NCBI RefSeq assembly: GCF_900499075.1
Contig: NZ_UIHC01000007.1
Coordinates: forward strand, 62,001 to 126,000
DNA from: Roseinatronobacter ekhonensis
GTDB taxonomy: Bacteria; Pseudomonadota; Alphaproteobacteria; Rhodobacterales; Rhodobacteraceae
Direction: 5' to 3'
Length of the DNA: 64,000 bases
Below the pieces are notes generated by a model. The model made no database searches. It had not been told where the DNA came from and saw only the letters and a program-made list of their open reading frames with translations. Positions within the stretch are counted from its first letter, which is position 1. Each line of letters starts with the position of its first letter. Of the stretch, positions 1-64,000 are shown piece by piece. A program made the translations under genes and the position numbers.

Positions 1-279
1 TCTGACGATCAGGTTCTGTTCATGATTGAACTGGATTATGTCGGCGTGTTCATGGTCGAGGGCGTGCCGCAAGAGCAGTTGCACCCCTTCCTGCTGATCG
101 AATGCCCGCGCATGATCTTTCCCTTCGCGCGCCGCATTATTTCGGATGTCACACGCGACGGCGGCTTCCCGCCGCTGAATCTGGACACCGTCGATTTTCT
201 GGCACTCTACCGTCAGGAAGTGCAGCGGCAGGCGGCTGCGCAAGCTGCGGCAGGCAAAACTGCGCCAATGCCGAACTGA
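1..279 (+). CDS. secB: Protein-export chaperone SecB, C-terminal part (5' end outside window)
   Basis: The open frame enters the window at base 1 and ends with TGA at 277-279, giving about 92 residues. The segment containing [14 protein letters not shown], then [20 protein letters not shown] and [11 protein letters not shown], is the conserved C-terminal half of SecB, the cytosolic tetramer that keeps preproteins unfolded and passes them to SecA. The Ala/Gln-rich tail (AAAQAAAG) is typical of alphaproteobacterial SecB. It converges on dnaQ and is followed by a good terminator hairpin. The secB-dnaQ-coaE-aroE-maf order is a conserved origin-side cluster in alphaproteobacteria. Identity is secure; only the N-terminus is missing. 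Confidence 0.95.
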
Positions 280-288
280 ACCTGACCT

Positions 289-313
289 GCGGGCGCACAG
301 CGCGCCCGCTTTT
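289..313 (+). terminator. Intrinsic terminator after secB
   Basis: GCGGGCGC at 289-296 pairs with GCGCCCGC at 302-309 across a 5-base loop, followed by TTTT. The T-run lies on the secB side only; read leftward there is no T-run, so it serves secB and not dnaQ. The T-run touches the dnaQ stop codon. Confidence 0.7.
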
Positions 314-1038
314 CAGCCGTAGTTTTTCCAGACAGCTTCATCCCCAAGCGCTGCGACAAAAGCGGCGTGCGCCGCGGCTTCCGCGTCGGTCAGGCGCGCA
401 GGCAGCGGCTTTGGGCGTTTCGGCAAGGGTGCGCGTTGCACGGTGCCGCCCGCGTTAATCGGCTCGGATGACAGCGCGAAATCGGGCTGCGCGCCGCCCA
501 TCAGTTCCAGATACACCTCTGCGAGAATTTCGCTATCCAACAGCGCGCCGTGCAAGCTGCGCGACGAATTGTCTATGCCGAACCGGCGGCACAACGCATC
601 CAGCGACGCCGGAGAGCCGGGGAATTTCTTGCGCGCGATTGCCAGTGTGTCGACCGCGCGCGGCCATTCAAGCTGCGGCAAACCCATGCGCCCAAGCTCG
701 AAATTCAGAAATTTCATGTCGAAGGCCGCGTTGTGGATGACCAGCTTCGCGTCGCCCACGAAGTTCAGAAACTTTTGCCCCACCTGCGCAAAGACCGGCT
801 TGTCGCGCAACGTGACCTCGCCATCCCGCGCGGGGCGCGGCTCTGCCAGCAGGTCCGGGCCGATCCCGTGCACGCCGAATGCCCCGTCGGGCATGCCACG
901 CTCGGGGTTGATATAAACGTGAAAAGTCTGGCCCGTGGGCCGCAAATTCACGATTTCCAGCGCCCCGATTTCAACAATCCGGTCGCCTTGGTCGGGTTCG
1001 AACCCCGTGGTTTCCGTATCCAGCACGATTTCACGCAT
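313..1038 (-). CDS. dnaQ: DNA polymerase III epsilon subunit (proofreading 3'-5' exonuclease)
   Basis: A 241-residue protein with the DEDDh exonuclease motifs: ExoI DTETTG (residues 7-12, acidic D7 and E9), Exo[12 protein letters not shown] in the middle, and Exo[17 protein letters not shown] with its His and Asp. It is the editing subunit of the replicative polymerase core. An in-frame ATG three codons upstream (1047) is possible, but [12 protein letters not shown] is the usual N-terminus. The chosen ATG lies inside the end of coaE (8-base overlap ATGCGTGA), indicating coupled translation in the leftward cluster maf-aroE-coaE-dnaQ. The low-complexity tail rich in Pro, Lys and Ala replaces the tau/alpha-binding tail of enterobacterial epsilon. 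Confidence 0.95.
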
Positions 1039-1609
1039 GCGCCGCACCCCCCAGCTTTGCCACCAGATCTTGCACGGCAGCGCGGGTGCTGTCCATATCC
1101 AGTGTTTCGATCACGAAATCGGCGCGGGCATGCTTTTCGGCATCCGGCATCTGACGGGCCAGAATGCGGTCTAGCTGTGCGTCATCCATCCCAGGCCGGG
1201 CCAGCACGCGGGCACGTTGCACATCCGGCGGAGCGGTCACAACCAGCACCCCGTTCACATCGGCGCCGGTTTCAAACAAAAGTGGAATATCCAGAACCAC
1301 AAGCGGCGCATCGGCCTGAGCGATAAATGCAGCGCGGTCGGCGGCGACCAGCGGGTGCACCACCGCTTCCAGCTTGCCCAGCGCAGAGCTGTCGCGCGCA
1401 ATCCAGTCTTTCAGCGCAGATCGGTCAATATGGCCGTTCACCACCGCGCTCGGGCAAATCTCTCCCACCGGGCCGACAGCAGGGCCTGCATACAGCCTGT
1501 GCACGGCTGCATCCGCATCCCAGACCGGCACGCCCAACGCGCGGAACATTTCCGCAGTGGTGGATTTGCCCATCCCGATAGAGCCGGTCAACCCAAGGCG
1601 ATAGGTCAT
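1031..1609 (-). CDS. coaE: Dephospho-CoA kinase
   Basis: A 192-residue P-loop kinase that phosphorylates the ribose 3'-OH of dephospho-CoA, the last step of coenzyme A synthesis. The N-terminus [12 protein letters not shown] holds the Walker A loop (residues 9-16). The [10 protein letters not shown] segment and the [13 protein letters not shown] segment are CoaE signatures. The frame stays open for 100 codons upstream, but that extension lies entirely over aroE and is an antisense-free shadow; the ATG at 1609 overlaps the aroE stop by four bases (ATGA), which fixes the start. Confidence 0.96.
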
Positions 1610-2427
1610 GCTGCCAGCACAGCGGCGCGCAAGGCATCCGTCACCTCTGGCCGTGTGCCGAACCAGCGCTCGAACCCCGGCACGGCCTGATGCAACAGCA
1701 TTCCCAACCCGTCCACCGCCATGCACCCCTGCGCGCGGGCCTGCGCCAGAAGCGGGGTTTCCAGCGGGGTATAGACTATGTCGGTCACAAGGGCCGTTGC
1801 AGGCAACGCGGTCAGGTCGAGATCCAGTGCCGCTTGCCCTGCCATGCCCAGCGAGGTCGTATTTATCAGGCACGAAAGCTCTGGCAAACGCCGCGCGCGG
1901 TCTGCCCAAGGTAGTGCGGTCACGCCAAACTCTTGCGCCAGCCCCTCTGCACGGGCGGCGGTGCGGTTGGTCAGATAGATTTCCTGCACACCGGCATCTT
2001 GCAACGCCACGATGATCGCACGCGCGGCGCCCCCCGCACCCAGAACCAGGGCCGGACCGCTGGCAGCGTCCCAGCTTGGTGCGTTCTGGCGAAGATTGGC
2101 GATGAACCCATAGGCGTCGGTATTGTCGGCATGCAGCCGCCCGTCCGGGCCGAATGTCAGTGTATTGGCCGCACCAATGCGCAATGCCGTCTCGGACACG
2201 TCATCCGCCAGCGCAAGAACTGCCTCTTTATGCGGAATCGTGACATTCGCGCCGACAAAGCCCATCCGCGGCATGGTGTGCAGCACCCCAACAAGATCGG
2301 CCGCTTCCACATGCAGTGGCACATAATGCCCTGCAATCCTATGCTGTTGCAGCCATGTTCCGTGCAAAACGGGTGAACGGCTATGCCCGACGGGGCAGCC
2401 AATCACCCCGGCCAAGGGAATTTTCAT
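1606..2427 (-). CDS. aroE: Shikimate dehydrogenase (NADP+)
   Basis: 273 residues, normal for AroE, which reduces 3-dehydroshikimate to shikimate in chorismate synthesis. The shikimate-binding motif [10 protein letters not shown] lies at residues 10-19, [10 protein letters not shown] carries the catalytic Lys, NTDAYGF the conserved Asp, and GAGGAARAI is the NADP-binding turn. It overlaps maf upstream and coaE downstream by four bases each, so the four genes are one translationally coupled unit. The pathway partner aroC is 37 kb away in this window. Confidence 0.96.
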
Positions 2428-3017
2428 CCGTCAATCTCTCCGCGCAGGCTAAGATAGTTCAACAATTCCAGCATTGGCAGGCCAAGAATGGTGAAATAAT
2501 CACCCACAACCTGCGCGAACAGGCGCACGCCCTCTTCCTCTAGCTTGTATCCCCCGACCGAACTGCCAATTCCGGGCCAGTTGCGGGTGACATAGTCGTC
2601 CAGATACGCGTCGCTGAACGGCCGCATGGTCAGACGCGCGACACCCACATGTCGCCAGACGGGCTCTGCACCATCGTAAAGAACGGCGGCCGATAAAAGC
2701 TGATGCGTCTGGCCGCGCAATTCCGCCAGTTGCGCGCGTGCCTGCTGAACGGTCGCAGGCTTTTCATAGAGCCGCCCCTTCATGGACAACACCTGATCGC
2801 AGCCCAACACCAGTTTGCCCGGCAACCGTCCCGCGACCTTGCGGGCCTTGCCCTCTGCCAGCGCATCAGCCACATCACGCGGCGGCGCACCGTCAGAAAT
2901 CAGGGCATCGCGGATCGCGCTCTCGTCTATCCGAGCAGGCATGATATCAATCTCCAACCCAGCGCGGCGCAGCATGTCTGCCCGAATGGTCGAGGCCGAT
3001 GCAAGAACAAGCGCCAT
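2424..3017 (-). CDS. maf: Maf-family nucleotide pyrophosphatase
   Basis: A 197-residue Maf protein. Visible motifs are LASASTIR at the N-terminus (the phosphate-binding loop SxSxxR), GCDQVL with the catalytic Asp, the EKP segment, and [14 protein letters not shown] near the C-terminus. Family members hydrolyse non-canonical or modified NTPs (for example m7GTP in YceF-type or dTTP/UTP in YhdE-type members) and limit their incorporation. This copy resembles the YceF-like branch, but the substrate cannot be settled from sequence. It is the first gene of the leftward cluster, starting at the edge of the proposed origin; its ATG is overlapped by an ATATCCACA motif read on the minus strand. Confidence 0.92.
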
Positions 3018-3391
3018 GTGGATATCCTTGTGAGCGACTCAGCGGAAAACACGGTACGGCTTGGGCATGACCCGCGCCTTTTGGTCGGTGCTGCCATGTT
3101 CCCACATGTCTTGCAAGTTTCACACAGCGGTTATCCACCTGTCAGGAACCCTTGCACCCGCATGTGCAAACTTTCGGACGGACAAGAACGGTTTATTAAT
3201 GTTCTACTTTTGATCTAACCTATATATCTGAAAAATATGGTTTTTCTTTGTGATCTTCGTTACCGCGCGACGAAATGCCCTGTGTATAAAACGGTGGGCG
3301 TTTCTGTAATCCCCATATCCACAGGCCCTATCTACTACATCATTTCCTTTATTCTTTTCTTTATTTATAGAATGCCCCGAAAGGACACCCC
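3017..3391. other. Candidate chromosomal replication origin (oriC), AT-rich intergenic gap
   Basis: A 374-base gap without a gene between leftward maf and rightward hemJ. It holds four DnaA-box-like 9-mers: TTATACACA on the minus strand at 3281-3289 (exact match to TTATNCACA), TTATCCACC at 3131-3139 (+), ATATCCACA at 3315-3323 (+) and ATATCCACA on the minus strand at 3017-3025 (one mismatch each). Between them, about 3188-3255 is strikingly AT-rich (TTTATTAATG, CTATATATCTG, AAAAATATGG), as is 3338-3370, in an otherwise GC-rich sequence; either could be the unwinding element. One GANTC site (3036-3040) could be methylated by CcrM. The neighbourhood (maf/aroE/coaE/dnaQ one side, hemJ/rho/mnmEG/parAB the other) is that of known alphaproteobacterial origins such as Caulobacter. 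It must also hold the divergent promoters of maf and hemJ. Confidence 0.65.
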
Positions 3392-3829
3392 ATGCTGATA
3401 ACGCTCTACCCTTGGATCAAGGCTCTGCACATCATGGCCGTGATAAGCTGGATGGCTGGTTTGTTCTATCTGCCGCGACTGTTCGTCTACCATGTGGAGC
3501 GTGGGCAGAACGCAGAGCAGAGCGCGACGTTCAAGGTTATGGAAGACAAGCTGCTACGGGTCATCATGAACCCTGCGATGATTGTTGCATGGGTGACTGG
3601 CCTGACTATGGCGGCGATGCCGTGGGTGTTGGACCTGGGGGCGGTCTGGCCCTATTCGAAATTCGCGGCATTGATCGGGATGACATGGTTCCACATATGG
3701 TGCGCCCGGCGTCGGCGCATATTCGAGGCGGATGGCAATAGTCTGACTGGTCGCCAATACCGCATGATGAACGAGGTGCCGACACTGATGATGGTCATCA
3801 TCGTGATCTCTGTTGTCGTGAAGTTCTGA
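3392..3829 (+). CDS. hemJ: Protoporphyrinogen IX oxidase, HemJ type
   Basis: A 145-residue membrane protein with four predicted transmembrane segments and the HemJ signature at the start (ALHIMAVISWMAGLFYLPRLFVYH), containing the conserved His, plus the later FHIWCARRRRIF and a hydrophobic C-terminus. HemJ converts protoporphyrinogen IX to protoporphyrin IX, the penultimate heme step, in bacteria lacking HemG/HemY. It is the first rightward gene from the proposed origin. hemE, which sits here in several relatives, is not present at this spot. The RBS is AAAGGA before the ATG. Confidence 0.93.
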   Translation: MLITLYPWIKALHIMAVISWMAGLFYLPRLFVYHVERGQNAEQSATFKVMEDKLLRVIMNPAMIVAWVTGLTMAAMPWVLDLGAVWPYSKFAALIGMTWFHIWCARRRRIFEADGNSLTGRQYRMMNEVPTLMMVIIVISVVVKF

Positions 3830-3892
3830 GCCAGATTGACTTGGCTTCGGCTTTGGTCTATCCGCAATCCTGCCCCGCCGTCCGGCGACCGG

Positions 3893-3908
3893 CGTTTCAT
3901 GTGAAACA
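3893..3908. promoter_or_regulatory. Degenerate parS-like site upstream of rho
   Basis: CGTTTCATGTGAAACA differs from the canonical 16-base parS TGTTTCACGTGAAACA at positions 1 and 8. It lies between hemJ and rho, 49 bases before the chosen rho start. Two perfect sites follow at 6541 and 8434. Whether ParB binds a site with a mismatch at the central CpG is unknown. Confidence 0.5.
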
Positions 3909-3956
3909 TTGCGACCGTTCCAGACCCGGCCCCCGCGCGGGCCAACAGGATTTCCC

Positions 3957-5246
3957 ATGCTCGATACCGATCTCGACACGCTCGACCGCCTGAACCTGTC
4001 CGACCTGAAGGCGAAAAGCCCGGCGGAACTGTTGGCTTTGGCCGAAGAGCTGGACATCGAAAACGCCCCCTCCATGCGCAAGGGCGAGATGATGTTCTCG
4101 ATCCTGAAAGAGCGGGCAGAGGAAGGCTGGGAGATTTACGGCGAAGGCGTGCTGGAAGTGTTGCAGGACGGCTTTGGGTTCTTGCGCGCGCCGGAAGCAA
4201 ACTATCTGCCCGGCCCGGATGACATCTATGTCTCGCCAGACATGATCCGCCAATATTCGCTGCGCACCGGCGACACGATCGAAGGCATCATTCAGGCCCC
4301 GTCGGAAAATGAGCGTTATTTCGCGATCACCAAGGTGACGCAGATCAACTTCGATGACCCCGCCAAGTCGCGCCACAAGGTGCATTTCGACAACCTGACG
4401 CCGCTGTATCCTGACGAACGGCTGTGGATGGAAACGGACGACCCCGCGACCAAGGACCGATCTGCCCGGATCATCGACCTTGTGTCACCCTTGGGTAAAG
4501 GTCAGCGTGGCTTGATCGTTGCACCGCCCCGGACGGGTAAAACCGTGCTGTTGCAGAACATTGCGCATAGCATCGCCAAGAACCACCCGGAATGTTACCT
4601 GATCGTGCTGCTGATTGACGAGCGCCCAGAGGAAGTGACCGACATGCAGCGGTCCGTGAAGGGCGAGGTCATTGCCTCCACCTTTGACGAGCCTGCGACG
4701 CGCCACGTCGCTGTTGCGGAAATGGTCATTGAAAAGGCCAAGCGCCTTGTCGAACACAAGCGCGATGTTGTGATCCTGCTCGACTCGATCACCCGTCTTG
4801 GCCGTGCCTTCAACACTGTTGTGCCATCGTCGGGCAAGGTGCTGACAGGCGGTGTGGATGCCAACGCCCTGCAACGCCCGAAGCGTTTCTTTGGTGCCGC
4901 GCGGAACATCGAAGAAGGTGGCTCGCTCTCGATCATCGCAACCGCACTTATCGACACCGGGTCGCGCATGGACGAGGTGATCTTTGAAGAATTCAAAGGC
5001 ACCGGCAACTCTGAAATCGTGCTGGACCGCAAGGTCGCCGACAAGCGCGTTTTCCCGGCCATGGACATTCTGAAGTCCGGCACCCGGAAAGAAGACTTGC
5101 TGATCGACAAGACCGACCTGCAAAAGACCTTCGTTCTGCGGCGCATCCTGAACCCGATGGGCACGACAGATGCCATCGAGTTCCTGATTTCCAAGTTGAA
5201 ACAAACCAAGACAAACAGCGATTTCTTCGACTCGATGAACGCCTGA
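3957..5246 (+). CDS. rho: Transcription termination factor Rho
   Basis: 429 residues, the normal Rho length. The protein has an N-terminal helical part, the primary RNA-binding cold-shock-like domain with [19 protein letters not shown], and the RecA-like motor with Walker A PPRTGKT, Walker B region [14 protein letters not shown] and the secondary RNA site loop. Rho is the hexameric helicase that releases RNA polymerase from untranslated RNA. The frame is open from 3909, but ATG 3957 gives the standard N-terminus [14 protein letters not shown]. The rho-mnmE-mnmG-rsmG-parA-parB order is conserved near alphaproteobacterial origins; only four bases separate rho from mnmE. Confidence 0.97.
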
Positions 5247-5250
5247 CGCC

Positions 5251-6537
5251 ATGGATACGATTTTCGCGCTGGCCTCGGCCCGTGGAAAATCGGGCGTTGC
5301 TGTTATCCGTATATCCGGCCCTTGTGCCCACGCCACCGCCTCCGCTATGGCTGGAAGCTTGCCGCCGCTGCGCCAGACAGGCTTGCGGATGTTGCGTGAC
5401 GGTTCTGGCGAAAGGCTCGACTCCGCGCTGGTTGTCGCCTTTGCAAAGGGCGCCAGCTTCACAGGCGAGGATGTGGCGGAACTGATGGTGCATGGCAGCC
5501 TTGCCACCGTCACCGCGATCGAGCGTTGCCTTGCGCAGGATCACGGCTTGCGCATGGCCCAGCCTGGAGAGTTCACCCGCCGCGCGCTCGACAATGGCAT
5601 GATGGACCTGACTCAGGTCGAGGCACTTAGCGACCTGCTGGAAGCTGAAACTGAAAGCCAGCGCAGGCAGGCGCTGCGGGTGCTGGATGGGGCGATCGGG
5701 AAGGTCGTCGCGGGCTGGCGGGCGCATCTGGTGAAAGCGGCGGCGCTTGTGGAAACTTCTATCGACTTTGTTGAGGAAGATGTCGGCAATTTTGATGCCG
5801 AAATTCTGGCCGAATTGCGCGCGGTCGCTGATGGGCTGACTGCGGAAATAGCAGGCCAGCGGGCGCGTGAGCGTGTCCAAACGGGGTTCGAGGTTGCACT
5901 GGTCGGCCCTGTGAATGCTGGAAAGTCTAGCCTTTTGAATGCTTTGGCGGGTCGAGAGGCGGCGATCACATCGGATATTGCGGGAACAACGCGCGACGTG
6001 CTGGAAGTGCGCATGGATGTGGGCGGTTACGCTGTGACGTTTCTGGACACGGCCGGATTGCGCGACACGGCTGAGCAGGTCGAGGCCATCGGCATTGCCC
6101 GAGGGCGTGCGCGGGCAGAACAAGCCGACCTGCGGATCATCTTGCAGCCTGCTGACTATATAGGCACGGTTTCGCCATCAGACCCACAAGATATAGTGGT
6201 TCGGAGTAAGTCTGACCTTGGGCCAGCGAGCGATGATGGCATCTCCGTAGTGACAGGGGCAGGCCTGGATTGGTTAATGGCAGAGGTGACGAATCGGCTG
6301 TCACAAATGACTGCGCGCGACGGGGTAACAGTCCGAGCGCGACACCAAACTGCGATGAAAGATGGGCTTGCCGCGATATCCAATGCAATTGATAAAATTG
6401 GCTCGGGCAGCTATATTGAAGAGCTTGTGGCAGCAGACATACGCATCGCGATCACCGCGCTTGATTCGCTCATCGGCGTTGTAGATGTCGAGGACGTGCT
6501 GGGCGACATTTTCAGCAGTTTCTGCATCGGCAAATAG
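5251..6537 (+). CDS. mnmE: tRNA uridine-5-carboxymethylaminomethyl(34) synthesis GTPase MnmE
   Basis: A 428-residue GTPase that works with MnmG to modify the wobble uridine of several tRNAs. The N-terminal tetrahydrofolate-binding domain begins [24 protein letters not shown]. The G domain shows G1 [10 protein letters not shown]2 GTTRD, G3 DTAG and a G4-like SKSD in place of NKxD. The C-terminus ends in the invariant FCIGK whose Cys is essential in the family. The two partner genes mnmE and mnmG are adjacent, with the mnmE stop three bases before the annotated mnmG start. Confidence 0.97.
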
Positions 6538-6539
6538 GA

Positions 6540-8411
6540 GTGTTTCACGTGAAACAATACGATGTCATTGTCGTTGGTGGTGGCCACGCCGGTGTTGAAG
6601 CTGCCCTCGCCGCAGGGCGCATGGGCTGTGCGACCGCGCTGGTAACGTTTCGGCAGGACGATCTTGGCGTTATGTCCTGCAACCCTGCTTTCGGCGGCCT
6701 TGGCAAAGGTCATCTTGTCCGCGAGATTGATGCGCTTGATGGCGCAATGGGGCAGGCGGCTGATTTTGCCGCGATCCAATATCGGTTGTTGAACCGGTCA
6801 AAGGGGCCAGCGGTTCAAGGGCCGCGTGTGCAGGCCGACCGTGCGCGGTATCGGACCGCGATTTCGGACATTGTCGCCCAAGCCAGCCGTGTAGATGTGA
6901 TCGAAGCCGAGGTGACGGCTCTGTCACTCACGGGCCAAACCGTTACGGGCGTGCAGCTAAACGGCGATACCACACTCAACGCGACATCTGTCGTGCTGAC
7001 GACCGGCACGTTTTTGGGGGGCAAGGTCTTTATTGGGGAACAGACATTCCCGGCGGGGCGTATGGGGAATTCGGCCTCGACCATTCTTGCACAGCAGTTG
7101 CGCGGTTTGGGCCTGCCGATGGGCCGCCTGAAAACAGGCACGCCGCCGCGTCTGCGCGGGTCGAGCATTGATTGGGCTGCGCTGGAAACGCAGCCGGGCG
7201 ACAGCGATCCTGCGTATATGTCCTTTTTGACAAGCCGCACGATTGCGCCGCAAATCGCTTGCGCGATAACGCACACAAACCCACGCACGCACGATATCGT
7301 CCGCGAAAACCTGTCGCGCTCCGCGATGTATGGGGGCCAGATTGAAGGCGTCGGGCCGCGCTATTGTCCGTCCATAGAGGACAAGATCACCCGCTTTGCC
7401 GATAAAACCTCGCACCAGATCTTTCTGGAGCCAGAGGGCTTGGACAGCGATACGGTCTATCCCAATGGCATCTCGACCTCGCTGCCGGCCGAGGTTCAGG
7501 CAGAGTACGTCAAAAGTATTCAGGGGCTAGAACAGGTCGAAATCCTCCAACCCGGTTATGCCATTGAATATGACTACATTGACCCGCGCGCGCTGGACCT
7601 GTCATTGCAGCTTTCGGCCTTGGAAGGGCTGTTCATGGCCGGGCAGATTAACGGAACGACCGGATATGAAGAAGCGGGCGCGCAAGGGCTTGTTGCCGGG
7701 TTGAACGCAGCTTGCCGGGCACAAGGGCGGGCGCCGCTACAGTTCGGTCGCGCCGACAGCTATATCGGGGTGATGATTGACGACCTGACGGCGCGTGGCG
7801 TGTCAGAGCCTTACCGTATGTTTACATCGCGCGCAGAATATCGGCTGTCCTTGCGGGCTGATAACGCTGACCAGCGCTTGACTGCCCTAGGTGTGCAATG
7901 GGGCTGTATCGGTCCTGAACGACAAGCAGCTTTTGAAAAGAAGATGAATACTCTGGAAAGTGCGCGCGCCGAGCTGCGTGCGCGCAGTTTTACCCCTGGT
8001 CAGCTGCGCTCCGCAGGTTACAAGATCAGCGAAGACGGTGTGCGCCGGTCCGCGCTGGAATTGATTGGCCTCTCGGGCTTTGGCTTCGAAGCAATCGATG
8101 TCTTAGCGCCAGAGTTGGGTGAAATTCCGCAGGATACACGCGAGCAGATTTCAAAAGAAGTGGTTTATTCGGCGTATTTGCAACGGCAGGAAAGCCAGAT
8201 CGCGGCGCTGCGTTCGGATGAGGCCAGAGCCATTCAGGATGACATAGTATACAGCGATATCAATGGTCTATCGAGAGAGCTGGCTGACAAGCTTACGCGA
8301 GCGCGACCGAAAACCATGGCTCAAGCGGCCCGTATTGACGGCATGACACCTGCCGCTTTGGTATTGATTCTTGCGCGCCTGAAGGATCGTGATAGGCGCA
8401 GCACAGCATGA
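6540..8411 (+). CDS. mnmG: tRNA uridine-5-carboxymethylaminomethyl(34) synthesis enzyme MnmG (GidA)
   Basis: A 623-residue FAD protein, partner of MnmE. It has the N-terminal dinucleotide fold [10 protein letters not shown], the MnmG motif [20 protein letters not shown], and [17 protein letters not shown] near the FAD site, all expected. The start is GTG: either 6540, giving the family N-terminus MFHVKQYDV, or GTG 6549, which sits eight bases after an AGGAG at 6536-6540 and would be the better-spaced initiation site. Both are inside the parS site, so ParB binding and mnmG initiation share DNA. The stop overlaps the rsmG ATG by four bases. Confidence 0.96.
6541..6556. promoter_or_regulatory. 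Perfect parS site overlapping the start of mnmG
   Basis: TGTTTCACGTGAAACA is an exact 16-base palindrome matching the canonical parS bound by chromosomal ParB. It covers the first codons of mnmG and sits 2.5 kb before parA. Read in the mnmG frame it encodes FHVKQ. Confidence 0.93.
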
Positions 8412-9022
8412 ATGAACAACTCGTCAATGGCCCTGTTTCACGTGAAACACTGCAAAAACTGCGCATATATTGCGACCTGATCCGCCGGTGGAACCCGCGT
8501 ATAAATCTTGTGGCGGCGTCCACGATTGACGATCTATGGTCGCGCCATATCGAAGACTCGATGCAGATTGTCGGACTTGCCCCGAGTACACCGGCGCATT
8601 GGGTTGATCTTGGCTCCGGCGGTGGTCTGCCGGGTGTTGTTTGTGCGATCATGTTACAAGAGCTTGCCCCAAGCTGTCATTTCACATTGGTCGAGAGTGA
8701 CAAGCGCAAAGCGGCTTTTCTGGCTACTTGCAAGCATGAACTTGCCCTGAACATGACGGTTAAATCGGAACGCGCAGAACGGCTGGAGCCGCAGCGCGCG
8801 GATGTTGTGACCGCCCGTGCGCTTGCGCCGCTGCCTGCGCTTTTGCCGCTTGTCGCGCGCCATATGGCCGATGATGCGGTCGCATTGCTGCCGAAGGGCA
8901 AAAATCACGCGGCAGAGCTTGAAGCCGCGCGCGCCGAGTGGCAGTTTACTTTGGCAAGCCATGTCAGCCAAACTGACAATTTGGCGCGCATCTTAGCCTT
9001 GAGGGATATCAAACGTGTCTAG
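8408..9022 (+). CDS. rsmG: 16S rRNA (guanine(527)-N7)-methyltransferase RsmG (GidB)
   Basis: 204 residues. RsmG methylates G527 of 16S rRNA; loss gives low-level streptomycin resistance in other bacteria. The SAM-binding loop is [14 protein letters not shown], followed by [11 protein letters not shown]. Residues 9-13 VSRET are encoded by a perfect parS. It overlaps mnmG by four bases and parA by eight, so mnmG-rsmG-parA-parB is translationally coupled. Confidence 0.96.
8434..8449. promoter_or_regulatory. Perfect parS site inside rsmG
   Basis: A second exact TGTTTCACGTGAAACA, 26 bases into rsmG and 581 bases before parA. The same 16 bases are read here in a different frame from the mnmG copy (VSRET against FHVKQ), so the DNA and not the peptide is conserved. 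Confidence 0.93.
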
Positions 9023-9830
9023 CCAGACGAAAACGCGGGTCATTGCGATTGCAAACCAAAAAGGCGGGGTTGGAAAAACGACCACCGCGATCAACCTTGC
9101 CGCCGCGCTGGCAGAATCCGGGCTAAAAACCCTTCTGATCGACATCGACCCGCAGGGAAATGCCTCTACCGGCCTGGGCATAGAGGGCAGCACCCGCAAA
9201 CATACGACCTACGACCTGATTTTTGGAGATGCGCCCGCATCTGACATCATGCGTCAGGTTGGAAATGGGTCGCTTTGGGTGGTGCCTGCCACGACTGATC
9301 TGTCCTCTGCCGATATTGAGTTGATGTCGCGGGCGCGGCGGACATATCTGCTTCAGGATGCGCTCCGCCAGCCTGCAATTGTTGATGCCGCATTCGATTA
9401 CATTCTGATTGATTGCCCGCCATCGCTGAATTTGCTGACAGTGAACGCGATGGTCGCCGCACATTCTGTTCTGGTGCCTTTGCAAGCAGAGTTTTTCGCG
9501 CTTGAAGGTCTGTCGCAACTGATGCTTAGCATTCGCGAATTGCGCGAAACCGCCAATGCGAGTTTGCGGATCGAGGGTATTCTGCTGACAATGTATGACC
9601 GCCGCAACAACCTTGCACAGCAGGTGGAGGCGGATGCGCGCGACAATCTGGGGGATCTGGTGCTCAAGACGATGATTCCCCGCAATGTCCGCGTGTCCGA
9701 GGCGCCGTCTTATGCAGTTCCGGTCCTGCAATATGATCCGCAGTCCAAAGGCTCGATTGCTTACAGAGAGCTTGCATCCGAACTGATGGCCAAACATGGC
9801 AAGCGGGAACACGAAGGGGCGGCGCTATGA
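9015..9830 (+). CDS. parA: Chromosome-partitioning ATPase ParA
   Basis: A 271-residue ParA/Soj ATPase with the deviant Walker [11 protein letters not shown] (signature Lys before the second Gly), Walker A' [10 protein letters not shown] and Walker [11 protein letters not shown]. It lacks the N-terminal DNA-binding domain of plasmid type Ia ParA, as expected for a chromosomal type Ib protein. It forms nucleoid gradients that ParB-parS complexes follow during segregation. It starts with GTG at 9015, inside the end of rsmG. Confidence 0.97.
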
Positions 9831-10702
9831 CGGACCGCAAGCCCGAGAAGCGGGGCGGTTTGGGCCGCGGATTGTCGGCGTTGATGGCTGACGTTGCAAT
9901 GGAACAGGATTCTGGCAGCGCCGCCCGCGCACCGGTGCTGACCTTGCCGGTAGAATCCCTGGTGCCCAACCCTGACCAGCCGCGCCGCCACTTTGACGAA
10001 ACGGCGCTGGCTGAACTCGCCGCATCCATTCGCGAGAAGGGCGTCATCCAGCCGCTTGTGGTGCGTGCCAAGGGCGAGGTTTATGAGATTGTTGCGGGCG
10101 AACGGCGGTGGCGGGCGGCGCAGCGGGCGCAGGTGCACGAATTGCCGGTCGTTATACGCGAGTTTTCCGACACCGAGGTGTTGGAGATTGCGATTATCGA
10201 GAATGTGCAGCGCTCGGATCTGAACGCGGTCGAGGAGGCGCAGGGCTACCGCGCGCTGATCGAACGGTTCGGACACACTCAGGAAAAGCTGGCCGATGTT
10301 CTGGGCAAAAGCCGCTCCTATATCGCGAACCTGCTGCGCCTGTTGAACCTGCCAGAGGATGTGCAAGTCTTGCTGCGCGACGGCAAGTTAAGCGCGGGCC
10401 ACGCGCGCGCGCTGGTCACGTCAGAGGATGCCGGTAGCCTTGCGCGCAAAGTGGTCGCAGAGGGGCTGTCAGTCCGTCAGACAGAGGCGCTGATGAAGCG
10501 GCCCGCTGGCGGGTCCAAGCCCAAGCCGCGCACCAAAGACAAGGACAGCGATACGCAGGCGTTGGAAAATGACCTTTCGGCTGCGCTGGGGATGAAAGTT
10601 TCCATAGAGTATGATGGCGGCGGCAAAGGGCGTATCTCGGTGGCGTATCGGAACATGGACCAGTTAGACAGGCTGTGCTCTCTCCTTGGGACGCCTAAGT
10701 AA
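9827..10702 (+). CDS. parB: Chromosome-partitioning protein ParB
   Basis: 291 residues. The N-terminal CTPase/sulfiredoxin-like domain carries [11 protein letters not shown], the GERRWRAA motif (family GERRxRA, CTP binding) and [15 protein letters not shown] helix-turn-helix ([23 protein letters not shown]) reads parS, and a C-terminal dimerisation domain follows a Lys/Pro-rich linker. It binds the parS sites found 1.4-5.9 kb upstream and spreads. It overlaps parA by four bases and converges on hemW with an eight-base overlap. Confidence 0.97.
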
Positions 10703-11849
10703 GCAACTCTCGCAAGATACCGTTTAGCACCGCGCGCCCTTGAGGCGTTGCGGTCAGTCGCGCGCCAGCCTGCCGAAGCAACCCATGTTCGACAAGCGTG
10801 TCGATTCGGGATTGCGGTAGGGGGGCGCCGTTCAGATGCGCAAAACGGTCTATATCTAGACCTTCTGACAGCCGTAGCCCCATCATAATGTGTTCTAATG
10901 CTTGCTCTTCGGGCGGTATCGCCTCTCTCGGTGCCTCGCCATGGCCGAGAGTGCCGACCTGATCCAGCCAAATAGCCGGCATCAGCGGGGTTTGCGTGGC
11001 CCAACGCTGCCCGCCCAGCGTTAGCCGCCCATGCGCGCCCGGACCGATGCCCGCATAGTCGCCGTAGCGCCAATAAATAAGGTTGTGGCGCGATTGCGCG
11101 CCGGGGCGGGCGTGGTTGGACACCTCGTAGGCGGGTAGGCCGTGGCGGTCGCAAATCTCTTGCGTGGCCAGATACATATCGGCGGCAATCTCGTCGTCGG
11201 GCAAGCCCTTCAACCCGCCCTTGGCGGCGCGCGCGCCAAAGGCAGTGCCCGGCTCGATCGTCAGTTGATAGAGCGACAGATGGTCCACAGCCATCGACAG
11301 CGCCTCCGATAATTCCTTCTGCCACGCCGCAAGGGTCTGGAACTGGCGGGCATAGATCAGGTCAAAACTGACACGGTCAAAGGTCTTGCGCGCGATGTCG
11401 AAGGCCGCGCGGGCCTCGGCGACCGAATGCAACCTGCCGAGCCGTGTTAGATCATCATCATTAAGCGCCTGAATTCCCATGGAAATACGGTTCACGCCAC
11501 CAGCAGCAAAGGCGCGGAAACGACCCGCTTCGACCGATGTCGGGTTGGCTTCGAGTGTGATTTCCAGATCATTCGCAACAGGCCAGCACGCCCGGGCTCG
11601 GTCGATGATCGCCGCCACGCTCTCGGGATTCATAAGCGAGGGCGTTCCGCCGCCGAAAAAGATGGTGTTCAGCACGCGCGGCCCGGTTTGTGCGGCGATG
11701 CGGTCAATCTCGGACAGGTAGGCGCGGGCCCATGCGGTTTGATCGACATGGGCGCTGAAATGGCTGTTAAAGTCGCAATAGGGGCATTTGGCCTGACAAA
11801 ACGGCCAATGCACATAGAGGCCGAAGCCGCCATTCTGCCAATCATCCAT
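10695..11849 (-). CDS. hemW: Radical SAM heme chaperone HemW
   Basis: A 384-residue radical-SAM protein with the cluster motif CQAKCPYC (Cys18, Cys22, Cys25 from the chosen start), then GGGTPSL and the C-terminal HemN-like domain. It has FCQAKCPYCDF and lacks the extra N-terminal residues of true HemN, so it fits HemW, which binds heme and delivers it to respiratory enzymes, more than oxygen-independent coproporphyrinogen oxidase. The upstream extension (26 codons) runs through an intergenic repeat and was not used. The 3' end overlaps parB tail-to-tail. Confidence 0.88.
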   Translation of the reverse strand: MDDWQNGGFGLYVHWPFCQAKCPYCDFNSHFSAHVDQTAWARAYLSEIDRIAAQTGPRVLNTIFFGGGTPSLMNPESVAAIIDRARACWPVANDLEITLEANPTSVEAGRFRAFAAGGVNRISMGIQALNDDDLTRLGRLHSVAEARAAFDIARKTFDRVSFDLIYARQFQTLAAWQKELSEALSMAVDHLSLYQLTIEPGTAFGARAAKGGLKGLPDDEIAADMYLATQEICDRHGLPAYEVSNHARPGAQSRHNLIYWRYGDYAGIGPGAHGRLTLGGQRWATQTPLMPAIWLDQVGTLGHGEAPREAIPPEEQALEHIMMGLRLSEGLDIDRFAHLNGAPLPQSRIDTLVEHGLLRQAGARLTATPQGRAVLNGILRELLT

Positions 11850-11868
11850 CCGCGCAATCCCTGAACCG

Positions 11869-11918
11869 CCGGGGGCTGCCGCCCCCGGACCCCTGCGAGT
11901 ATTTGGCGCAAGATGAAG
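11869..11918 (+). repeat. Rhodobacteraceae-type intergenic palindromic repeat, copy A
   Basis: CCGGGGG at 11869-11875 pairs with CCCCCGG at 11882-11888, followed by ACCCCTGCG, AGTATTTGG and CGCAAGATGAAG. The same succession (G-rich hairpin, CCCTGCG, a TATT core, CAAGA-ATGAA) recurs on the minus strand at 36168-36240. Such elements are common between genes in Rhodobacteraceae genomes. It separates rdgB from hemW and may also act as an attenuating hairpin. Confidence 0.6.
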
Positions 11919-11929
11919 CCTGCACAAGG

Positions 11930-12544
11930 TTAGCTGGCAAAAACGGCAGCCAAGAGCGCGGCAATGGCCTTGCCGCGATGGGAAAGCGCGTTTTTGTCAT
12001 GCGCGGACATTTCGGCAAAGGTGCGGTCATGGCCATCGGGCTGGAACATGGGGTCGTAGCCGTGCCCGTCCTGCCCGCGACGGGGCCAGACAAGGGTGCC
12101 GTTTGCGTGGCCCTCGACCACCTCGTCATGACCGTCGGGCCATGCCAGAACCAGCGTGCAGCAAAAGCGGGCGTGCCAGGGTTGTGGTGCTTGGGCGTCG
12201 ACCAGCTTGGCGTGGGTCTTCTCCATGGCCATCACAAAGTCGCGCCCTGTGGGGGTTTGCGCCCAATCGGCGGTGTAGACGCCGGGCGCGCCATCCAGTG
12301 CCATCACCTCCAGCCCCGAATCGTCTGCCAGTGCGGGAAGGCCGGTTGCCTTGGCGGCCGCATGTGCCTTGATCCGGGCGTTTCCGATGAAAGTGGTTTC
12401 CGTTTCCTCGGGTTCGGGTAGGTTGTGTTCCGCCGCAGAGGTGACTGTGATGCCCAAGAGCGTCATGATCTGACGGAATTCTTCCAGCTTACCCGCGTTA
12501 TGCGTGGCGATCAGCAGCGTGTTCTGGGTGAACCTGCGCGTCAT
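11930..12544 (-). CDS. rdgB: XTP/dITP diphosphatase (RdgB/HAM1 family)
   Basis: 204 residues. The enzyme removes non-canonical purine triphosphates (dITP, XTP) to keep them out of DNA. Signatures are the N-terminal [20 protein letters not shown] with catalytic Asp residues, and GYDPMF plus SHRGKA near the C-terminus. It follows rph with a four-base overlap; the rph-rdgB-hemW order opposite hrcA-grpE is widespread in alphaproteobacteria. Confidence 0.96.
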
Positions 12545-13254
12545 GCAATCGCGGCTTTCTGCGCTGCGACCAATGTGCCCACACCTTGTTCGGCAAGGTT
12601 CAGAAGCTGGTCCATCTCTGCGCGGCTGAAGGTGGCACCCTCGGCGCTCATCTGTACTTCGACCATGCGACCGCTGCCCAACAGAATGAAATTGCCGTCC
12701 ACGCCGGCGGTGCTGTCCTCGGCATAGTCCAGATCCAGCACGGGCTGACCGGCATAGATGCCACAGCTAACCGCGGCCAGATGGTCGGTGATCGGGTCGC
12801 TGACCACATCGCCCGCTTTCAGCAGCTTGTTCACGGCCAGACGCAGCGCGACCCAACCGCCGGTAATGGCCGCGCAGCGGGTGCCGCCATCGGCCTGAAT
12901 GACATCGCAATCAATGGTGATCTGACGCTCGCCCAGTGCAGAACGGTCTACGCAAGCGCGCAACGACCGCCCGATAAGGCGCTGAATTTCCACGGTGCGA
13001 CCTTGCTGCTTGCCCGAGGCCGCCTCGCGCCGCATACGGCTTCCAGTAGAGCGGGGCAGCATGCCGTATTCGGCCGTGACCCAGCCGAGGCCGGTATTGC
13101 GCAAGAAGGGCGGCGTGCGATCTTCGAGCGAGGCGGTGCAGAGCACTTTGGTGGTGCCCATCGACATAAGGCACGATCCCTCGGCATGCATGGTGACGCC
13201 GGTTTCGATTGAAATATCGCGGAGGGTGTTTAAATCACGGCCAGAGGGGCGCAT
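12541..13254 (-). CDS. rph: Ribonuclease PH
   Basis: 237 residues, the usual length. RNase PH is a phosphorolytic 3'-5' exonuclease that trims tRNA 3' ends; it forms a hexamer of the PNPase-core fold. Motifs include MRPSGR at the start, [20 protein letters not shown], [14 protein letters not shown] and the phosphate-site [12 protein letters not shown]. The 19-codon upstream extension was rejected since ATG 13254 gives the family N-terminus. It is divergent from hrcA across 126 bases that must hold both promoters; no CIRCE element (TTAGCACTC repeat) was visible there. Confidence 0.96.
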
Positions 13255-13380
13255 TGCATGTCCTTTCAAGGGGGTTGCCCCCCGATACAGGGCGCCCGCG
13301 CCGCAATGCAAGCTGTTTTGGGCTTGAATCGGGCGTGTTTATGCAGTGCTGTCGGGCGGCCCAAACAGAGGTTTCAGGGT

Positions 13381-14460
13381 ATGTCGGAGCCACGCGATAC
13401 CGCAAGTTTGCTAAGCGAGATGAATGACCGCTCGCGCGAGGTGTTTCGCCGCGTGGTCGAGGCGTATCTGGACACGGGCGGCCCCGTGGGGTCGCGCACG
13501 CTGACCCGTGGGCTGAGTGAGAAGGTTTCCGCCGCCACGGTAAGAAACGTCATGCAAGACCTTGAATACCTTGGGTTATTGGACAGCCCGCATGTGTCTG
13601 CCGGGCGGGTGCCAAGCAATCTGGGGCTGCGCCTGTTTGTCGATTCGCTGCTGGAAGTGTCGCCGTTGGATGATGGCGACCGCGCCAAGCTGGACCAGAC
13701 CATGGGTAGCAACGAACGCGATATGGGCACAATGCTGGAACAGATCGGCGGGGCGCTGAGCGGGGTGACGCAAGGCGCATCCCTGGTGCTGTCGCCAAAG
13801 TATGAGGCGGCGGTCAAACATATCGACTTTGTCAGCCTGTCGCCCGATCGCGCGCTGGTGGTTCTGGTGTTCACCGATGGTCATGTCGAGAACCGGATTT
13901 TCACACCCCCCAAGGGGATGACGCCGTCGGCCATGCGCGAGGCGGCGAATTATCTCAATTCGATGGCAGAGGGTGCAAGCGTGGCGCAGCTATTGGCGCG
14001 GTTCCGGTCAGAGTTGGCACGCAACCGCCGCGAGATTGACACGCTGGCGCAGGCGATGGTGGAGCAGGGGCTTGCTGTCTGGGAAAACGAGGGCGAACCG
14101 CAGGAACGGTTGATCGTGCGGGGCCGCTCTAACCTGCTGGATGACGCAACGGCAGAGGATTTCGAACGCATTCGCAACCTGTTTGACGATCTGGAACGCA
14201 AGCGCGACATCACGGAGTTTCTGGAACTGACCGAGCAGGGCGACGGTGTGCGCATTTTCATTGGCGCAGAGAACCGGCTTTTTTCGCTTACGGGTTCAAC
14301 TTTGGTTGTTTCTCCTTATATGAACGCCGAACGAAAGGTTATTGGCGCGGTTGGCGTGATCGGCCCGAAACGGTTGAATTACGGACGAATCGTGCCGATT
14401 GTGGATTATACCGCGCAACTGGTCGGGCGTTTGCTAAACGACTCCCGCCGCGCAGATTGA
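13381..14460 (+). CDS. hrcA: Heat-inducible transcription repressor HrcA
   Basis: 359 residues. HrcA binds CIRCE operators at groESL and related promoters and needs GroEL for activity. The N-terminal winged helix spans SREVFRRVVEAYLDTGGPVGSRTL and SAATVRNVMQDLEYLGLL, and SPHVSAGRVPSNLGLRLFVD is a family signature. C-terminal residues GVIGPKRLNYGRIVPIVDYTA are also typical. ATG 13381 was chosen; the frame is open 41 codons upstream into the divergent promoter region. grpE follows after 9 bases, the standard hrcA-grpE operon. Confidence 0.96.
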   Translation: MSEPRDTASLLSEMNDRSREVFRRVVEAYLDTGGPVGSRTLTRGLSEKVSAATVRNVMQDLEYLGLLDSPHVSAGRVPSNLGLRLFVDSLLEVSPLDDGDRAKLDQTMGSNERDMGTMLEQIGGALSGVTQGASLVLSPKYEAAVKHIDFVSLSPDRALVVLVFTDGHVENRIFTPPKGMTPSAMREAANYLNSMAEGASVAQLLARFRSELARNRREIDTLAQAMVEQGLAVWENEGEPQERLIVRGRSNLLDDATAEDFERIRNLFDDLERKRDITEFLELTEQGDGVRIFIGAENRLFSLTGSTLVVSPYMNAERKVIGAVGVIGPKRLNYGRIVPIVDYTAQLVGRLLNDSRRAD

Positions 14461-14469
14461 GGACCGAAT

Positions 14470-15036
14470 ATGGCCGAGCCAAAAGAAACCCCCACCCCCG
14501 AAGCCGAGATGCCGGAGGCCGAAGGCGAAACGCCGGAAAGCACCGATCTGGACCCTGTTGCGGCTTTGGAAGAGCAACTGGTGCAGGTCGAGGCAGAGCG
14601 CGACGACATGCGCGACCGGATGATCCGCGCGCTGGCCGAGGCCGAGAACAGCCGCAAACGCGCCGAGAAGGACCGGCGTGATGCGCAGCTTTACGGCGGC
14701 TCAAAGATCGCGCGGGATATGTTGCCGGTCTATGACAACCTTGCCCGTGCGTTGAACGCGGCGAATGACGAAACCCGTGCCGCCGCCGCTGGCTTGGTTG
14801 ACGGGGTTGAGCTGACCTTGCGCGAACTGACTGGGATTTTGCAGAAACACGGTGTCGAGCGCATTTGCCCCGAAGTGGGCGACCGGTTTGACCCGCACCT
14901 GCATCAGGCCATGTTCGAGGCGCCTGTTCCCGACTTCAAGGCAGGCCAGATCATTCAGGTGATGGCCGAAGGGTTCAAGCTGCATGACCAGCTTTTGCGC
15001 CCTGCGCATGTCGGGGTTTCGTCCACCCCCGCGTGA
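14470..15036 (+). CDS. grpE: Nucleotide-exchange factor GrpE
   Basis: 188 residues. The first 40 residues are acidic and Pro/Glu-rich, followed by the long coiled coil (RDDMRDRMIRALAEAENSRKRAEK) and the beta-domain with GVERI and DRFDPHLHQAMFE, which contacts DnaK. GrpE releases ADP from DnaK. It is the second gene after hrcA. dnaK is not in the window. Confidence 0.96.
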   Translation: MAEPKETPTPEAEMPEAEGETPESTDLDPVAALEEQLVQVEAERDDMRDRMIRALAEAENSRKRAEKDRRDAQLYGGSKIARDMLPVYDNLARALNAANDETRAAAAGLVDGVELTLRELTGILQKHGVERICPEVGDRFDPHLHQAMFEAPVPDFKAGQIIQVMAEGFKLHDQLLRPAHVGVSSTPA

Positions 15037-15074
15037 CTTTTTAATCCGCCTGTTTTTTGTGCGACTCGCGCTAA

Positions 15075-15115
15075 CGCCGCTCGTTTCATAGGCAAACGGG
15101 CGGCGCTTGCTTTTG
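15075..15115 (+). terminator. Probable terminator of the hrcA-grpE operon
   Basis: CGCCGCTCGTTT at 15075-15086 pairs with AAACGGGCGGCG at 15094-15105 (12 base pairs, one G-U), followed by CTTGCTTTTG. The T-run is interrupted, so termination could be weak. The rest of 15037-15179 shows no gene; it must contain the urease promoter. Confidence 0.55.
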
Positions 15116-15179
15116 TGGCGGGGCGCATGGCCTGCGCTCTCGCGGCCAGCCGGTATCAAGTGACCGCCAAGGGGGCGCG

Positions 15180-15992
15180 ATGCTTGATTCCGGCCAACAT
15201 GTGAAGATGCAACGGAGCATGGGCGAGGCCCGTGTGACCTTTGACGGCGCGCGTTTGGGACAGTTGCGTCAGATCGGGTCTGCCAAGGCGCAATTGCCCC
15301 GGATCAGCGGGCGGCCGGAAGTGGTATTTCTGAATACATCGGGTGGGCTGACCAGCGGCGACAGGCTGGATTACAGCGTTTCGCTGTCCAATGCTGCGCA
15401 GGTCACGGCCACCACCCAGACCGCAGAGCGGGCGTATCGCGCCAATGACGGTGCCGCGCGGGTGCGCGTTTCGCATGATGTTGGTGAGGGATGCTGGCTG
15501 GATTGGCTGCCGCAGGAAACGATCCTGTTCAACGACAGCGATGTTGCGCGCGACACGCATGTCGCGCTTGCGCCCGACGCAGGCTGCCTGCTGCTGGAAA
15601 GTGTCGTGCTGGGCCGCGCAGCAATGGGCGAGGATGTTTGCCGGCTGAATTTACGAGACAGGCGCAAGATCACCCGCGCGGGTACCCCCGTGTTTCTGGA
15701 GCCTTTGGTGCTGGACACGGCGACGCTGGCCCATGGCGGACAAAGCGCAATCCTGCGCGGTGCGCGCGCCTTTGCGACGCTGGTGCTGTGTGCGCAAGGG
15801 GCCGAGGATGCGGTCGGCGCCGCCCGTTCCGCGCTGAACCATGACGCGGTCGAGGGCGCGGCCAGTGCCGATGACGGCAAGCTTGTCGTGCGCCTGCTGG
15901 CCGCCGATGGATGGCCATTGCGCCAGCAAATCCTGTCATTGCTGCATGTTTTGCGGCGCGGCACGCCGCCGCCGCGCGTGTGGCAGATGTAA
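15180..15992 (+). CDS. ureD: Urease accessory protein UreD
   Basis: 270 residues of the UreD/UreH family, which with UreF and UreG forms the complex that loads nickel into apo-urease. Signatures are VFLNTSGGLTSGDRL and ATTQTAERAYR. A GGGGG-rich RBS precedes ATG 15180; an internal ATG at 15207 is the alternative. It is the first gene of ureDABCEFG, a complete single-operon set with no gap above 16 bases. No nickel or urea transporter gene is in the window. Confidence 0.93.
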   Translation: MLDSGQHVKMQRSMGEARVTFDGARLGQLRQIGSAKAQLPRISGRPEVVFLNTSGGLTSGDRLDYSVSLSNAAQVTATTQTAERAYRANDGAARVRVSHDVGEGCWLDWLPQETILFNDSDVARDTHVALAPDAGCLLLESVVLGRAAMGEDVCRLNLRDRRKITRAGTPVFLEPLVLDTATLAHGGQSAILRGARAFATLVLCAQGAEDAVGAARSALNHDAVEGAASADDGKLVVRLLAADGWPLRQQILSLLHVLRRGTPPPRVWQM

Positions 15993-16007
15993 TCGCAGAG
16001 GAATGAC

Positions 16008-16310
16008 ATGAACCTGAGCCCCCGTGAAAAAGACAAGCTGTTGATTTCGATGGCCGCCATGGTCGCGCGCAACCGTCATGCGCGTGGCGTGAAGCTGAAC
16101 CACCCCGAAGCGGTGGCGCTGATCTCCGATTTCGTGGTCGAAGGCGCGCGCGATGGCCGGTCGGTGGCCGATCTGATGGAAGCGGGCGCGCATGTCATCA
16201 CCCGCGCCGACTGCATGGAGGGGATACCCGAGATGATCCATTCCATTCAGGTCGAAGCGACCTTTCCCGACGGCACCAAGCTTGTGACCGTCCACCACCC
16301 CATTCGTTGA
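16008..16310 (+). CDS. ureA: Urease gamma subunit
   Basis: 100 residues, exactly the family length. It starts [23 protein letters not shown] and ends [13 protein letters not shown], both diagnostic of UreA. It is the smallest structural subunit of the (alpha-beta-gamma)3 enzyme that hydrolyses urea to ammonia and carbamate. Separate ureA and ureB genes mean the non-fused bacterial arrangement. Confidence 0.98.
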
Positions 16311-16320
16311 AGGAGCGCCC

Positions 16321-16626
16321 ATGATCCCCGGAGAAGTCTTTCCCGCGCCCGGCACCATCACCCTGAACGAGGGGCAAGAGGCGATCACCCTGACCGTGGC
16401 GAATACCGGCGACCGCCCCATTCAGGTGGGCAGCCACTACCATTTTGCCGAAACCAACCCCGGTTTGCAGTTCGACCGTGCCGCCGCCACAGGCACCCGG
16501 CTGGACATTGCCGCAGGCACCGCCGTCCGGTTCGAGCCGGGCCAGATCCGCGAGGTGCAGCTTGTGCCCTATCGCGGCGACCGCAAGGTGTATGGGTTTA
16601 ACCAGAAAATTATGGGGGCACTGTAA
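16321..16626 (+). CDS. ureB: Urease beta subunit
   Basis: 101 residues, starting [18 protein letters not shown] and containing [32 protein letters not shown], the conserved UreB core. The stop codon shares its last A with the ureC start (TAATG), so alpha and beta subunits are translated in a coupled way. Confidence 0.98.
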
Positions 16627-18332
16627 TGCCAGCCAGCATAGACCGCGGCACATACGCCGATATGTTCGGCCCCACCACGGGCGACAAGGTGCGCCTGGCC
16701 GATACCGACCTGATTATCGAGGTCGAGCGCGACCTGACCATTTACGGCGAAGAAGTGAAATTCGGCGGCGGCAAGGTTATCCGTGATGGGATGGGCCAAA
16801 GCCAGCGCACCCGTGCCGAAGGGTCTGCGGACACGGTCATCACCAACGCGCTGATCGTGGATCATTCGGGCATCTACAAGGCCGATGTGGGCCTGCGCGA
16901 CGGGCTGATTGCCGGGATCGGCAAGGCGGGCAACCCCGACACCCAACCGGGCGTGACCATCGTCATCGGTCCGGGGACAGAGGTGATCGCGGGCGAAGGC
17001 AAGATCCTGACCGCAGGCGGGTTCGATGCTCATATCCATTTCATCTGCCCGCAGCAGATAGAGGATGCGCTAGCCTCTGGCATAACCACCATGCTGGGCG
17101 GCGGCACCGGCCCCGCGCATGGCACATTGGCCACGACCTGCACGCCCGGCCCGTGGCATATTGGCCGGATGCTGCAAGCGTTCGAGGCGATGCCGGTAAA
17201 CCTCGCGCTGTCGTGCAAGGGCAACGCCGCGCTGCCCGCCGCGCTAGAGGAAATGGTCACGGCAGGCGCTGCCGCCATGAAGCTGCACGAGGATTGGGGG
17301 ACCACCCCCGCCGCCATCGACTGTTGCCTAAGCGTGGCCGATGCGATGGATGTGCAGGTCATGATCCACACCGACACGCTGAACGAATCGGGCTTCGTGG
17401 AAAACACGCTCGCTGCGATCAACGGCCGCACCATTCATGCGTTTCACACCGAAGGGGCGGGGGGCGGCCATGCGCCCGACATTCTGAAAGTGGTCAGTTC
17501 GCAAAACGTGATCCCGTCCTCGACCAACCCGACGCGGCCCTATACCGGCAACACGATCGAAGAGCACTTGGACATGCTGATGGTCTGCCACCATCTGGAC
17601 AACAAGGTGCCGGAGGACGTGGCCTTTGCCGAAAGCCGCATCCGCCGCGAAACCATTGCCGCAGAGGACATCCTGCATGACATGGGCGCGATGTCGATCA
17701 TCGCGTCCGACAGCCAGGCCATGGGCCGCGTGGGCGAGGTGATCATCCGCACATGGCAAACCGCCGATAAAATGCGCAAGCAGCGCGGGCGCTTGCCAGA
17801 GGAAACCGGCAACAACGACAACATGCGCGTGCGCCGGTTCATCGCCAAATACACCATCAACCCGGCGATTGCGCATGGAATATCCGAGCATATCGGCTCC
17901 ATCGAAGTGGGCAAACGCGCGGATCTGTGCCTGTGGAACTTCGCGTTTTTCGGCGCGAAGCCCGAAATGGTGCTGATGGGCGGCACCATTGTCAGCGCGC
18001 AAATGGGGGATCCGAACGGGTCCATCCCCGCGCAGCCCTTCTACACCCGCAACATGTGGGGGGCCTATGGGCGCTCGCGGTTGAACTCTGCCGTGACCTT
18101 CGTGTCCGGCGCGGCCTTGGCCGACGGGATCAAGGGCAAGCTGGGGCTGGAAAAGCAGCTTCTGGCGGTCAGCGGAACGCGCAATATCGGCAAATCCGAT
18201 ATGGTGCTGAATGCCGCGACACCGCAGATAGACGTGCACTCCGAAACCTACGAAGTGCGCGCCGATGGCGAGCTTCTGACCTGCGAACCCGCCACCGAAC
18301 TGCCGCTCGCGCAGCGGTATTTCCTGTTCTGA
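16626..18332 (+). CDS. ureC: Urease alpha subunit (catalytic)
   Basis: 568 residues. It carries the bi-nickel centre: H136 and H138 in HIHF, the carbamylated lysine K219 in [10 protein letters not shown], further nickel His residues (H248, H274 region), and the flap motif MVCHHLDNK with the mobile Cys321 and catalytic His322. All expected residues are present, so it should be active once nickel is inserted. Complete length and no frameshift. Confidence 0.98.
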
Positions 18333-18341
18333 GGGATTGTG

Positions 18342-18806
18342 ATGCAAGATTATCCCAAAGCCGTGCGGGTCCACAGCCATGTGCATCACGCCTGCGATAC
18401 CGTCGCGCTGGATTATGAAGGACGGTTTTTGCGCCGTAAACAGCTTGTCGCGGCGTCGGGCCGTGGGTTTCTGGTGGACCTGCCCGAGGTGACGAACCTG
18501 GCGGGGTCAGAGGCGTTTGTGCTGGAAGACGGGCGCGAGATTGCGGTGCAGGCAGCGCCCGAACCCGTGCTGGTGGTGCGGGGCGATCTGGCGCGGCTGG
18601 CGTGGCATATCGGCAACCGGCACACGCCCTGCCAGATTGGCGCGGATGCGCTGGTCATCCGCCAAGACCACGTGTTGGAGGCGATGCTGGCCAAGCTCGG
18701 CGCCGAGGTCGCGCATGATACACGGCCCTTTACGCCAGAGGGCGGCGCGTATGGCATGGGCCGCACCATGGGGCATAGCCATGATCACGACCACCACCAT
18801 GCCTGA
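18342..18806 (+). CDS. ureE: Urease nickel metallochaperone UreE
   Basis: 154 residues. The N-terminal peptide-binding-like domain is followed by a metal-binding domain with GNRHTPCQIG, and the C-terminus ends in a His/Asp run ([10 protein letters not shown]) that binds extra nickel. GTG 18339 lies just before ATG 18342; the ATG has the better distance to GAGGGA at 18331. UreE passes nickel to UreG. Confidence 0.94.
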   Translation: MQDYPKAVRVHSHVHHACDTVALDYEGRFLRRKQLVAASGRGFLVDLPEVTNLAGSEAFVLEDGREIAVQAAPEPVLVVRGDLARLAWHIGNRHTPCQIGADALVIRQDHVLEAMLAKLGAEVAHDTRPFTPEGGAYGMGRTMGHSHDHDHHHA

Positions 18807-19440
18807 CGCGCCCGCGCTGCTGTCGCTGGTGCAATGGCTGTCACCGGCTTTCCCTACGGGGGCGTTCGCCTATTCGCACGGGCTGGAACAGGCGGTCGTG
18901 TTGGGCGATGTGGCCTCTGCCGAGGCGTTCGCCTCATGGTTGGCCGCAATTCTGGATCATGGCACCGGCTGGAATGACGCGGTGCTTCTGGCCTGCGCGT
19001 TGCGCGCCGGCGCGGATTTCGCGGCGCTGGACCAAACCGCGCGCGCGCTTTCGGGCAGCACCGAGCGGTTGCTAGAGACGACCGAACAGGGCGCGGCCTT
19101 TGCGCTGGCGCGCGGGCAGATGGGGCAGGCGGATGCCGTGGCCGAAGCCTTGCCCGTGGCCGTGGGGCGCGCGGCGCGCGGCTTGGACCTGTCCGCACAC
19201 ACGGTGATCGCGCTGTATTTGCACGCGTTCGCCAGTAACCTGACCTCTGCTGCCGTGCGTTTCGTGCCCTTGGGGCAGGCAGCGGGGCAAAGGGTTCTGG
19301 CAGCACAACACGGGCGGATTGCCGCGCTAGCGGAACGAGCGGCGGGTGCCAAGCTCGACGATCTGGCCAGCGGCGCGTTCCGGGCCGAATTGTTCGCCAT
19401 GGCGCACGAAACTCTGGATGTAAGGATATTCAAGACATGA
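18781..19440 (+). CDS. ureF: Urease accessory protein UreF
   Basis: About 219 residues (213 if ATG 18799 is used). The signature [21 protein letters not shown] marks UreF, the all-helical bridge between UreD and UreG in the activation complex. ATG 18781 has a GGGG seven bases upstream, and both starts lie inside the His-rich end of ureE, so coding there is double. The C-terminal DVRIFKT is conserved. The stop overlaps ureG by four bases. Confidence 0.92.
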
Positions 19441-20063
19441 CCAACGGACCTTTGCGTGTCGGCATCGGCGGCCCTGTCGGTGTTGGCAAAACCACCCTTA
19501 CCGAGCATTTGTGCCGCGCCTTGGCTGCGCGGTGCTCGATGGCTGTGGTGACGAATGACATCTACACGCGCGAGGATGCCGAGGCACTGATGCGTGCCCA
19601 GGTGCTGCCCGCAGAGCGGATTCGGGGGGTCGAGACCGGCGGCTGTCCGCATACAGCGATCCGCGAGGATGCCTCGATCAACCTGTCGGCGATTGCTGAC
19701 CTGACAGCCGTGTTCCCCGATCTGGACCTTGTGCTGATCGAATCAGGTGGCGACAATCTGGCGGCAACCTTCAGCCCCGAACTGGCGGATCTGACGATCT
19801 ATGTGATCGACACGGCAGCGGGGCAGGACATACCACGCAAGCGCGGGCCCGGTGTGACACGCTCCGACATGTTGGTGGTGAACAAAACCGATCTGGCCCC
19901 TTATGTGGGCGTCGACCGCGCGCTTCTGGAAGCCGATACAAAGGCCGCGCGCGGTGCGCGGCCCTATGTCATGGCCGAATTGCGTAATGGGCGCGGGGTC
20001 GATGCCGTTGTGCGGTTTCTGGAGCGGGAAGGCGGGTTGCGCCTGTCACCACAGGCCGCCTAA
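19437..20063 (+). CDS. ureG: Urease accessory GTPase UreG
   Basis: 208 residues, SIMIBI-class GTPase. Walker [11 protein letters not shown] at residues 10-19, the nickel-binding CPH of [34 protein letters not shown], and the base-recognition NKTDL. GTP hydrolysis drives nickel insertion into UreABC. Last gene of the operon; it runs tail-to-tail into the diguanylate cyclase with a four-base overlap, so there is no terminator between them. Confidence 0.97.
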
Positions 20064-21445
20064 GCGACAGCGCTTTGCGCGCTGACAACCCGATTCCGGC
20101 CTGCGTGCTTGGCGGCCCGCAACGCCATATCCGAGGCCCCGATAAGCCGTTTCAGTATATCGGTGGTCAAGGCCCGCCCCGGTGCGTCATGCACCGAGAT
20201 GCCGACAGAGGCCGTCACCCGCAGCTTTGCAAGCCCATCGCGCAAAATATAAGGGTGATCACCAACGCGGGCGCAAAGCCGCTCGGCGACAAGCCGGGCG
20301 ACGGACATGTCCGCATCGGGCATGGCAAGAAGAAACTCCTCGCCGCCATAGCGGCACAGAATGTCACCATGTCGCAAATCCTGCCGCATGCGCTGGGCGA
20401 CCTGTCGTAACACCTCATCACCCGTGTTGTGCCCGTGCTGGTCATTTATGTCCTTGAACCGGTCAAGATCGATCAGCAGCAACGCGAATTCTGCATTTTT
20501 CTGGGCGACCGCGCGTGAGAATTCTGCCAGCGCGTGGCTACGATTGTGCAAGCCCGTGAGCGGGTCAAAGGCCGCCAGCCCAAGCTGGTTTTCCAATGCG
20601 CGGCGCTGGGCATCCGCGCAGCGTTTTCGAGAGATGATCTTTTCCAGCCGCAATCTGGTTTCGGCACGGTCCAGCGGCAGCGGCAGAATATCAGCCGCGC
20701 CAAGGTCCAGCGCCATAGCCCCATCGGCGCGGGCAGCGGGTGGCAGGATCAGGCAAATTTCAGCGTGGCGGGTTGCGGCCCGTGATCGTAATTCGGCAAT
20801 TACGTGCAGACCGGCGCGGTCCATCGCGTCGGGGGTGATGACGAAAACGTCCGGGCTTTTGCGAGGGTCGTCCAACCCCAGCGCAGCGGGGACGGTAATG
20901 TCGTGCCAGCGCGCATCCGGCCAGATGGCGGCCATTGACGACAACCAGCCCTCCCGCGCCTCTGCCCGCCCGGTGACAAGTGCCATGTCGGGCCGCATGG
21001 CAAAAGGCTCCGCGCTTTCGGCAAGGCCGGCTTGCAGGGCGGTGTTGGGGTGGTTGCGCCATTCATCCCGTCGCGCCACATTCCGCAACAGGCTGCGTAT
21101 GCGCCCCAGCAGGTAAGCTTCGTCCAGCGGTTTGGCCATGAAATCATCGGCACCTGCTGCAAGCGCGTTCAGCCGGTGGGCATGGTCTGCATTGGCCGAA
21201 AACAGAATGACGGGAATATCGCGGGTGCTGCGATCCGCCCGCAGGGCCTGACACACCGCCAGCCCGTCCATATCCGGCATGTGGTAATCCAGCAGGACAA
21301 GGTCTGGTCTGTGTTCATGCACCAGTTTCAGCGCGGACACGCCGCCATTTGCGGTCAAGGTTCGGTAGCACGCAGAGGTCAGTTTGCCCCGCAGAACGGT
21401 GCGGTTTAACGAAAGATCGTCTGCAATAAGAATTTGGCCTGCCAT
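20060..21445 (-). CDS. pleD: PleD-type response regulator diguanylate cyclase (REC-REC-GGDEF)
   Basis: 461 residues. The first receiver domain has the acidic pair D9-D10 and phosphoacceptor D53 in [15 protein letters not shown] second, degenerate receiver-like adaptor spans roughly residues 150-280, and a GGDEF domain carries the active motif GGEEF. An RHGD sits five residues before it, matching the RxxD inhibitory site, so product inhibition by c-di-GMP is expected. Architecture and length match Caulobacter PleD, which controls the motile-to-sessile switch. The partner kinases are not in the window. Confidence 0.88.
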
Positions 21446-21540
21446 TTATTCGTTTTCCGGCTTAAATCTGAATGCCTGAGAGTAGCGCCAAAGAGGTTAA
21501 CAAGCCTTTAAGGTCCGGGCCACGCGACGGGGGGACAACC

Positions 21541-21831
21541 ATGCAAGAGAGCCAAGCGCAGGATATTGCGGGCGATGTGCTGCTATGGCTATGTGCTCAG
21601 GAAGAGCTGTTGGACGTGTTTCTTGCGGCCAGCGGCGCAGAGGTGGACGCGTTGCGCACTGGCCTGCAAGGTGGCGTGCCCGACCCCGGTCTGGCCGCCG
21701 CCGCGCTGGAATTTACCCTGATGCGGGACGAAACCGTGCTGGAGGCGGCCGCCGTCCTTGGCCTTGCGCCAGAGCGTTTGGCGATGGCAAGCGCGGTTCT
21801 GGCGGGCGCGGGCGGTATGCATTGGACCTGA
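21541..21831 (+). CDS. DUF3572 family protein
   Basis: 96 residues, mostly helical (IAGDVLLWLCAQEELLDVFLAASGAEVDALR). It matches the DUF3572 family found next to or divergent from pleD in many alphaproteobacteria. No catalytic motif is visible and the function is unknown. ATG 21541 has GGGGGGA upstream; an in-frame ATG at 21472 would add 23 residues. It is divergent from pleD and 63 bases before aspS. Confidence 0.75.
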   Translation: MQESQAQDIAGDVLLWLCAQEELLDVFLAASGAEVDALRTGLQGGVPDPGLAAAALEFTLMRDETVLEAAAVLGLAPERLAMASAVLAGAGGMHWT

Positions 21832-21894
21832 ACCCTTGACTTTGCGCGGCGCAAAAGGTGTATCGCGCAGGCCAGAGCAAGGAAGGGTCCACCC

Positions 21895-23673
21895 ATGCAC
21901 GCCTATCGCAGCCATACCTGCGCCGATCTGACCGCCGCCAATGTGGGCGACACCGTTCGCCTGTCGGGCTGGGTGCACCGCATTCGCGACCATGGCGGGG
22001 TGCTCTTCATCGACTTGCGCGACCATTACGGCATCACGCAGGTCCTGGCCGATAGCGACAGCCCGGCGTTTGCAGAGATCGAGAAGCTGCGCGCAGAGTT
22101 CTGCATTCGGATTGATGGCGTTGTGAAGGCGCGCGATGCATCCTTGGTCAATACCAAGCTGAAAACTGGCGAGATCGAGGTTTACGCGCGGGGCATGACC
22201 GTTCTGGGCGGCGCGGATGAGTTGCCGCTTCCGGTATTCGGCGAGCCGGACTACCCCGAGGATACGCGGCTGTCCTATCGCTTTCTGGACCTGCGGCGCG
22301 AAACGATGCAGGCCAACATGGTGCTGCGTTCGGACGTGGTGGCCGAAATGCGCCGCCGGATGTGGGACCAGAATTTCCGCGAGTTTCAGACGCCGATCAT
22401 TACCGCCTCCAGCCCCGAGGGTGCGCGCGATTTCCTTGTGCCGTCGCGGCTGCATCCGGGCAAGTTCTACGCGCTGCCGCAGGCGCCGCAGCAGTTCAAG
22501 CAGTTGATCATGGTGTCGGGCTATGACCGGTATTTCCAGATCGCGCCCTGCTTTCGCGACGAAGACCCGCGCGCCGACCGCTCGCCCACCGATTTTTACC
22601 AGCTTGATCTGGAAATGAGCTTTGTCGAGCAGGACGATGTGTTCGCCGCCGTTGGTCCGGTGCTGCAAGGCGTGTTCGAGAAGTTCGGCGGCGGGGCCAA
22701 GGTGGATGCTGCTGCCGATTGGCCGCAGATCCCGTATGCCGAGGCTTTGCGCAAATACGGCACCGACAAGCCCGACCTGCGCAACCCGATCGAGATGCAG
22801 GTGGTGTCCGAGCATTTCCGCGGCTCTGGCTTTGCCATTTTCGCCAAGCTGTTGGAGAATGACGGCACCGAAATTCGCGCCATTCCTGCCCCCGGTGGTG
22901 GCAGCCGCAAGTTCTGCGACCGGATGAACGCCTTCGCGCAGGCGCAGGGGTTGCCGGGGATGGGGTATATTTTTTGGCGCGCGGGCGATGACGGGTTGGA
23001 AGCCGCTGGCCCCCTCGCCAAGAACATCGGACCGGAGCGAACCGAAGCGATCCGGCAGCAGCTTGGCTTGGGCGAAGGCGATGCGGCCTTCTTCCTTGGC
23101 GGGAAGCCTGCGCAATTCGAGGGTGTCGCGGGCAAGGCGCGCGACGAGATCGGGTGTGAGTTAAAGCTGATCGACGAAAACCGCTTCGCCTTTGCCTGGA
23201 TCGTCGATTTCCCGATGTATGAGGAAACCGACGACGGCCGCGTCGATTTCAGCCATAATCCGTTTTCCATGCCCCAAGGCGGGATGGACGCGCTGTCGGG
23301 CGATCCGCTGGCGGTCAAGGGCTACCAGTATGATCTGGCCTGCAACGGGTATGAGCTGCTGTCGGGCGCGATCCGCAACCACAAGCCGGAAATCATGTAT
23401 CGCGCGTTTGAAATCGCGGGCTACCCGAACTCCGAGGTGGACAAGCGGTTCGGCGGCATGGTCAAGGCGTTCAAATACGGCGCGCCCCCGCATGGTGGAT
23501 GTGCGGCGGGGATTGACCGCATCGTGATGCTGCTGGCGGGCGAGCAGAACATCCGTCAGGTCATTATGTTCCCGATGACCCAGCGAGCCGAGGATTTGTT
23601 GCTGGACGCGCCATCCGACCCGACGAACGAGCAGTTGCGCGATCTGGGCTTGCGGCTGGCCCCGAAAGAGTAA
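21895..23673 (+). CDS. aspS: Aspartate--tRNA ligase
   Basis: 592 residues, full-length bacterial AspRS. It has the N-terminal OB-fold anticodon domain ([27 protein letters not shown]), class II motif 2 [19 protein letters not shown], the bacteria-specific GAD insertion domain, and motif 3 [11 protein letters not shown] near the end. It charges tRNA-Asp. Whether it also charges tRNA-Asn cannot be judged here. Confidence 0.97.
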
Positions 23674-23686
23674 CGAGGCCAAACCG

Positions 23687-24349
23687 CTAGATCAGCGGCA
23701 GGGCGCGCAGGCGGTCCCGCAAAAGCGCGATCACCTGTGCCATGTCGCGGGCGATGACCGCGCGCTCAAGCGCGAAATCGCCCGTCATGCAGGCCAGTTG
23801 CGCAATGAACTGAAGCGCATAGGCGGGCCGCGTGCCGGTGCCGTTCAGCAGGTCGAGCGCCAGATACAGATCGTCGCGCAAGGCGGCTTGCCCCGGACTG
23901 GCCTGCTCCACGACAGCGCCGCGCAGCCCGAAAAACACCGGCGCCAGCATCTGGCAGAAGGCCGCGCCACTGCCGAAGGGTTTGGGCAGGAAACGGTCAG
24001 CCCCGGCGAGGAACGCTTCCTCCTCCATCTCCGGGTCGCCCGAGGTGGCGACGATCAGGCCCGTGCGCGGTCTGCGCCGCGCCATTTCTGCGATCAGGTC
24101 CAGCCCCGACCCGTCGGGCAGGCCCAGATCGACGATCGCGGCATCGGGTGTGTATAGCGACATGTGCCGCCGACCGCTGCGCAAACAGTCGGCCCGTCGC
24201 AGCCGCCCGCCCGCGCTGCGAAACATAAGTCGCACATAATCCGCCGTCAGGCGGCTGTCTTCGACCAGCAGCAGCGTTCCGCCGCGCTGGTAGGGTTGGG
24301 CCGGTGGCAAGGCCGGGCTGAGCGTGGTGGCGGTGGAATCGGTGTTCAT
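23687..24349 (-). CDS. Response regulator, single receiver domain with uncharacterised C-terminus
   Basis: 220 residues. After a 25-residue Thr/Pro/Ala-rich start, LLLVEDSRLTADYVRLMFR begins a CheY-like receiver with the phosphoacceptor Asp in AAIVDLGLPDGSGLDLI and the conserved Lys in FLPKPFG. The last ~95 residues are helical and match no DNA-binding or enzymatic domain that I recognise. GGAGGG five bases before ATG 24349 fixes the start over an ATG ten codons upstream. It converges on aspS. The cognate kinase is unknown. Confidence 0.8.
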   Translation of the reverse strand: MNTDSTATTLSPALPPAQPYQRGGTLLLVEDSRLTADYVRLMFRSAGGRLRRADCLRSGRRHMSLYTPDAAIVDLGLPDGSGLDLIAEMARRRPRTGLIVATSGDPEMEEEAFLAGADRFLPKPFGSGAAFCQMLAPVFFGLRGAVVEQASPGQAALRDDLYLALDLLNGTGTRPAYALQFIAQLACMTGDFALERAVIARDMAQVIALLRDRLRALPLI

Positions 24350-24492
24350 GGCATCCCTCCGTGGCAGAGCCTTATTCAAGCGCGGATTGCCTAAGATCGG
24401 GTTAAGCGCATGGGTTGCGGCGTGCTGTCACCCCTGCTTGGGCTTGCCAGATGGCCCGGCGATACCCCATATGGGACAAAACGGAGGACACC

Positions 24493-24897
24493 ATGATCGG
24501 ACGCCTGAACCATGTCGCCATTGCCGTGCCGGATCTGGAGGCCGCGGCAAACCAGTATCGCAACACCCTGGGGGCCGATGTGGGCGCACCGCAGGACGAG
24601 CCGGACCATGGTGTGACGGTGATTTTCATCACCCTTCCCAACACCAAGATCGAACTGCTTTACCCGTTGGGTGACGGCAGCCCGATTGCGGGATTTCTGG
24701 AAAAGAACCCGTCGGGTGGCATTCACCACATCTGCTACGAGGTGGATGACATTCTGGCCGCCCGCGACAAGCTTGCAGCGACAGGCGCGCGCGTGCTGGG
24801 CACCGGAGAGCCGAAGATCGGCGCGCATGGCAAGCCGGTGCTGTTCCTGCACCCCAAGGATTTCAACGGCTGCTTGGTCGAGCTGGAGCAGGTCTGA
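24493..24897 (+). CDS. mce: Methylmalonyl-CoA epimerase
   Basis: 134 residues, VOC superfamily. Two beta-alpha-beta-beta-beta modules carry metal ligands in LNHVAIAVPDLEAA (His7), GGIHHICYEVDDI and NGCLVELEQV (Glu). It interconverts (2R)- and (2S)-methylmalonyl-CoA in propionyl-CoA breakdown. GGAGG lies seven bases before the ATG; the longer frame upstream was rejected. The next gene starts on the last base of its stop (TGATG). The mce-DUF1467 pair is common in Rhodobacterales. Confidence 0.9.
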   Translation: MIGRLNHVAIAVPDLEAAANQYRNTLGADVGAPQDEPDHGVTVIFITLPNTKIELLYPLGDGSPIAGFLEKNPSGGIHHICYEVDDILAARDKLAATGARVLGTGEPKIGAHGKPVLFLHPKDFNGCLVELEQV

Positions 24898-25163
24898 TGA
24901 GCATCATGTCCGCCATCGTGCTCTATTCCATGATATGGTTCATGACCCTGTTTCTGGTGCTGCCCTTGCGCACCCGCACCCAAGGCGAGGCGGGTGATGT
25001 CGTGCCGGGCACGCATTCCTCGGCCCCCGAGGATGCGCAGATGTGGAAAACCGCGCGCATCGTGACCATTTGGGCCACCGGTGCTTTCGTGATTGTGGCG
25101 GGGATTATTCTGTCTGGGGTTATTACCATGGACATGATCGAGCAGATTACCCGGCCTGGGTAG
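24897..25163 (+). CDS. DUF1467 family membrane protein
   Basis: 88 residues with two transmembrane helices (AIVLYSMIWFMTLFLVLPL and IVTIWATGAFVIVAGIILSGV) and a short polar loop. DUF1467 members are small inner-membrane proteins of unknown function that follow mce or proS in alphaproteobacteria. Translation is coupled to mce. It overlaps the convergent EI24 gene by 17 bases. Confidence 0.85.
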   Translation: MSIMSAIVLYSMIWFMTLFLVLPLRTRTQGEAGDVVPGTHSSAPEDAQMWKTARIVTIWATGAFVIVAGIILSGVITMDMIEQITRPG

Positions 25164-25860
25164 ACCCCGGTTTGCGCCCCTGCACCCGATGATACATATG
25201 GGTGAAGGCCGCGGCCCCAACCACGGGCATCAGCAGGTTGACGAAGGGGATCGACAGGGGCACCGCCATCCACAACCCCGCGAACCACAGCCGCCAGCGA
25301 TGGCGCTTTTGCAGTGCGCGCGCCTCTGTCGCCGTATGGCGGCGTAGCGCAACCATGGTGAAATATTCGCGCGCCAGCAGCCATGCGTTTATGCCCCAGA
25401 ACACGACAAAGCCCAACCCGCCCGAAAACACGAACACGACCATGCCCACCAGGTTCAGCGCGACCAGAAGCCCGAAATAGCGCACCGAATCGCTGAGTGC
25501 CGTGGCAAAGGGCACGGGCGTGGGTGCGGGCAGGCCCGGATAGTGCTGGCGTTCGACCGTGTTTGCCACATCTTCCAGAAACAGGCCGGTAAAGGCCGAT
25601 GCCACAGGCACCATCAGGAAAACGGACAGCCCGAGCATAAAGAACAGCGACCCGATTGAGAGCAGGGTCTGCAGGCCCGACACCTCTCCCGCGATGGGTA
25701 ATGTCAGTGTGCCGGGCACGAAGATCTGCACGACCAGCAAGACCAGCGCATACATTGCGAATAGCAGCGCAACAGCCAAGGCCACCCCGAACCAGATGAC
25801 GCGGCGAAAGCGTGGGTCGCGCAATTGCCCGATGGCATGGGCGTAGGAAGACAGGATCAT
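25147..25860 (-). CDS. EI24 domain-containing membrane protein (CysZ-like)
   Basis: 237 residues with about five hydrophobic segments, including VIWFGVALAVALLFAMYALVL and ALNLVGMVVFVFSGGLGFVVFWGI. The length and the WGINAWLLAREYFTMVALRR region match the EI24/CysZ family. CysZ of enterobacteria is a sulfate channel, but the alphaproteobacterial members are uncharacterised, and no cys genes are nearby. ATG 25860 overlaps the stop of the nitroreductase gene by four bases; the upstream extension is a shadow of that gene. Confidence 0.8.
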   Translation of the reverse strand: MILSSYAHAIGQLRDPRFRRVIWFGVALAVALLFAMYALVLLVVQIFVPGTLTLPIAGEVSGLQTLLSIGSLFFMLGLSVFLMVPVASAFTGLFLEDVANTVERQHYPGLPAPTPVPFATALSDSVRYFGLLVALNLVGMVVFVFSGGLGFVVFWGINAWLLAREYFTMVALRRHTATEARALQKRHRWRLWFAGLWMAVPLSIPFVNLLMPVVGAAAFTHMYHRVQGRKPGSTQAG

Positions 25861-26426
25861 GCGTGCACCCATTCGGTGATTGCGCCCATGTCCGGGCGGG
25901 GGCGGTCGGGCGGCGCCGTGTCCGCCGTGCCAATGTGGATGAACCCTGCGACCCATTCGTGCGGTGCAAGGCCCAAAACCTGCGCCATCAGTGCCGCGTC
26001 ATGCGCGGGCCAGCCGGTCAGCCAGTTCGCGCCCCAGCCCGTGGCAAGCGCGGCATTGACCAACCCAAGGCAAACCGCGCCCACCGACAGGGTCTGTTCC
26101 AGTTGTGGGATCTTCTCGGACGGTTTGGGGCTGGCGATCACGGCCACACAGACGGGGCTGTCGGCAAAGGCGCGCGCCGGTTTTTCCCCTTCCAGCCCGT
26201 GGGCGGCGGCGTAATCCGTGATCTGGCCGGCCACCCGCGCCCCGGCGGGCTGGTCCAGCACGATAAAGCGCCAAGGCTCCAGCTTGCCATGGTCGGGCAC
26301 GCGCGCGGCGGCTTGCAGCATCTGCTCTAGTGCGGCGCGGTCGGGGCCGGGCGCGCGCAGCAGCTTCGCGGGGCGCGAGCGTCGGGTCAGCAAAAATTGC
26401 AAAACGGGGTTTTCGGGCTGTGTCAT
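25857..26426 (-). CDS. Nitroreductase family protein (YdjA-like)
   Basis: 189 residues, an FMN-dependent nitroreductase fold: RRSRPAKLL at the N-terminus (FMN phosphate contact), PDHGKLEPWRFIVLD, and the C-terminal GWGANWLTGWPAHD. The short length and the PDHGKLEPWRF motif fit the YdjA branch. The physiological substrate is unknown. AAGGAG precedes ATG 26426. Together with the EI24 gene it forms a two-gene leftward unit. The 116-base gap to the next gene holds the divergent promoters; nothing else was seen there. Confidence 0.87.
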   Translation of the reverse strand: MTQPENPVLQFLLTRRSRPAKLLRAPGPDRAALEQMLQAAARVPDHGKLEPWRFIVLDQPAGARVAGQITDYAAAHGLEGEKPARAFADSPVCVAVIASPKPSEKIPQLEQTLSVGAVCLGLVNAALATGWGANWLTGWPAHDAALMAQVLGLAPHEWVAGFIHIGTADTAPPDRPRPDMGAITEWVHA

Positions 26427-26542
26427 CGACGCTCCTTCAGGGTTGGGCAAGATGTATGCCGAGTTGGCATTGGAAAAAAGGGCCGCAAAATGAAGCGGTG
26501 GTTTTTTCTGGGTCTGCGGGTCAGGTGTGCTAAGACGCGGGC

Positions 26543-26866
26543 ATGAAATACGCCGCACTTCTGACACCAATGCTCTTGATGGCCTGCGCCGCAGACCCGG
26601 TTTGCCACGGGCGTTTGGGTGCGATTGAAACCCAGATTGCAGAGCGCGAGCGCGTCTTGGCACGCGGCTACCGCGTGCAGCCAGCGCAAGAGGGCAAGAC
26701 CCTTGTCACGCTATGCGGCTGGCCCGAAATCCTGTGCACCGAACCTGTGCAACAGCCGAGGCGCGCGCGCCGGGTTGCCATTGATGTCGCAGCCGAGCAA
26801 GACGCGCTACAAGAGTTACGTGCAGAGCAAGCCGCGTTGCGCGCCCAAGGGCTGACCTGTTCATGA
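26543..26866 (+). CDS. Small predicted lipoprotein of unknown function
   Basis: 107 residues. It begins MKYAALLTPMLLMACAADP, a signal peptide with a lipobox (LMAC) predicting lipidation at Cys15. The mature part has four further Cys residues (VCHG, LCGW, LCTE, LTCS) and a helical Glu/Ala/Gln-rich segment that could form a coiled coil. I do not recognise a family. It sits 13 bases before the ribokinase-like gene and may be co-transcribed with it. Confidence 0.65.
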   Translation: MKYAALLTPMLLMACAADPVCHGRLGAIETQIAERERVLARGYRVQPAQEGKTLVTLCGWPEILCTEPVQQPRRARRVAIDVAAEQDALQELRAEQAALRAQGLTCS

Positions 26867-26879
26867 ACCGGAACCGAAC

Positions 26880-27743
26880 ATGACGATCTATTGCTACGGC
26901 TCCATCAATATGGACCATATCTACACACTGCCGCACCGGCTGGCCCCCGGCGAAACGCTTGCCGCCACGGCCTATCATGCCGAACTGGGCGGCAAGGGCG
27001 CGAATCAGTCTGTTGCGGCAGCGCGCGCGGGCGCAACAGTGCGTCATATCGGGGCCGTGGGCGCGGGCGGGGCCGAAACGCACCTTGCCGCGTTCGGGGT
27101 GGATGTGTCGGGCGTGCAGTTGGTGGAGGAGGCCACGGGCCACGCGATCATCCTGCTGGAACCGGACGCTCAGAACAGCATTGTCATTCATCCCGGCGCG
27201 AACCGTGCGCTGGACCTGCAAGCCGCCAAGGCCGCGCTGGACGACGCAGAGATTGGCGATCTGCTGCTGATCCAGAACGAGGTCGCATATGTGGCCGAGA
27301 TGGCAGAGCACGCGATGGGGCTGGGAATGGAGGTGGTCTATTCCGCGGCCCCGTTCGAGGCCGACGCCGCCAAGGCGGTTCTGCCCTTCACCAACACATT
27401 GGTGGTCAACGCCGTGGAAGCCGCGCAATTGCAGGACAGCCTTGGTTTGCCGTTCGAGGATTTGCCGGTGGAAACCGTCATCGTGACCAAAGGCGCAGAT
27501 GGCGCAAGCTGGCACGCGCGCGGTACGCCGGACATACATGCGCCTGCTATGGCTGCAAGGGTGGTGGACACGACGGGCGCGGGTGACTGCTTTACCGGCG
27601 CTTTGGCGGCGGCGCTTGACGACGCGATGTCACCGCAAGACGCGATGCGCTTTGCCGCCGCCGCCGCCGGGCTTCAGGTCGCGCGCGTGGGCACAGCCGG
27701 GGCCATGCCCACGCGGGCAGAGATTGACGCCGCGCTGGATTAG
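26880..27743 (+). CDS. PfkB-family sugar kinase, ribokinase-like
   Basis: 287 residues. PfkB motif 1 GGKGANQSVAAARAGA binds the sugar, motif 2 DTTGAGDCFTGALAAAL holds the catalytic Asp and anion hole. The GSINMDHIY start and NPGAN-like HPGANRAL match ribokinase, which feeds ribose into the pentose phosphate pathway. No ribose transporter or rbsD is adjacent, so the exact sugar is uncertain. It overlaps convergent msrA by four bases. Confidence 0.85.
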   Translation: MTIYCYGSINMDHIYTLPHRLAPGETLAATAYHAELGGKGANQSVAAARAGATVRHIGAVGAGGAETHLAAFGVDVSGVQLVEEATGHAIILLEPDAQNSIVIHPGANRALDLQAAKAALDDAEIGDLLLIQNEVAYVAEMAEHAMGLGMEVVYSAAPFEADAAKAVLPFTNTLVVNAVEAAQLQDSLGLPFEDLPVETVIVTKGADGASWHARGTPDIHAPAMAARVVDTTGAGDCFTGALAAALDDAMSPQDAMRFAAAAAGLQVARVGTAGAMPTRAEIDAALD

Positions 27744-28375
27744 CCGCCTACGAAGGGCGCATCGCTGCCCCAGATGCGGCGCACCTGAGCGTCGCGACCG
27801 CAGGCATCGCGGTAGTTCTTGTAGGCGTCTTTGCGCGCGATCCAGCCAAAGCGGGTCAGCGTGCGTTCGTCGCTGTTGGCGTAGTTCTGGTGGAACTCTT
27901 CAGCCGGGTAGAACGTGGCCATGTCGCGCACGGGCGTGACGATGGATTTGCCAAGCTCCGCCTCTGCCGCCGCGATTGCTGCCTGTGCAATGGGCTGCTG
28001 GTCGGGGGTCGCAAAGATCGCGGTGGAATATTGCATGCCACGGTCGCAGAACTGGCCGCCTGCATCAAACGGATCAATCGAGCGCAGGAACAGGTCAAGC
28101 ACCTGCCGGTAGCTGATCTGGCCCGTGTCGAACGTGATCTGCGTCACCTCCAGATGGTCGGTGCGCCCGCTGGCGACCTCTTTGTATTCGGGGTTTGCTT
28201 TGCTGCCACCGGCGAAGCCGACGCGCACATCGGTCACGCCATCGACGCGGCGGAAATCAGATTCCACGCACCAGAAACAGCCCCCCGCGACAAGCGCGGT
28301 CTGGGTTTGCGCCAAGGCGGGCAGGGTGGTGAAAAACGCTGCAAAGAGCGTGGCGAATAGGGTTGTCAGCCGCAT
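27740..28375 (-). CDS. msrA: Peptide-methionine (S)-S-oxide reductase MsrA, exported
   Basis: 211 residues. An N-terminal signal peptide (MRLTTLFATLFAAFFTTLPALAQ) precedes the catalytic GGCFWCVESDF, then EVTQITFDTGQISYRQVLDLF, QYSTAIFATPDQQ and the AEEFHQNY motif. MsrA reduces methionine-S-sulfoxide; the signal peptide places this copy in the periplasm. GGAGG lies before ATG 28375. No msrB is adjacent. The 28376-28527 gap has no gene; it carries the msrA promoter and the tail of the GST remnant. Confidence 0.93.
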   Translation of the reverse strand: MRLTTLFATLFAAFFTTLPALAQTQTALVAGGCFWCVESDFRRVDGVTDVRVGFAGGSKANPEYKEVASGRTDHLEVTQITFDTGQISYRQVLDLFLRSIDPFDAGGQFCDRGMQYSTAIFATPDQQPIAQAAIAAAEAELGKSIVTPVRDMATFYPAEEFHQNYANSDERTLTRFGWIARKDAYKNYRDACGRDAQVRRIWGSDAPFVGG

Positions 28376-28527
28376 TGGGGCCTCCATGGTTGAGTGAGCC
28401 TTACCCACGTTACGCGCGAAAGCGGCGGGGTGTTGCAACAGAAGGTGTCACAATGAAGTGAAGGGGTTGGCACAGCTTGGCCCCGTCCGGTCAACAGAAC
28501 GAGCAATCCCGTTGCCCACCGCAGTCC

Positions 28528-29121
28528 TTACCCCATCCGCTCCATGACCTTGCGCAGGGCGGGGCGGGCGAACATTCGGTCCAGATAGGCGGTCAGCCGC
28601 TCTTCCTGCACCGGGAATTTCGCGATTCGCGCCCAATCTCCGCAATGCGTGAGGATGATGTCGGGCACCGTCATTCGGTCGCCCATCAGGAACGGCCCGT
28701 CGCCCATGCGGTGCGCCAGTGTTTTCTGGCTGTTGGTGAATTCCCAGATCAGCGATTGCTTGATCGCGGATTGGCGCAATTCTTCTGGCAAGACAAACGA
28801 ATGCCGCGCGGCCATCCACAGCGCGGCGTCGAATTCGTCCAGCAAGAACTGGGTCAGGCTGTCCTGGCGCGCGCGGTCCAGCGTGCCGGCGGGAAACTTC
28901 AGGTCGCCATGTTTGTCGGCCAGATACTGGATGATCGCGGTCGAATCGGTGATCGGCGTGCCATCCTCGATCTACACTGGCACTTTGCCTGCGGGGTTGA
29001 AGCTGACCACCCCTTCGGATTGCGGTGCGGCGGGGACATGGTCGTAATCCAGCCCCAGTTCCTCCAGAACCCACAGCACGCGGGTGGCGCGGCTGTTGGC
29101 CTTGCCGATGACGGTATACAT
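28528..29121 (-). pseudogene. Glutathione S-transferase family gene interrupted by an in-frame TAG
   Basis: From ATG 29121 the frame reads MYTVIGKANSRATRVLWVLEELG, then FNPAGKVPV, hits TAG at 28972-28974 (codon 50), and continues in the same frame as IEDGTPITDSTAIIQYLADKHGD, the rest of the thioredoxin-like domain, then a full C-terminal helical domain to TAA at 28528. The total of 197 codons equals a normal GST, and the stop falls exactly where GSTs read KVPVL. One base change is enough to explain it. No frameshift or deletion is visible, so the mutation is recent, or it is a sequencing error. A 105-residue C-terminal piece could still be translated from ATG 28845 but would lack the glutathione site. 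Confidence 0.82.
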
Positions 29122-29134
29122 GGGTGCCCCCTTG

Positions 29135-30157
29135 TTAGCGCCGCGCCATCATCGCCAGCCGGATCAACGCGCGTTCCATCACCGCCATGCTGGGCGCGTT
29201 GGACGATGAGCGCAAGGTCAGATCGGCATCTGTCAGCGTGGCCAGCGCAGCTTCCAGCCGCACCAGCCCCCAGCCTTGCGCTTGCTTCAACAGGCGGTCG
29301 CGACGGGGTCCGAAAATAGGCGGCTTCATACGCTGGATACCGGCCGAGGGGCCGCCCGGATCGCAATTCATGGCGTGCAGCGCGCGGAAATGGCGCATGG
29401 CCATGATGGCGAGCGTCACGGCGGCCACGCCTTGGGCATGCAGGCGCACCATCAGCGGACCGATTTGTGCCGATTCCCCTTCGGCAACGGCATGCAGCAG
29501 GTCATCGACCCCCGCCTCCACGCTGGCAGGGGCCAGATCAGCCACCTCTTGCGGAGAGAGCGGGGCGCTGTCGCCATGCTTATACAGCGCAATCTTCTCC
29601 AGCGTCTGGCGAAAGTCACCGGGGTCCAGGACGCGTGCCAGCGCGGTCAGGTCGCGCATGGCTTCGGGGGCGATCCGGGTCAGGCCCGCACGGGTCAGGT
29701 CGGCCTCGATCTCTTCGCGGGTGGGCGGGTCGTCATAAATGGCCACCGCGCCCGCAGCCGTCGCGCCCTCGAACAATTTGCGCAGTTTAGAGCTGGCTTT
29801 CAGCGCCCCTGCGGTTGCCACGATTTGCGCGTCGCCCTTTTGCCAGTCACCAAGTGCGGACTTTATGGCGTCGGTGCTTTGGTCGGTCGCGCCCTCTAGC
29901 AGCAAGACCCGCGCGCCGGGGAAGAAGCCCTGCGCCTTGACCGCGTCCAGAACCTGCGCCGCGTCGCGCCGCAAATCGCCCGCTGCCAACCGTTCCAGCC
30001 GCATTTCGCTTTCGCCTTGCGGGCCGACAATCGCTGCGACCAGTTCCTGACGTTTCAGCGATACGCGCATCGCATCCTGCCCATAAATGAGCACGCCCGC
30101 CAGCGCAGGGTCGGGCTTGGCAATCAGGCGAGTCAGATCGCGGGCGCTGAGTTTCAT
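29135..30157 (-). CDS. holA: DNA polymerase III delta subunit
   Basis: 340 residues. HolA is the clamp-loader wrench that opens the beta sliding clamp. Typical features are the N-terminal GVLIYGQDAMRV, the RDAAQVLDAVKAQGFFPGARVLLLE region, and the long helical C-terminus. It follows lptE with a four-base overlap, in the conserved leuS-lptE-holA order. Confidence 0.92.
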   Translation of the reverse strand: MKLSARDLTRLIAKPDPALAGVLIYGQDAMRVSLKRQELVAAIVGPQGESEMRLERLAAGDLRRDAAQVLDAVKAQGFFPGARVLLLEGATDQSTDAIKSALGDWQKGDAQIVATAGALKASSKLRKLFEGATAAGAVAIYDDPPTREEIEADLTRAGLTRIAPEAMRDLTALARVLDPGDFRQTLEKIALYKHGDSAPLSPQEVADLAPASVEAGVDDLLHAVAEGESAQIGPLMVRLHAQGVAAVTLAIMAMRHFRALHAMNCDPGGPSAGIQRMKPPIFGPRRDRLLKQAQGWGLVRLEAALATLTDADLTLRSSSNAPSMAVMERALIRLAMMARR

Positions 30158-30633
30158 TCCGCCAGTGCGGCCAGCAGACGTGCTGCGACCTGATCGGCCA
30201 GAATGCGCATCAGCCGCGCCTCTGCATCCTCGCGGGAGCGTTGCGTGGCAAGCTGGTTCGCGGTGGTGGAGTAGTTTGTCACATTCCGCAATCTGCCAGA
30301 GGTGACGGTGTCGCCGGTCGCAAGCTCTGTCAGCGAGTAGTCCAGATTGCCCAGTAGCGCGATACGGGTTTCGCCAACGCCAACCACGCGCGCCCCGCCA
30401 CGCTCTGACGTTTCCAAGGTGTAGGACAGGGCGTAGCGCGCGCCTTGCGGGCGGCCCAACCGTTCTTCCAAACCGGCGACAAATTCAAAGCCCAGCGAAT
30501 CGCTCGGGTCATCGGCGCGGACCTGCCCGCGCAATGCCGTTCCGGACCCATTCGGCGCATAGGCGGGGGTAAAGCCGCAGCCCGCCAGCGCCAATGCGCC
30601 AAAAAGGAAAACCCGTCTGTCAGACAACCACAT
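30154..30633 (-). CDS. lptE: LPS assembly lipoprotein LptE
   Basis: 159 residues. The signal peptide with lipobox ([13 protein letters not shown]) and the FTPAY/LRGQV start are the usual LptE hallmarks in alphaproteobacteria. LptE sits in the outer membrane as a plug inside LptD and helps insert lipopolysaccharide. Sequence conservation is low in this family, and the call rests mainly on the lipobox, the [25 protein letters not shown] segment and the position between leuS and holA. It starts 14 bases inside leuS. Confidence 0.88.
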
Positions 30634-33394
30634 TCACGATCCGCCCCGGCACAACGATCAGCTTGCGCGGCGGGTTGCCCGCCAGCGCCTTAATTACAGC
30701 TTCATCCGCCAGCGCCAGTTTTTCAACCTCTTCCTTGGAGGCGTCGGCCCCGACGGTGATCTCAGAGCGCCGTTTGCCGTTGATCTGGATCGGCAGGGTC
30801 ACGGTGTCGGCCACCAGAAGCGCGGGGTCCGCCTTGGGCCAGGCGGCTTGCGCCACCAGACCCTCGCCGCCCATGCGCGACCAGATATCTTCGGCCAGAT
30901 GCGGGACCATCGGGGCCATAAGCTGCGCAAGCGTCTTCATCGCCGCCACTTGCGCGGTGCCAGAGGCTTTCGATTTCGACAGCGTGTTGGTGAAGGCGTA
31001 AAGTTCTGCAATCGCCTTGTTGAAGGCGAAGTTTTCCACCGCTTTCGTGACTGCGTCAATCGCGCGGTGCATGGCGCGCATCAGGTCGGTGTCAGCATCC
31101 GAGGGCTGGCCGATCTCCACGGTCGCGATCTTGTCGCAGAGGGTCCAGACGCGGCCCAGATGCTTGAACGTCGCTTCAGCGCCCGCGCTGGTCCATTCCA
31201 CGTCGCGCTCCGGCGGGCTGTCGGACAGCACGAACCACCGCGCGGTATCGGCGCCGAAGGCGTTGATAATGTTGACGGGGTCCACCACGTTTTTCTTGGA
31301 TTTCGACATTTTGGCGGAGGGGTAGATGCGTAAAACCGGCTCTTCGTCATCATCTGACCAAATTGGAAAAGGCTCTGTGTCAATGTACGAGTCACCCTTA
31401 GCATCGAGCCGTGCTCTTATTGCGCCAAAATCATCGTGATCAATCTCGAGAAAATCGAGTGCTGTCTTTCTGATTGCTACACGGTTGCCCCCGTGATCGA
31501 GGAGTACCACTTCTTCCGGAAGATAGTATTTTGTCCGCCCCACAGTAACCATCTCGCCTGTCGACCGATTTGGCTCCATTTCGCTTGCCGGAACCGAAAA
31601 CCGTTTGTTCCCAACGTAAATCTCATGCGTCACCATCCCCTGCGTGAACAGCGCATTGAACGGTTCTTTCGCGCTTTCGGGCAAATGCCCGGTTTTCACC
31701 ATCGCGCGGGCGAAGAAGCGGGAATAGAGCAGGTGCAGGATCGCATGTTCGATCCCGCCGATATACTGGTCCACGTTCATCCAATATTCGGCATCCTCGG
31801 CATCGGTCGGCGTGTCGGCGCGCGGGCTGGTGAAGCGCGCGTAATACCATGACGAATCGACAAACGTATCCATCGTGTCGGTTTCGCGCTTTGCGGGCGC
31901 GCCGCAAGCCGGGCAGGCGCAATCGCGCCATGTCGGGTGGCGGTCCAGTGGGTTGCCGGGCTGGTCGAATGACACGTCATCGGGCAGCGCGATGGGCAGG
32001 TTTTCCTTCTTCTCCGGCACCACGCCGCACGCATCGCAATGCACCACGGGAATCGGGCAGCCCCAATAGCGCTGGCGCGACAGCCCCCAGTCGCGCAGGC
32101 GGTATTGCGTGACGCCGTGGCCGACACCGTTCGATTCGCAGAAGGTAATCGCGGCTTCCACCGCATCCGCGCCGGTTTGGTCGGTGTCGCCTGCGAAACC
32201 GCGCAGATAGACAACCGGCTCTGTTTTCGGCGGCACATAGGCCGACCCACCCTCTTCGGGTAGGGTGCGGCCCTCATCCTCGGCAGAGGCAAAGACGGAC
32301 GCGACCGGCAATCCGTATTTATTTGCGAAATCCAGATCGCGCTGGTCATGCGCGGGACAGCCGAAAATCGCGCCGGTGCCGTAATCCATCAGGATAAAGT
32401 TCGCGATATAGACCGGCAATTCCCAAGCATCATCGAACGGGTGGCGCACGCGGATGCCGGTGTCCAAGCCCTTTTTCTCGGCCTTTTCCAGCGCTTCCTC
32501 GGTCGTGCCGATCTTGCGACAATCGGCGTTGAACGCCGCCACATCATCGCTATGCCGCTCCAGATAGCGCGCCAGCGGATGGTCGGGCGAGATTCCGACA
32601 AACGACGCCCCCAACAACGTGTCAGGGCGGGTGGTATACACCTCGATCCGGTCGAAACCCTCGGGCGCGTCCACCGTGGAAAACGCGAATTGCAACCCGC
32701 GCGACTGCCCGATCCAGTTGCGCTGCATCAGCCGCACTTTTTCGGGCCAGTCCTTCAACCCGTCCAGCGCCTCCAGCAACTCGGCGCTGTAGTCCGAGAT
32801 CTTGAAGAACCATTGCGTCAGCTCACGGCGCTCCACCTCCGCGCCCGACCGCCAACCCTTGCCGTCGATCACCTGCTCGTTGGCCAGAACCGTCATATCC
32901 ACCGGGTCCCAGTTGACCACGGCGTTCTTGCGGTAGACCAACCCTTCGGACAGCATGTCGATGAACATCGCCTGTTGCTGGCCGTAATATTCGGGGTTAC
33001 AGGTGGCAAATTCGCGCGACCAGTCAATCGACAGGCCCAAGGGCTTCATTTGCTCGCGCATGACCTCGATATTGCCGTAGGTCCAGTCCTTCGGGTGCCC
33101 GCCCTGTTCCATTGCGGCATTCTCGGCAGGCATGCCGAACGCGTCCCACCCCATCGGGTGCAGCACCGAAAACCCCTGCGCCGCCTTATACCGCGCGACC
33201 ACATCGCCCATCGTGTAGTTGCGCACATGCCCCATATGAATGCGCCCCGACGGGTAGGGGAACATCTCCAGCACATAATATTTGGGCTTGGCGGGGTCGC
33301 GTCGGGCGGTGAACACCTCTGCATCGTGCCACGCGGATTGCCATTTGGCCTCTATGTGTTGCGGCTGGTAACGCGCGTCTTGGCTGGTGGTCAT
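30620..33394 (-). CDS. leuS: Leucine--tRNA ligase, with unusual insert before KMSKS
   Basis: 924 residues, about 50-70 longer than most bacterial LeuRS. It has the HIGH-type motif [11 protein letters not shown], the CP1 editing domain ([22 protein letters not shown]), the zinc-like CDACG and CPACG motifs, and [12 protein letters not shown]. Residues about 590-690, just before KMSKS, form an extra block containing [14 protein letters not shown] and [16 protein letters not shown]. Its DNA (31321-31620) is 49% GC by hand count (148 of 300), against about 60% beside it. The frame is intact and catalytic motifs are present, so the enzyme should be active. The editing-site Thr-rich segment is also intact. 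Confidence 0.96.
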
Positions 33395-33476
33395 GCTGCT
33401 TCCCTTGGGCTGAACGTAAAATGCCGGGCGCGACCGGCCCGGCATCTGTAGCGCCGCGAATCGGCAAGGTCCAGAT

Positions 33477-33995
33477 TCAGAGGTTGCGATCGCGAATCCG
33501 CAACTGCCGCGCGCGTGTCAGGATGGCATCTTCCACCGCGCGAATCGTGTCGCGGCTGGCGGGGCCGCCGCGCGTCATGATGGCCACGTTCAGCGAACGG
33601 GCATCCAGCGCCGGGTCATTGACCAGCACAGCGGCGCGGTAGGCGCGGCCACCGCCGGGCGGCGTGCCATAGCCCGTCACGATCACCCCCGAAAACGGGT
33701 CAACCGATTGCACCGGCAGAAAATCCAGCACCTCCAAAGAGGCGTTCCACAGATATTTGTTCACCTCGACCGTGGTTGAAGGCGGCTGCGCGTTGGAAAA
33801 CAGGTCCCAGATGGTCGACTGTCCCGCCATCCCGCCATCGCGCACACGTTCCCGTTCCTGAATGTCCGCGACCTCTGCTTGAGAGCGCTCTCCACCGCTT
33901 AGGAAATTGCCAAAGCCGAATCCGCCACCGCATCCGGCCAACAAAAGCGCCGCGCTCAATACCACGCCCGCGCGCGAGATGCCGTTCCAACCCAT
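33477..33995 (-). CDS. DUF3576 lipoprotein
   Basis: 172 residues from ATG 33995. A signal peptide with lipobox ([12 protein letters not shown]) is followed by [56 protein letters not shown], the DUF3576 core found upstream of leuS across Rhodobacterales. Function is unknown; an envelope role beside lptE and leuS is only a guess from position. The 35 codons upstream of the chosen ATG are not signal-like and were left out. Confidence 0.87.
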
Positions 33996-34235
33996 TGCAT
34001 TGCCCCTATATAGCGTTGTCCTTCTGTAGCCCGTTCTAAAACATGGAACAAGGCCCGTGCGGCGCACTACCATAATGGGCGCATGGGGATTGCGTGACAA
34101 TTCTGCATCATTTCCCGCGCTTTGCCCCGACCCGCCGCGCTTGCGCTTGAAAAAAGGGGGCGAAAGGATGAAACAGGCTCAGACCTTGCCTGAGTGGTAA
34201 GGCGAGGAACACCTAAAGATAACGAGGGTAATCAA

Positions 34236-35078
34236 ATGAAAAAGCTTCTTCTGGCTACGACCGCGCTGGCAATGTCCGCTGGCTACGCTGCTGCAGACGT
34301 TGCTCTGTCGGGCGACGCTCGCATGGGTATCGTGTACAACGGTAGCCTGGCTCGCGAACTGAGCTTCACCAGCCGTGCACGCGTCACCTTCACCCTGTCG
34401 GGCGAAACCGATGGCGGCCTGGCATTCGGCGGTTCGTTCCGCGCAGACAACGCCGTTGGCGCATCGGCTGGCACCGCTGGCTCCGTGTTCATCTCGGGCA
34501 CCTTTGGTCGTTTGACCATGGGCGACACCGCAGGTGCTGCTGAATTCATCGTTGGCGATCTGGCCGGCGTTGGCCTGACCGGTCTGGGCGACCTGAACAA
34601 CAACTTTTACATCTCGAACAACCCTGCCATCTTCCGCCCGACCGCACGTTACGACTACACCATGGACGGCCTGACGGTCGCTCTGTCGGTTGAGAACCCG
34701 GCAACCGCACTGTTCGCTTACTCGATCGGTGCAAGCTACGCCATGAACGGCTTCTCGGCCGGTATCGGTTACGAGCAGATTGATGGTGGCGACGATCACG
34801 TCATCGCATTCTTGGGCGCTGAGTTCGAAGGCATCGAAGGTAAAGTGACCTACGGCGAATCCGGCGGTGCTGACCAGTTTGGTGTCTCGATCACCGGTTC
34901 GTTCGACGCAACCACCGTGACCGCATTCGGCCGTCAGGACTTTGTTGGCGACACCCATTACGGTCTGGGCGCTTCCTACGACCTCGGCGGCGGTGCATCG
35001 CTGGTCGGCGGCGTTGTTCGCAACGGCTCGCTGGGCGGTTTCACAACCGCAGACTTCGGTCTGTCCTTCTCGTTCTAA
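34236..35078 (+). CDS. Outer-membrane porin, Rhodobacter type
   Basis: 280 residues. A signal peptide (MKKLLLATTALAMSAGYAAA) precedes DVALSGDARMGIVYN, with repeated amphipathic beta strands ending in the aromatic C-terminal FGLSFSF required for outer-membrane insertion. It matches the 16-strand trimeric porins of Rhodobacter (Porin_4 type). Codon use is biased (many CGT, GGT, CTG), unlike its neighbours, as expected for a very abundant protein. A 240-base untranslated or promoter region precedes it, and a strong terminator follows, so it is monocistronic. Confidence 0.93.
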   Translation: MKKLLLATTALAMSAGYAAADVALSGDARMGIVYNGSLARELSFTSRARVTFTLSGETDGGLAFGGSFRADNAVGASAGTAGSVFISGTFGRLTMGDTAGAAEFIVGDLAGVGLTGLGDLNNNFYISNNPAIFRPTARYDYTMDGLTVALSVENPATALFAYSIGASYAMNGFSAGIGYEQIDGGDDHVIAFLGAEFEGIEGKVTYGESGGADQFGVSITGSFDATTVTAFGRQDFVGDTHYGLGASYDLGGGASLVGGVVRNGSLGGFTTADFGLSFSF

Positions 35079-35101
35079 TCCTACCCGGATTGAACACACG
35101 G

Positions 35102-35133
35102 AAAGAGCGGGCCTTGTGCCCGCTCTTTTTGTT
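35102..35133 (+). terminator. Strong intrinsic terminator after the porin
   Basis: AAAGAGCGGGC (35102-35112) and GCCCGCTCTTT (35118-35128) form a perfect 11-base-pair stem with a five-base loop, followed by further T residues. It ends 24 bases after the porin stop. Confidence 0.9.
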
Positions 35134-35181
35134 TGTGCCCAGCCCTTGTCTGGCCCGCCCGCCTGCGCCACATTCGAGGCC

Positions 35182-35478
35182 ATGAAACGCGCCCTTTTCG
35201 CTTTGCTGGTATTGCTGCCCGCCCCGCTTGTCGCACAGGACGGGCCGGGCCTGTATCTGCAAGGCGACGTGCGCATGGGCGTGGTCTGGGACCGTCCCGC
35301 CCCTGCACCGGGAAGCGACCGCGCCGAAGCGCGTCTTTATGCCCGCAGCCAACTCAAGCTGAAATTCATCGGCGAAACCGATGGTGGCCTGCGCTACGGG
35401 GCAGAAATTGATCTGGACAAACTGAACGCCACGGGCGCTGCCAACCCCGGCGGCCAAAGCGTCTTTATCGGAAACTAG
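35182..35478 (+). CDS. Truncated porin-like protein (N-terminal fragment of a porin paralog)
   Basis: 98 residues. A signal peptide (MKRALFALLVLLPAPLVAQ) is followed by LYLQGDVRMGVVWD, LKFIGETDGGLRYGAEIDLDKLNA and QSVFIGN. These align with LSGDARMGIVYN, FTLSGETDGGLAFGGSFRADNA and GSVFISG of the complete porin just upstream. The frame then stops at TAG, where the porin goes on for about 190 more residues. It has lost all later strands and the terminal aromatic residue, so it cannot form a barrel. It is either a decayed tandem duplicate or a small periplasmic protein kept for another role. It is followed closely by the YggS gene. Confidence 0.6.
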   Translation: MKRALFALLVLLPAPLVAQDGPGLYLQGDVRMGVVWDRPAPAPGSDRAEARLYARSQLKLKFIGETDGGLRYGAEIDLDKLNATGAANPGGQSVFIGN

Positions 35479-35487
35479 GGGGCAGCG

Positions 35488-36141
35488 ATGTCGCTACAAG
35501 GTATAAAGGCGCGCATCGCCGCAGCCGCAGAACAGGCGGGCCGCGCCCCCGAGTCGGTCAGCCTGATCGCCGTGTCGAAAGTGCAACCCGACGACCGTGT
35601 CCGCGCAGTGCTGGACGCGGGTCACCGCGTCTTTGGCGAAAACCGCGTGCAGGAAGCAGCGGGCAAATGGCCCGGCTTCCGCGACGCGTTCGGGCCGGTC
35701 GAACTGCACCTGCTGGGGCCGCTGCAATCCAACAAGGCGCGTCAGGCGATGGAGCTGTTTGACGTGATCCACTCGCTCGACCGGCTGAAACTCGCCCGCA
35801 CTCTGGCGCGGCTGGCCGATGAGCTGGGCCGCTGCCCCGATCTGTTCATTCAGGTCAATACCGGCGCGGAACCGCAAAAGGCGGGCGTTCTGCCCGATGA
35901 TGCCGATACGATGGTCGCCGAATGCCGCGCGTTGGGCCTGCCCGTTCTGGGCCTTATGTCCATCCCGCCGGTCGACGAGGATGCGGCCAGACATTTCAAG
36001 CTTCTGGCAGACATGGCCACGCGCAATGGCCTCAGCGGCTTGTCGATGGGCATGTCGGATGATTTCGAGACCGCAATCGCCCACGGTGCCACCCATGTGC
36101 GCGTCGGCTCTGCCATATTCGGCGCCCGTGAACCGGCGTAA
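35488..36141 (+). CDS. PLP homeostasis protein, YggS/PROSC family
   Basis: 217 residues. A single TIM-barrel domain that binds pyridoxal phosphate through Lys31 in IAVSKVQP. FGENRVQEAAGKW, HLLGPLQSNKA, FIQVNTGAEPQKAG and GLSMGMSDDFETAIAHGATHVRVGSAIFG are all family signatures. It buffers free PLP and shows no known enzymatic activity. AGGGGG precedes ATG 35488, nine bases after the porin fragment. Confidence 0.94.
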   Translation: MSLQGIKARIAAAAEQAGRAPESVSLIAVSKVQPDDRVRAVLDAGHRVFGENRVQEAAGKWPGFRDAFGPVELHLLGPLQSNKARQAMELFDVIHSLDRLKLARTLARLADELGRCPDLFIQVNTGAEPQKAGVLPDDADTMVAECRALGLPVLGLMSIPPVDEDAARHFKLLADMATRNGLSGLSMGMSDDFETAIAHGATHVRVGSAIFGAREPA

Positions 36142-36167
36142 AGCCGATCCCCTCAACCGCACGCAAT

Positions 36168-36240
36168 TTCATTCTTGCTTGAATATCCTGGGGTGAATGG
36201 TCACGCAGGGACCAGAGGGGCAACGCCCCCAAGCCCCCGT
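36168..36240 (-). repeat. Rhodobacteraceae-type intergenic palindromic repeat, copy B
   Basis: Read on the minus strand: GGGGGCGTTGCCCCTCTGG, TCCCTGCG, then CCCCAGGATATTCAAGCAAG and AATGAAA. It shares with copy A at 11869 the G-rich hairpin, CCCTGCG, a short TATT core and CAAGA(A)TGAA at the end, but has about 14 extra bases between CCCTGCG and the core. It fills the gap between convergent yggS and thiQ. Confidence 0.55.
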
Positions 36241-36257
36241 CCGTCCACAACAGCGCA

Positions 36258-36944
36258 TTATCCCAGATAGGCGCGCAACTCTGGCGGCGGGTTGTCCAAT
36301 AGCTGCGCGGTGGGGCGCGGTGCATGGGCCACGCCATCGGCCACCAGCACCGTTTCGTCACAGATTGCTCGGGCATCGGCCACGTCATGGCTCACCATCA
36401 GCAGGGTCGCGCCGGTTTCGGCCACGATCTCGGCCACCAGTGCCAGCATCTCTGCCTTCAGCGCTGGGCCAAGCGCGGCGAACGGTTCATCCAGTAACAC
36501 CAAGGGCCGCGCGCGGATCAGGGTGCGCGCCAGCGCCACCCGGCTTTGCTGCCCGCCAGAAAGTTCGGCGGGGCGGCGCGCGTCCAGACCCGTCAATCCA
36601 ACACGCGTCAGCGCGTCTTGCACCGCCTTCCGCTCGGCGCTTCTCAGCCGCAAAGAGGGTTTCAGCCCCAGCGCGACATTGTCGAACGCGGTCAGATGCG
36701 GGAACAGGTTATTGTCCTGAAACAGGATCGTCACCGGCCGCGCGCCAGGGTCTTGCGCCATGGCCTGCCCGCTCCAGGTTATTTGCCCCGTGACCGGCAC
36801 AAACCCCGCAATCGCGCCCAATAGCGTCGATTTCCCAGCGCCAGAGGGGCCGATGACCGCAATGCGCGCGCCATCCGCTACCGTCAGATCGGCGCTCAGG
36901 CGAAACTTTCCTTGGGTGATTGTCACGTTTTCAAGCCGCAGCAT
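36258..36944 (-). CDS. thiQ: Thiamine ABC transporter ATP-binding protein
   Basis: 228 residues. Walker A GPSGAGKST, Q-loop LFQDNNLFPHLTAFDNVALGL, signature LSGGQQSR, Walker B LVLLDEPFAALG and switch His in MVSHD. The length (~230) and its place behind thiB and thiP under a TPP riboswitch identify it as the thiamine/TPP importer ATPase. ATG 36944 was chosen; the longer frame is only the antisense of nothing recognisable and has no ABC homology. It overlaps thiP by 14 bases. Confidence 0.92.
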   Translation of the reverse strand: MLRLENVTITQGKFRLSADLTVADGARIAVIGPSGAGKSTLLGAIAGFVPVTGQITWSGQAMAQDPGARPVTILFQDNNLFPHLTAFDNVALGLKPSLRLRSAERKAVQDALTRVGLTGLDARRPAELSGGQQSRVALARTLIRARPLVLLDEPFAALGPALKAEMLALVAEIVAETGATLLMVSHDVADARAICDETVLVADGVAHAPRPTAQLLDNPPPELRAYLG

Positions 36945-38490
36945 CGGCGCGCCCCCATCGGTCGAATGCCCAGAACAGCGCAAGGCTGGACAGCAGTAGC
37001 AACAGCGCAGCCCCGGCTGCCTCATCTTGCCGGTAGGCCTGCATCAGCCGGTAAAGCTGCATCGGCAGGGTGGCGCGGTCGGCTTCTGCAAACAGCAGAA
37101 TCACCCCCAGATCGCCCATCGACAGTGCGGCAGTCAACCCGGCGGCAAACCCCAAGGGGCGGCGCAGACGCGGCAGCGTGACCAGCCGCAAGCGCGCAAA
37201 CCCGTGCAGGCCAAGCGAGGTGGCTAGACGTCCTTGCGTGGCGGCTGCATCGCGCAGGGCCGGCAGGATCAGGCGCAGGGCAAAAGGCAGCGCCAAGCCC
37301 GCATTGACCAGCATTGTGACTGCAAGCGCCAAGTCGCGCGGGTCCGCAATCGGGCGGATGATCAGGAACAGCCCTGTCCCGATGACCAAAGGGGATGCCG
37401 CCAAAGCTGCCAGCCCCAACCATTCCAAGCCCAAAGCACCGGCGCGGGGCAAGGCCAGAATGGCATGGGCCAGCACAAGTGCGAAGGCCGTGGTCAGCGC
37501 CGTCGCACCCAGCGCCACCCAAAGCGAGCGCAGGGCGGCCTGCCAGACAGAGGCGGGAAGGCTGGCCAGATACGGCGCACCGCGCGCCACAATAAGGGCG
37601 AGCGGCACCAGCAGGAACAGCGCCGCGCAGGCAATCAGCGCGCTGTCGCCCCAAAGCGCACCGCGCCGATACTCCAGACGTGGCAGGGGCCGGTCCAGAC
37701 CACCACCCAAGCCCGATGGCAGCGCCACCCGCAAGGCCAGCAGCCCGGCCCCCAGGCACAGTGCGAACTGCACCAGCGCAAGCGCCGCCGCGCGCCCCAT
37801 GTCATAGTCGAACCGGAACGCCTGATAGATCGCCAATTCGACCGTGGTCGCGCGTGGTCCGCCCCCAAGGGCCAGCGCCACGGCAAAACTGGTCAGGCAG
37901 ATTAGGAAAACCAGCAGGAAAGCACCCGGTGCAACCTCTCGCAGCATCGGGGCTTCCAGATGGCGCAGGCGGTCGCTTGGGGTAAACCCGAGCGATACGG
38001 CCAAGCGCACGCGTTCTGCCGGAATCGTCGCCCAACCTTGCAGGATGATGCGCGTGGCCAATGGCAGATTGTAGAAAACATGTGCCAAAACGACGCCGTG
38101 CAGCCCGTATATATTGACCGGCCCCAGCCCGACCAGCGCCAGCGCCTCATTGACCAGACCAGAGCGCCCGAACACTGCCAGTAGGCCCAGCACCGCGACA
38201 AGCGTGGGCAGGATGAAGGGCGCGCCCATCAGGGTGATCAGCAATCCGCGCCCGGCAAATTGCCGTCGCGCCAAGGCGCGGGCAACCGGAATCGCCAGCG
38301 CCACAGACAGCAGCGCCGACAAAAAGGCTTGCAGCACCGTGAAACGCACGGCGGCCCAATCTGCGGCGCGCAGGCCGGTCAGCCCTTCGGCGCGCAGGGC
38401 TACCGCGCCCAAAGCGCCGAAATTCAGCGCCAGCAACCACAGCGCCACGACACCCGCAAGCGCGAGCGTTAGGGCGCGGGCGCGTGTCAC
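36931..38490 (-). CDS. thiP: Thiamine ABC transporter permease
   Basis: About 519 residues with roughly 12 transmembrane helices in two homologous halves, each with an EAA-like loop (for example GFTPSDRLRHLEAPML and GLHGFARLRLVTLPRLRRPL). This double permease is typical of ThiP. The start is taken as GTG 38490, whose GTGA overlaps the thiB stop; ATG 38511 inside thiB is the alternative (7 residues longer) but has no Shine-Dalgarno. Iron(III) permeases of the FbpB type have the same shape, but the TPP riboswitch decides for thiamine. Confidence 0.91.
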   Translation of the reverse strand: MTRARALTLALAGVVALWLLALNFGALGAVALRAEGLTGLRAADWAAVRFTVLQAFLSALLSVALAIPVARALARRQFAGRGLLITLMGAPFILPTLVAVLGLLAVFGRSGLVNEALALVGLGPVNIYGLHGVVLAHVFYNLPLATRIILQGWATIPAERVRLAVSLGFTPSDRLRHLEAPMLREVAPGAFLLVFLICLTSFAVALALGGGPRATTVELAIYQAFRFDYDMGRAAALALVQFALCLGAGLLALRVALPSGLGGGLDRPLPRLEYRRGALWGDSALIACAALFLLVPLALIVARGAPYLASLPASVWQAALRSLWVALGATALTTAFALVLAHAILALPRAGALGLEWLGLAALAASPLVIGTGLFLIIRPIADPRDLALAVTMLVNAGLALPFALRLILPALRDAAATQGRLATSLGLHGFARLRLVTLPRLRRPLGFAAGLTAALSMGDLGVILLFAEADRATLPMQLYRLMQAYRQDEAAGAALLLLLSSLALFWAFDRWGRADAAA

Positions 38491-39464
38491 CGCGTCATGC
38501 CTTGCAACCACAGATCAAGCGCAGGGTCGCGACGTTCCTCTGCCTTGGCCTCGTCATAGTGGATCGGCGTGTCGGGGAAGGGCAGGTCGCGCATTACCTC
38601 TGGCCAGTCTTGGCGCGGCAGCGCCGATGGGTAGGACCAGTTGCCATACGCGATCATGTCCTGAAACTCGGCTGACAGGATATAGGCCATGAAATCGGTC
38701 GCCAGTTCCGGGTTTTCAGCGCCGGTCAGAATACCTGCCACTTCCGCCGTCAGATAATGGCCTTCGTCGAAAATGGCGGCGGCCTTGCTGTCGTCGTCCT
38801 CTGCCACGATGTGGTAGGCGGGCGAGGTGGCGTAGCTCAGCACCATGTCGGCCTCGCCCTCTGTGAACAGCCCATAAGCCTCGGACCATCCTGCCGTGAC
38901 GGTCACGGTCCGTTCGGACAGGGCCGCCCAGACATCGGCGGCGTCCTCGCCATAAAGCTGGTCGACCCATAGCAGCAGCGCCAACCCCGCGCCCGAAGAC
39001 CGCGGATCTTGCCAGACAAGCGAGATATCCTCACGCTCTATCAGTTCGGCAAAGCTGGTCGGCGGGTTCTCTACGCGGGTCTTGTCATAGACCCAGGCGT
39101 TATAACCCCAGTTGAAGGGCAGGAAGGTTTCGTCATCCCAGTCAATCGGCAGGGTCAGCGCGTCCAGCGGCTGGCCATGTGGTGCGAACAGGCCGGTGTC
39201 GCGGGCGCGCAGCGTGGTATCGGTGCTGAGCCCGATTACGACATCGCCTTCCAGCCGGTCCCCTTCCAGCATCAGGCGGGGAAGCACGTCGCCGGTGCGA
39301 AACTCCAGCGTGCAGGTGCCGCAGCGGGCCTCGAACCCGTCCTTTATGGCCGGGCCTGGCCCCCATTCGGACCCGAAATAATCTGGCGCAATCACGGTCA
39401 GCGTCTGGCTTTGGGCCATGCCGCCGGTTGTGATGAGTGCCGCCGCGAACAGGATTGGTTTCAT
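38487..39464 (-). CDS. thiB: Thiamine ABC transporter substrate-binding protein
   Basis: 325 residues. A signal peptide (MKPILFAAALITTGGMAQS) leads into LTVIAPDYFGSEWGPGPAIKDGFEARCGTCTLEF, and PFNWGYNAWVYDK, the ThiB core. It binds thiamine or its phosphates in the periplasm. ATG 39464, preceded by GAGAGAGAG, was preferred over ATG 39479. First gene of thiBPQ, 60 bases after the riboswitch aptamer. Confidence 0.93.
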   Translation of the reverse strand: MKPILFAAALITTGGMAQSQTLTVIAPDYFGSEWGPGPAIKDGFEARCGTCTLEFRTGDVLPRLMLEGDRLEGDVVIGLSTDTTLRARDTGLFAPHGQPLDALTLPIDWDDETFLPFNWGYNAWVYDKTRVENPPTSFAELIEREDISLVWQDPRSSGAGLALLLWVDQLYGEDAADVWAALSERTVTVTAGWSEAYGLFTEGEADMVLSYATSPAYHIVAEDDDSKAAAIFDEGHYLTAEVAGILTGAENPELATDFMAYILSAEFQDMIAYGNWSYPSALPRQDWPEVMRDLPFPDTPIHYDEAKAEERRDPALDLWLQGMTR

Positions 39465-39523
39465 CTCTCTCTCCATCATTTCACGACAGGCGGAGATGAG
39501 CGCGGGCGCGATGCGCCCTATCC

Positions 39524-39610
39524 CTTCCCTCCGCCGGTCCTAACCGGTTCAGGTTCAACGGGTTCATGCATGGTGCAAATCTCAGCCCTGTTTGGGGCAC
39601 CCCGAGGTGA
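39524..39610 (-). promoter_or_regulatory. TPP riboswitch upstream of thiBPQ
   Basis: On the minus strand the leader carries the THI-box elements in order: GGGGTGCCCC, GGGCTGAGATTTGCACC, ACCCGTTGAACCTGAACC and GGACCGGCGGAGGGAAGGG. CTGAGA is the pyrimidine-sensing loop and GAACCTGA the diphosphate side, both exact. A small hairpin GGGCGC-GAT-GCGCCC (39504-39518) lies between the aptamer and thiB and could be the expression platform. TPP binding should turn the transporter off. Confidence 0.93.
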
Positions 39611-39705
39611 GATGACAGGTAGCGCGAAAAACCGGCTGCGGCAAGGGCATGGCTTGAGCCTGCCGCCCCTGCCCGCTATTGCTGGCGCAAAGGAGTGCCC
39701 AGCCC

Positions 39706-40812
39706 ATGAGCTTCAACACATTCGGCCATCTGTTTCGCGTGACCACATGGGGCGAAAGCCATGGGCCTGCTTTGGGCGCGACGGTGGATGGCTGTCCGCC
39801 GGGCGTGGCGCTGGATGCGGGCATGATCCAGACATGGCTGGACAAGCGCAAGCCGGGGCAGAACCGGCACACCACGCAGCGGCGCGAACCCGACGAGGTC
39901 GAGATTCTGTCAGGGGTCTATGACGGGCAGACCACCGGCACGCCGATCCAGTTGATGATCCGAAATGTCGACCAGCGCAGCAAGGATTACGGCAATATCG
40001 CCGATACGTTCCGCCCCGGTCACGCCGACATCACATATTACCAGAAGTACGGGCTGCGCGATCCGCGCGGTGGCGGTCGGTCCTCTGCACGCGAAACGGC
40101 GGCGCGGGTGGCGGCGGGCGGTGTGGCGCGGGCGGTGCTGGGCCAGCTTTTGCCCGACCTGCATATTCTGGGTTACATGGTGCAGATGGGGCCGCACCAT
40201 ATTGACCGCGCGCGGTTCGATATGGACGAGATTGCGCGCAATCCGTTCTGGGTGCCCGATGCGCAGGCTGCCGAGGATTGGGCCAAGGTGCTGGACACCA
40301 TGCGCAGCGACCGCAATTCGGTGGGCGCAACAATCGAGGTGGTGGCAAAGGGTCTGCCCGCCGGAATTGGTGCGCCGATCTATGCCAAGCTCGACACGGA
40401 GCTTGCCGCCGCGATGATGTCGATCAACGCGGTCAAGGGGGTCGAGATTGGCGCGGGCATGGACGCAGCCGCCCTGACCGGCGTGGACAACGCCGATGAA
40501 ATCGACATGGGTGCGGAAGGGCCGGAATATCGCAGCAACAAGGCGGGTGGTATCTTGGGCGGCATTTCCACAGGTCAGGATGTGGTGGTGCGCTTTGCGG
40601 TCAAGCCGACCAGTTCCATCACCACCCCGCGCGAGTCGATCCTGCGCGACGGCAGCCCCAATAGCGTTGTGACAAAGGGTCGGCACGATCCATGTGTTGG
40701 AATACGCGCCGTCCCGGTGGCCGAAGCGATGATGGCCTGCGTGCTGCTGGATCAGGTCTTGATGCAGCGCGCCCAGACGGGTGTTGCGGGGCCGGTCGGG
40801 GTGATTGGTTGA
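39706..40812 (+). CDS. aroC: Chorismate synthase
   Basis: 368 residues. The last shikimate-pathway enzyme (reduced FMN-dependent), making chorismate from EPSP. Signatures: [20 protein letters not shown] at the start with the catalytic His, [15 protein letters not shown], and [18 protein letters not shown] 39706 (AAGGAG ten bases upstream) gives the standard start; nine upstream codons were dropped. It converges on pheA, which uses the chorismate-derived prephenate. Confidence 0.97.
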
Positions 40813-40824
40813 GGCGACTTTCGG

Positions 40825-40911
40825 CCGCGCCCCGGACGTGATCCGGGGCCTCTTCCTTTACCCTTTGCGGCCAAATTAACCCAGAGGCCCCGGATCACGT
40901 CCGGGGCGCGG
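40825..40911. repeat. Long inverted repeat between aroC and pheA (REP-like)
   Basis: Two perfect 29-base arms, 40825-40853 and 40883-40911, surround a 29-base spacer. Each arm holds its own palindrome CCCCGGA-CGTGA-TCCGGGG. CCCCGGATCACGTCCGGGG-type units are frequent intergenic repeats in Rhodobacteraceae. Placed between two convergent genes, the transcript on either strand would fold into a long hairpin, so it probably acts as a bidirectional terminator or mRNA stabiliser. Confidence 0.8.
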
Positions 40912-40916
40912 CGGCA

Positions 40917-41750
40917 CTACCGCCGTGCCGGGTCTGCCGGATAGGTGCCCAGAATGTTCAGATAGGACGTGAAGTAGCGCAATTCATCCAGCGCCAGCGC
41001 GACATTGGGATCATCAGGGTGGCCCTCGATCTCGGCAAAGAACTGGGTCGCGGTGAATGAGCCGTTCACCATATAGCTTTCCAGCTTGACCATGTTCACG
41101 CTATTCGTGGCAAACCCGCCCATCGCCTTGTACAGCGCAGCCGGTATGTTGCGCACACGGAACAGAAAACTGGTCATCATTCCATGTTCGCCGCGCCGTG
41201 TCAGGTCGGGCTGGGCCGCCATGATCAAAAAGCGGGTGGTGTTGTCGGGCCGGTCTTCGATTTGCGCGGCCAGAACCTGTAGCCCGTAAATCTGCGCAGC
41301 CATCTCGCTGGCCAGCGCGGCATGCGTTGGATCGGCGCGTTCGGCCACTTCGCGTGCGGCGCGCGCGTTGTCGCTGCTGACCACGCCGCGAATACCGTGC
41401 TTGCGCAAAAAGGTGGAACATTGCGGCAGGATCACCGGGTGGCCATGCGCCTCTGCCACGCCGTCGAGCGTGGCGCCGGGCAACCCGAGAAGGTTGACAT
41501 GCACGCGCACAAAGGCTTCGGCCACGATATGCAGCCCGCTTTCCGGCAGCAGCGAATGCACATCGGCCACGCGGCCATAGATCGAGTTTTCGACCGCCAC
41601 CATCGCCAGATCAGCCGCGCCATCGCGGACGGCTGCCATCGTGTCATGGAATGTCGCGCAGGGCAGAGGGGTATATTCGGGCCGCGTGTCGGCACAGGCC
41701 TGATGGCCATAGGCGCCCAACTCTCCTTGAAAAGCGATTTTGGCAGTCAT
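40917..41750 (-). CDS. pheA: Prephenate dehydratase
   Basis: 277 residues, monofunctional. The catalytic domain begins IAFQGELGAYGHQAC and carries NTTRFLIM with the essential Thr-Arg-Phe; the C-terminal ACT domain (TSFLFRVRNIPAALYKAMGGF, KLESYMVNGSF) binds phenylalanine for feedback control. No chorismate mutase domain is fused. The frame remains open far upstream, but that part lies across the divergent cytochrome gene. The 120-base gap to it holds a small CGCCC-AAAA-GGGCG hairpin (41775-41788). Confidence 0.95.
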   Translation of the reverse strand: MTAKIAFQGELGAYGHQACADTRPEYTPLPCATFHDTMAAVRDGAADLAMVAVENSIYGRVADVHSLLPESGLHIVAEAFVRVHVNLLGLPGATLDGVAEAHGHPVILPQCSTFLRKHGIRGVVSSDNARAAREVAERADPTHAALASEMAAQIYGLQVLAAQIEDRPDNTTRFLIMAAQPDLTRRGEHGMMTSFLFRVRNIPAALYKAMGGFATNSVNMVKLESYMVNGSFTATQFFAEIEGHPDDPNVALALDELRYFTSYLNILGTYPADPARR

Positions 41751-41870
41751 GTTTACGCTCTCACCCCTCAAATTCGCCCAAAAGGGCGTTTCGTCGCGGT
41801 AACTACCGCTTGAAACCGGGCATGGGAAGCGGATACATACGCTCAAATTCTCTGGCTGAGGGACTGCGCT

Positions 41871-42377
41871 ATGTTCGACACGATGGTCATTACCAAAACT
41901 GTAGCAGCGTTTTGTGGCGCTTTGCTTGTGTTCCTGTTGGGGAACTGGGCGGCGAGCGCGCTGTATGTGTCGCAAAATGCCGATGCACCGCAAGCCTATG
42001 CCATCGACACCGGCGAGGAAGATGCCGATGCGGAGCCAGAGGTCGAGCTGACATTTGAAGAAGCGTTTGAGGTTGCCGATGCAGATGCCGGGTCGCGCGT
42101 CTGGTCGCAATGCCGCGCCTGCCACCAGCTTGAGGCAGGCAATAACGGCGTTGGCCCCTATCTGCACGGCGTGGTGGACCGTCCCATCGGTGCGGCTGAC
42201 GGTTTCAACTATTCCGGCGCACTGGCGCAGGTGGGCGAGGTCTGGTCGCCGGCAAATCTGAACACCTTTATCGCTAACCCGGCTGGTTCGGCAGAGGGCA
42301 CGTCGATGAGCTTTCGCGGGATCTCTGACGTGCAGGACCGCGCGAACCTGATCGCCTACATCCAAAGCCAAAGCTGA
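41871..42377 (+). CDS. Membrane-anchored cytochrome c (cytochrome cy / c552 type)
   Basis: 168 residues. An uncleaved N-terminal helix (FCGALLVFLLGNWAASALYV) anchors it, followed by an acidic linker (GEEDADAEPEVELTFEE) and a class I cytochrome c domain with heme motif CRACH at 81-85 and the distal Met in TSMSF. It matches CycY/CycM of Rhodobacter and Paracoccus, which shuttle electrons from bc1 to the cbb3 or aa3 oxidase. petABC lies 18 kb away in this window. Confidence 0.92.
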   Translation: MFDTMVITKTVAAFCGALLVFLLGNWAASALYVSQNADAPQAYAIDTGEEDADAEPEVELTFEEAFEVADADAGSRVWSQCRACHQLEAGNNGVGPYLHGVVDRPIGAADGFNYSGALAQVGEVWSPANLNTFIANPAGSAEGTSMSFRGISDVQDRANLIAYIQSQS

Positions 42378-42397
42378 TCACACATCGCTTTGTAGCC

Positions 42398-42438
42398 TGT
42401 CGGGCCGTCCGTTTCTGCGGGCGGCCTGTTTGCTTTTT
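42398..42438 (+). terminator. Probable terminator after the cytochrome cy gene
   Basis: GGGCCGTCCG and CGGGCGGCC pair with one G-U across TTTCTG, and TGTTTGCTTTTTGG follows. The rest of 42439-42567 contains no gene and must hold the promoter of the peptide transporter operon; a clear AGGAGG lies before its first gene. Confidence 0.6.
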
Positions 42439-42567
42439 GGCAAATCCGATCAAAATAGCTTGTGAAGGCCCGTAAAATGCCGCGCGCTTGTCGACAGGCG
42501 GGGGGAAACACTAAATACTGACCGACAGGCCCGCGCCAGACGGGACCATTGCAGGAGGAGTTGCCAG

Positions 42568-44457
42568 ATGTTCCAACGCATTACCCGCGCCACCGCGTTC
42601 GCGCTTGCGCTTGGCGCCGCCCCGATAGCCGCGCAAGAAACCGAGATTATTCGCGCGCATGGCTATTCTTTCTATGGCGACCTGAGCTACCCCGCCGATT
42701 TTGCCCATTTCAATTATGTGAACCCCGATGCGCCAAAAGGCGGCACGATTGCCCTGTCGGCCCAAGGCACGTTCGATTCGATGAATCCGTTCACGCGCAA
42801 GGGCCGTGCCGGGGCGCTGTCATCCTCTATGTATGAAAGCTTGCTGGAAACATCCGAACCCATGGGCGGCGGGCTGGCGCCTGCGGATGCGTATGGTGAG
42901 TATTACGGCTTGCTGGCGCATACGGTCGAATATCCGGCCAGCAAGGAATGGGTCATCTTCCACATGCGGCCAGAGGCGCGGTTTTCCGATGGAACGCCCG
43001 TGACTGCGCATGATGTCGCATTCAGCCATAATCTGTTCATCGAGCAAGGGCTGCCGTCCTATAGCCAAGCCGTCAGCCAGCGCGTGCTGAACGTAGAGGT
43101 GCTGGACGATCACCGCGTGAAATTCACCTTCGCGGACGAGATTTCGCGCCGCTCGCTGATTGATCAGGTCGCCAGCACGCCGGTCTTTTCCAAGGCTTGG
43201 TACGAGGAAACCGGGTCGCGGCTGGACGAATCGCGCATGGACATCTCTCCGGGGTCGGGCCCTTACATGCTGGACGGCTTCGAGGTGAACCGCTCTATTA
43301 CCTACAAGCGCAACCCTGACTATTGGGGCGCCGACCTGCCCAACAATGTCGGACGGCATAATTTCGATGAAATCCGCATCGAGTATTTCGCCGATGGTGC
43401 GGCCGCGTTCGAGGGGTTCAAGAGCGGTATCTACACGTTCCGCGCCGAGAATAACTCGCGCCAATGGGCGACGGGCTATGATTTTCCGGCCGTGGATGAT
43501 GGGTATGTCGTTCGCGACGAACTGCCCACCGGTCTTGCCCCCACGCCAACCGGGTTCGTCTTCAACCTTGGCCGCGAGATTTTCCAAGATCCGCGCGTGC
43601 GCGAAGCGATCTCGCTGGCTTTCAACTTTGAATGGACGAACGAGACGTTGCAATACGGCTTGTTCGAGCCGCGCGCGTCCTACACCCAAGGCACGCGCTT
43701 GCAAGCCGAGGGTCCACCCAAGGGGTTGGAACTGGCATTGCTGGAGAGTTTGGGCGACCTGGTGCCGCCCGCGATGCTGACAGAGCCCGCCCGCATGCCG
43801 CACACCTCCAGTGCCGAGCGGTTGGCTGATCGTCGCAACATCCGCCGCGCCAAGGGCCTGCTGGAAGACGCGGGTTGGGCCGTGGATGACAGCGGCGCGC
43901 TGCGCAATGCGGCGGGCGAGCAGATGGTGATCGAAATCCCCGTATCTAGCGCCGGATCGGCGACAATGGATTCGATTGTCGAAACCTTTACCCAGAACCT
44001 TGGGCTGTTGGGGATTGATGCGCAGTTCCAGCGCATTGACGCGGCCCAGCACACCGACCGCCGCCGCAATCGCGACTATGATATGATCTTCGACCAGTAT
44101 GGCGCGTTCATGGACACCGGCACGGGCCTGAACCAACGCTACGGGTCGGAAACCGCCGAGTTCAGTCTGTTCAACCCCGCAGGGCTGGCCAGCCCGCTGG
44201 TGGATGCGATCATCGACGCCTCGTTGAATGCGCCCACGCCGGAAGAGCGTGACGCGGCCCTCATGGCACTGGACCGCGCGTTGCGGCATGAACTGATTAT
44301 GGTGCCCGCTTGGTATAACGATACCGTCTGGGTCGCCTATTGGGACATGTTCAAACACCCCGAAACCATTCCGCCCTTCTCGACCGGGCAAATGGACTTC
44401 TGGTGGTACGACGCCGACCGCGCCGCCGAATTGCGCGCCGCTGGCGCGCTGAGGTAA
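42568..44457 (+). CDS. yejA: Peptide ABC transporter substrate-binding protein, YejA type
   Basis: 629 residues, SBP family 5. The signal peptide (ITRATAFALALGAAPIAAQ) precedes HGYSFYGDLSYPADFAHFNYVNPDAPKGG, a YejA hallmark, and WVIFHMRPEARFSDGTPVTAHDV. It is longer than typical DppA (~535), as YejA is. It delivers oligopeptides to YejBEF. First gene of yejABEF with 3-base spacings; strong RBS AGGAGGAG. Confidence 0.92.
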   Translation: MFQRITRATAFALALGAAPIAAQETEIIRAHGYSFYGDLSYPADFAHFNYVNPDAPKGGTIALSAQGTFDSMNPFTRKGRAGALSSSMYESLLETSEPMGGGLAPADAYGEYYGLLAHTVEYPASKEWVIFHMRPEARFSDGTPVTAHDVAFSHNLFIEQGLPSYSQAVSQRVLNVEVLDDHRVKFTFADEISRRSLIDQVASTPVFSKAWYEETGSRLDESRMDISPGSGPYMLDGFEVNRSITYKRNPDYWGADLPNNVGRHNFDEIRIEYFADGAAAFEGFKSGIYTFRAENNSRQWATGYDFPAVDDGYVVRDELPTGLAPTPTGFVFNLGREIFQDPRVREAISLAFNFEWTNETLQYGLFEPRASYTQGTRLQAEGPPKGLELALLESLGDLVPPAMLTEPARMPHTSSAERLADRRNIRRAKGLLEDAGWAVDDSGALRNAAGEQMVIEIPVSSAGSATMDSIVETFTQNLGLLGIDAQFQRIDAAQHTDRRRNRDYDMIFDQYGAFMDTGTGLNQRYGSETAEFSLFNPAGLASPLVDAIIDASLNAPTPEERDAALMALDRALRHELIMVPAWYNDTVWVAYWDMFKHPETIPPFSTGQMDFWWYDADRAAELRAAGALR

Positions 44458-44460
44458 TCC

Positions 44461-45549
44461 ATGGGCGCCTATATCGCGCGACGTTTGCTGTTGATCATTC
44501 CCACGCTTCTGGGCGTGATGATGATCAATTTCTTTCTGGTGCAATTCGTGCCCGGCGGCCCTATCGAACAGGTCATCGCCCGGATGGAAGGTCAGGGCAA
44601 CGTGTTCGGCGCTTTCGACGGGGCCGGGGCCGATGTGAACGCGGGCGCGGTGGAAAACGAACGCTACCAAGGCGCGCGCGGCCTGCCGCCCGAATTCATC
44701 GAGCAGTTGGAGCGCGAATTCGGGTTCGACAAACCGCCGCTGGAACGCTTTGCGCATATGATCTGGAATTACATGCGGTTCGACTTCGGCGAGAGCTATT
44801 TCCGGTCCATTTCCGTGGTCGATCTGGTGGCCGAAAAGCTGCCCGTTTCGATCTCATTGGGGCTGTGGTCCACGCTGATCGCCTATGCCGTGTCCATCCC
44901 ATTGGGCATACGCAAGGCCACGCGCGACGGCACGCGGTTCGACACGTTCACATCGGGGCTGATTATCGTGGCCTATGCGATCCCCGGCTTTTTGTTCGCA
45001 ATCCTGCTTCTGGTGCTGTTCGCGGGCGGGTCGTATTACCAGATATTCCCGGCGCGGGGACTCACCTCTCCGCAAGAGGTGTGGGACACGCTGTCCCCCG
45101 TCGGCAAAGTGCTGGACTACCTGTGGCATATCACGTTGCCGGTCATCGCCTCGACCATTTCGGCCTTTGCCACGCTGACGCTGCTGACGAAAAACTCGTT
45201 CCTCGACGAGATACGAAAGCAATACGTCATGACCGCACGCGCCAAGGGGTTGATGGAAAACCGCGTCCTGTATGGCCATGTGTTCCGCAACGCCATGCTG
45301 ATCGTGATCGCGGGCTTTCCGGCGGTGTTCGTCGGCGTGTTTTTCGGCGGGTCGCTGATTATTGAAACGATCTTCTCGCTCGACGGTCTGGGTCGTCTGG
45401 GGTTCGAGGCCGTGGTCGCCCGTGATTACCCCGTAATGTTCGGCACCTTGTTCGTGTTCAGCTTGCTTGGGCTGGTCGTCGGGCTGATTTCGGACCTGAT
45501 GTATGTCTGGATCGATCCGCGCATTGATTTCGAGTCGCGAGAGACCTGA
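44461..45549 (+). CDS. yejB: Peptide ABC transporter permease, YejB type
   Basis: 362 residues. N-terminal helix ([27 protein letters not shown]), the long periplasmic insertion ([14 protein letters not shown]...) distinctive of YejB, and the EAA loop [21 protein letters not shown]. About six transmembrane segments. Confidence 0.93.
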
Positions 45550-45552
45550 GCC

Positions 45553-46710
45553 ATGGACCAGACCAATTTCCTGCCAGACTCTGTCAAGCCATCAAAAAGC
45601 CGATTTGCGCTATCGGCCCTGAACCAGCGGCGCTGGGGCAATTTCCGCGCCAACCGCCGCGCGTTCTGGTCGTTGGTTATTCTGGGCACGCTGTACTTCG
45701 TGTCGCTCTTTGCGGAATTCATCGCCAATGATCGGCCCATCGTTATCAATTACCAAGGGGCCTACTACTTCCCGATTGGAAATTTCTATTCCGAAACCAC
45801 CTTCGGCGGCGATTTTCGCACCGAAGCGCAATACACCGACCCCGTGGTCCAGTGCCTGATCCGCGCGGGCGGGTCCGAGTTTTGCTTTGACGATCCGGCA
45901 GAGGCCACGGCCCAAGCTGCCACGGGCATTGTGGACGGGGCAGAGATCACCCAGGGCTGGATGATCTGGCCCCCCATCCCCTACAGCTACAACACGGTCA
46001 ACGATATCGGCCGCGCCGCCCCCTCGCCGCCCGATGGCGAGCATTTGCTGGGCACGGATGATACCGCGCGCGACGTGTTGGCGCGGGTGATCTACGGCTT
46101 CCGCCTGTCGATCAGCTTTGCCATCGTGGTGACGGTGCTCAGCTCTGTCATCGGTGTGGCAGCGGGCGCGGTGCAGGGCTATTTCGGCGGGGTGTTGGAC
46201 CTGCTGTTCCAGCGCGTGATCGAGTTGTGGAATTCGGTTCCGTCCATCTACATCATCATCATCATTTCCAGCATGGTGGCGATGAATTTCTGGCTGCTGG
46301 TCTTCCTGATGACATTGTTCGGCTGGACCGGCCTTGTCGGCGTGGTGCGCGCCGAATTCCTGCGCGCGCGCAATTACGAATATGTGCGCGCGGCCAAGGC
46401 GTTGGGCGTGTCGAACACCAAGATCATGTTCCGCCATGTGCTGCCCAATGCCATGGTGGCCACGCTGACCTTTCTGCCCTTCATCATCACCGGCGTGATC
46501 GGGTCACTGGCCGCGCTTGATTTCCTGGGCTTCGGCCTGCCATCTTCCGCGCCCTCGCTTGGCGAGTTGACCTTGCAGGCCAAGAACAACCTGCAAGCGC
46601 CGTGGCTTGGTTTTTCAGCGTTTTTCACTTTCGCGATCATGCTGTCGCTTCTGGTCTTCATCTTTGAAGGGGTGCGCGATGCGTTCGACCCCAGAAAGAC
46701 GTTCCGATGA
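45553..46710 (+). CDS. yejE: Peptide ABC transporter permease, YejE type
   Basis: 385 residues. The N-terminal RRWGNFRANRRAFWSLVIL is the OppC_N region, followed by a large periplasmic domain and TM core with EAA loop AAKALGVSNTKIMFRHVLPNAM. DEHLLGTDDTARDVLARVIYG matches YejE/DppC. The last four bases overlap yejF (ATGA). Confidence 0.94.
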   Translation: MDQTNFLPDSVKPSKSRFALSALNQRRWGNFRANRRAFWSLVILGTLYFVSLFAEFIANDRPIVINYQGAYYFPIGNFYSETTFGGDFRTEAQYTDPVVQCLIRAGGSEFCFDDPAEATAQAATGIVDGAEITQGWMIWPPIPYSYNTVNDIGRAAPSPPDGEHLLGTDDTARDVLARVIYGFRLSISFAIVVTVLSSVIGVAAGAVQGYFGGVLDLLFQRVIELWNSVPSIYIIIIISSMVAMNFWLLVFLMTLFGWTGLVGVVRAEFLRARNYEYVRAAKALGVSNTKIMFRHVLPNAMVATLTFLPFIITGVIGSLAALDFLGFGLPSSAPSLGELTLQAKNNLQAPWLGFSAFFTFAIMLSLLVFIFEGVRDAFDPRKTFR

Positions 46711-48308
46711 CCCTGCTGAACGTCACCGACCTGAACGTGACCTTTACCCAAGACGGCCAGCCCGTGCGCGCGGTGCGCGGCGTGTCTTTCCATGTGGAAA
46801 AGGGTGAAACCGTGGCGCTTGTGGGCGAATCAGGGTCTGGCAAATCTGTCAGCGCGCTGTCTTGCGTCGGGCTGTTGCCCGATGCGGCGCAAGTGTCGGG
46901 GTCCGTGACCTTCAAGGGCAATGAACTGATCGGCGCGTCAGACGCCCAGTTGCGGCAGGTGCGCGGCAATGACATCAGCTTCATCTTCCAAGAGCCGATG
47001 ACCTCGCTGAACCCGCTGCATACCATCGAAAAGCAAATCGCAGAGAGCTTGTCCTTGCATCAGGGGCTGTCGGGGACTGTCGCCCGCGCCCGTGTGCTGG
47101 ACTTGCTGAACACGGTCGGTATTCGCGATGCCGAAACCCGTATGTCGGCCTATCCGCACCAGTTGTCAGGCGGGCAGCGTCAGCGCGTTATGATCGCCAT
47201 GGCGCTGGCAAATGGCCCCGAACTGCTGGTCGCGGATGAACCGACGACGGCGCTGGATGTCACCATTCAGGCGCAAATTCTGGAACTGCTGGTCGATCTG
47301 AAACGCGCCGAGGGGATGAGCCTGCTTTTCATCACCCATGATCTGAATATCGTGCGCCGGTTTGCCGACCGCGTGTGCGTCATGCAGGCAGGCGAGATTG
47401 TCGAACAAGGCCCGACCGGGCAGATTTTCGATGCGCCGCAACACCCCTACACCCGTAAACTGCTTGCGGCGGAACAGGCCGGTCAGCCCGCGCCTGTGCC
47501 CGATGGCGCGCAAGAAGTGCTGCGCACCGACAGCCTGCGCATCTGGTTCCCCATCCAGCGCGGGTTCCTGCGCCGCACCGTGGGACATGTAAAGGCCGTG
47601 AACGGCGCCAGCCTGTCCTTGCACTCGGGCGAAACGCTGGGCGTTGTGGGCGAATCCGGCTCGGGCAAGACGACGCTCGCGCTTGCGATCTTGCGGCTCA
47701 TCTCGTCCGAGGGGCCGATCTGGTTCAACGGGGCCGATATTCAGGGCCGTAAATCGACCGAGTTGCGGGCGCTGCGCCGTGATGTACAGATCGTGTTCCA
47801 AGACCCGTTCGGCAGCCTTAGCCCGCGTATGACCGTGGCCCAGATCATTGCTGAAGGGTTGGGGGTGCACGGCATCCCGACAGGCCAGTTGGAAAAAGAG
47901 CTGGTGGCAGAGATCATGACAGAGGTGGGGCTGGACCCCTCCACAATGGAGCGCTACCCGCACGAATTTTCCGGTGGACAGCGCCAGCGCATTGCCATTG
48001 CGCGCGCCATGATCCTGCGGCCCAAGTTGTTGGTGCTGGACGAGCCGACCTCTGCGCTGGACATGACCGTGCAGGTGCAGATTGTCGAATTGCTGCGCGA
48101 GTTGCAGCGCCGCCACGGGCTGGCCTACCTGTTCATCAGCCACGACTTGCGCGTGGTGCGCGCTTTGTCGCACAAGGTGGTGGTGATGAAGCAGGGTGAC
48201 GTGGTCGAAACCGGGCCAGTGGACCAGGTGTTCGACACCCCAAGCCATCCGTACACGCGCGCGCTGCTGTCGGCGGCGTTCGACATGACGGCAATTGGCG
48301 CGGACTAA
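46707..48308 (+). CDS. yejF: Peptide ABC transporter ATP-binding protein, YejF type (double NBD)
   Basis: 533 residues with two complete nucleotide-binding domains. NBD1: Walker A GESGSGKS, signature LSGGQRQR, Walker B LLVADEP. NBD2: Walker A GESGSGKTT, signature FSGGQRQR, Walker B LLVLDEP. Each is followed by the oligopeptide C-terminal motif (HPYTRKLLAAE, HPYTRALLSAA). The fused form is typical of YejF. Confidence 0.95.
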   Translation: MTLLNVTDLNVTFTQDGQPVRAVRGVSFHVEKGETVALVGESGSGKSVSALSCVGLLPDAAQVSGSVTFKGNELIGASDAQLRQVRGNDISFIFQEPMTSLNPLHTIEKQIAESLSLHQGLSGTVARARVLDLLNTVGIRDAETRMSAYPHQLSGGQRQRVMIAMALANGPELLVADEPTTALDVTIQAQILELLVDLKRAEGMSLLFITHDLNIVRRFADRVCVMQAGEIVEQGPTGQIFDAPQHPYTRKLLAAEQAGQPAPVPDGAQEVLRTDSLRIWFPIQRGFLRRTVGHVKAVNGASLSLHSGETLGVVGESGSGKTTLALAILRLISSEGPIWFNGADIQGRKSTELRALRRDVQIVFQDPFGSLSPRMTVAQIIAEGLGVHGIPTGQLEKELVAEIMTEVGLDPSTMERYPHEFSGGQRQRIAIARAMILRPKLLVLDEPTSALDMTVQVQIVELLRELQRRHGLAYLFISHDLRVVRALSHKVVVMKQGDVVETGPVDQVFDTPSHPYTRALLSAAFDMTAIGAD

Positions 48309-48320
48309 GGGGGCGGGCGC

Positions 48321-49532
48321 GTGAAAATTCTGTTCGTGCATCAGAATTTTCCGGCCCAGTTCAAGCATTTGGCACCCGCATTGGCCGAACGCGGGCATGA
48401 GGTGGTCGCTTTGACCGCCGAAAGCAACCGGCAGCAAACCCCGATCCGCAGCTTTCGCTACCCAATGCCGGACGCGGCACCCAAACCGGGTCAGGCAAGG
48501 CTGGCCACGACCTACATGGCCATGACCGACCGCGCGCACCGTGTGGGCCGCGCGGCGTCGCAGTTGCGCGACAAGCTGGGCTTTGTACCGGATGTGATAT
48601 TTGGCCATTCAGGATGGGGCGAAACCCTGTTTCTGAAAGAGGTTTTCCCCGACGCACGCCTGTTGGTCTATGCCGAGTTCTATTATGGAACCAAAGGGTT
48701 GGACGTGGGTTTTGACCCGGAATTCGCAAGCAACGACCCGTTTTCGGGATTTCCCGTGATTGCGCGCCAGTCGCATCTGGCCCTGTCCATGGTGCAGGCC
48801 GATGCCGCCCTTGCGCCAACCGAATGGCAGGCCGATACGTTCCCGCCGGAATTGCGGTCAAAAATCACCATCACCCATGACGGGGTGGATACCGATGCCC
48901 TGATGCCCAACCCGCAAGCGCAATTCACTCTGCCCAACGGTCGGTTGTTGCGCGCGGGTGATGAGGTTCTGACCTATGTCACCCGCAATATAGAACCTTA
49001 TCGCGGGTCACATATCTTTATCCGCGCTCTGCCGCAGATATTGGCCGCCCGACCGGGCGCGCAGGTAGTCATTGTTGGCGGGGATGGCGTCAGCTACGGC
49101 ATGTCCCCGCCCAACGGCACATGGAAAGAGCGGTTCCTGTCAGAGATTGCGGGCGCGCCGGGGCTGGAGCGTGTGCATTTTCTGGGCCGCGTGCCCTACC
49201 GCGATTACGTCACGTTGATGCAGATCTCGCGCGCCCACGCTTACCTGACCATCCCGTTCGTGCTGTCATGGTCCCTGCTGGAAAGCATGGCCATGGGCGC
49301 GCATGTCATCGCCTCGCGGACCGCGCCGGTGGAAGAGGTCGTCGTCGATGGCGTGAACGGACAGTTGGTCGATTTCTTCGATGTCGACGCATGGTCGGAC
49401 GCGCTGACCACCGCGCTTGCCAACCCCGCAAGCTTTGCCGCGCGGCGTGTGGCCGCACGCAAGACGATTGTCGAGAATTACGACCTGAAACGCCTGTGCC
49501 TGCCCCGCCTGATCCGCTTTGTCGAAGGCTAA
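48321..49532 (+). CDS. Family 4 glycosyltransferase
   Basis: 403 residues, GT-B fold. The N-terminus KILFVHQNFPAQFKHLAPAL belongs to the PF12000-type glycosyltransferase domain, and the C-terminal GT1-type domain holds TYVTRNIEPYRGSHIFIRALP, VIVGGDG and LLESMAMGAHVIASRTAPVEEVV with the donor-binding Glu. Start codon is GTG after GGGGGCGG. It stands alone; acceptor and product are unknown (surface polysaccharide likely). It converges on dddL with a four-base overlap. Confidence 0.85.
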   Translation: MKILFVHQNFPAQFKHLAPALAERGHEVVALTAESNRQQTPIRSFRYPMPDAAPKPGQARLATTYMAMTDRAHRVGRAASQLRDKLGFVPDVIFGHSGWGETLFLKEVFPDARLLVYAEFYYGTKGLDVGFDPEFASNDPFSGFPVIARQSHLALSMVQADAALAPTEWQADTFPPELRSKITITHDGVDTDALMPNPQAQFTLPNGRLLRAGDEVLTYVTRNIEPYRGSHIFIRALPQILAARPGAQVVIVGGDGVSYGMSPPNGTWKERFLSEIAGAPGLERVHFLGRVPYRDYVTLMQISRAHAYLTIPFVLSWSLLESMAMGAHVIASRTAPVEEVVVDGVNGQLVDFFDVDAWSDALTTALANPASFAARRVAARKTIVENYDLKRLCLPRLIRFVEG

Positions 49533-50224
49533 CGCGCTGGCTTTGGCGCGCGGTTGAAGACCATCTTCTGATTTGCCAGCTTGTCGGTCGCGCCCATCCA
49601 TGCATAGGCCAAAAGCGACGGTTCATGATCCGCAACCGTGATCCGGTGCAACTGCCCCGGCTGGTTAAAGATCAGAGATCCGGGCGCATAAACGCCTTGG
49701 TCGTTTTCCGACACCGCGCCTGACAGGCACAGATAGCTTTCGGTAATACCGTCATGCGCGTGCGCCGGATATGTGCAACCCGGGGCGAACAGCACAAGAC
49801 CCATAATCACTTCATCCGTCACAACAGGGCCGGTGGGCCCGACCAGTTCGGCATAGGCGAACTTCCGTTCCAGCCCACGCGGCACTTTTTCATAGCCGTA
49901 CTGCCAGCGCAGCTTGTCGTGCACGGCATCAATGGTGCGGATGAATGCGGCGTGCTTCGCTTCGCGCCCCTGGTCCAGCGCGCGGCGGAAATGCTTGGTG
50001 ACGGGCTTGTCCATCGGCGGCAGATCGGCGATCGGCGGGTTGGCCTTGATGACCCGCGCGATGCGCTCGCGCACGCCGCGCTGGTGCGCGCGGATTTTGG
50101 TACTGCCGCCAGCGGGCAGATGGCGGTAAAGCTCGTAGAAATCACGCAGCAGATACCGCCATTCGGGACGGTCTGACAGGTGCAACAGGGGCACGGTCGC
50201 GGGATCTGGCAAGAGGTCGGTCAT
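49529..50224 (-). CDS. dddL: Dimethylsulfoniopropionate lyase DddL (cupin)
   Basis: 231 residues. The cupin metal site reads YPAHAHDGITESYLCLSG with H155, H157, E162 and Y164, plus H193 in QLHRI. This H-x-H-x4-E-x-Y pattern near the C-terminus and the N-terminal helical part (YLLRDFYELYRHLPAGGSTKIRAHQRGVRER) match the DddL family, which splits DMSP to dimethyl sulfide and acrylate. All metal ligands and the proposed base Tyr are present. No acrylate-detoxification gene is adjacent. Identity is from recall of the family; alternatives are other DMSP-lyase-like cupins (DddQ, DddW), which are differently sized at the N-terminus. Confidence 0.82.
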   Translation of the reverse strand: MTDLLPDPATVPLLHLSDRPEWRYLLRDFYELYRHLPAGGSTKIRAHQRGVRERIARVIKANPPIADLPPMDKPVTKHFRRALDQGREAKHAAFIRTIDAVHDKLRWQYGYEKVPRGLERKFAYAELVGPTGPVVTDEVIMGLVLFAPGCTYPAHAHDGITESYLCLSGAVSENDQGVYAPGSLIFNQPGQLHRITVADHEPSLLAYAWMGATDKLANQKMVFNRAPKPAR

Positions 50225-50248
50225 GACGGCATGCTACGTATTCGGCGC

Positions 50249-50282
50249 AGAAAGACGCCGCCCTGAACGACAGAGCGGCGCC
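50249..50282 (-). terminator. Probable terminator of the rpmJ transcript
   Basis: On the minus strand GGCGCCGCTCT and AGGGCGGCGTC pair over 11 positions (two G-U) around a seven-base loop and are followed by TTTCT. It lies 26 bases after the rpmJ stop, before dddL. Confidence 0.65.
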
Positions 50283-50307
50283 AAATCACGACAATCGGGG
50301 CTAAAAA

Positions 50308-50433
50308 TCAGCCCTGACGTGCCTTGAACTTCTTCTGTGTCTTGTTGATCACATAGACGCGGCCTTTGCGGCGCACGATCTGACAATCACGGTGGCGCTG
50401 CTTGAGCGACCGGAGCGAATTCTTGACCTTCAT
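50308..50433 (-). CDS. rpmJ: 50S ribosomal protein L36 (zinc-ribbon-less, YkgO-like form)
   Basis: 41 residues: starts [14 protein letters not shown] and ends KKFKARQG. It has one Cys ([18 protein letters not shown]) in place of the four zinc ligands of classical L36, so it is the C-minus form. AGGAG lies eight bases upstream of the ATG at 50433. The tRNA-Val gene is directly upstream on the same strand. Confidence 0.93.
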
Positions 50434-50504
50434 AGGTCTTCTCCTTCTCGCGGCGCGCGTGCGCCTGCCTGTATTCGTTCTATCCTGCCGGGGCAGGGGT
50501 GAAA

Positions 50505-50579
<75 letters not shown>

Positions 50580-50641
50580 GACTGGTCCGACATACGCCCC
50601 AAACAAAAGGGACGCGGGCCAAAACCGCGTCTGTGTCGGGG

Positions 50642-50670
50642 TCTATAAATAGAGTCGCAGGCAGGATCAA
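50642..50670 (-). promoter_or_regulatory. Probable sigma-70-type promoter of tRNA-Val (and rpmJ)
   Basis: On the minus strand TTGATC (50665-50670) and TATAGA (50642-50647) are 17 bases apart, followed by a GC-rich stretch CCCCGAC as in stringently controlled stable-RNA promoters. About 62 bases separate it from the tRNA 5' end. Confidence 0.5.
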
Positions 50671-50725
50671 GGGCTTTCGCAAGGGGAAATTCGCGCTATA
50701 ACCCTTTGCAACAAGGAAAGCGTTC

Positions 50726-51580
50726 ATGCAGGCATATCAGTTCATACCGGCGGCCCCTGCGACGACTTCGGTCCTGTTTGCTTCGCCCCACAGCGCGCGC
50801 AGCTATCCGGACGAATTTCTGCGTGCCGCGCAGCTAGATGAACTGGCGCTGCGGTCGTCCGAGGATGCCTATGTCGATATGCTTTTGCGCGCGGCCCCGC
50901 TGGCCGGTGCGCATGTGCTGCTGGGCGGTGTGCCGCGTGCATATGTCGATTACAACCGCGCCGCCAGCGAGCTTGATCCGGCATTGATATCGGGCATCAC
51001 GGTGCGGGCGATGAATGCGCGCATCAGCTCCGGTCTGGGTGTCATTCCCCGCGTGGTCGCGGGCGGGCGGGCGATTTATGCGGGCAAAATCACCCGCGCG
51101 CAGGCGCAGGACCGGTTGCGCAGCTACTGGCAGCCCTATCATGACAAGCTGTCGGGCCTGATGGCCGACACCGCTCAGCAATTCGGAAAGGCCATCCTGT
51201 TCGACATGCATTCGATGCCCCGCGACGCCGTAAGCCTGCGCAACGCAAATCGCCCCGATGTGGTGTTAGGGGACAGGTTCGGGGCGTCATGCCGGTTGGA
51301 TATCGTTGATGACGTGGCGGCCATCTTTGCGGATGCAGGGCTTCGGGTGGCACGTAACGCGCCCTTTGCCGGGGCCTATATCGCGCAGCGTTACGGTCTG
51401 CCGTCGGTTGGGCAGCATGTCGTTCAGGTAGAGATTGACCGCGGCCTGTATCTGGACGAGGCGCGCGTGGCCCCGAATGCCAGTTTTGCCGATTTTCAGG
51501 CACTGATGGACCGTGTTGTTGTCGCGCTGGCAGATATCGGGCGCAGCGCCGGGAAAACGGCGGCGCTTGCGGCGGAATAG
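50726..51580 (+). CDS. N-formylglutamate amidohydrolase family protein
   Basis: 284 residues. Motifs: [51 protein letters not shown] and [11 protein letters not shown] with metal-binding His, and [17 protein letters not shown]. The family includes HutG of histidine breakdown, which cleaves N-formylglutamate to formate and glutamate. No hut genes are nearby, so the true substrate is open. Confidence 0.87.
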
Positions 51581-51628
51581 GCGCGTCCTGCTTTCCATTG
51601 GCGTGGCCTTCGCGCTAGATTGATATTC

Positions 51629-54139
51629 ATGGATATTATTGCTCTCGTCGGCGCGGTTGCGCTGCTTTTCATCGTGATCGGCGTGTCGGAACCCTTGTCA
51701 GAGCGGTTGCGCCTGCCGTTCACGGTGATCCTTGCTTTCATGGGCGCGCTGATCGGAGCGACGGCGCTGACGCTCGCGGCGTCCGGGGTTGGTGACACGC
51801 TCAGCCCGATGGTGCGCCGCCTGCTGGACCTGCCCATCAGGTCCAACGTGTTCCTGTATGTGCTGCTGCCGACGCTGCTGTTCCAAGTGGCGCTTGTGGT
51901 CAATGCGCGGCGGATGCTGGATGACTGGGTGCCCATTGTCCTGATGGCGGTGGGGGCGGTGTTGGTATCGACCGTAGTGATCGGCTATGCCCTGACACCG
52001 TTTACCAGCCTGCCTTTGGCGGCATGTCTGCTGATCGGCGCGGTCGTGTCCACCACCGACCCGTCGGCCGTGGTGAGCATTTTCCGCAACATTGCCGCCC
52101 CGCAGCGCCTGACCCGCATTGTCGAGGGTGAAAGCCTGCTGAACGATGCCGCCGCGATTGCGTTGTTCGGGTTTTTCATGACCTTCGTCATGCTGGGCGT
52201 TCCCAACCCGACCTTGCAAGAAGCGGCGCTGACATTTCCATGGTTGATCGGCGGCGGGGTCGCCATTGGCTGGGTTTTTGCCCGCGTGGCGACCGCGCTG
52301 ATGGCGGTTTTGCCCACGTTTCCGCGCGCGCAGGTTTCGGTCAGCGTGGCCTTGCCCTACCTGACCTATATTGCCGCCGAGCAATATCTGGGCGCGTCGG
52401 GGGTGATTGCCGTGGTGGTTGCGGGGCTGGCGCTGAACCTGTCGGGGCCAAGCCGCCTGACGCCCGCAAGCTGGGGTTACCTGCGCGAGGTGTGGGACAT
52501 TCTTGCCTATTGGGCGGGCGCGTTCATCTTTATTTTGGCCGCGCTGCTGATCCCGCGCCTTATGGGCGACCTGCGCGCCAATGACCTGTTCCTGATCGGC
52601 GTGATCGTGATCGCCGCCATCGCGGCGCGCGCGGTCATGTTGTTCGGGGTGCTGCCCTTTCTGGGCCGGTTGCGCTTGTCACCACGGGTAGAGCCAAGCT
52701 ACCGCGCGGCCATCCTGTGGGGCGGGTTGCGCGGCGCGGTCACGCTGGCGCTGGCGCTGGCCGTGACCGAAAGCGCGCTGGTGCCGCCCGCGATCAAGCG
52801 CGAAGTGGGTATCCTTGCCACAGGGTTCACGTTGTTCACACTTCTGGTGCAGGGCACGACCTTGCGCTGGGTTATCGCGCGGCTTGGGCTGGACCGTCTG
52901 CCAGCGCTGGATCAGGCATTGTCGCGGCAGGTCATCGCGGTCGCGCTGCAAAACGTGCGCGAAGCCGTGGCCGAAAGCGCGCGCGACTACCGCTTGCCGC
53001 CCGATGTGATCCGGTCAGAGGCCAAGCGTTTCGCCGCGCGGCTGGATGGCGCGGTGTCAGAGGCAGAGGCCGTGGACATCCCGGACCGGGACCGCATCAC
53101 GCTGGGGCTGGTGGCACTTGCCGGGCGCGAGCGTGACCTGATCATAGAGCATTTTCGCCAGCAATTGTTCTCGTCCCGGTTGGTGGAGCGCATGCTGTCG
53201 GATGTCGATAGCCTGATCGAACGGACCCGCCTTGGCGGGCGCAATGAATACCGCGCCACCGCGCGCCGTGCGCTGGGCTTTGGCGGGCGTTACCGTTTGG
53301 CTGTCTGGCTGAACAACCGCCTGCGATGGTCCGCTCCGCTAGAGGTGATGACCGCCGATCGCTTCGAATTGCTGCTGAATCAACAGCTTGTGTTGCAGGA
53401 ATTGCACGGGTTCATCGCCGGCAAGATTCGCCGTATCCATGGCCGTCGCGTGGCTGACCTGCTGCATGAATTGCTGCGCCGCCGGGCCGAGGAGACCGCA
53501 GGTGCCATCGAAGGGTTGCGCCTGCAATATCCGGGCTATGCCGAGGAAATCGAGCGACGGTTCATCCGGCGTACCTCTTTGCGGCTGGAAGAGCGCGAGT
53601 ATGAAACGCTGTTCGCCGATGGGTTGGTCAGCCGCGAGCTGTATAACACCCTGCGCGCGCGACTGGACGCGGCGAGGGCCCGTTTGGACAACCGACCAAG
53701 GCTGGATTTCGCGCTTCAACGCGAGGAATTCCTGCGCGCATTCCCCGTGTTCGACGGCATGCCAGCGGATGCCCGTAAACGGCTGGCCCGCGCGCTGACG
53801 ACCTATTACGTGGAACCCGGTCGCACACTGATCCGAAAGGGCGAAGTGCCCCGCTCGGTCTATTTCATCGCCTCTGGCGCGGTCGAGATGGAGCGCCGTG
53901 GTCAAAAGCTGCGGCTGGGGCGTGGCGAGTTCTTCGGCCATCTGGGCATGTTGACCGGTCAGCCCCGCCGCGCCATGGTGAGTGCGATTACCCATTGCAC
54001 GCTTTTTGCGCTGGACGAGGCCCGTTTTCGGCGCCTTCTGGCCCGCAATCAGGCATTGCAGCAGGCGGTCGAGGCGAGCGCCATCGCGCGGGGCGCCAAT
54101 GTCGCGCAGATCATGGCGCAGGCCCGACCCGAGAGCTAG
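51629..54139 (+). CDS. CPA1 Na+(K+)/H+ antiporter with C-terminal cyclic-nucleotide-binding domain
   Basis: 836 residues. The first ~400 residues have about 12 transmembrane helices with the CPA1 motifs TTDPSAVVSIFRN and EGESLLNDAAAIALFG (the Asp is the ion-binding residue) and WGGLRGAVTLALAL. A long cytosolic helical region follows (about 430-690), then a cNMP-type beta-roll at about 700-820 with RTLIRKGEVPRSVYFIASGAVEM and GEFFGHLGMLTGQPRRA. The loop reads FGH where cAMP-binding members have FGE, so ligand binding is doubtful. The architecture resembles plant SOS1. TTG 51620 is a minor start alternative. Confidence 0.88.
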   Translation: MDIIALVGAVALLFIVIGVSEPLSERLRLPFTVILAFMGALIGATALTLAASGVGDTLSPMVRRLLDLPIRSNVFLYVLLPTLLFQVALVVNARRMLDDWVPIVLMAVGAVLVSTVVIGYALTPFTSLPLAACLLIGAVVSTTDPSAVVSIFRNIAAPQRLTRIVEGESLLNDAAAIALFGFFMTFVMLGVPNPTLQEAALTFPWLIGGGVAIGWVFARVATALMAVLPTFPRAQVSVSVALPYLTYIAAEQYLGASGVIAVVVAGLALNLSGPSRLTPASWGYLREVWDILAYWAGAFIFILAALLIPRLMGDLRANDLFLIGVIVIAAIAARAVMLFGVLPFLGRLRLSPRVEPSYRAAILWGGLRGAVTLALALAVTESALVPPAIKREVGILATGFTLFTLLVQGTTLRWVIARLGLDRLPALDQALSRQVIAVALQNVREAVAESARDYRLPPDVIRSEAKRFAARLDGAVSEAEAVDIPDRDRITLGLVALAGRERDLIIEHFRQQLFSSRLVERMLSDVDSLIERTRLGGRNEYRATARRALGFGGRYRLAVWLNNRLRWSAPLEVMTADRFELLLNQQLVLQELHGFIAGKIRRIHGRRVADLLHELLRRRAEETAGAIEGLRLQYPGYAEEIERRFIRRTSLRLEEREYETLFADGLVSRELYNTLRARLDAARARLDNRPRLDFALQREEFLRAFPVFDGMPADARKRLARALTTYYVEPGRTLIRKGEVPRSVYFIASGAVEMERRGQKLRLGRGEFFGHLGMLTGQPRRAMVSAITHCTLFALDEARFRRLLARNQALQQAVEASAIARGANVAQIMAQARPES

Positions 54140-54208
54140 GTGTAAACCCAGCTTGTCATGCGCCCCCCCGCATGGCACATCAAGGAAAAGCTATGAGGAT
54201 CCGCGCTG

Positions 54209-55105
54209 ATGAGTGACCAGAATTTTGACGACCGCAAGGCGCAGGCCGCCGCTTGGTTCCGCGAACTGCGGGACCAGATCGTGGCCGCTTTCGAGGCAGT
54301 CGAGGACAGGCATACCGATGGCCCGATTTCCGATCATCCTGCGGGCCGGTTCGAGGTATCCGACACCAAGCGCACCGCACCCGACGGGTCTGATGCCGGT
54401 GGCGGGCTGATGAGCGTTATGCGCGGCGGGCGCGTGTTCGAGAAAGTGGGCGTCAATGTCTCTGCCGTTTATGGCCAGTTGGGCGATGCCGCGCAGCGGT
54501 CGCTGACCGCCCGCAAGGAAATTCCGGGGCTGGAAAGCGACCCGCGCTTCTGGGCCAGCGGCATTTCCCTTGTGGCGCATATGCAAAACCCGCATGTGCC
54601 CGCCGTGCACCTGAACACCCGCATGTTCTGGACGCCCGGCGCATGGTGGTTCGGCGGCGGCACCGACCTGAACCCCTGTCTGGAATATGCAGAGGATACG
54701 GCAGATTTCCATGCCACGCTCAAGGCGCATTGCGACCCGCATGGCGCTGATCTGTATCCGCGCTTCAAGGAATGGGCGGATGAGTATTTCTATATCCCGC
54801 ACCGCAAGCGCGCGCGCGGTGTGGGCGGCATTTTCTACGATGACCACTGCACTGGCGATTGGGATGCCGATTTCGCCTTTACCCAGGATGTGGGCAAATC
54901 CTTCCTGCCCGCGTTTCTGGCGCAGGTCGAAAAGCGGCGCGGGATGGCGTGGGACGGTGCCGACAAGGAAGCCCAGCTTATCCACCGGGGCCTCTATGCT
55001 GAATACAACCTGGTCTACGACCGCGGCACCAAGTTCGGCTTGCAAACCGGCCACGACCCGGATGCCGTTCTGATGAGCCTGCCGCCCTTCGCGCGTTGGG
55101 TGTGA
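54209..55105 (+). CDS. hemF: Oxygen-dependent coproporphyrinogen III oxidase
   Basis: 298 residues. HemF decarboxylates coproporphyrinogen III to protoporphyrinogen IX using O2. Conserved blocks include GGGLMSVMRGGRVFEKVGVNVS, NPHVPAVHLNTRMF, WWFGGGTDLNP, GVGGIFYDDH and AEYNLVYDRGTKFGLQTG. It supplies HemJ. Its 3' flank has hairpins GGGCCGT-GGG-ACGGCCC (55133-55149) and CCCGCC/GGCGGG (55147-55166) but no T-run. Confidence 0.97.
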   Translation: MSDQNFDDRKAQAAAWFRELRDQIVAAFEAVEDRHTDGPISDHPAGRFEVSDTKRTAPDGSDAGGGLMSVMRGGRVFEKVGVNVSAVYGQLGDAAQRSLTARKEIPGLESDPRFWASGISLVAHMQNPHVPAVHLNTRMFWTPGAWWFGGGTDLNPCLEYAEDTADFHATLKAHCDPHGADLYPRFKEWADEYFYIPHRKRARGVGGIFYDDHCTGDWDADFAFTQDVGKSFLPAFLAQVEKRRGMAWDGADKEAQLIHRGLYAEYNLVYDRGTKFGLQTGHDPDAVLMSLPPFARWV

Positions 55106-55325
55106 CGCCCCGCTCATCATAGCGACAGCGGTGGGCCGTGGGACGGCCCGCCGATGGCGCGGCGGGCTTCGCCCTTGATTCCGCGCCTTCGGTAAGTTGG
55201 CCGCCCAATGATGGCTCTTTCAAACGCGACATTCCCCCACTTCCCCCATAGCCGCTTTTCCTGTATGGCAGCGGCATCTGAGACGTGACGCTTCGGCCCC
55301 GGCGTGATGCACAAGGATTGGGGTC

Positions 55326-55375
55326 GGCGGCAATGGGGCCGCCATAGACATCAGGAGATCCGGGAAGGGCCCGGA
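55326..55375 (+). promoter_or_regulatory. Two hairpins in the pnp leader, possible PNPase autoregulation element
   Basis: GGCGGC-AATGGG-GCCGCC (55326-55343) and TCCGGG-AAGGG-CCCGGA (55359-55375) lie 25-75 bases before the pnp start. In Escherichia coli an RNase III-cut leader stem lets PNPase control its own mRNA; a similar role here is inference. The wider gap 55106-55399 has no gene; rpsO, often just upstream of pnp, is absent. Confidence 0.35.
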
Positions 55376-55399
55376 AGTGCTCCGACGAGGAAACGACGA

Positions 55400-57529
55400 A
55401 TGTTCAACATCACCAAGAAATCCATCCAGTGGGGCGAAGAAACCCTGACACTGGAAACCGGCAAGGTTGCCCGTCAGGCAGACGGTTCGGTCATCGCCAC
55501 GCTGGGCGAAACCAGCGTCATGGCCAACGTGACCTTCGCGAAAGAGGCAAAGCCGGGGCAGGACTTTTTCCCGCTGACCGTGCATTATGTGGAAAAATAC
55601 TACGCAGCGGGCAAAGTGCCCGGCGGGTTCCTGAAGCGCGAAGCGCGTCCTTCGGACAAAGAAACCCTGACCTCTCGTCTGATCGACCGTCCGATCCGCC
55701 CGCTGTTTGTTGATGGTTTCAAGAACGAAGTTCTGGTCATCTGCACCGTGCTCAGCCACGATCTGGTCAATGAACCCGACGTGGTTGCGATGATCGCCGC
55801 CTCTGCCGCGCTGACCATTTCCGGCGCGCCCTTCATGGGTCCGATTGCCGCCGCGCGTGTGGGCTATTCCAATGGCGACTACGTGCTGAACCCCGAATGT
55901 CAGGACATGGAAAAGCTGCGCGAGAACGCAGAGCAGCGTCTGGACCTTGTTGTCGCGGGCACCAAAGACGCCGTGATGATGGTCGAATCGGAAGCCTATG
56001 AGTTGACCGAAGCCGAAATGCTGGGTGCCGTGAAATTCGCCCATGACAGCCTTCAGCCGGTGATCGACCTGATCATTGACCTGGCCGAAGATGCTGCGAA
56101 AGAACCTTTCGACTTCCAGCCGCCGGATTATTCGGACCTCTATGCCGCCGTCAAAGCCGCTGGCGAAACCCAGATGCGCGCCGCCTTCGCGCTGCGTGAC
56201 AAGCAAGAGCGGGTGGCCGCAATTTCGGCTGCGCGTGATGCGATCAAGGCCGCGCTGACGGAAGAGCAACTGGCCGATGCGAACCTTGGGTCCGCGCTGA
56301 AAAAGCTGGAATCGAGCATTCTGCGCGGCGATATCATCAACGGGTCGCCCCGTGTTGACGGACGCGACACCAAGACGGTGCGCCCGATTGTTGCCGAAAC
56401 CAGCCTCTTGCCGCGCACGCATGGATCGTCGCTGTTCACCCGTGGTGAAACGCAGTCGCTGTGTGTGACCACCTTGGGCACCGGCGATGATGAGCAGTTC
56501 ATCGACGCGCTGACCGGCACCAGCAAATCCAGCTTCCTGCTGCATTACAATTTCCCCCCCTATTCGGTGGGCGAGGTTGGGCGCTTCGGTCCTCCGGGAC
56601 GGCGCGAAGTGGGCCATGGCAAGCTGGCATGGCGCGCGTTGCAGGCTGTTTTGCCTGCGGCAACCGACTTCCCCTACACCATCCGTCTGGTGTCCGAGAT
56701 CACCGAATCGAACGGCTCGTCTTCGATGGCCACCGTTTGCGGTGGCTCGCTGTCGATGATGGATGCGGGCGTGCCGCTGAAAGCGCCGGTTGCCGGTGTG
56801 GCGATGGGTCTGATCCTGGAAGATGACGGCCGTTTCGCGGTCCTGACCGATATTCTGGGCGACGAAGACCACCTCGGCGACATGGATTTCAAAGTGGCCG
56901 GGACCGAAGAGGGCATCACGTCCTTGCAGATGGACATCAAGGTCGCGGGCATCACGTTCGAGATCATGGAGCAGGCTTTGGCACAAGCCAAGGACGCGCG
57001 CATGCATATCATGGGTGAAATGGCCAAGGCGCTGACCGCGCCGCAAGGCTTTAGCCAGTATGCGCCCAAGATCGAGACCATGCAGGTGCCGACGGATAAA
57101 ATCCGCGAAGTCATCGGCACGGGCGGCAAGGTCATCCGTGAAATCGTGGAAGTGTCGGGCGCGAAGGTCGACATCAACGATGACGGGATCATCAAGATCG
57201 CGTCGAGCGATGGCGACGCGATCAAGAAGGCTTATGACATGATCTATTCGATCGTGGCAGAACCGGAAGTCGGCAAGATCTACACCGGCAAAGTGGTGAA
57301 GCTGGTCGATTTCGGCGCTTTCGTGAACTTCTTCGGCAAGCGCGATGGTCTGGTGCATGTCAGTCAGATCGAGAACCGCCGCCTGAACCACCCTTCGGAC
57401 GTGTTGAAGGAAGGTCAGGACGTGAAGGTCAAGTTGCTTGGCTTCGACGATCGCGGCAAGGTTCGTCTGGCGATGAAAATGGTCGATCAGGCCACCGGCG
57501 AAGAGATCGTGGCAGAGCAGGCGGAATAA
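55400..57529 (+). CDS. pnp: Polyribonucleotide nucleotidyltransferase (PNPase)
   Basis: 709 residues. Two RNase PH-like cores ([30 protein letters not shown] in the first; [55 protein letters not shown] in the second) are joined by a helical linker. A KH domain ([15 protein letters not shown]) and an S1 domain ([33 protein letters not shown]) close the protein. It degrades RNA phosphorolytically in the degradosome. ATG 55400 gives the standard [12 protein letters not shown]; the 32-codon extension was rejected. Confidence 0.97.
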
Positions 57530-57555
57530 CCCCGCTCGCTACGGCACAGAACTGG

Positions 57556-57585
57556 AAAACCCCGGACCATAGTCCGGGGTTTTTC
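57556..57585 (+). terminator. Strong bidirectional terminator after pnp
   Basis: AAAACCCCGGAC and GTCCGGGGTTTT form a 12-base-pair stem with loop CATA, and a T follows on each strand. It can end pnp rightward and the small unknown gene leftward. Confidence 0.88.
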
Positions 57586-57652
57586 GTATGGCGATGGCCC
57601 TGTTCGGGCGGCTTGGATGGCGCCACATGCGCGCAGCAATATCGTGCGTGGC

Positions 57653-58102
57653 CTAAAGGCGGGTATCAACGCTATCCGAAGGTGTCGCCGTCGGATCGGC
57701 AGGTTGGAGCTGGCGGTATAGCGCATCCGTGTCATCCGCTTTCGCGCGTTGCTCTGGCGCCTTGCCCGTCACGTCCTGTTGTTGCGGGCTGTCGGTCTGC
57801 ACGGGTTGCGGTTCGTCAGCGTCCGGTGGGTCGTTGCGGGTTTCGCGAAGGTGCTGCAGCAGGTTCACTTCGAACGTCGGGGGCGGGCCGACAAGGCGGT
57901 CGCGCCTGTCGGTGAGCGGCACAATATCATGCGTGGTCAGCAGGTCCGCGCGCTGCCCTGCCTTTGCCTGTTGCACCGCAGTTTGCGTCAGCGTGGGCGT
58001 TACGGCAGGCGCTGCTCGTTGCGTGGCGGCAGTCATAGCAACCGGGTCGCGCGGTTGCGCGGGGTGCGGCGTGGCCGCCGATATCGGGGATAAAAGTGAC
58101 AT
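57653..58102 (-). CDS. Conserved small protein of unknown function, Pro/Ala/Gln/Thr-rich
   Basis: 149 residues, starts MSLLSPISAATPHPAQPRDP, with long disordered Ala/Pro/Thr/Gln-rich stretches and one less biased segment RRDRLVGPPPTFEVNLLQHLRET. No signal peptide, membrane helix or known domain is visible. A GGAGGG four to five bases before the ATG, and terminator in the right place behind it, argue for a real gene. It is read toward pnp and sits upstream of eno's 3' side. A perfect inverted repeat lies in its 5' flank. Confidence 0.65.
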   Translation of the reverse strand: MSLLSPISAATPHPAQPRDPVAMTAATQRAAPAVTPTLTQTAVQQAKAGQRADLLTTHDIVPLTDRRDRLVGPPPTFEVNLLQHLRETRNDPPDADEPQPVQTDSPQQQDVTGKAPEQRAKADDTDALYRQLQPADPTATPSDSVDTRL

Positions 58103-58130
58103 CTGACCCTCCGTCAGGCGGACAATAGTC

Positions 58131-58160
58131 TAAGCCGATGAGACTACGCGATTCGGCTTA
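58131..58160. promoter_or_regulatory. Perfect 8-base inverted repeat upstream of the small unknown gene
   Basis: TAAGCCGA (58131-58138) and TCGGCTTA (58153-58160) are perfect complements separated by 14 bases, 29 bases before the start of the gene at 58102. It could be an operator or the hairpin at the end of eno mRNA; there is no T-run. A second palindrome GCGCATGCG/CGCATGCGC (58174-58203) lies closer to the eno stop. Confidence 0.35.
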
Positions 58161-58209
58161 ACAGAGGGTTTATGCGCATGCGCGGGACCACCCACGCATG
58201 CGCCAAAGG

Positions 58210-59511
<1,302 letters not shown>

Positions 59512-59523
59512 TTATTGCGCCTG

Positions 59524-60411
59524 CTATACCTGTCCTGTGCCCACAAGGGAAGGGCGGCGGGTTTCGCGCCACAGGGTAAACAGGCCCGCTGCCACAATGA
59601 TCGCGGCACCCAGATAGGTCAGGGTGTCGGGGCGTTCGCCAAACACGGTGAGCGCGACGACCAGCGCAAAGACCATGCGGGTATAGCGAAACGGGGTCAC
59701 GACTGGAATCTCACCCACCCGCATGGCGGCAACCACCATGTAGTAGGCGACCACACCGACCACGAGTGTGCAGGCCAGCAAGGCCAGTTGCACGCTGTCG
59801 GGCACCATGGGGCGGCTGCCCATCGCGATCATCATCAAGATACCTGTCGGGGCCATCAGGCCAAAGGCCCATGCAGACATCTGGAAACCCGAAATGCGCG
59901 CGGGGGCGGCACGGGTTGCCAGATCGCGGGTGGCCAGCCCCAGAACGCCGATCACCGCCCAGATTGAGGCTGGCTCGAACCCTGCCATCCCCGGTCGCAC
60001 GATAAGCATCACGCCGAACAGCCCTGCCAGAATTGCCATCCAGCGGCGCCAGCCGACCTGTGCGCCCAGGAAAAGCGCCGCGCCAAGGGTGACGACCAGG
60101 GGTGTCGCCTGCAAGATTGCCGATGCGGTCGAGAGGCTGGCCAGCACAAAACCCAGCACGAAACCCACTGTGCCCACCACTTCGCCGATATTGCGGATGA
60201 TCATACCGCGGCTGGCCATGTCTGCTGAAAAAAGGGCTTGCCCTTTCGCCTTGGCGAAGAGGCCGAAAACCACTGCCCCGCTTGCGCCCAGCATGACAAG
60301 GATTTGTCCGATCGGGATTGCACCGGACAAAAGCTTGATGAACATGTCCTCTAACGCGAACCCGGCCATGGCGAGGGTCATCAGCAGCGCGCCGCGCAGG
60401 TTGTCGGACAT
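59524..60411 (-). CDS. DMT superfamily (EamA) transporter
   Basis: 295 residues with ten hydrophobic helices in two EamA repeats; each repeat has the characteristic Pro/Gly-rich helix (ASILQATPLVVTLGAALFLG and VVTPFRYTRMVFALVVALTVFGE). Members export metabolites such as amino acids or import others; substrate unknown. Start ATG 60411 at the standard position MSDNLRGALLMTLAMAGFA. Confidence 0.9.
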   Translation of the reverse strand: MSDNLRGALLMTLAMAGFALEDMFIKLLSGAIPIGQILVMLGASGAVVFGLFAKAKGQALFSADMASRGMIIRNIGEVVGTVGFVLGFVLASLSTASAILQATPLVVTLGAALFLGAQVGWRRWMAILAGLFGVMLIVRPGMAGFEPASIWAVIGVLGLATRDLATRAAPARISGFQMSAWAFGLMAPTGILMMIAMGSRPMVPDSVQLALLACTLVVGVVAYYMVVAAMRVGEIPVVTPFRYTRMVFALVVALTVFGERPDTLTYLGAAIIVAAGLFTLWRETRRPSLVGTGQV

Positions 60412-60473
60412 GGGTTAATCTTTCACAGGTTAAGTTTGCACCAAGTGCTACACAAGCCGCCCGCGGGTGCAAA

Positions 60474-60505
60474 GCAAAAAGCGCGCCCGGACGGGGCGCG
60501 CTTTT
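60474..60505 (-). terminator. Terminator of the petABC operon
   Basis: On the minus strand AAAAGCGCGCCC and GGGCGCGCTTTT form a 12-base-pair stem around a five-base loop and run into TTTTTGC. It lies 23 bases after the petC stop, before the DMT gene. Confidence 0.88.
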
Positions 60506-60527
60506 CCAGTGGTCCGTTTTGTGCGGA

Positions 60528-61316
60528 TCATTCTTCTTTGGCAGCCCGTTTGATGGGGGCCCAAAGCTGTTTGTTGGTCAGGTACAGCAGTGCTGCCAGC
60601 ACGGACAGGAAGATCACGCCGACAAAGCCTGCCTGCTTGCGTTCGACCATCTTTGGTTCTGCGGTCCACATCAGGAATGCTGCGACGTCCTTGGCCTGCT
60701 GCTCTTTGGTTGCGGGCGTGCCGTCGGCGTATTCCACGCCATCTTCCCACAGCACAGGGGCCATGGATACCCAGCTTGCCGAGGCTTCGTTGTAGTAGAA
60801 CATCGACCCGGCTTCGAACTTTTCTTCGCCGTTGAAGCCATTGACGAAGGACGCAACGTATTCAGCGCCGCCCATGCCGTTCATAAGCTGGTTGATACCC
60901 AGGCCGTAGGGGCCCGAGAAGCCGACGCGTGATTTTGCCATCAGGCTCAGATCGGGCGCGCCCTCGAATTGCGATTCGGGGAAATGGTCAGGACCGGCGG
61001 CCACGCGCCAGTCGCGCAGCTCTGGATCCCAGATTTCATACATCTCCGCGTAGGCGCGCATCTGGTCGTCAGGCAGTTCGGGACCATTCGGATCGCTCAG
61101 CGTGCGAAACGCGACCTTGTCCAACCCGTGGCAGGACGCGCAAACCTCGGTGTAAACCTGCAACCCGCGCTGAAGCTGGTTGCGGTCATACGTGCCGAAC
61201 GGCCCTTCGAACGAGAAGTCGTAGTCGATGATCTTGCCGGTTTCTCCGGCCGCGAGGTCCGGAGAGGAGGCGAGCATGGCTGCCGTTATCGTGGAAACGG
61301 CGAGTTTCTTGAACAT
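60528..61316 (-). CDS. petC: Cytochrome c1 of the bc1 complex
   Basis: 262 residues. Signal peptide ([24 protein letters not shown]), heme motif CASCH at 59-63, the axial Met region near [21 protein letters not shown], and a C-terminal membrane anchor ([19 protein letters not shown]). It passes electrons from the Rieske protein to soluble or membrane-bound cytochrome c. Third gene of petABC, 23 bases after petB. Confidence 0.95.
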
Positions 61317-61339
61317 TCTATCTCTCCAATTTCCGTCTG

Positions 61340-62692
61340 TTATTCGGCCGGAACCGGTTCGGGCGATGGGCCTTTGCCGCCACCGGATTTCTTCTTCAGC
61401 GACGCTTTGAAGTCCTCCTCGATGGTTGCGGGCTGCGGCAGCGGCTTCTCTATCACGCCCAAGATGGGCAGGATGACAAGGAAGTAGCCGAACCAATAGG
61501 CCGACCCGATGAGCGAGATCGTGCCGTAGATGCCTTCTGCCGGCATGGCGCCTGCCCACATCAGCACGAAGAAATCGACCACCAGCAGCCAGAACCACCA
61601 TTTGAACATGGGACGGTAGCGGCCAGAGCGCACATTCGAAGTGTCGAGCCACGGCACCAGCGCCATCACGAAGATGGAGCCGAACATCGCCAACACGCCG
61701 AAGAATTTCGCGTCAATGATCCCGAAGGACAGCCATTCCACGGCCATCACCACCCAAACGTCAGAGGTAAAGGCGCGCAGGATCGCGTAGAAGGGCAGGA
61801 AATACCATTCCGGCACGATGTGCGACGGCGTGACCAGCGGGTTCGCTTCGATGTAGTTGTCCGGGTGGCCCAAGAATTGCGGCATGAAGCCGACCAGAGC
61901 CCAGAACAACGCAAAGATGACGACAAGCGCGAACAGGTCCTTGATAACGAAATATGGCCAGAACGGCAGCGTGTCTTTTTCTGCTTCTTCCTTGGACGAG
62001 CGACGAACATCGACACCGGTCGGGTTGTTGTTGCCCGTGGTGTGGAACGCCCAGATATGCAGGATCGACAGGCCAAGGATCACGAAAGGCAGCAGATAGT
62101 GCAGGCTGAAGAAGCGCGTCAGCGTGGCGTTGCCCACCGCTGGCCCGCCCAGAAGCCATGTTTGCAGCATCTCGCCGATGCCGGGGATCGCGCCGAACAG
62201 GCCGGTGATGACGGTGGCACCCCAGAAGGACATCTGGCCCCAGGGCAGAACGTAGCCCATGAACGCGGTCGCCATCATCGCGAGATAGATGAACATACCG
62301 ATGATCCACGTCACTTCGCGCGGGGATTTGTAGCTGCCGTAATACAGGCCGCGGAAAATGTGGATATACACCGCCGCGAAGAACAGCATCGCGCCGTTCT
62401 GGTGCAGGTAGCGCAGCATAAAGCCACCGTTCACGTTGCGCATGATGTGCTCAACGCTGGCAAAGGCCAAATCGGCATCCGGGGTGTAATGCATTACAAG
62501 CACGATGCCGGTCACGATCTGCAACACTAGGCAGGTCATCAGCACGATGCCCCAGATCCACATCCAGTTCAGGTTTTTTGGCGTGGGAATCTTGATCGTA
62601 TCGTAGAGCAGTCCAACAATGGGCAGACGCCGATGCATCCACTTCTCTGCGTTGCTGTTCGGCTCGTAATGGTCGTGTGGAATACCAGACAT
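61340..62692 (-). CDS. petB: Cytochrome b of the bc1 complex
   Basis: 450 residues with eight transmembrane helices. Heme-ligand His pairs lie in the segments [27 protein letters not shown] and [21 protein letters not shown], and the Qo-site PEWYF motif is in [14 protein letters not shown]. The C-terminal ~30-residue polar tail ([15 protein letters not shown]) is typical of Rhodobacter cytochrome b. Membrane quinol oxidation at Qo and reduction at Qi. Confidence 0.97.
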
Positions 62693-62704
62693 GTATTCTC
62701 TCCT

Positions 62705-63268
62705 TTAACCGAGCTGGATTGTGGTGTCGTCCACGAAGGTCGCAACCGGAATATGAAGGTTTTCGGGCGCTGGTCCGCGACGAATACGGCCTGCGGTGTC
62801 ATAGTGAGACCCGTGGCACGGGCAGAACCAGCCGCCGAAATCACCCGCACCATTGCCAAGCGGCACACAGCCCAGATGGGTGCAAACGCCGGTCATGACC
62901 AGCCATTCGCCCGCATCATCCATGGTGCGGTTCGCGTCGGATGCGTCGGTCCCCGGCTTGTTGGGGTTGCGCGACTGCTGGTCGATGGGAAGCTCGTCGG
63001 CAGGCACTTCGCGTCCGGCCGCGATTTCCTCTTCCGTGCGGCGACGGATGAAAACCGGCTTGCCAAGGAAGTTGACCGTAAGCTGGCTACCAGCATCAAG
63101 GCCGCCGACATCGACAAAGATCGACGACAAAGCCTGAACATCGGCCGACGGGTTCATCTGGTTGACCAGCGGCCATACGGCGGCACCTACTGTCACAGCA
63201 CCCGCACCGGCGGTTGCGTAATAGATGAAATCCCGACGGGTGCTTTCGTGGTCATCTGCGTGGGACAC
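62705..63268 (-). CDS. petA: Rieske iron-sulfur subunit of the bc1 complex
   Basis: 187 residues. A twin-arginine TM anchor ([20 protein letters not shown]) and the 2Fe-2S ligand motifs CTHLGC and CPCHGSHYD. The start is taken as GTG 63268 (MSHADDHES), eight bases after GGGAGA and matching homologues; ATG 63274 adds two residues. First gene of petABC; the 63275-63440 gap holds the promoter, with no gene. Confidence 0.95.
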
Positions 63269-63440
63269 GAGCATTCTCCCTTTTCAATGGGTACGAGGGC
63301 TATAATTTCGGACAGGCCGCTGAAAGAAAAACGGCCCCTCGCGACTGCATTTAGCGGGGATTGGGTAGTGCGTCCAGCTTTGAAAGCGTGGAAAGGTGTC
63401 GCACTTGCACCGATTTTACCGCTTTTGGGGCAGGTTTTCG

Positions 63441-64000
63441 CTATCCGGGCGGTGTTGTGGCGGTCATGCTGTCACGCGCGGCGAAGCCGCCCTGCCATGC
63501 GGCCAGCACGGGCGCGGCATTTCGCCAGTCCCGCGCCCCCAGCCGAAAGTCGATATAGGCAAGCGCGCAGCCAAGTGCCATTTGTCCCATGCAAAGCGGT
63601 CCGGCCAGATACGCCATCCAGCGGTCTTCCAGCACGGCAATGCTGCGCGAGATCTTGGACCACTGGCCTTCGACGATTTCCGCCGAGCGGATCTGTTCCG
63701 CGCGCAGGCGCGATTCGTACATCATCTCCAATGCGGCATCCAGCATGCCATCCGCCGTTGCTTCCAGCGTGATGCAATCCCATTGGCGCGCCCCTTGCGG
63801 ATAAAAACGATCGCCTGCGAGCGCATCCAGATAGCGGCAGATGACCCGGCTGTCATATAGCGCGCCGCCGTCGGGACGCGTCAGAACGGGCACTTTGCCC
63901 AGCGGGTTCGCGGCCAATGGCACCGTGCCGGAATCCAGCGGTGTCCCAGAGGCGGGCACCAGTGCGATGCGGTCCAGCAGCCCAGCCTCGTGAGCCAACA
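63441..64000 (-). CDS. Glutathione S-transferase family protein, 5' end outside window
   Basis: 186 residues are visible, starting inside the thioredoxin-like domain (LAHEAGLLDRIALVP, then NPLGKVPVLTRPDGGALYDSRVICRYLD) and including the complete C-terminal helical domain ending at TAG 63441. The TTG at 63998 is not a credible start, as GSTs have about 20 residues before LAHEAGL. The substrate is unknown. It is downstream of, and convergent with nothing; it points leftward toward petA. Confidence 0.9.
   Translation of the reverse strand, partial: LAHEAGLLDRIALVPASGTPLDSGTVPLAANPLGKVPVLTRPDGGALYDSRVICRYLDALAGDRFYPQGARQWDCITLEATADGMLDAALEMMYESRLRAEQIRSAEIVEGQWSKISRSIAVLEDRWMAYLAGPLCMGQMALGCALAYIDFRLGARDWRNAAPVLAAWQGGFAARDSMTATTPPG

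Follow-up and report, generated by a model that had tools for sequence, protein, structure and literature searches.

An intact and conserved DMSP lyase gene, dddL, located behind rpmJ in Roseinatronobacter ekhonensis

Introduction

In the account given in PMC3017554, dddL stood as a single-gene unit in every species known to carry it in 2011 except one, and all dddL strains described there as tested were Ddd+; Loktanella vestfoldensis SKA53 was among the strains assayed for dimethyl sulfide (DMS) production. The same account describes an acuR-acuI-dddL operon in Rhodobacter sphaeroides 2.4.1, in which dddL is co-transcribed with the genes for an acrylate-responsive repressor and a reductase. 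A cloned Ahrensia DddL, just 46.98% identical to the DddL of Sulfitobacter EE-36, was described as working in E. coli (PMC6309047). For the lyase DddQ, PMC4437653 gives the active-site set as Y120, H123, H125, E129, Y131, and H163. The gene dddL is also listed in PMC11035741 among the genes of alkaline ikaite columns. A literature search confined to the genus names Roseibaca and Roseinatronobacter found no paper linking the former to DMSP or dddL to the latter.

Here we describe dddL in Roseinatronobacter ekhonensis, within a stretch of 64,000 nucleotides that is referred to below as the window. The gene codes for a lyase of the same family as that of the R. sphaeroides 2.4.1 operon; in that operon acuR and acuI adjoin dddL, whereas neither was found in the window. 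Its one-gene arrangement is that of nearly all dddL bacteria, as PMC3017554 presents them. In length and active-site residues the window DddL is like the DddL proteins of other Rhodobacterales (Sulfitobacter EE-36, SKA53, Roseibium/Labrenzia, and R. sphaeroides), but these differ in chromosomal place. The site beside rpmJ and convergent with a glycosyltransferase-like gene was seen solely in six genomes that we call Roseibaca-like (G000, which holds the window, G015, G019, G040, G047, and G048), a label inferred from their nearness to Roseibaca domitiana V10.

Gene location and identity

According to the open reading frame list of the window, dddL occupies positions 49529-50224 on the minus strand and codes for 231 amino acids from an ATG start. 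The features of the region are as follows.

48321..49532, plus strand: glycosyltransferase-like gene, matching several glycosyltransferase models, none over its cut-off
49529..50224, minus strand: dddL, cupin DMSP lyase, assigned from PF16867, active-site residues, fold model, and dN/dS
50254..50282, minus strand: terminator-like hairpin of rpmJ, 12 pairs with a loop of 5, then TTTCT, assigned from folding and alignment
50308..50433, minus strand: rpmJ, type B 50S ribosomal protein L36, 41 amino acids, assigned from NCBIfam NF002021

A sequence-only reading of this DNA had proposed a DMSP lyase gene here, flanked by a glycosyltransferase gene and rpmJ, and it gave the position of the frame exactly and both flanks correctly. 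The encoded protein is similar to DddL over its whole length and scored 129 bits against the Pfam DMSP_lyase family (PF16867; cut-off 27, E 1.8e-37). In a profile search this was the genome's single match to PF16867, and 14 control genomes gave none over the cut-off; such a match is far beyond chance. The protein matched no NCBIfam DddL model. When it was searched against the sequences in the PDB, DddQ and related lyases came out on top with weak scores, ChrR followed, and no close solved relative turned up. Since the NCBIfam and PDB matches to non-DMSP cupins such as ChrR were weak, an identity of that kind was rejected. The DddL identity proposed earlier thus held: the best matches were DMSP lyases, the Pfam score lies far over its cut-off, the key residues are conserved, and the predicted fold is closest to solved DMSP lyases.

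Active site, fold and relatives

The metal-ligand residues named in the sequence-only reading (H155, H157, E162, Y164, and H193) are all present and correctly numbered, and Y152 accompanies them. Together they make up the cupin motif HxHx4E, the histidine of the second motif, and nearby tyrosine. Among 107 DddL sequences, 17 of which were taken as second records of genomes already included, Y152, H155, E162, and Y164 were kept in every one, H193 in 106, and H157 in 105.

An AlphaFold2 model of the protein, built with 22 aligned sequences, had a pLDDT of 89.7. After structural realignment of Foldseek matches, from which all Z scores given here derive, the twelve best rows were all DddQ, DddY, or DddK. 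DddQ (PDB 4la2, 5jsp, 4b29, 5cu1) was alike in fold, with Z scores of 21.2-21.9 over 184-190 residues, followed by DddY (16.4-16.5) and DddK (11.7-12.0); the best non-lyase cupin reached 11.2 and others scored lower. By motif, the DddQ residues Y120, H123, H125, E129, Y131, and H163 listed in PMC4437653 match Y152, H155, H157, E162, Y164, and H193 of the window protein. DddQ differs in sequence, at about 21-23% identity, and in having three residues between the second histidine and the glutamate where the window DddL has four.

The 22 aligned relatives were 44-95% identical to the window DddL. Among named relatives, Roseibaca domitiana V10 is the closest, with 95% identity in DddL and 82-100% in the neighbouring genes. 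Identity to DddL of other Rhodobacterales was measured on the protein of Yoonia (Loktanella) vestfoldensis SKA53 (63%) and on two Roseibium aggregatum proteins (62 and 64%). The window protein groups with the DddL of a strain and a species with reported DMS or DMSOP-lyase activity, namely SKA53 and Labrenzia aggregata.

Two observations were made on the wider family. Outside the genus, DddL matches in the family Rhodobacteraceae fell into two bands, at approximately 60-70% and 45-52% identity to the window protein, and a plasmid-borne DddL (44%) with AcuR and AcuI neighbours lies near the lower one; two DddL subtypes with different neighbourhoods may therefore exist. Desulfogranum mediterraneum DSM 13871, of the Thermodesulfobacteriota, has a DddL-like protein (L095:8001-8681) that is 61% identical to the window's and pairs in the tree with one from a Cocleimonas MAG, both on long branches. 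It was excluded from the protein alignments as the extracted range read through a stop codon. Transfer of this gene between phyla is possible.

Chromosomal setting

The product of rpmJ scored 82.3 bits against NF002021 (cut-off 70), with 40 of its 41 residues covered. The gene lies upstream of dddL on the same strand, while the glycosyltransferase-like gene is convergent with dddL, the two stop codons overlapping by 4 bases. Of the 37 genus genomes, 36 have a match to the glycosyltransferase-like gene. Strong matches to dddL occur in 27 of the 37: 25 are nearly whole in length, and two, on short contigs, cover part of the gene. A further, 28th match was weak (25 bits). Six of the strong matches lie at rpmJ and nineteen of near full length lie elsewhere, each of these nineteen with pyrG upstream. 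The pyrG gene itself was present in all twelve genus genomes checked, where dddL stood beside it in G010 and not in the six Roseibaca-like genomes (the visible flank being just 376 bases in G047 and 840 in G015) nor in G012, G018, G021, G050, and G052.

Glycosyltransferase loci were fetched from 30 of the 36 matching genomes, and dddL adjoins the gene in six of them but not in the other 24, one of which (G012) shows just 187 bases on that side. In G010, G021, and G022 a hemN-type ORF occupies the side equivalent to that of dddL; the ORF of G021 scored 380 bits to hemN (cut-off 325), and those of G010 and G022 share 78% identity with it. The Roseibaca-like genomes carry hemN elsewhere, on a different contig or, for G048, at a distance of about 240 kb. 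From other genus members, 24 loci around the gene on the far side of rpmJ were fetched; 20 show rpmJ and 16 show about 1 kb past it as well, and in none of these is rpmJ adjoined by dddL or the glycosyltransferase gene.

The sequence-only reading had suggested that dddL was inserted into a housekeeping stretch. Comparison of synteny bears out a distinctive site, with a junction common to six genomes, but not an insertion into a once continuous stretch: in the loci compared where dddL is absent from the site, rpmJ and the glycosyltransferase gene were not found side by side. Plain insertion was accordingly rejected. The same observation places dddL at a rearrangement seam in the six genomes. 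The simplest reading of these gene orders is that the rpmJ and Opp-glycosyltransferase blocks were joined, with dddL at the seam, when a common ancestor of the six genomes underwent a rearrangement; an alternative is that the junction was ancestral and was later broken in other members of the genus.

In G047, alone among the six genomes, about 100 bases with an imperfect palindrome (L145:848-952) lie between dddL and the glycosyltransferase gene; L022 and L113 cover the same place. The insert is edged by CTAGAGC and GCTCTAG and looks like a small mobile repeat that landed at the stop codon of dddL. For the 24 bases at its core, exact matching found nothing in the other 218 of 221 loci, and a search allowing up to three mismatches found nothing in the window.

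Transcription

From the end of the rpmJ hairpin to the ATG of dddL there are 29 nt, and in an alignment inspected by eye the hairpin is kept in all six junction genomes. A scan marked it as well, on a shorter stem. Taken whole, the 84-nt stretch was only modestly more stable than shuffled sequences (z -1.62, with 15 of 200 shuffles as good), which counts against the hairpin. In 17 other genus loci with enough sequence, inspection by eye shows rpmJ likewise trailed by a hairpin rich in GC and then a run rich in T. Between positions 49400 and 50800, a scan for one promoter type found no sigma-70-like site, with 0.4 expected by chance.

The gene may be transcribed by read-through, from a promoter overlapping the hairpin, or from another type of promoter. 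One conceivable arrangement, which we regard as unlikely, is that dddL lacks its own promoter and depends on transcription reading through the rpmJ terminator; DMS release would then track ribosome production and growth rate and not DMSP or acrylate. If that were so, dddL would have settled on two occasions immediately downstream of a housekeeping gene, a shared tendency that would account for the pyrG site in the rest of the genus.

Acrylate and other DMSP-related genes

Neither AcuR nor AcuI was found in the 64 kb window by tblastn with one reference each, from plasmid pSC52_2, at limits (E 1e-8 and half the query) that a very divergent AcuR could escape. Among 80 named dddL loci, with flanks of up to 8 kb that were in many cases cut by contig ends, an acuI-like gene was found in one flank and an acuR-like gene in none. 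The earlier remark that dddL stands here without acrylate-processing neighbours is thus true of the window, but it marks nothing special; such isolation is the normal state of dddL in these loci and in the account of PMC3017554.

An AcuI-type gene is present on another contig of the same genome. Its product scored 455 bits against TIGR02823 (cut-off 297) and 430.7 bits against a stricter AcuI model, just under the cut-off of 440 that only 4 of the 37 genus genomes passed. AcuI-type matches of at least 375 bits occurred in 32 of the 37. Where dddL matched strongly, all genomes but G003 and G006 have one (25 of 27), and so do 7 of the 10 genomes lacking a strong dddL match. On contig C134 of G000 (L138:9071-12023), the AcuI-type gene lies head to head with a gene resembling DASS sodium-coupled anion symporters, whose model match of 108 bits is below the cut-off of 198.6. 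The genome also has a BCCT-type transporter, a kind able to import betaine-like solutes. For DMSP demethylase, two of the eight PF01571 matches in the genome were scored against the NCBIfam DmdA model and gave 97 and 89 bits (cut-off 410).

Predicted function and maintenance

Judged from sequence, conservation, and fold model, DMS release by the window DddL is a well-supported prediction. The protein would act as a metal-dependent cupin that splits the marine compound DMSP, giving off gaseous dimethyl sulfide along with acrylate and a proton. If it works as DddQ, DddW, and DddK do, a divalent metal held by H155, H157, E162, and H193 would bind the carboxylate of DMSP, and Y164 would take the alpha proton, upon which the C-S bond would break. 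The acrylate would then be handled by the AcuI-type acryloyl-CoA reductase whose gene lies on another contig. We infer DMSP-lyase function with confidence because the tested dddL strains of PMC3017554 are described as Ddd+, the SKA53 protein is 63% identical, and a DddL with 46.98% identity to that of EE-36 was functional in the account of PMC6309047.

Selection on dddL was estimated within the six genomes that share the rpmJ-site junction, using seven of their 15 possible pairings. The window gene gave dN/dS values of 0.030, 0.044, 0.060, 0.095, and 0.116 against five close relatives, and two further pairs gave 0.095 and 0.057; over the seven pairs dN was 0.027-0.087 and dS 0.582-0.887.

The best explanation of the locus, and in our judgment a highly probable one, is a working DddL that cleaves DMSP, with acrylate passing to an AcuI-type reductase elsewhere and dddL lying at the seam between rpmJ and the Opp-glycosyltransferase block. 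We consider it quite improbable that the protein, while still a lyase-like cupin in fold, has drifted away from DMSP, for example to DMSOP as its main substrate or to a non-sulfur compound. Lei et al. 2018 reportedly speaks of lyase-like cupins of unknown function within the cupin lyase family, which would favor such drift. Tested cupin DMSP lyases are also described as cleaving DMSOP, although the DddL among them cleaved DMSP more efficiently in the results given in PMC10686828, and the window protein both keeps its active-site residues and groups with the DddL of SKA53 and Labrenzia aggregata, for which activity is reported. That the gene is decaying or silent, cut off by a terminator upstream, as the nearby hairpin and the missing promoter-like site might suggest, is hardly to be expected when the frame is open in six of six junction genomes, dN/dS is 0.03-0.12, and the active-site residues are kept.

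Origin of the rpmJ-site copy

The six rpmJ-site dddL sequences formed one group in the tree and the nineteen pyrG-site copies another. These trees omitted the 17 named loci taken as duplicate genomes, and a second tree also omitted eleven long or distant rows. The best tree of this second analysis joins the two groups with support of 98/67, below the starred level, but trees joining either of them with the Marivita/Phaeobacter/Tateyamaria lineages were not rejected (p-AU 0.314 for the rpmJ-site group and 0.31 for the pyrG-site group). Relocation within the genus and a second gain of dddL both stand. That the Roseibaca-like clade acquired its dddL separately from the copy at pyrG, out of some other lineage of Rhodobacterales, is a real but tentative possibility: it would accord with the p-AU result, with the different sites of the two copies, and with identities that, as best segments of unequal lengths, were 70-77% to Phaeobacter, Marivita, Lutimaribacter, and most Tateyamaria (68% for two Tateyamaria) as against 66-71% to the copies at pyrG within the genus. 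Besides the best tree, composition speaks against it, since the GC content of dddL (0.62, and 0.74 at third positions) is like that of its neighbours and bears no foreign mark. Carriage by phage was not supported, a viral-contig scan giving one pattern match and no relative, nor was carriage by plasmids, of which three records matched, one over most of the protein at 44%.

Conclusions

The dddL gene at 49529-50224 is an intact, ordinary, and conserved DddL gene by its sequence, and the enzyme is biochemically nothing new. At a limit of E 1e-30, which all 27 strong matches among the 37 genus genomes also pass, dddL was found in 44 of 295 genomes in a family sample that includes two from the genus. 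The particular feature of the gene is its chromosomal place behind rpmJ, a local detail of a small bacterial group, and the missing promoter is a modest question. With this gene, bacteria of the Roseibaca/Roseinatronobacter type join those with the genetic means for DMS release.
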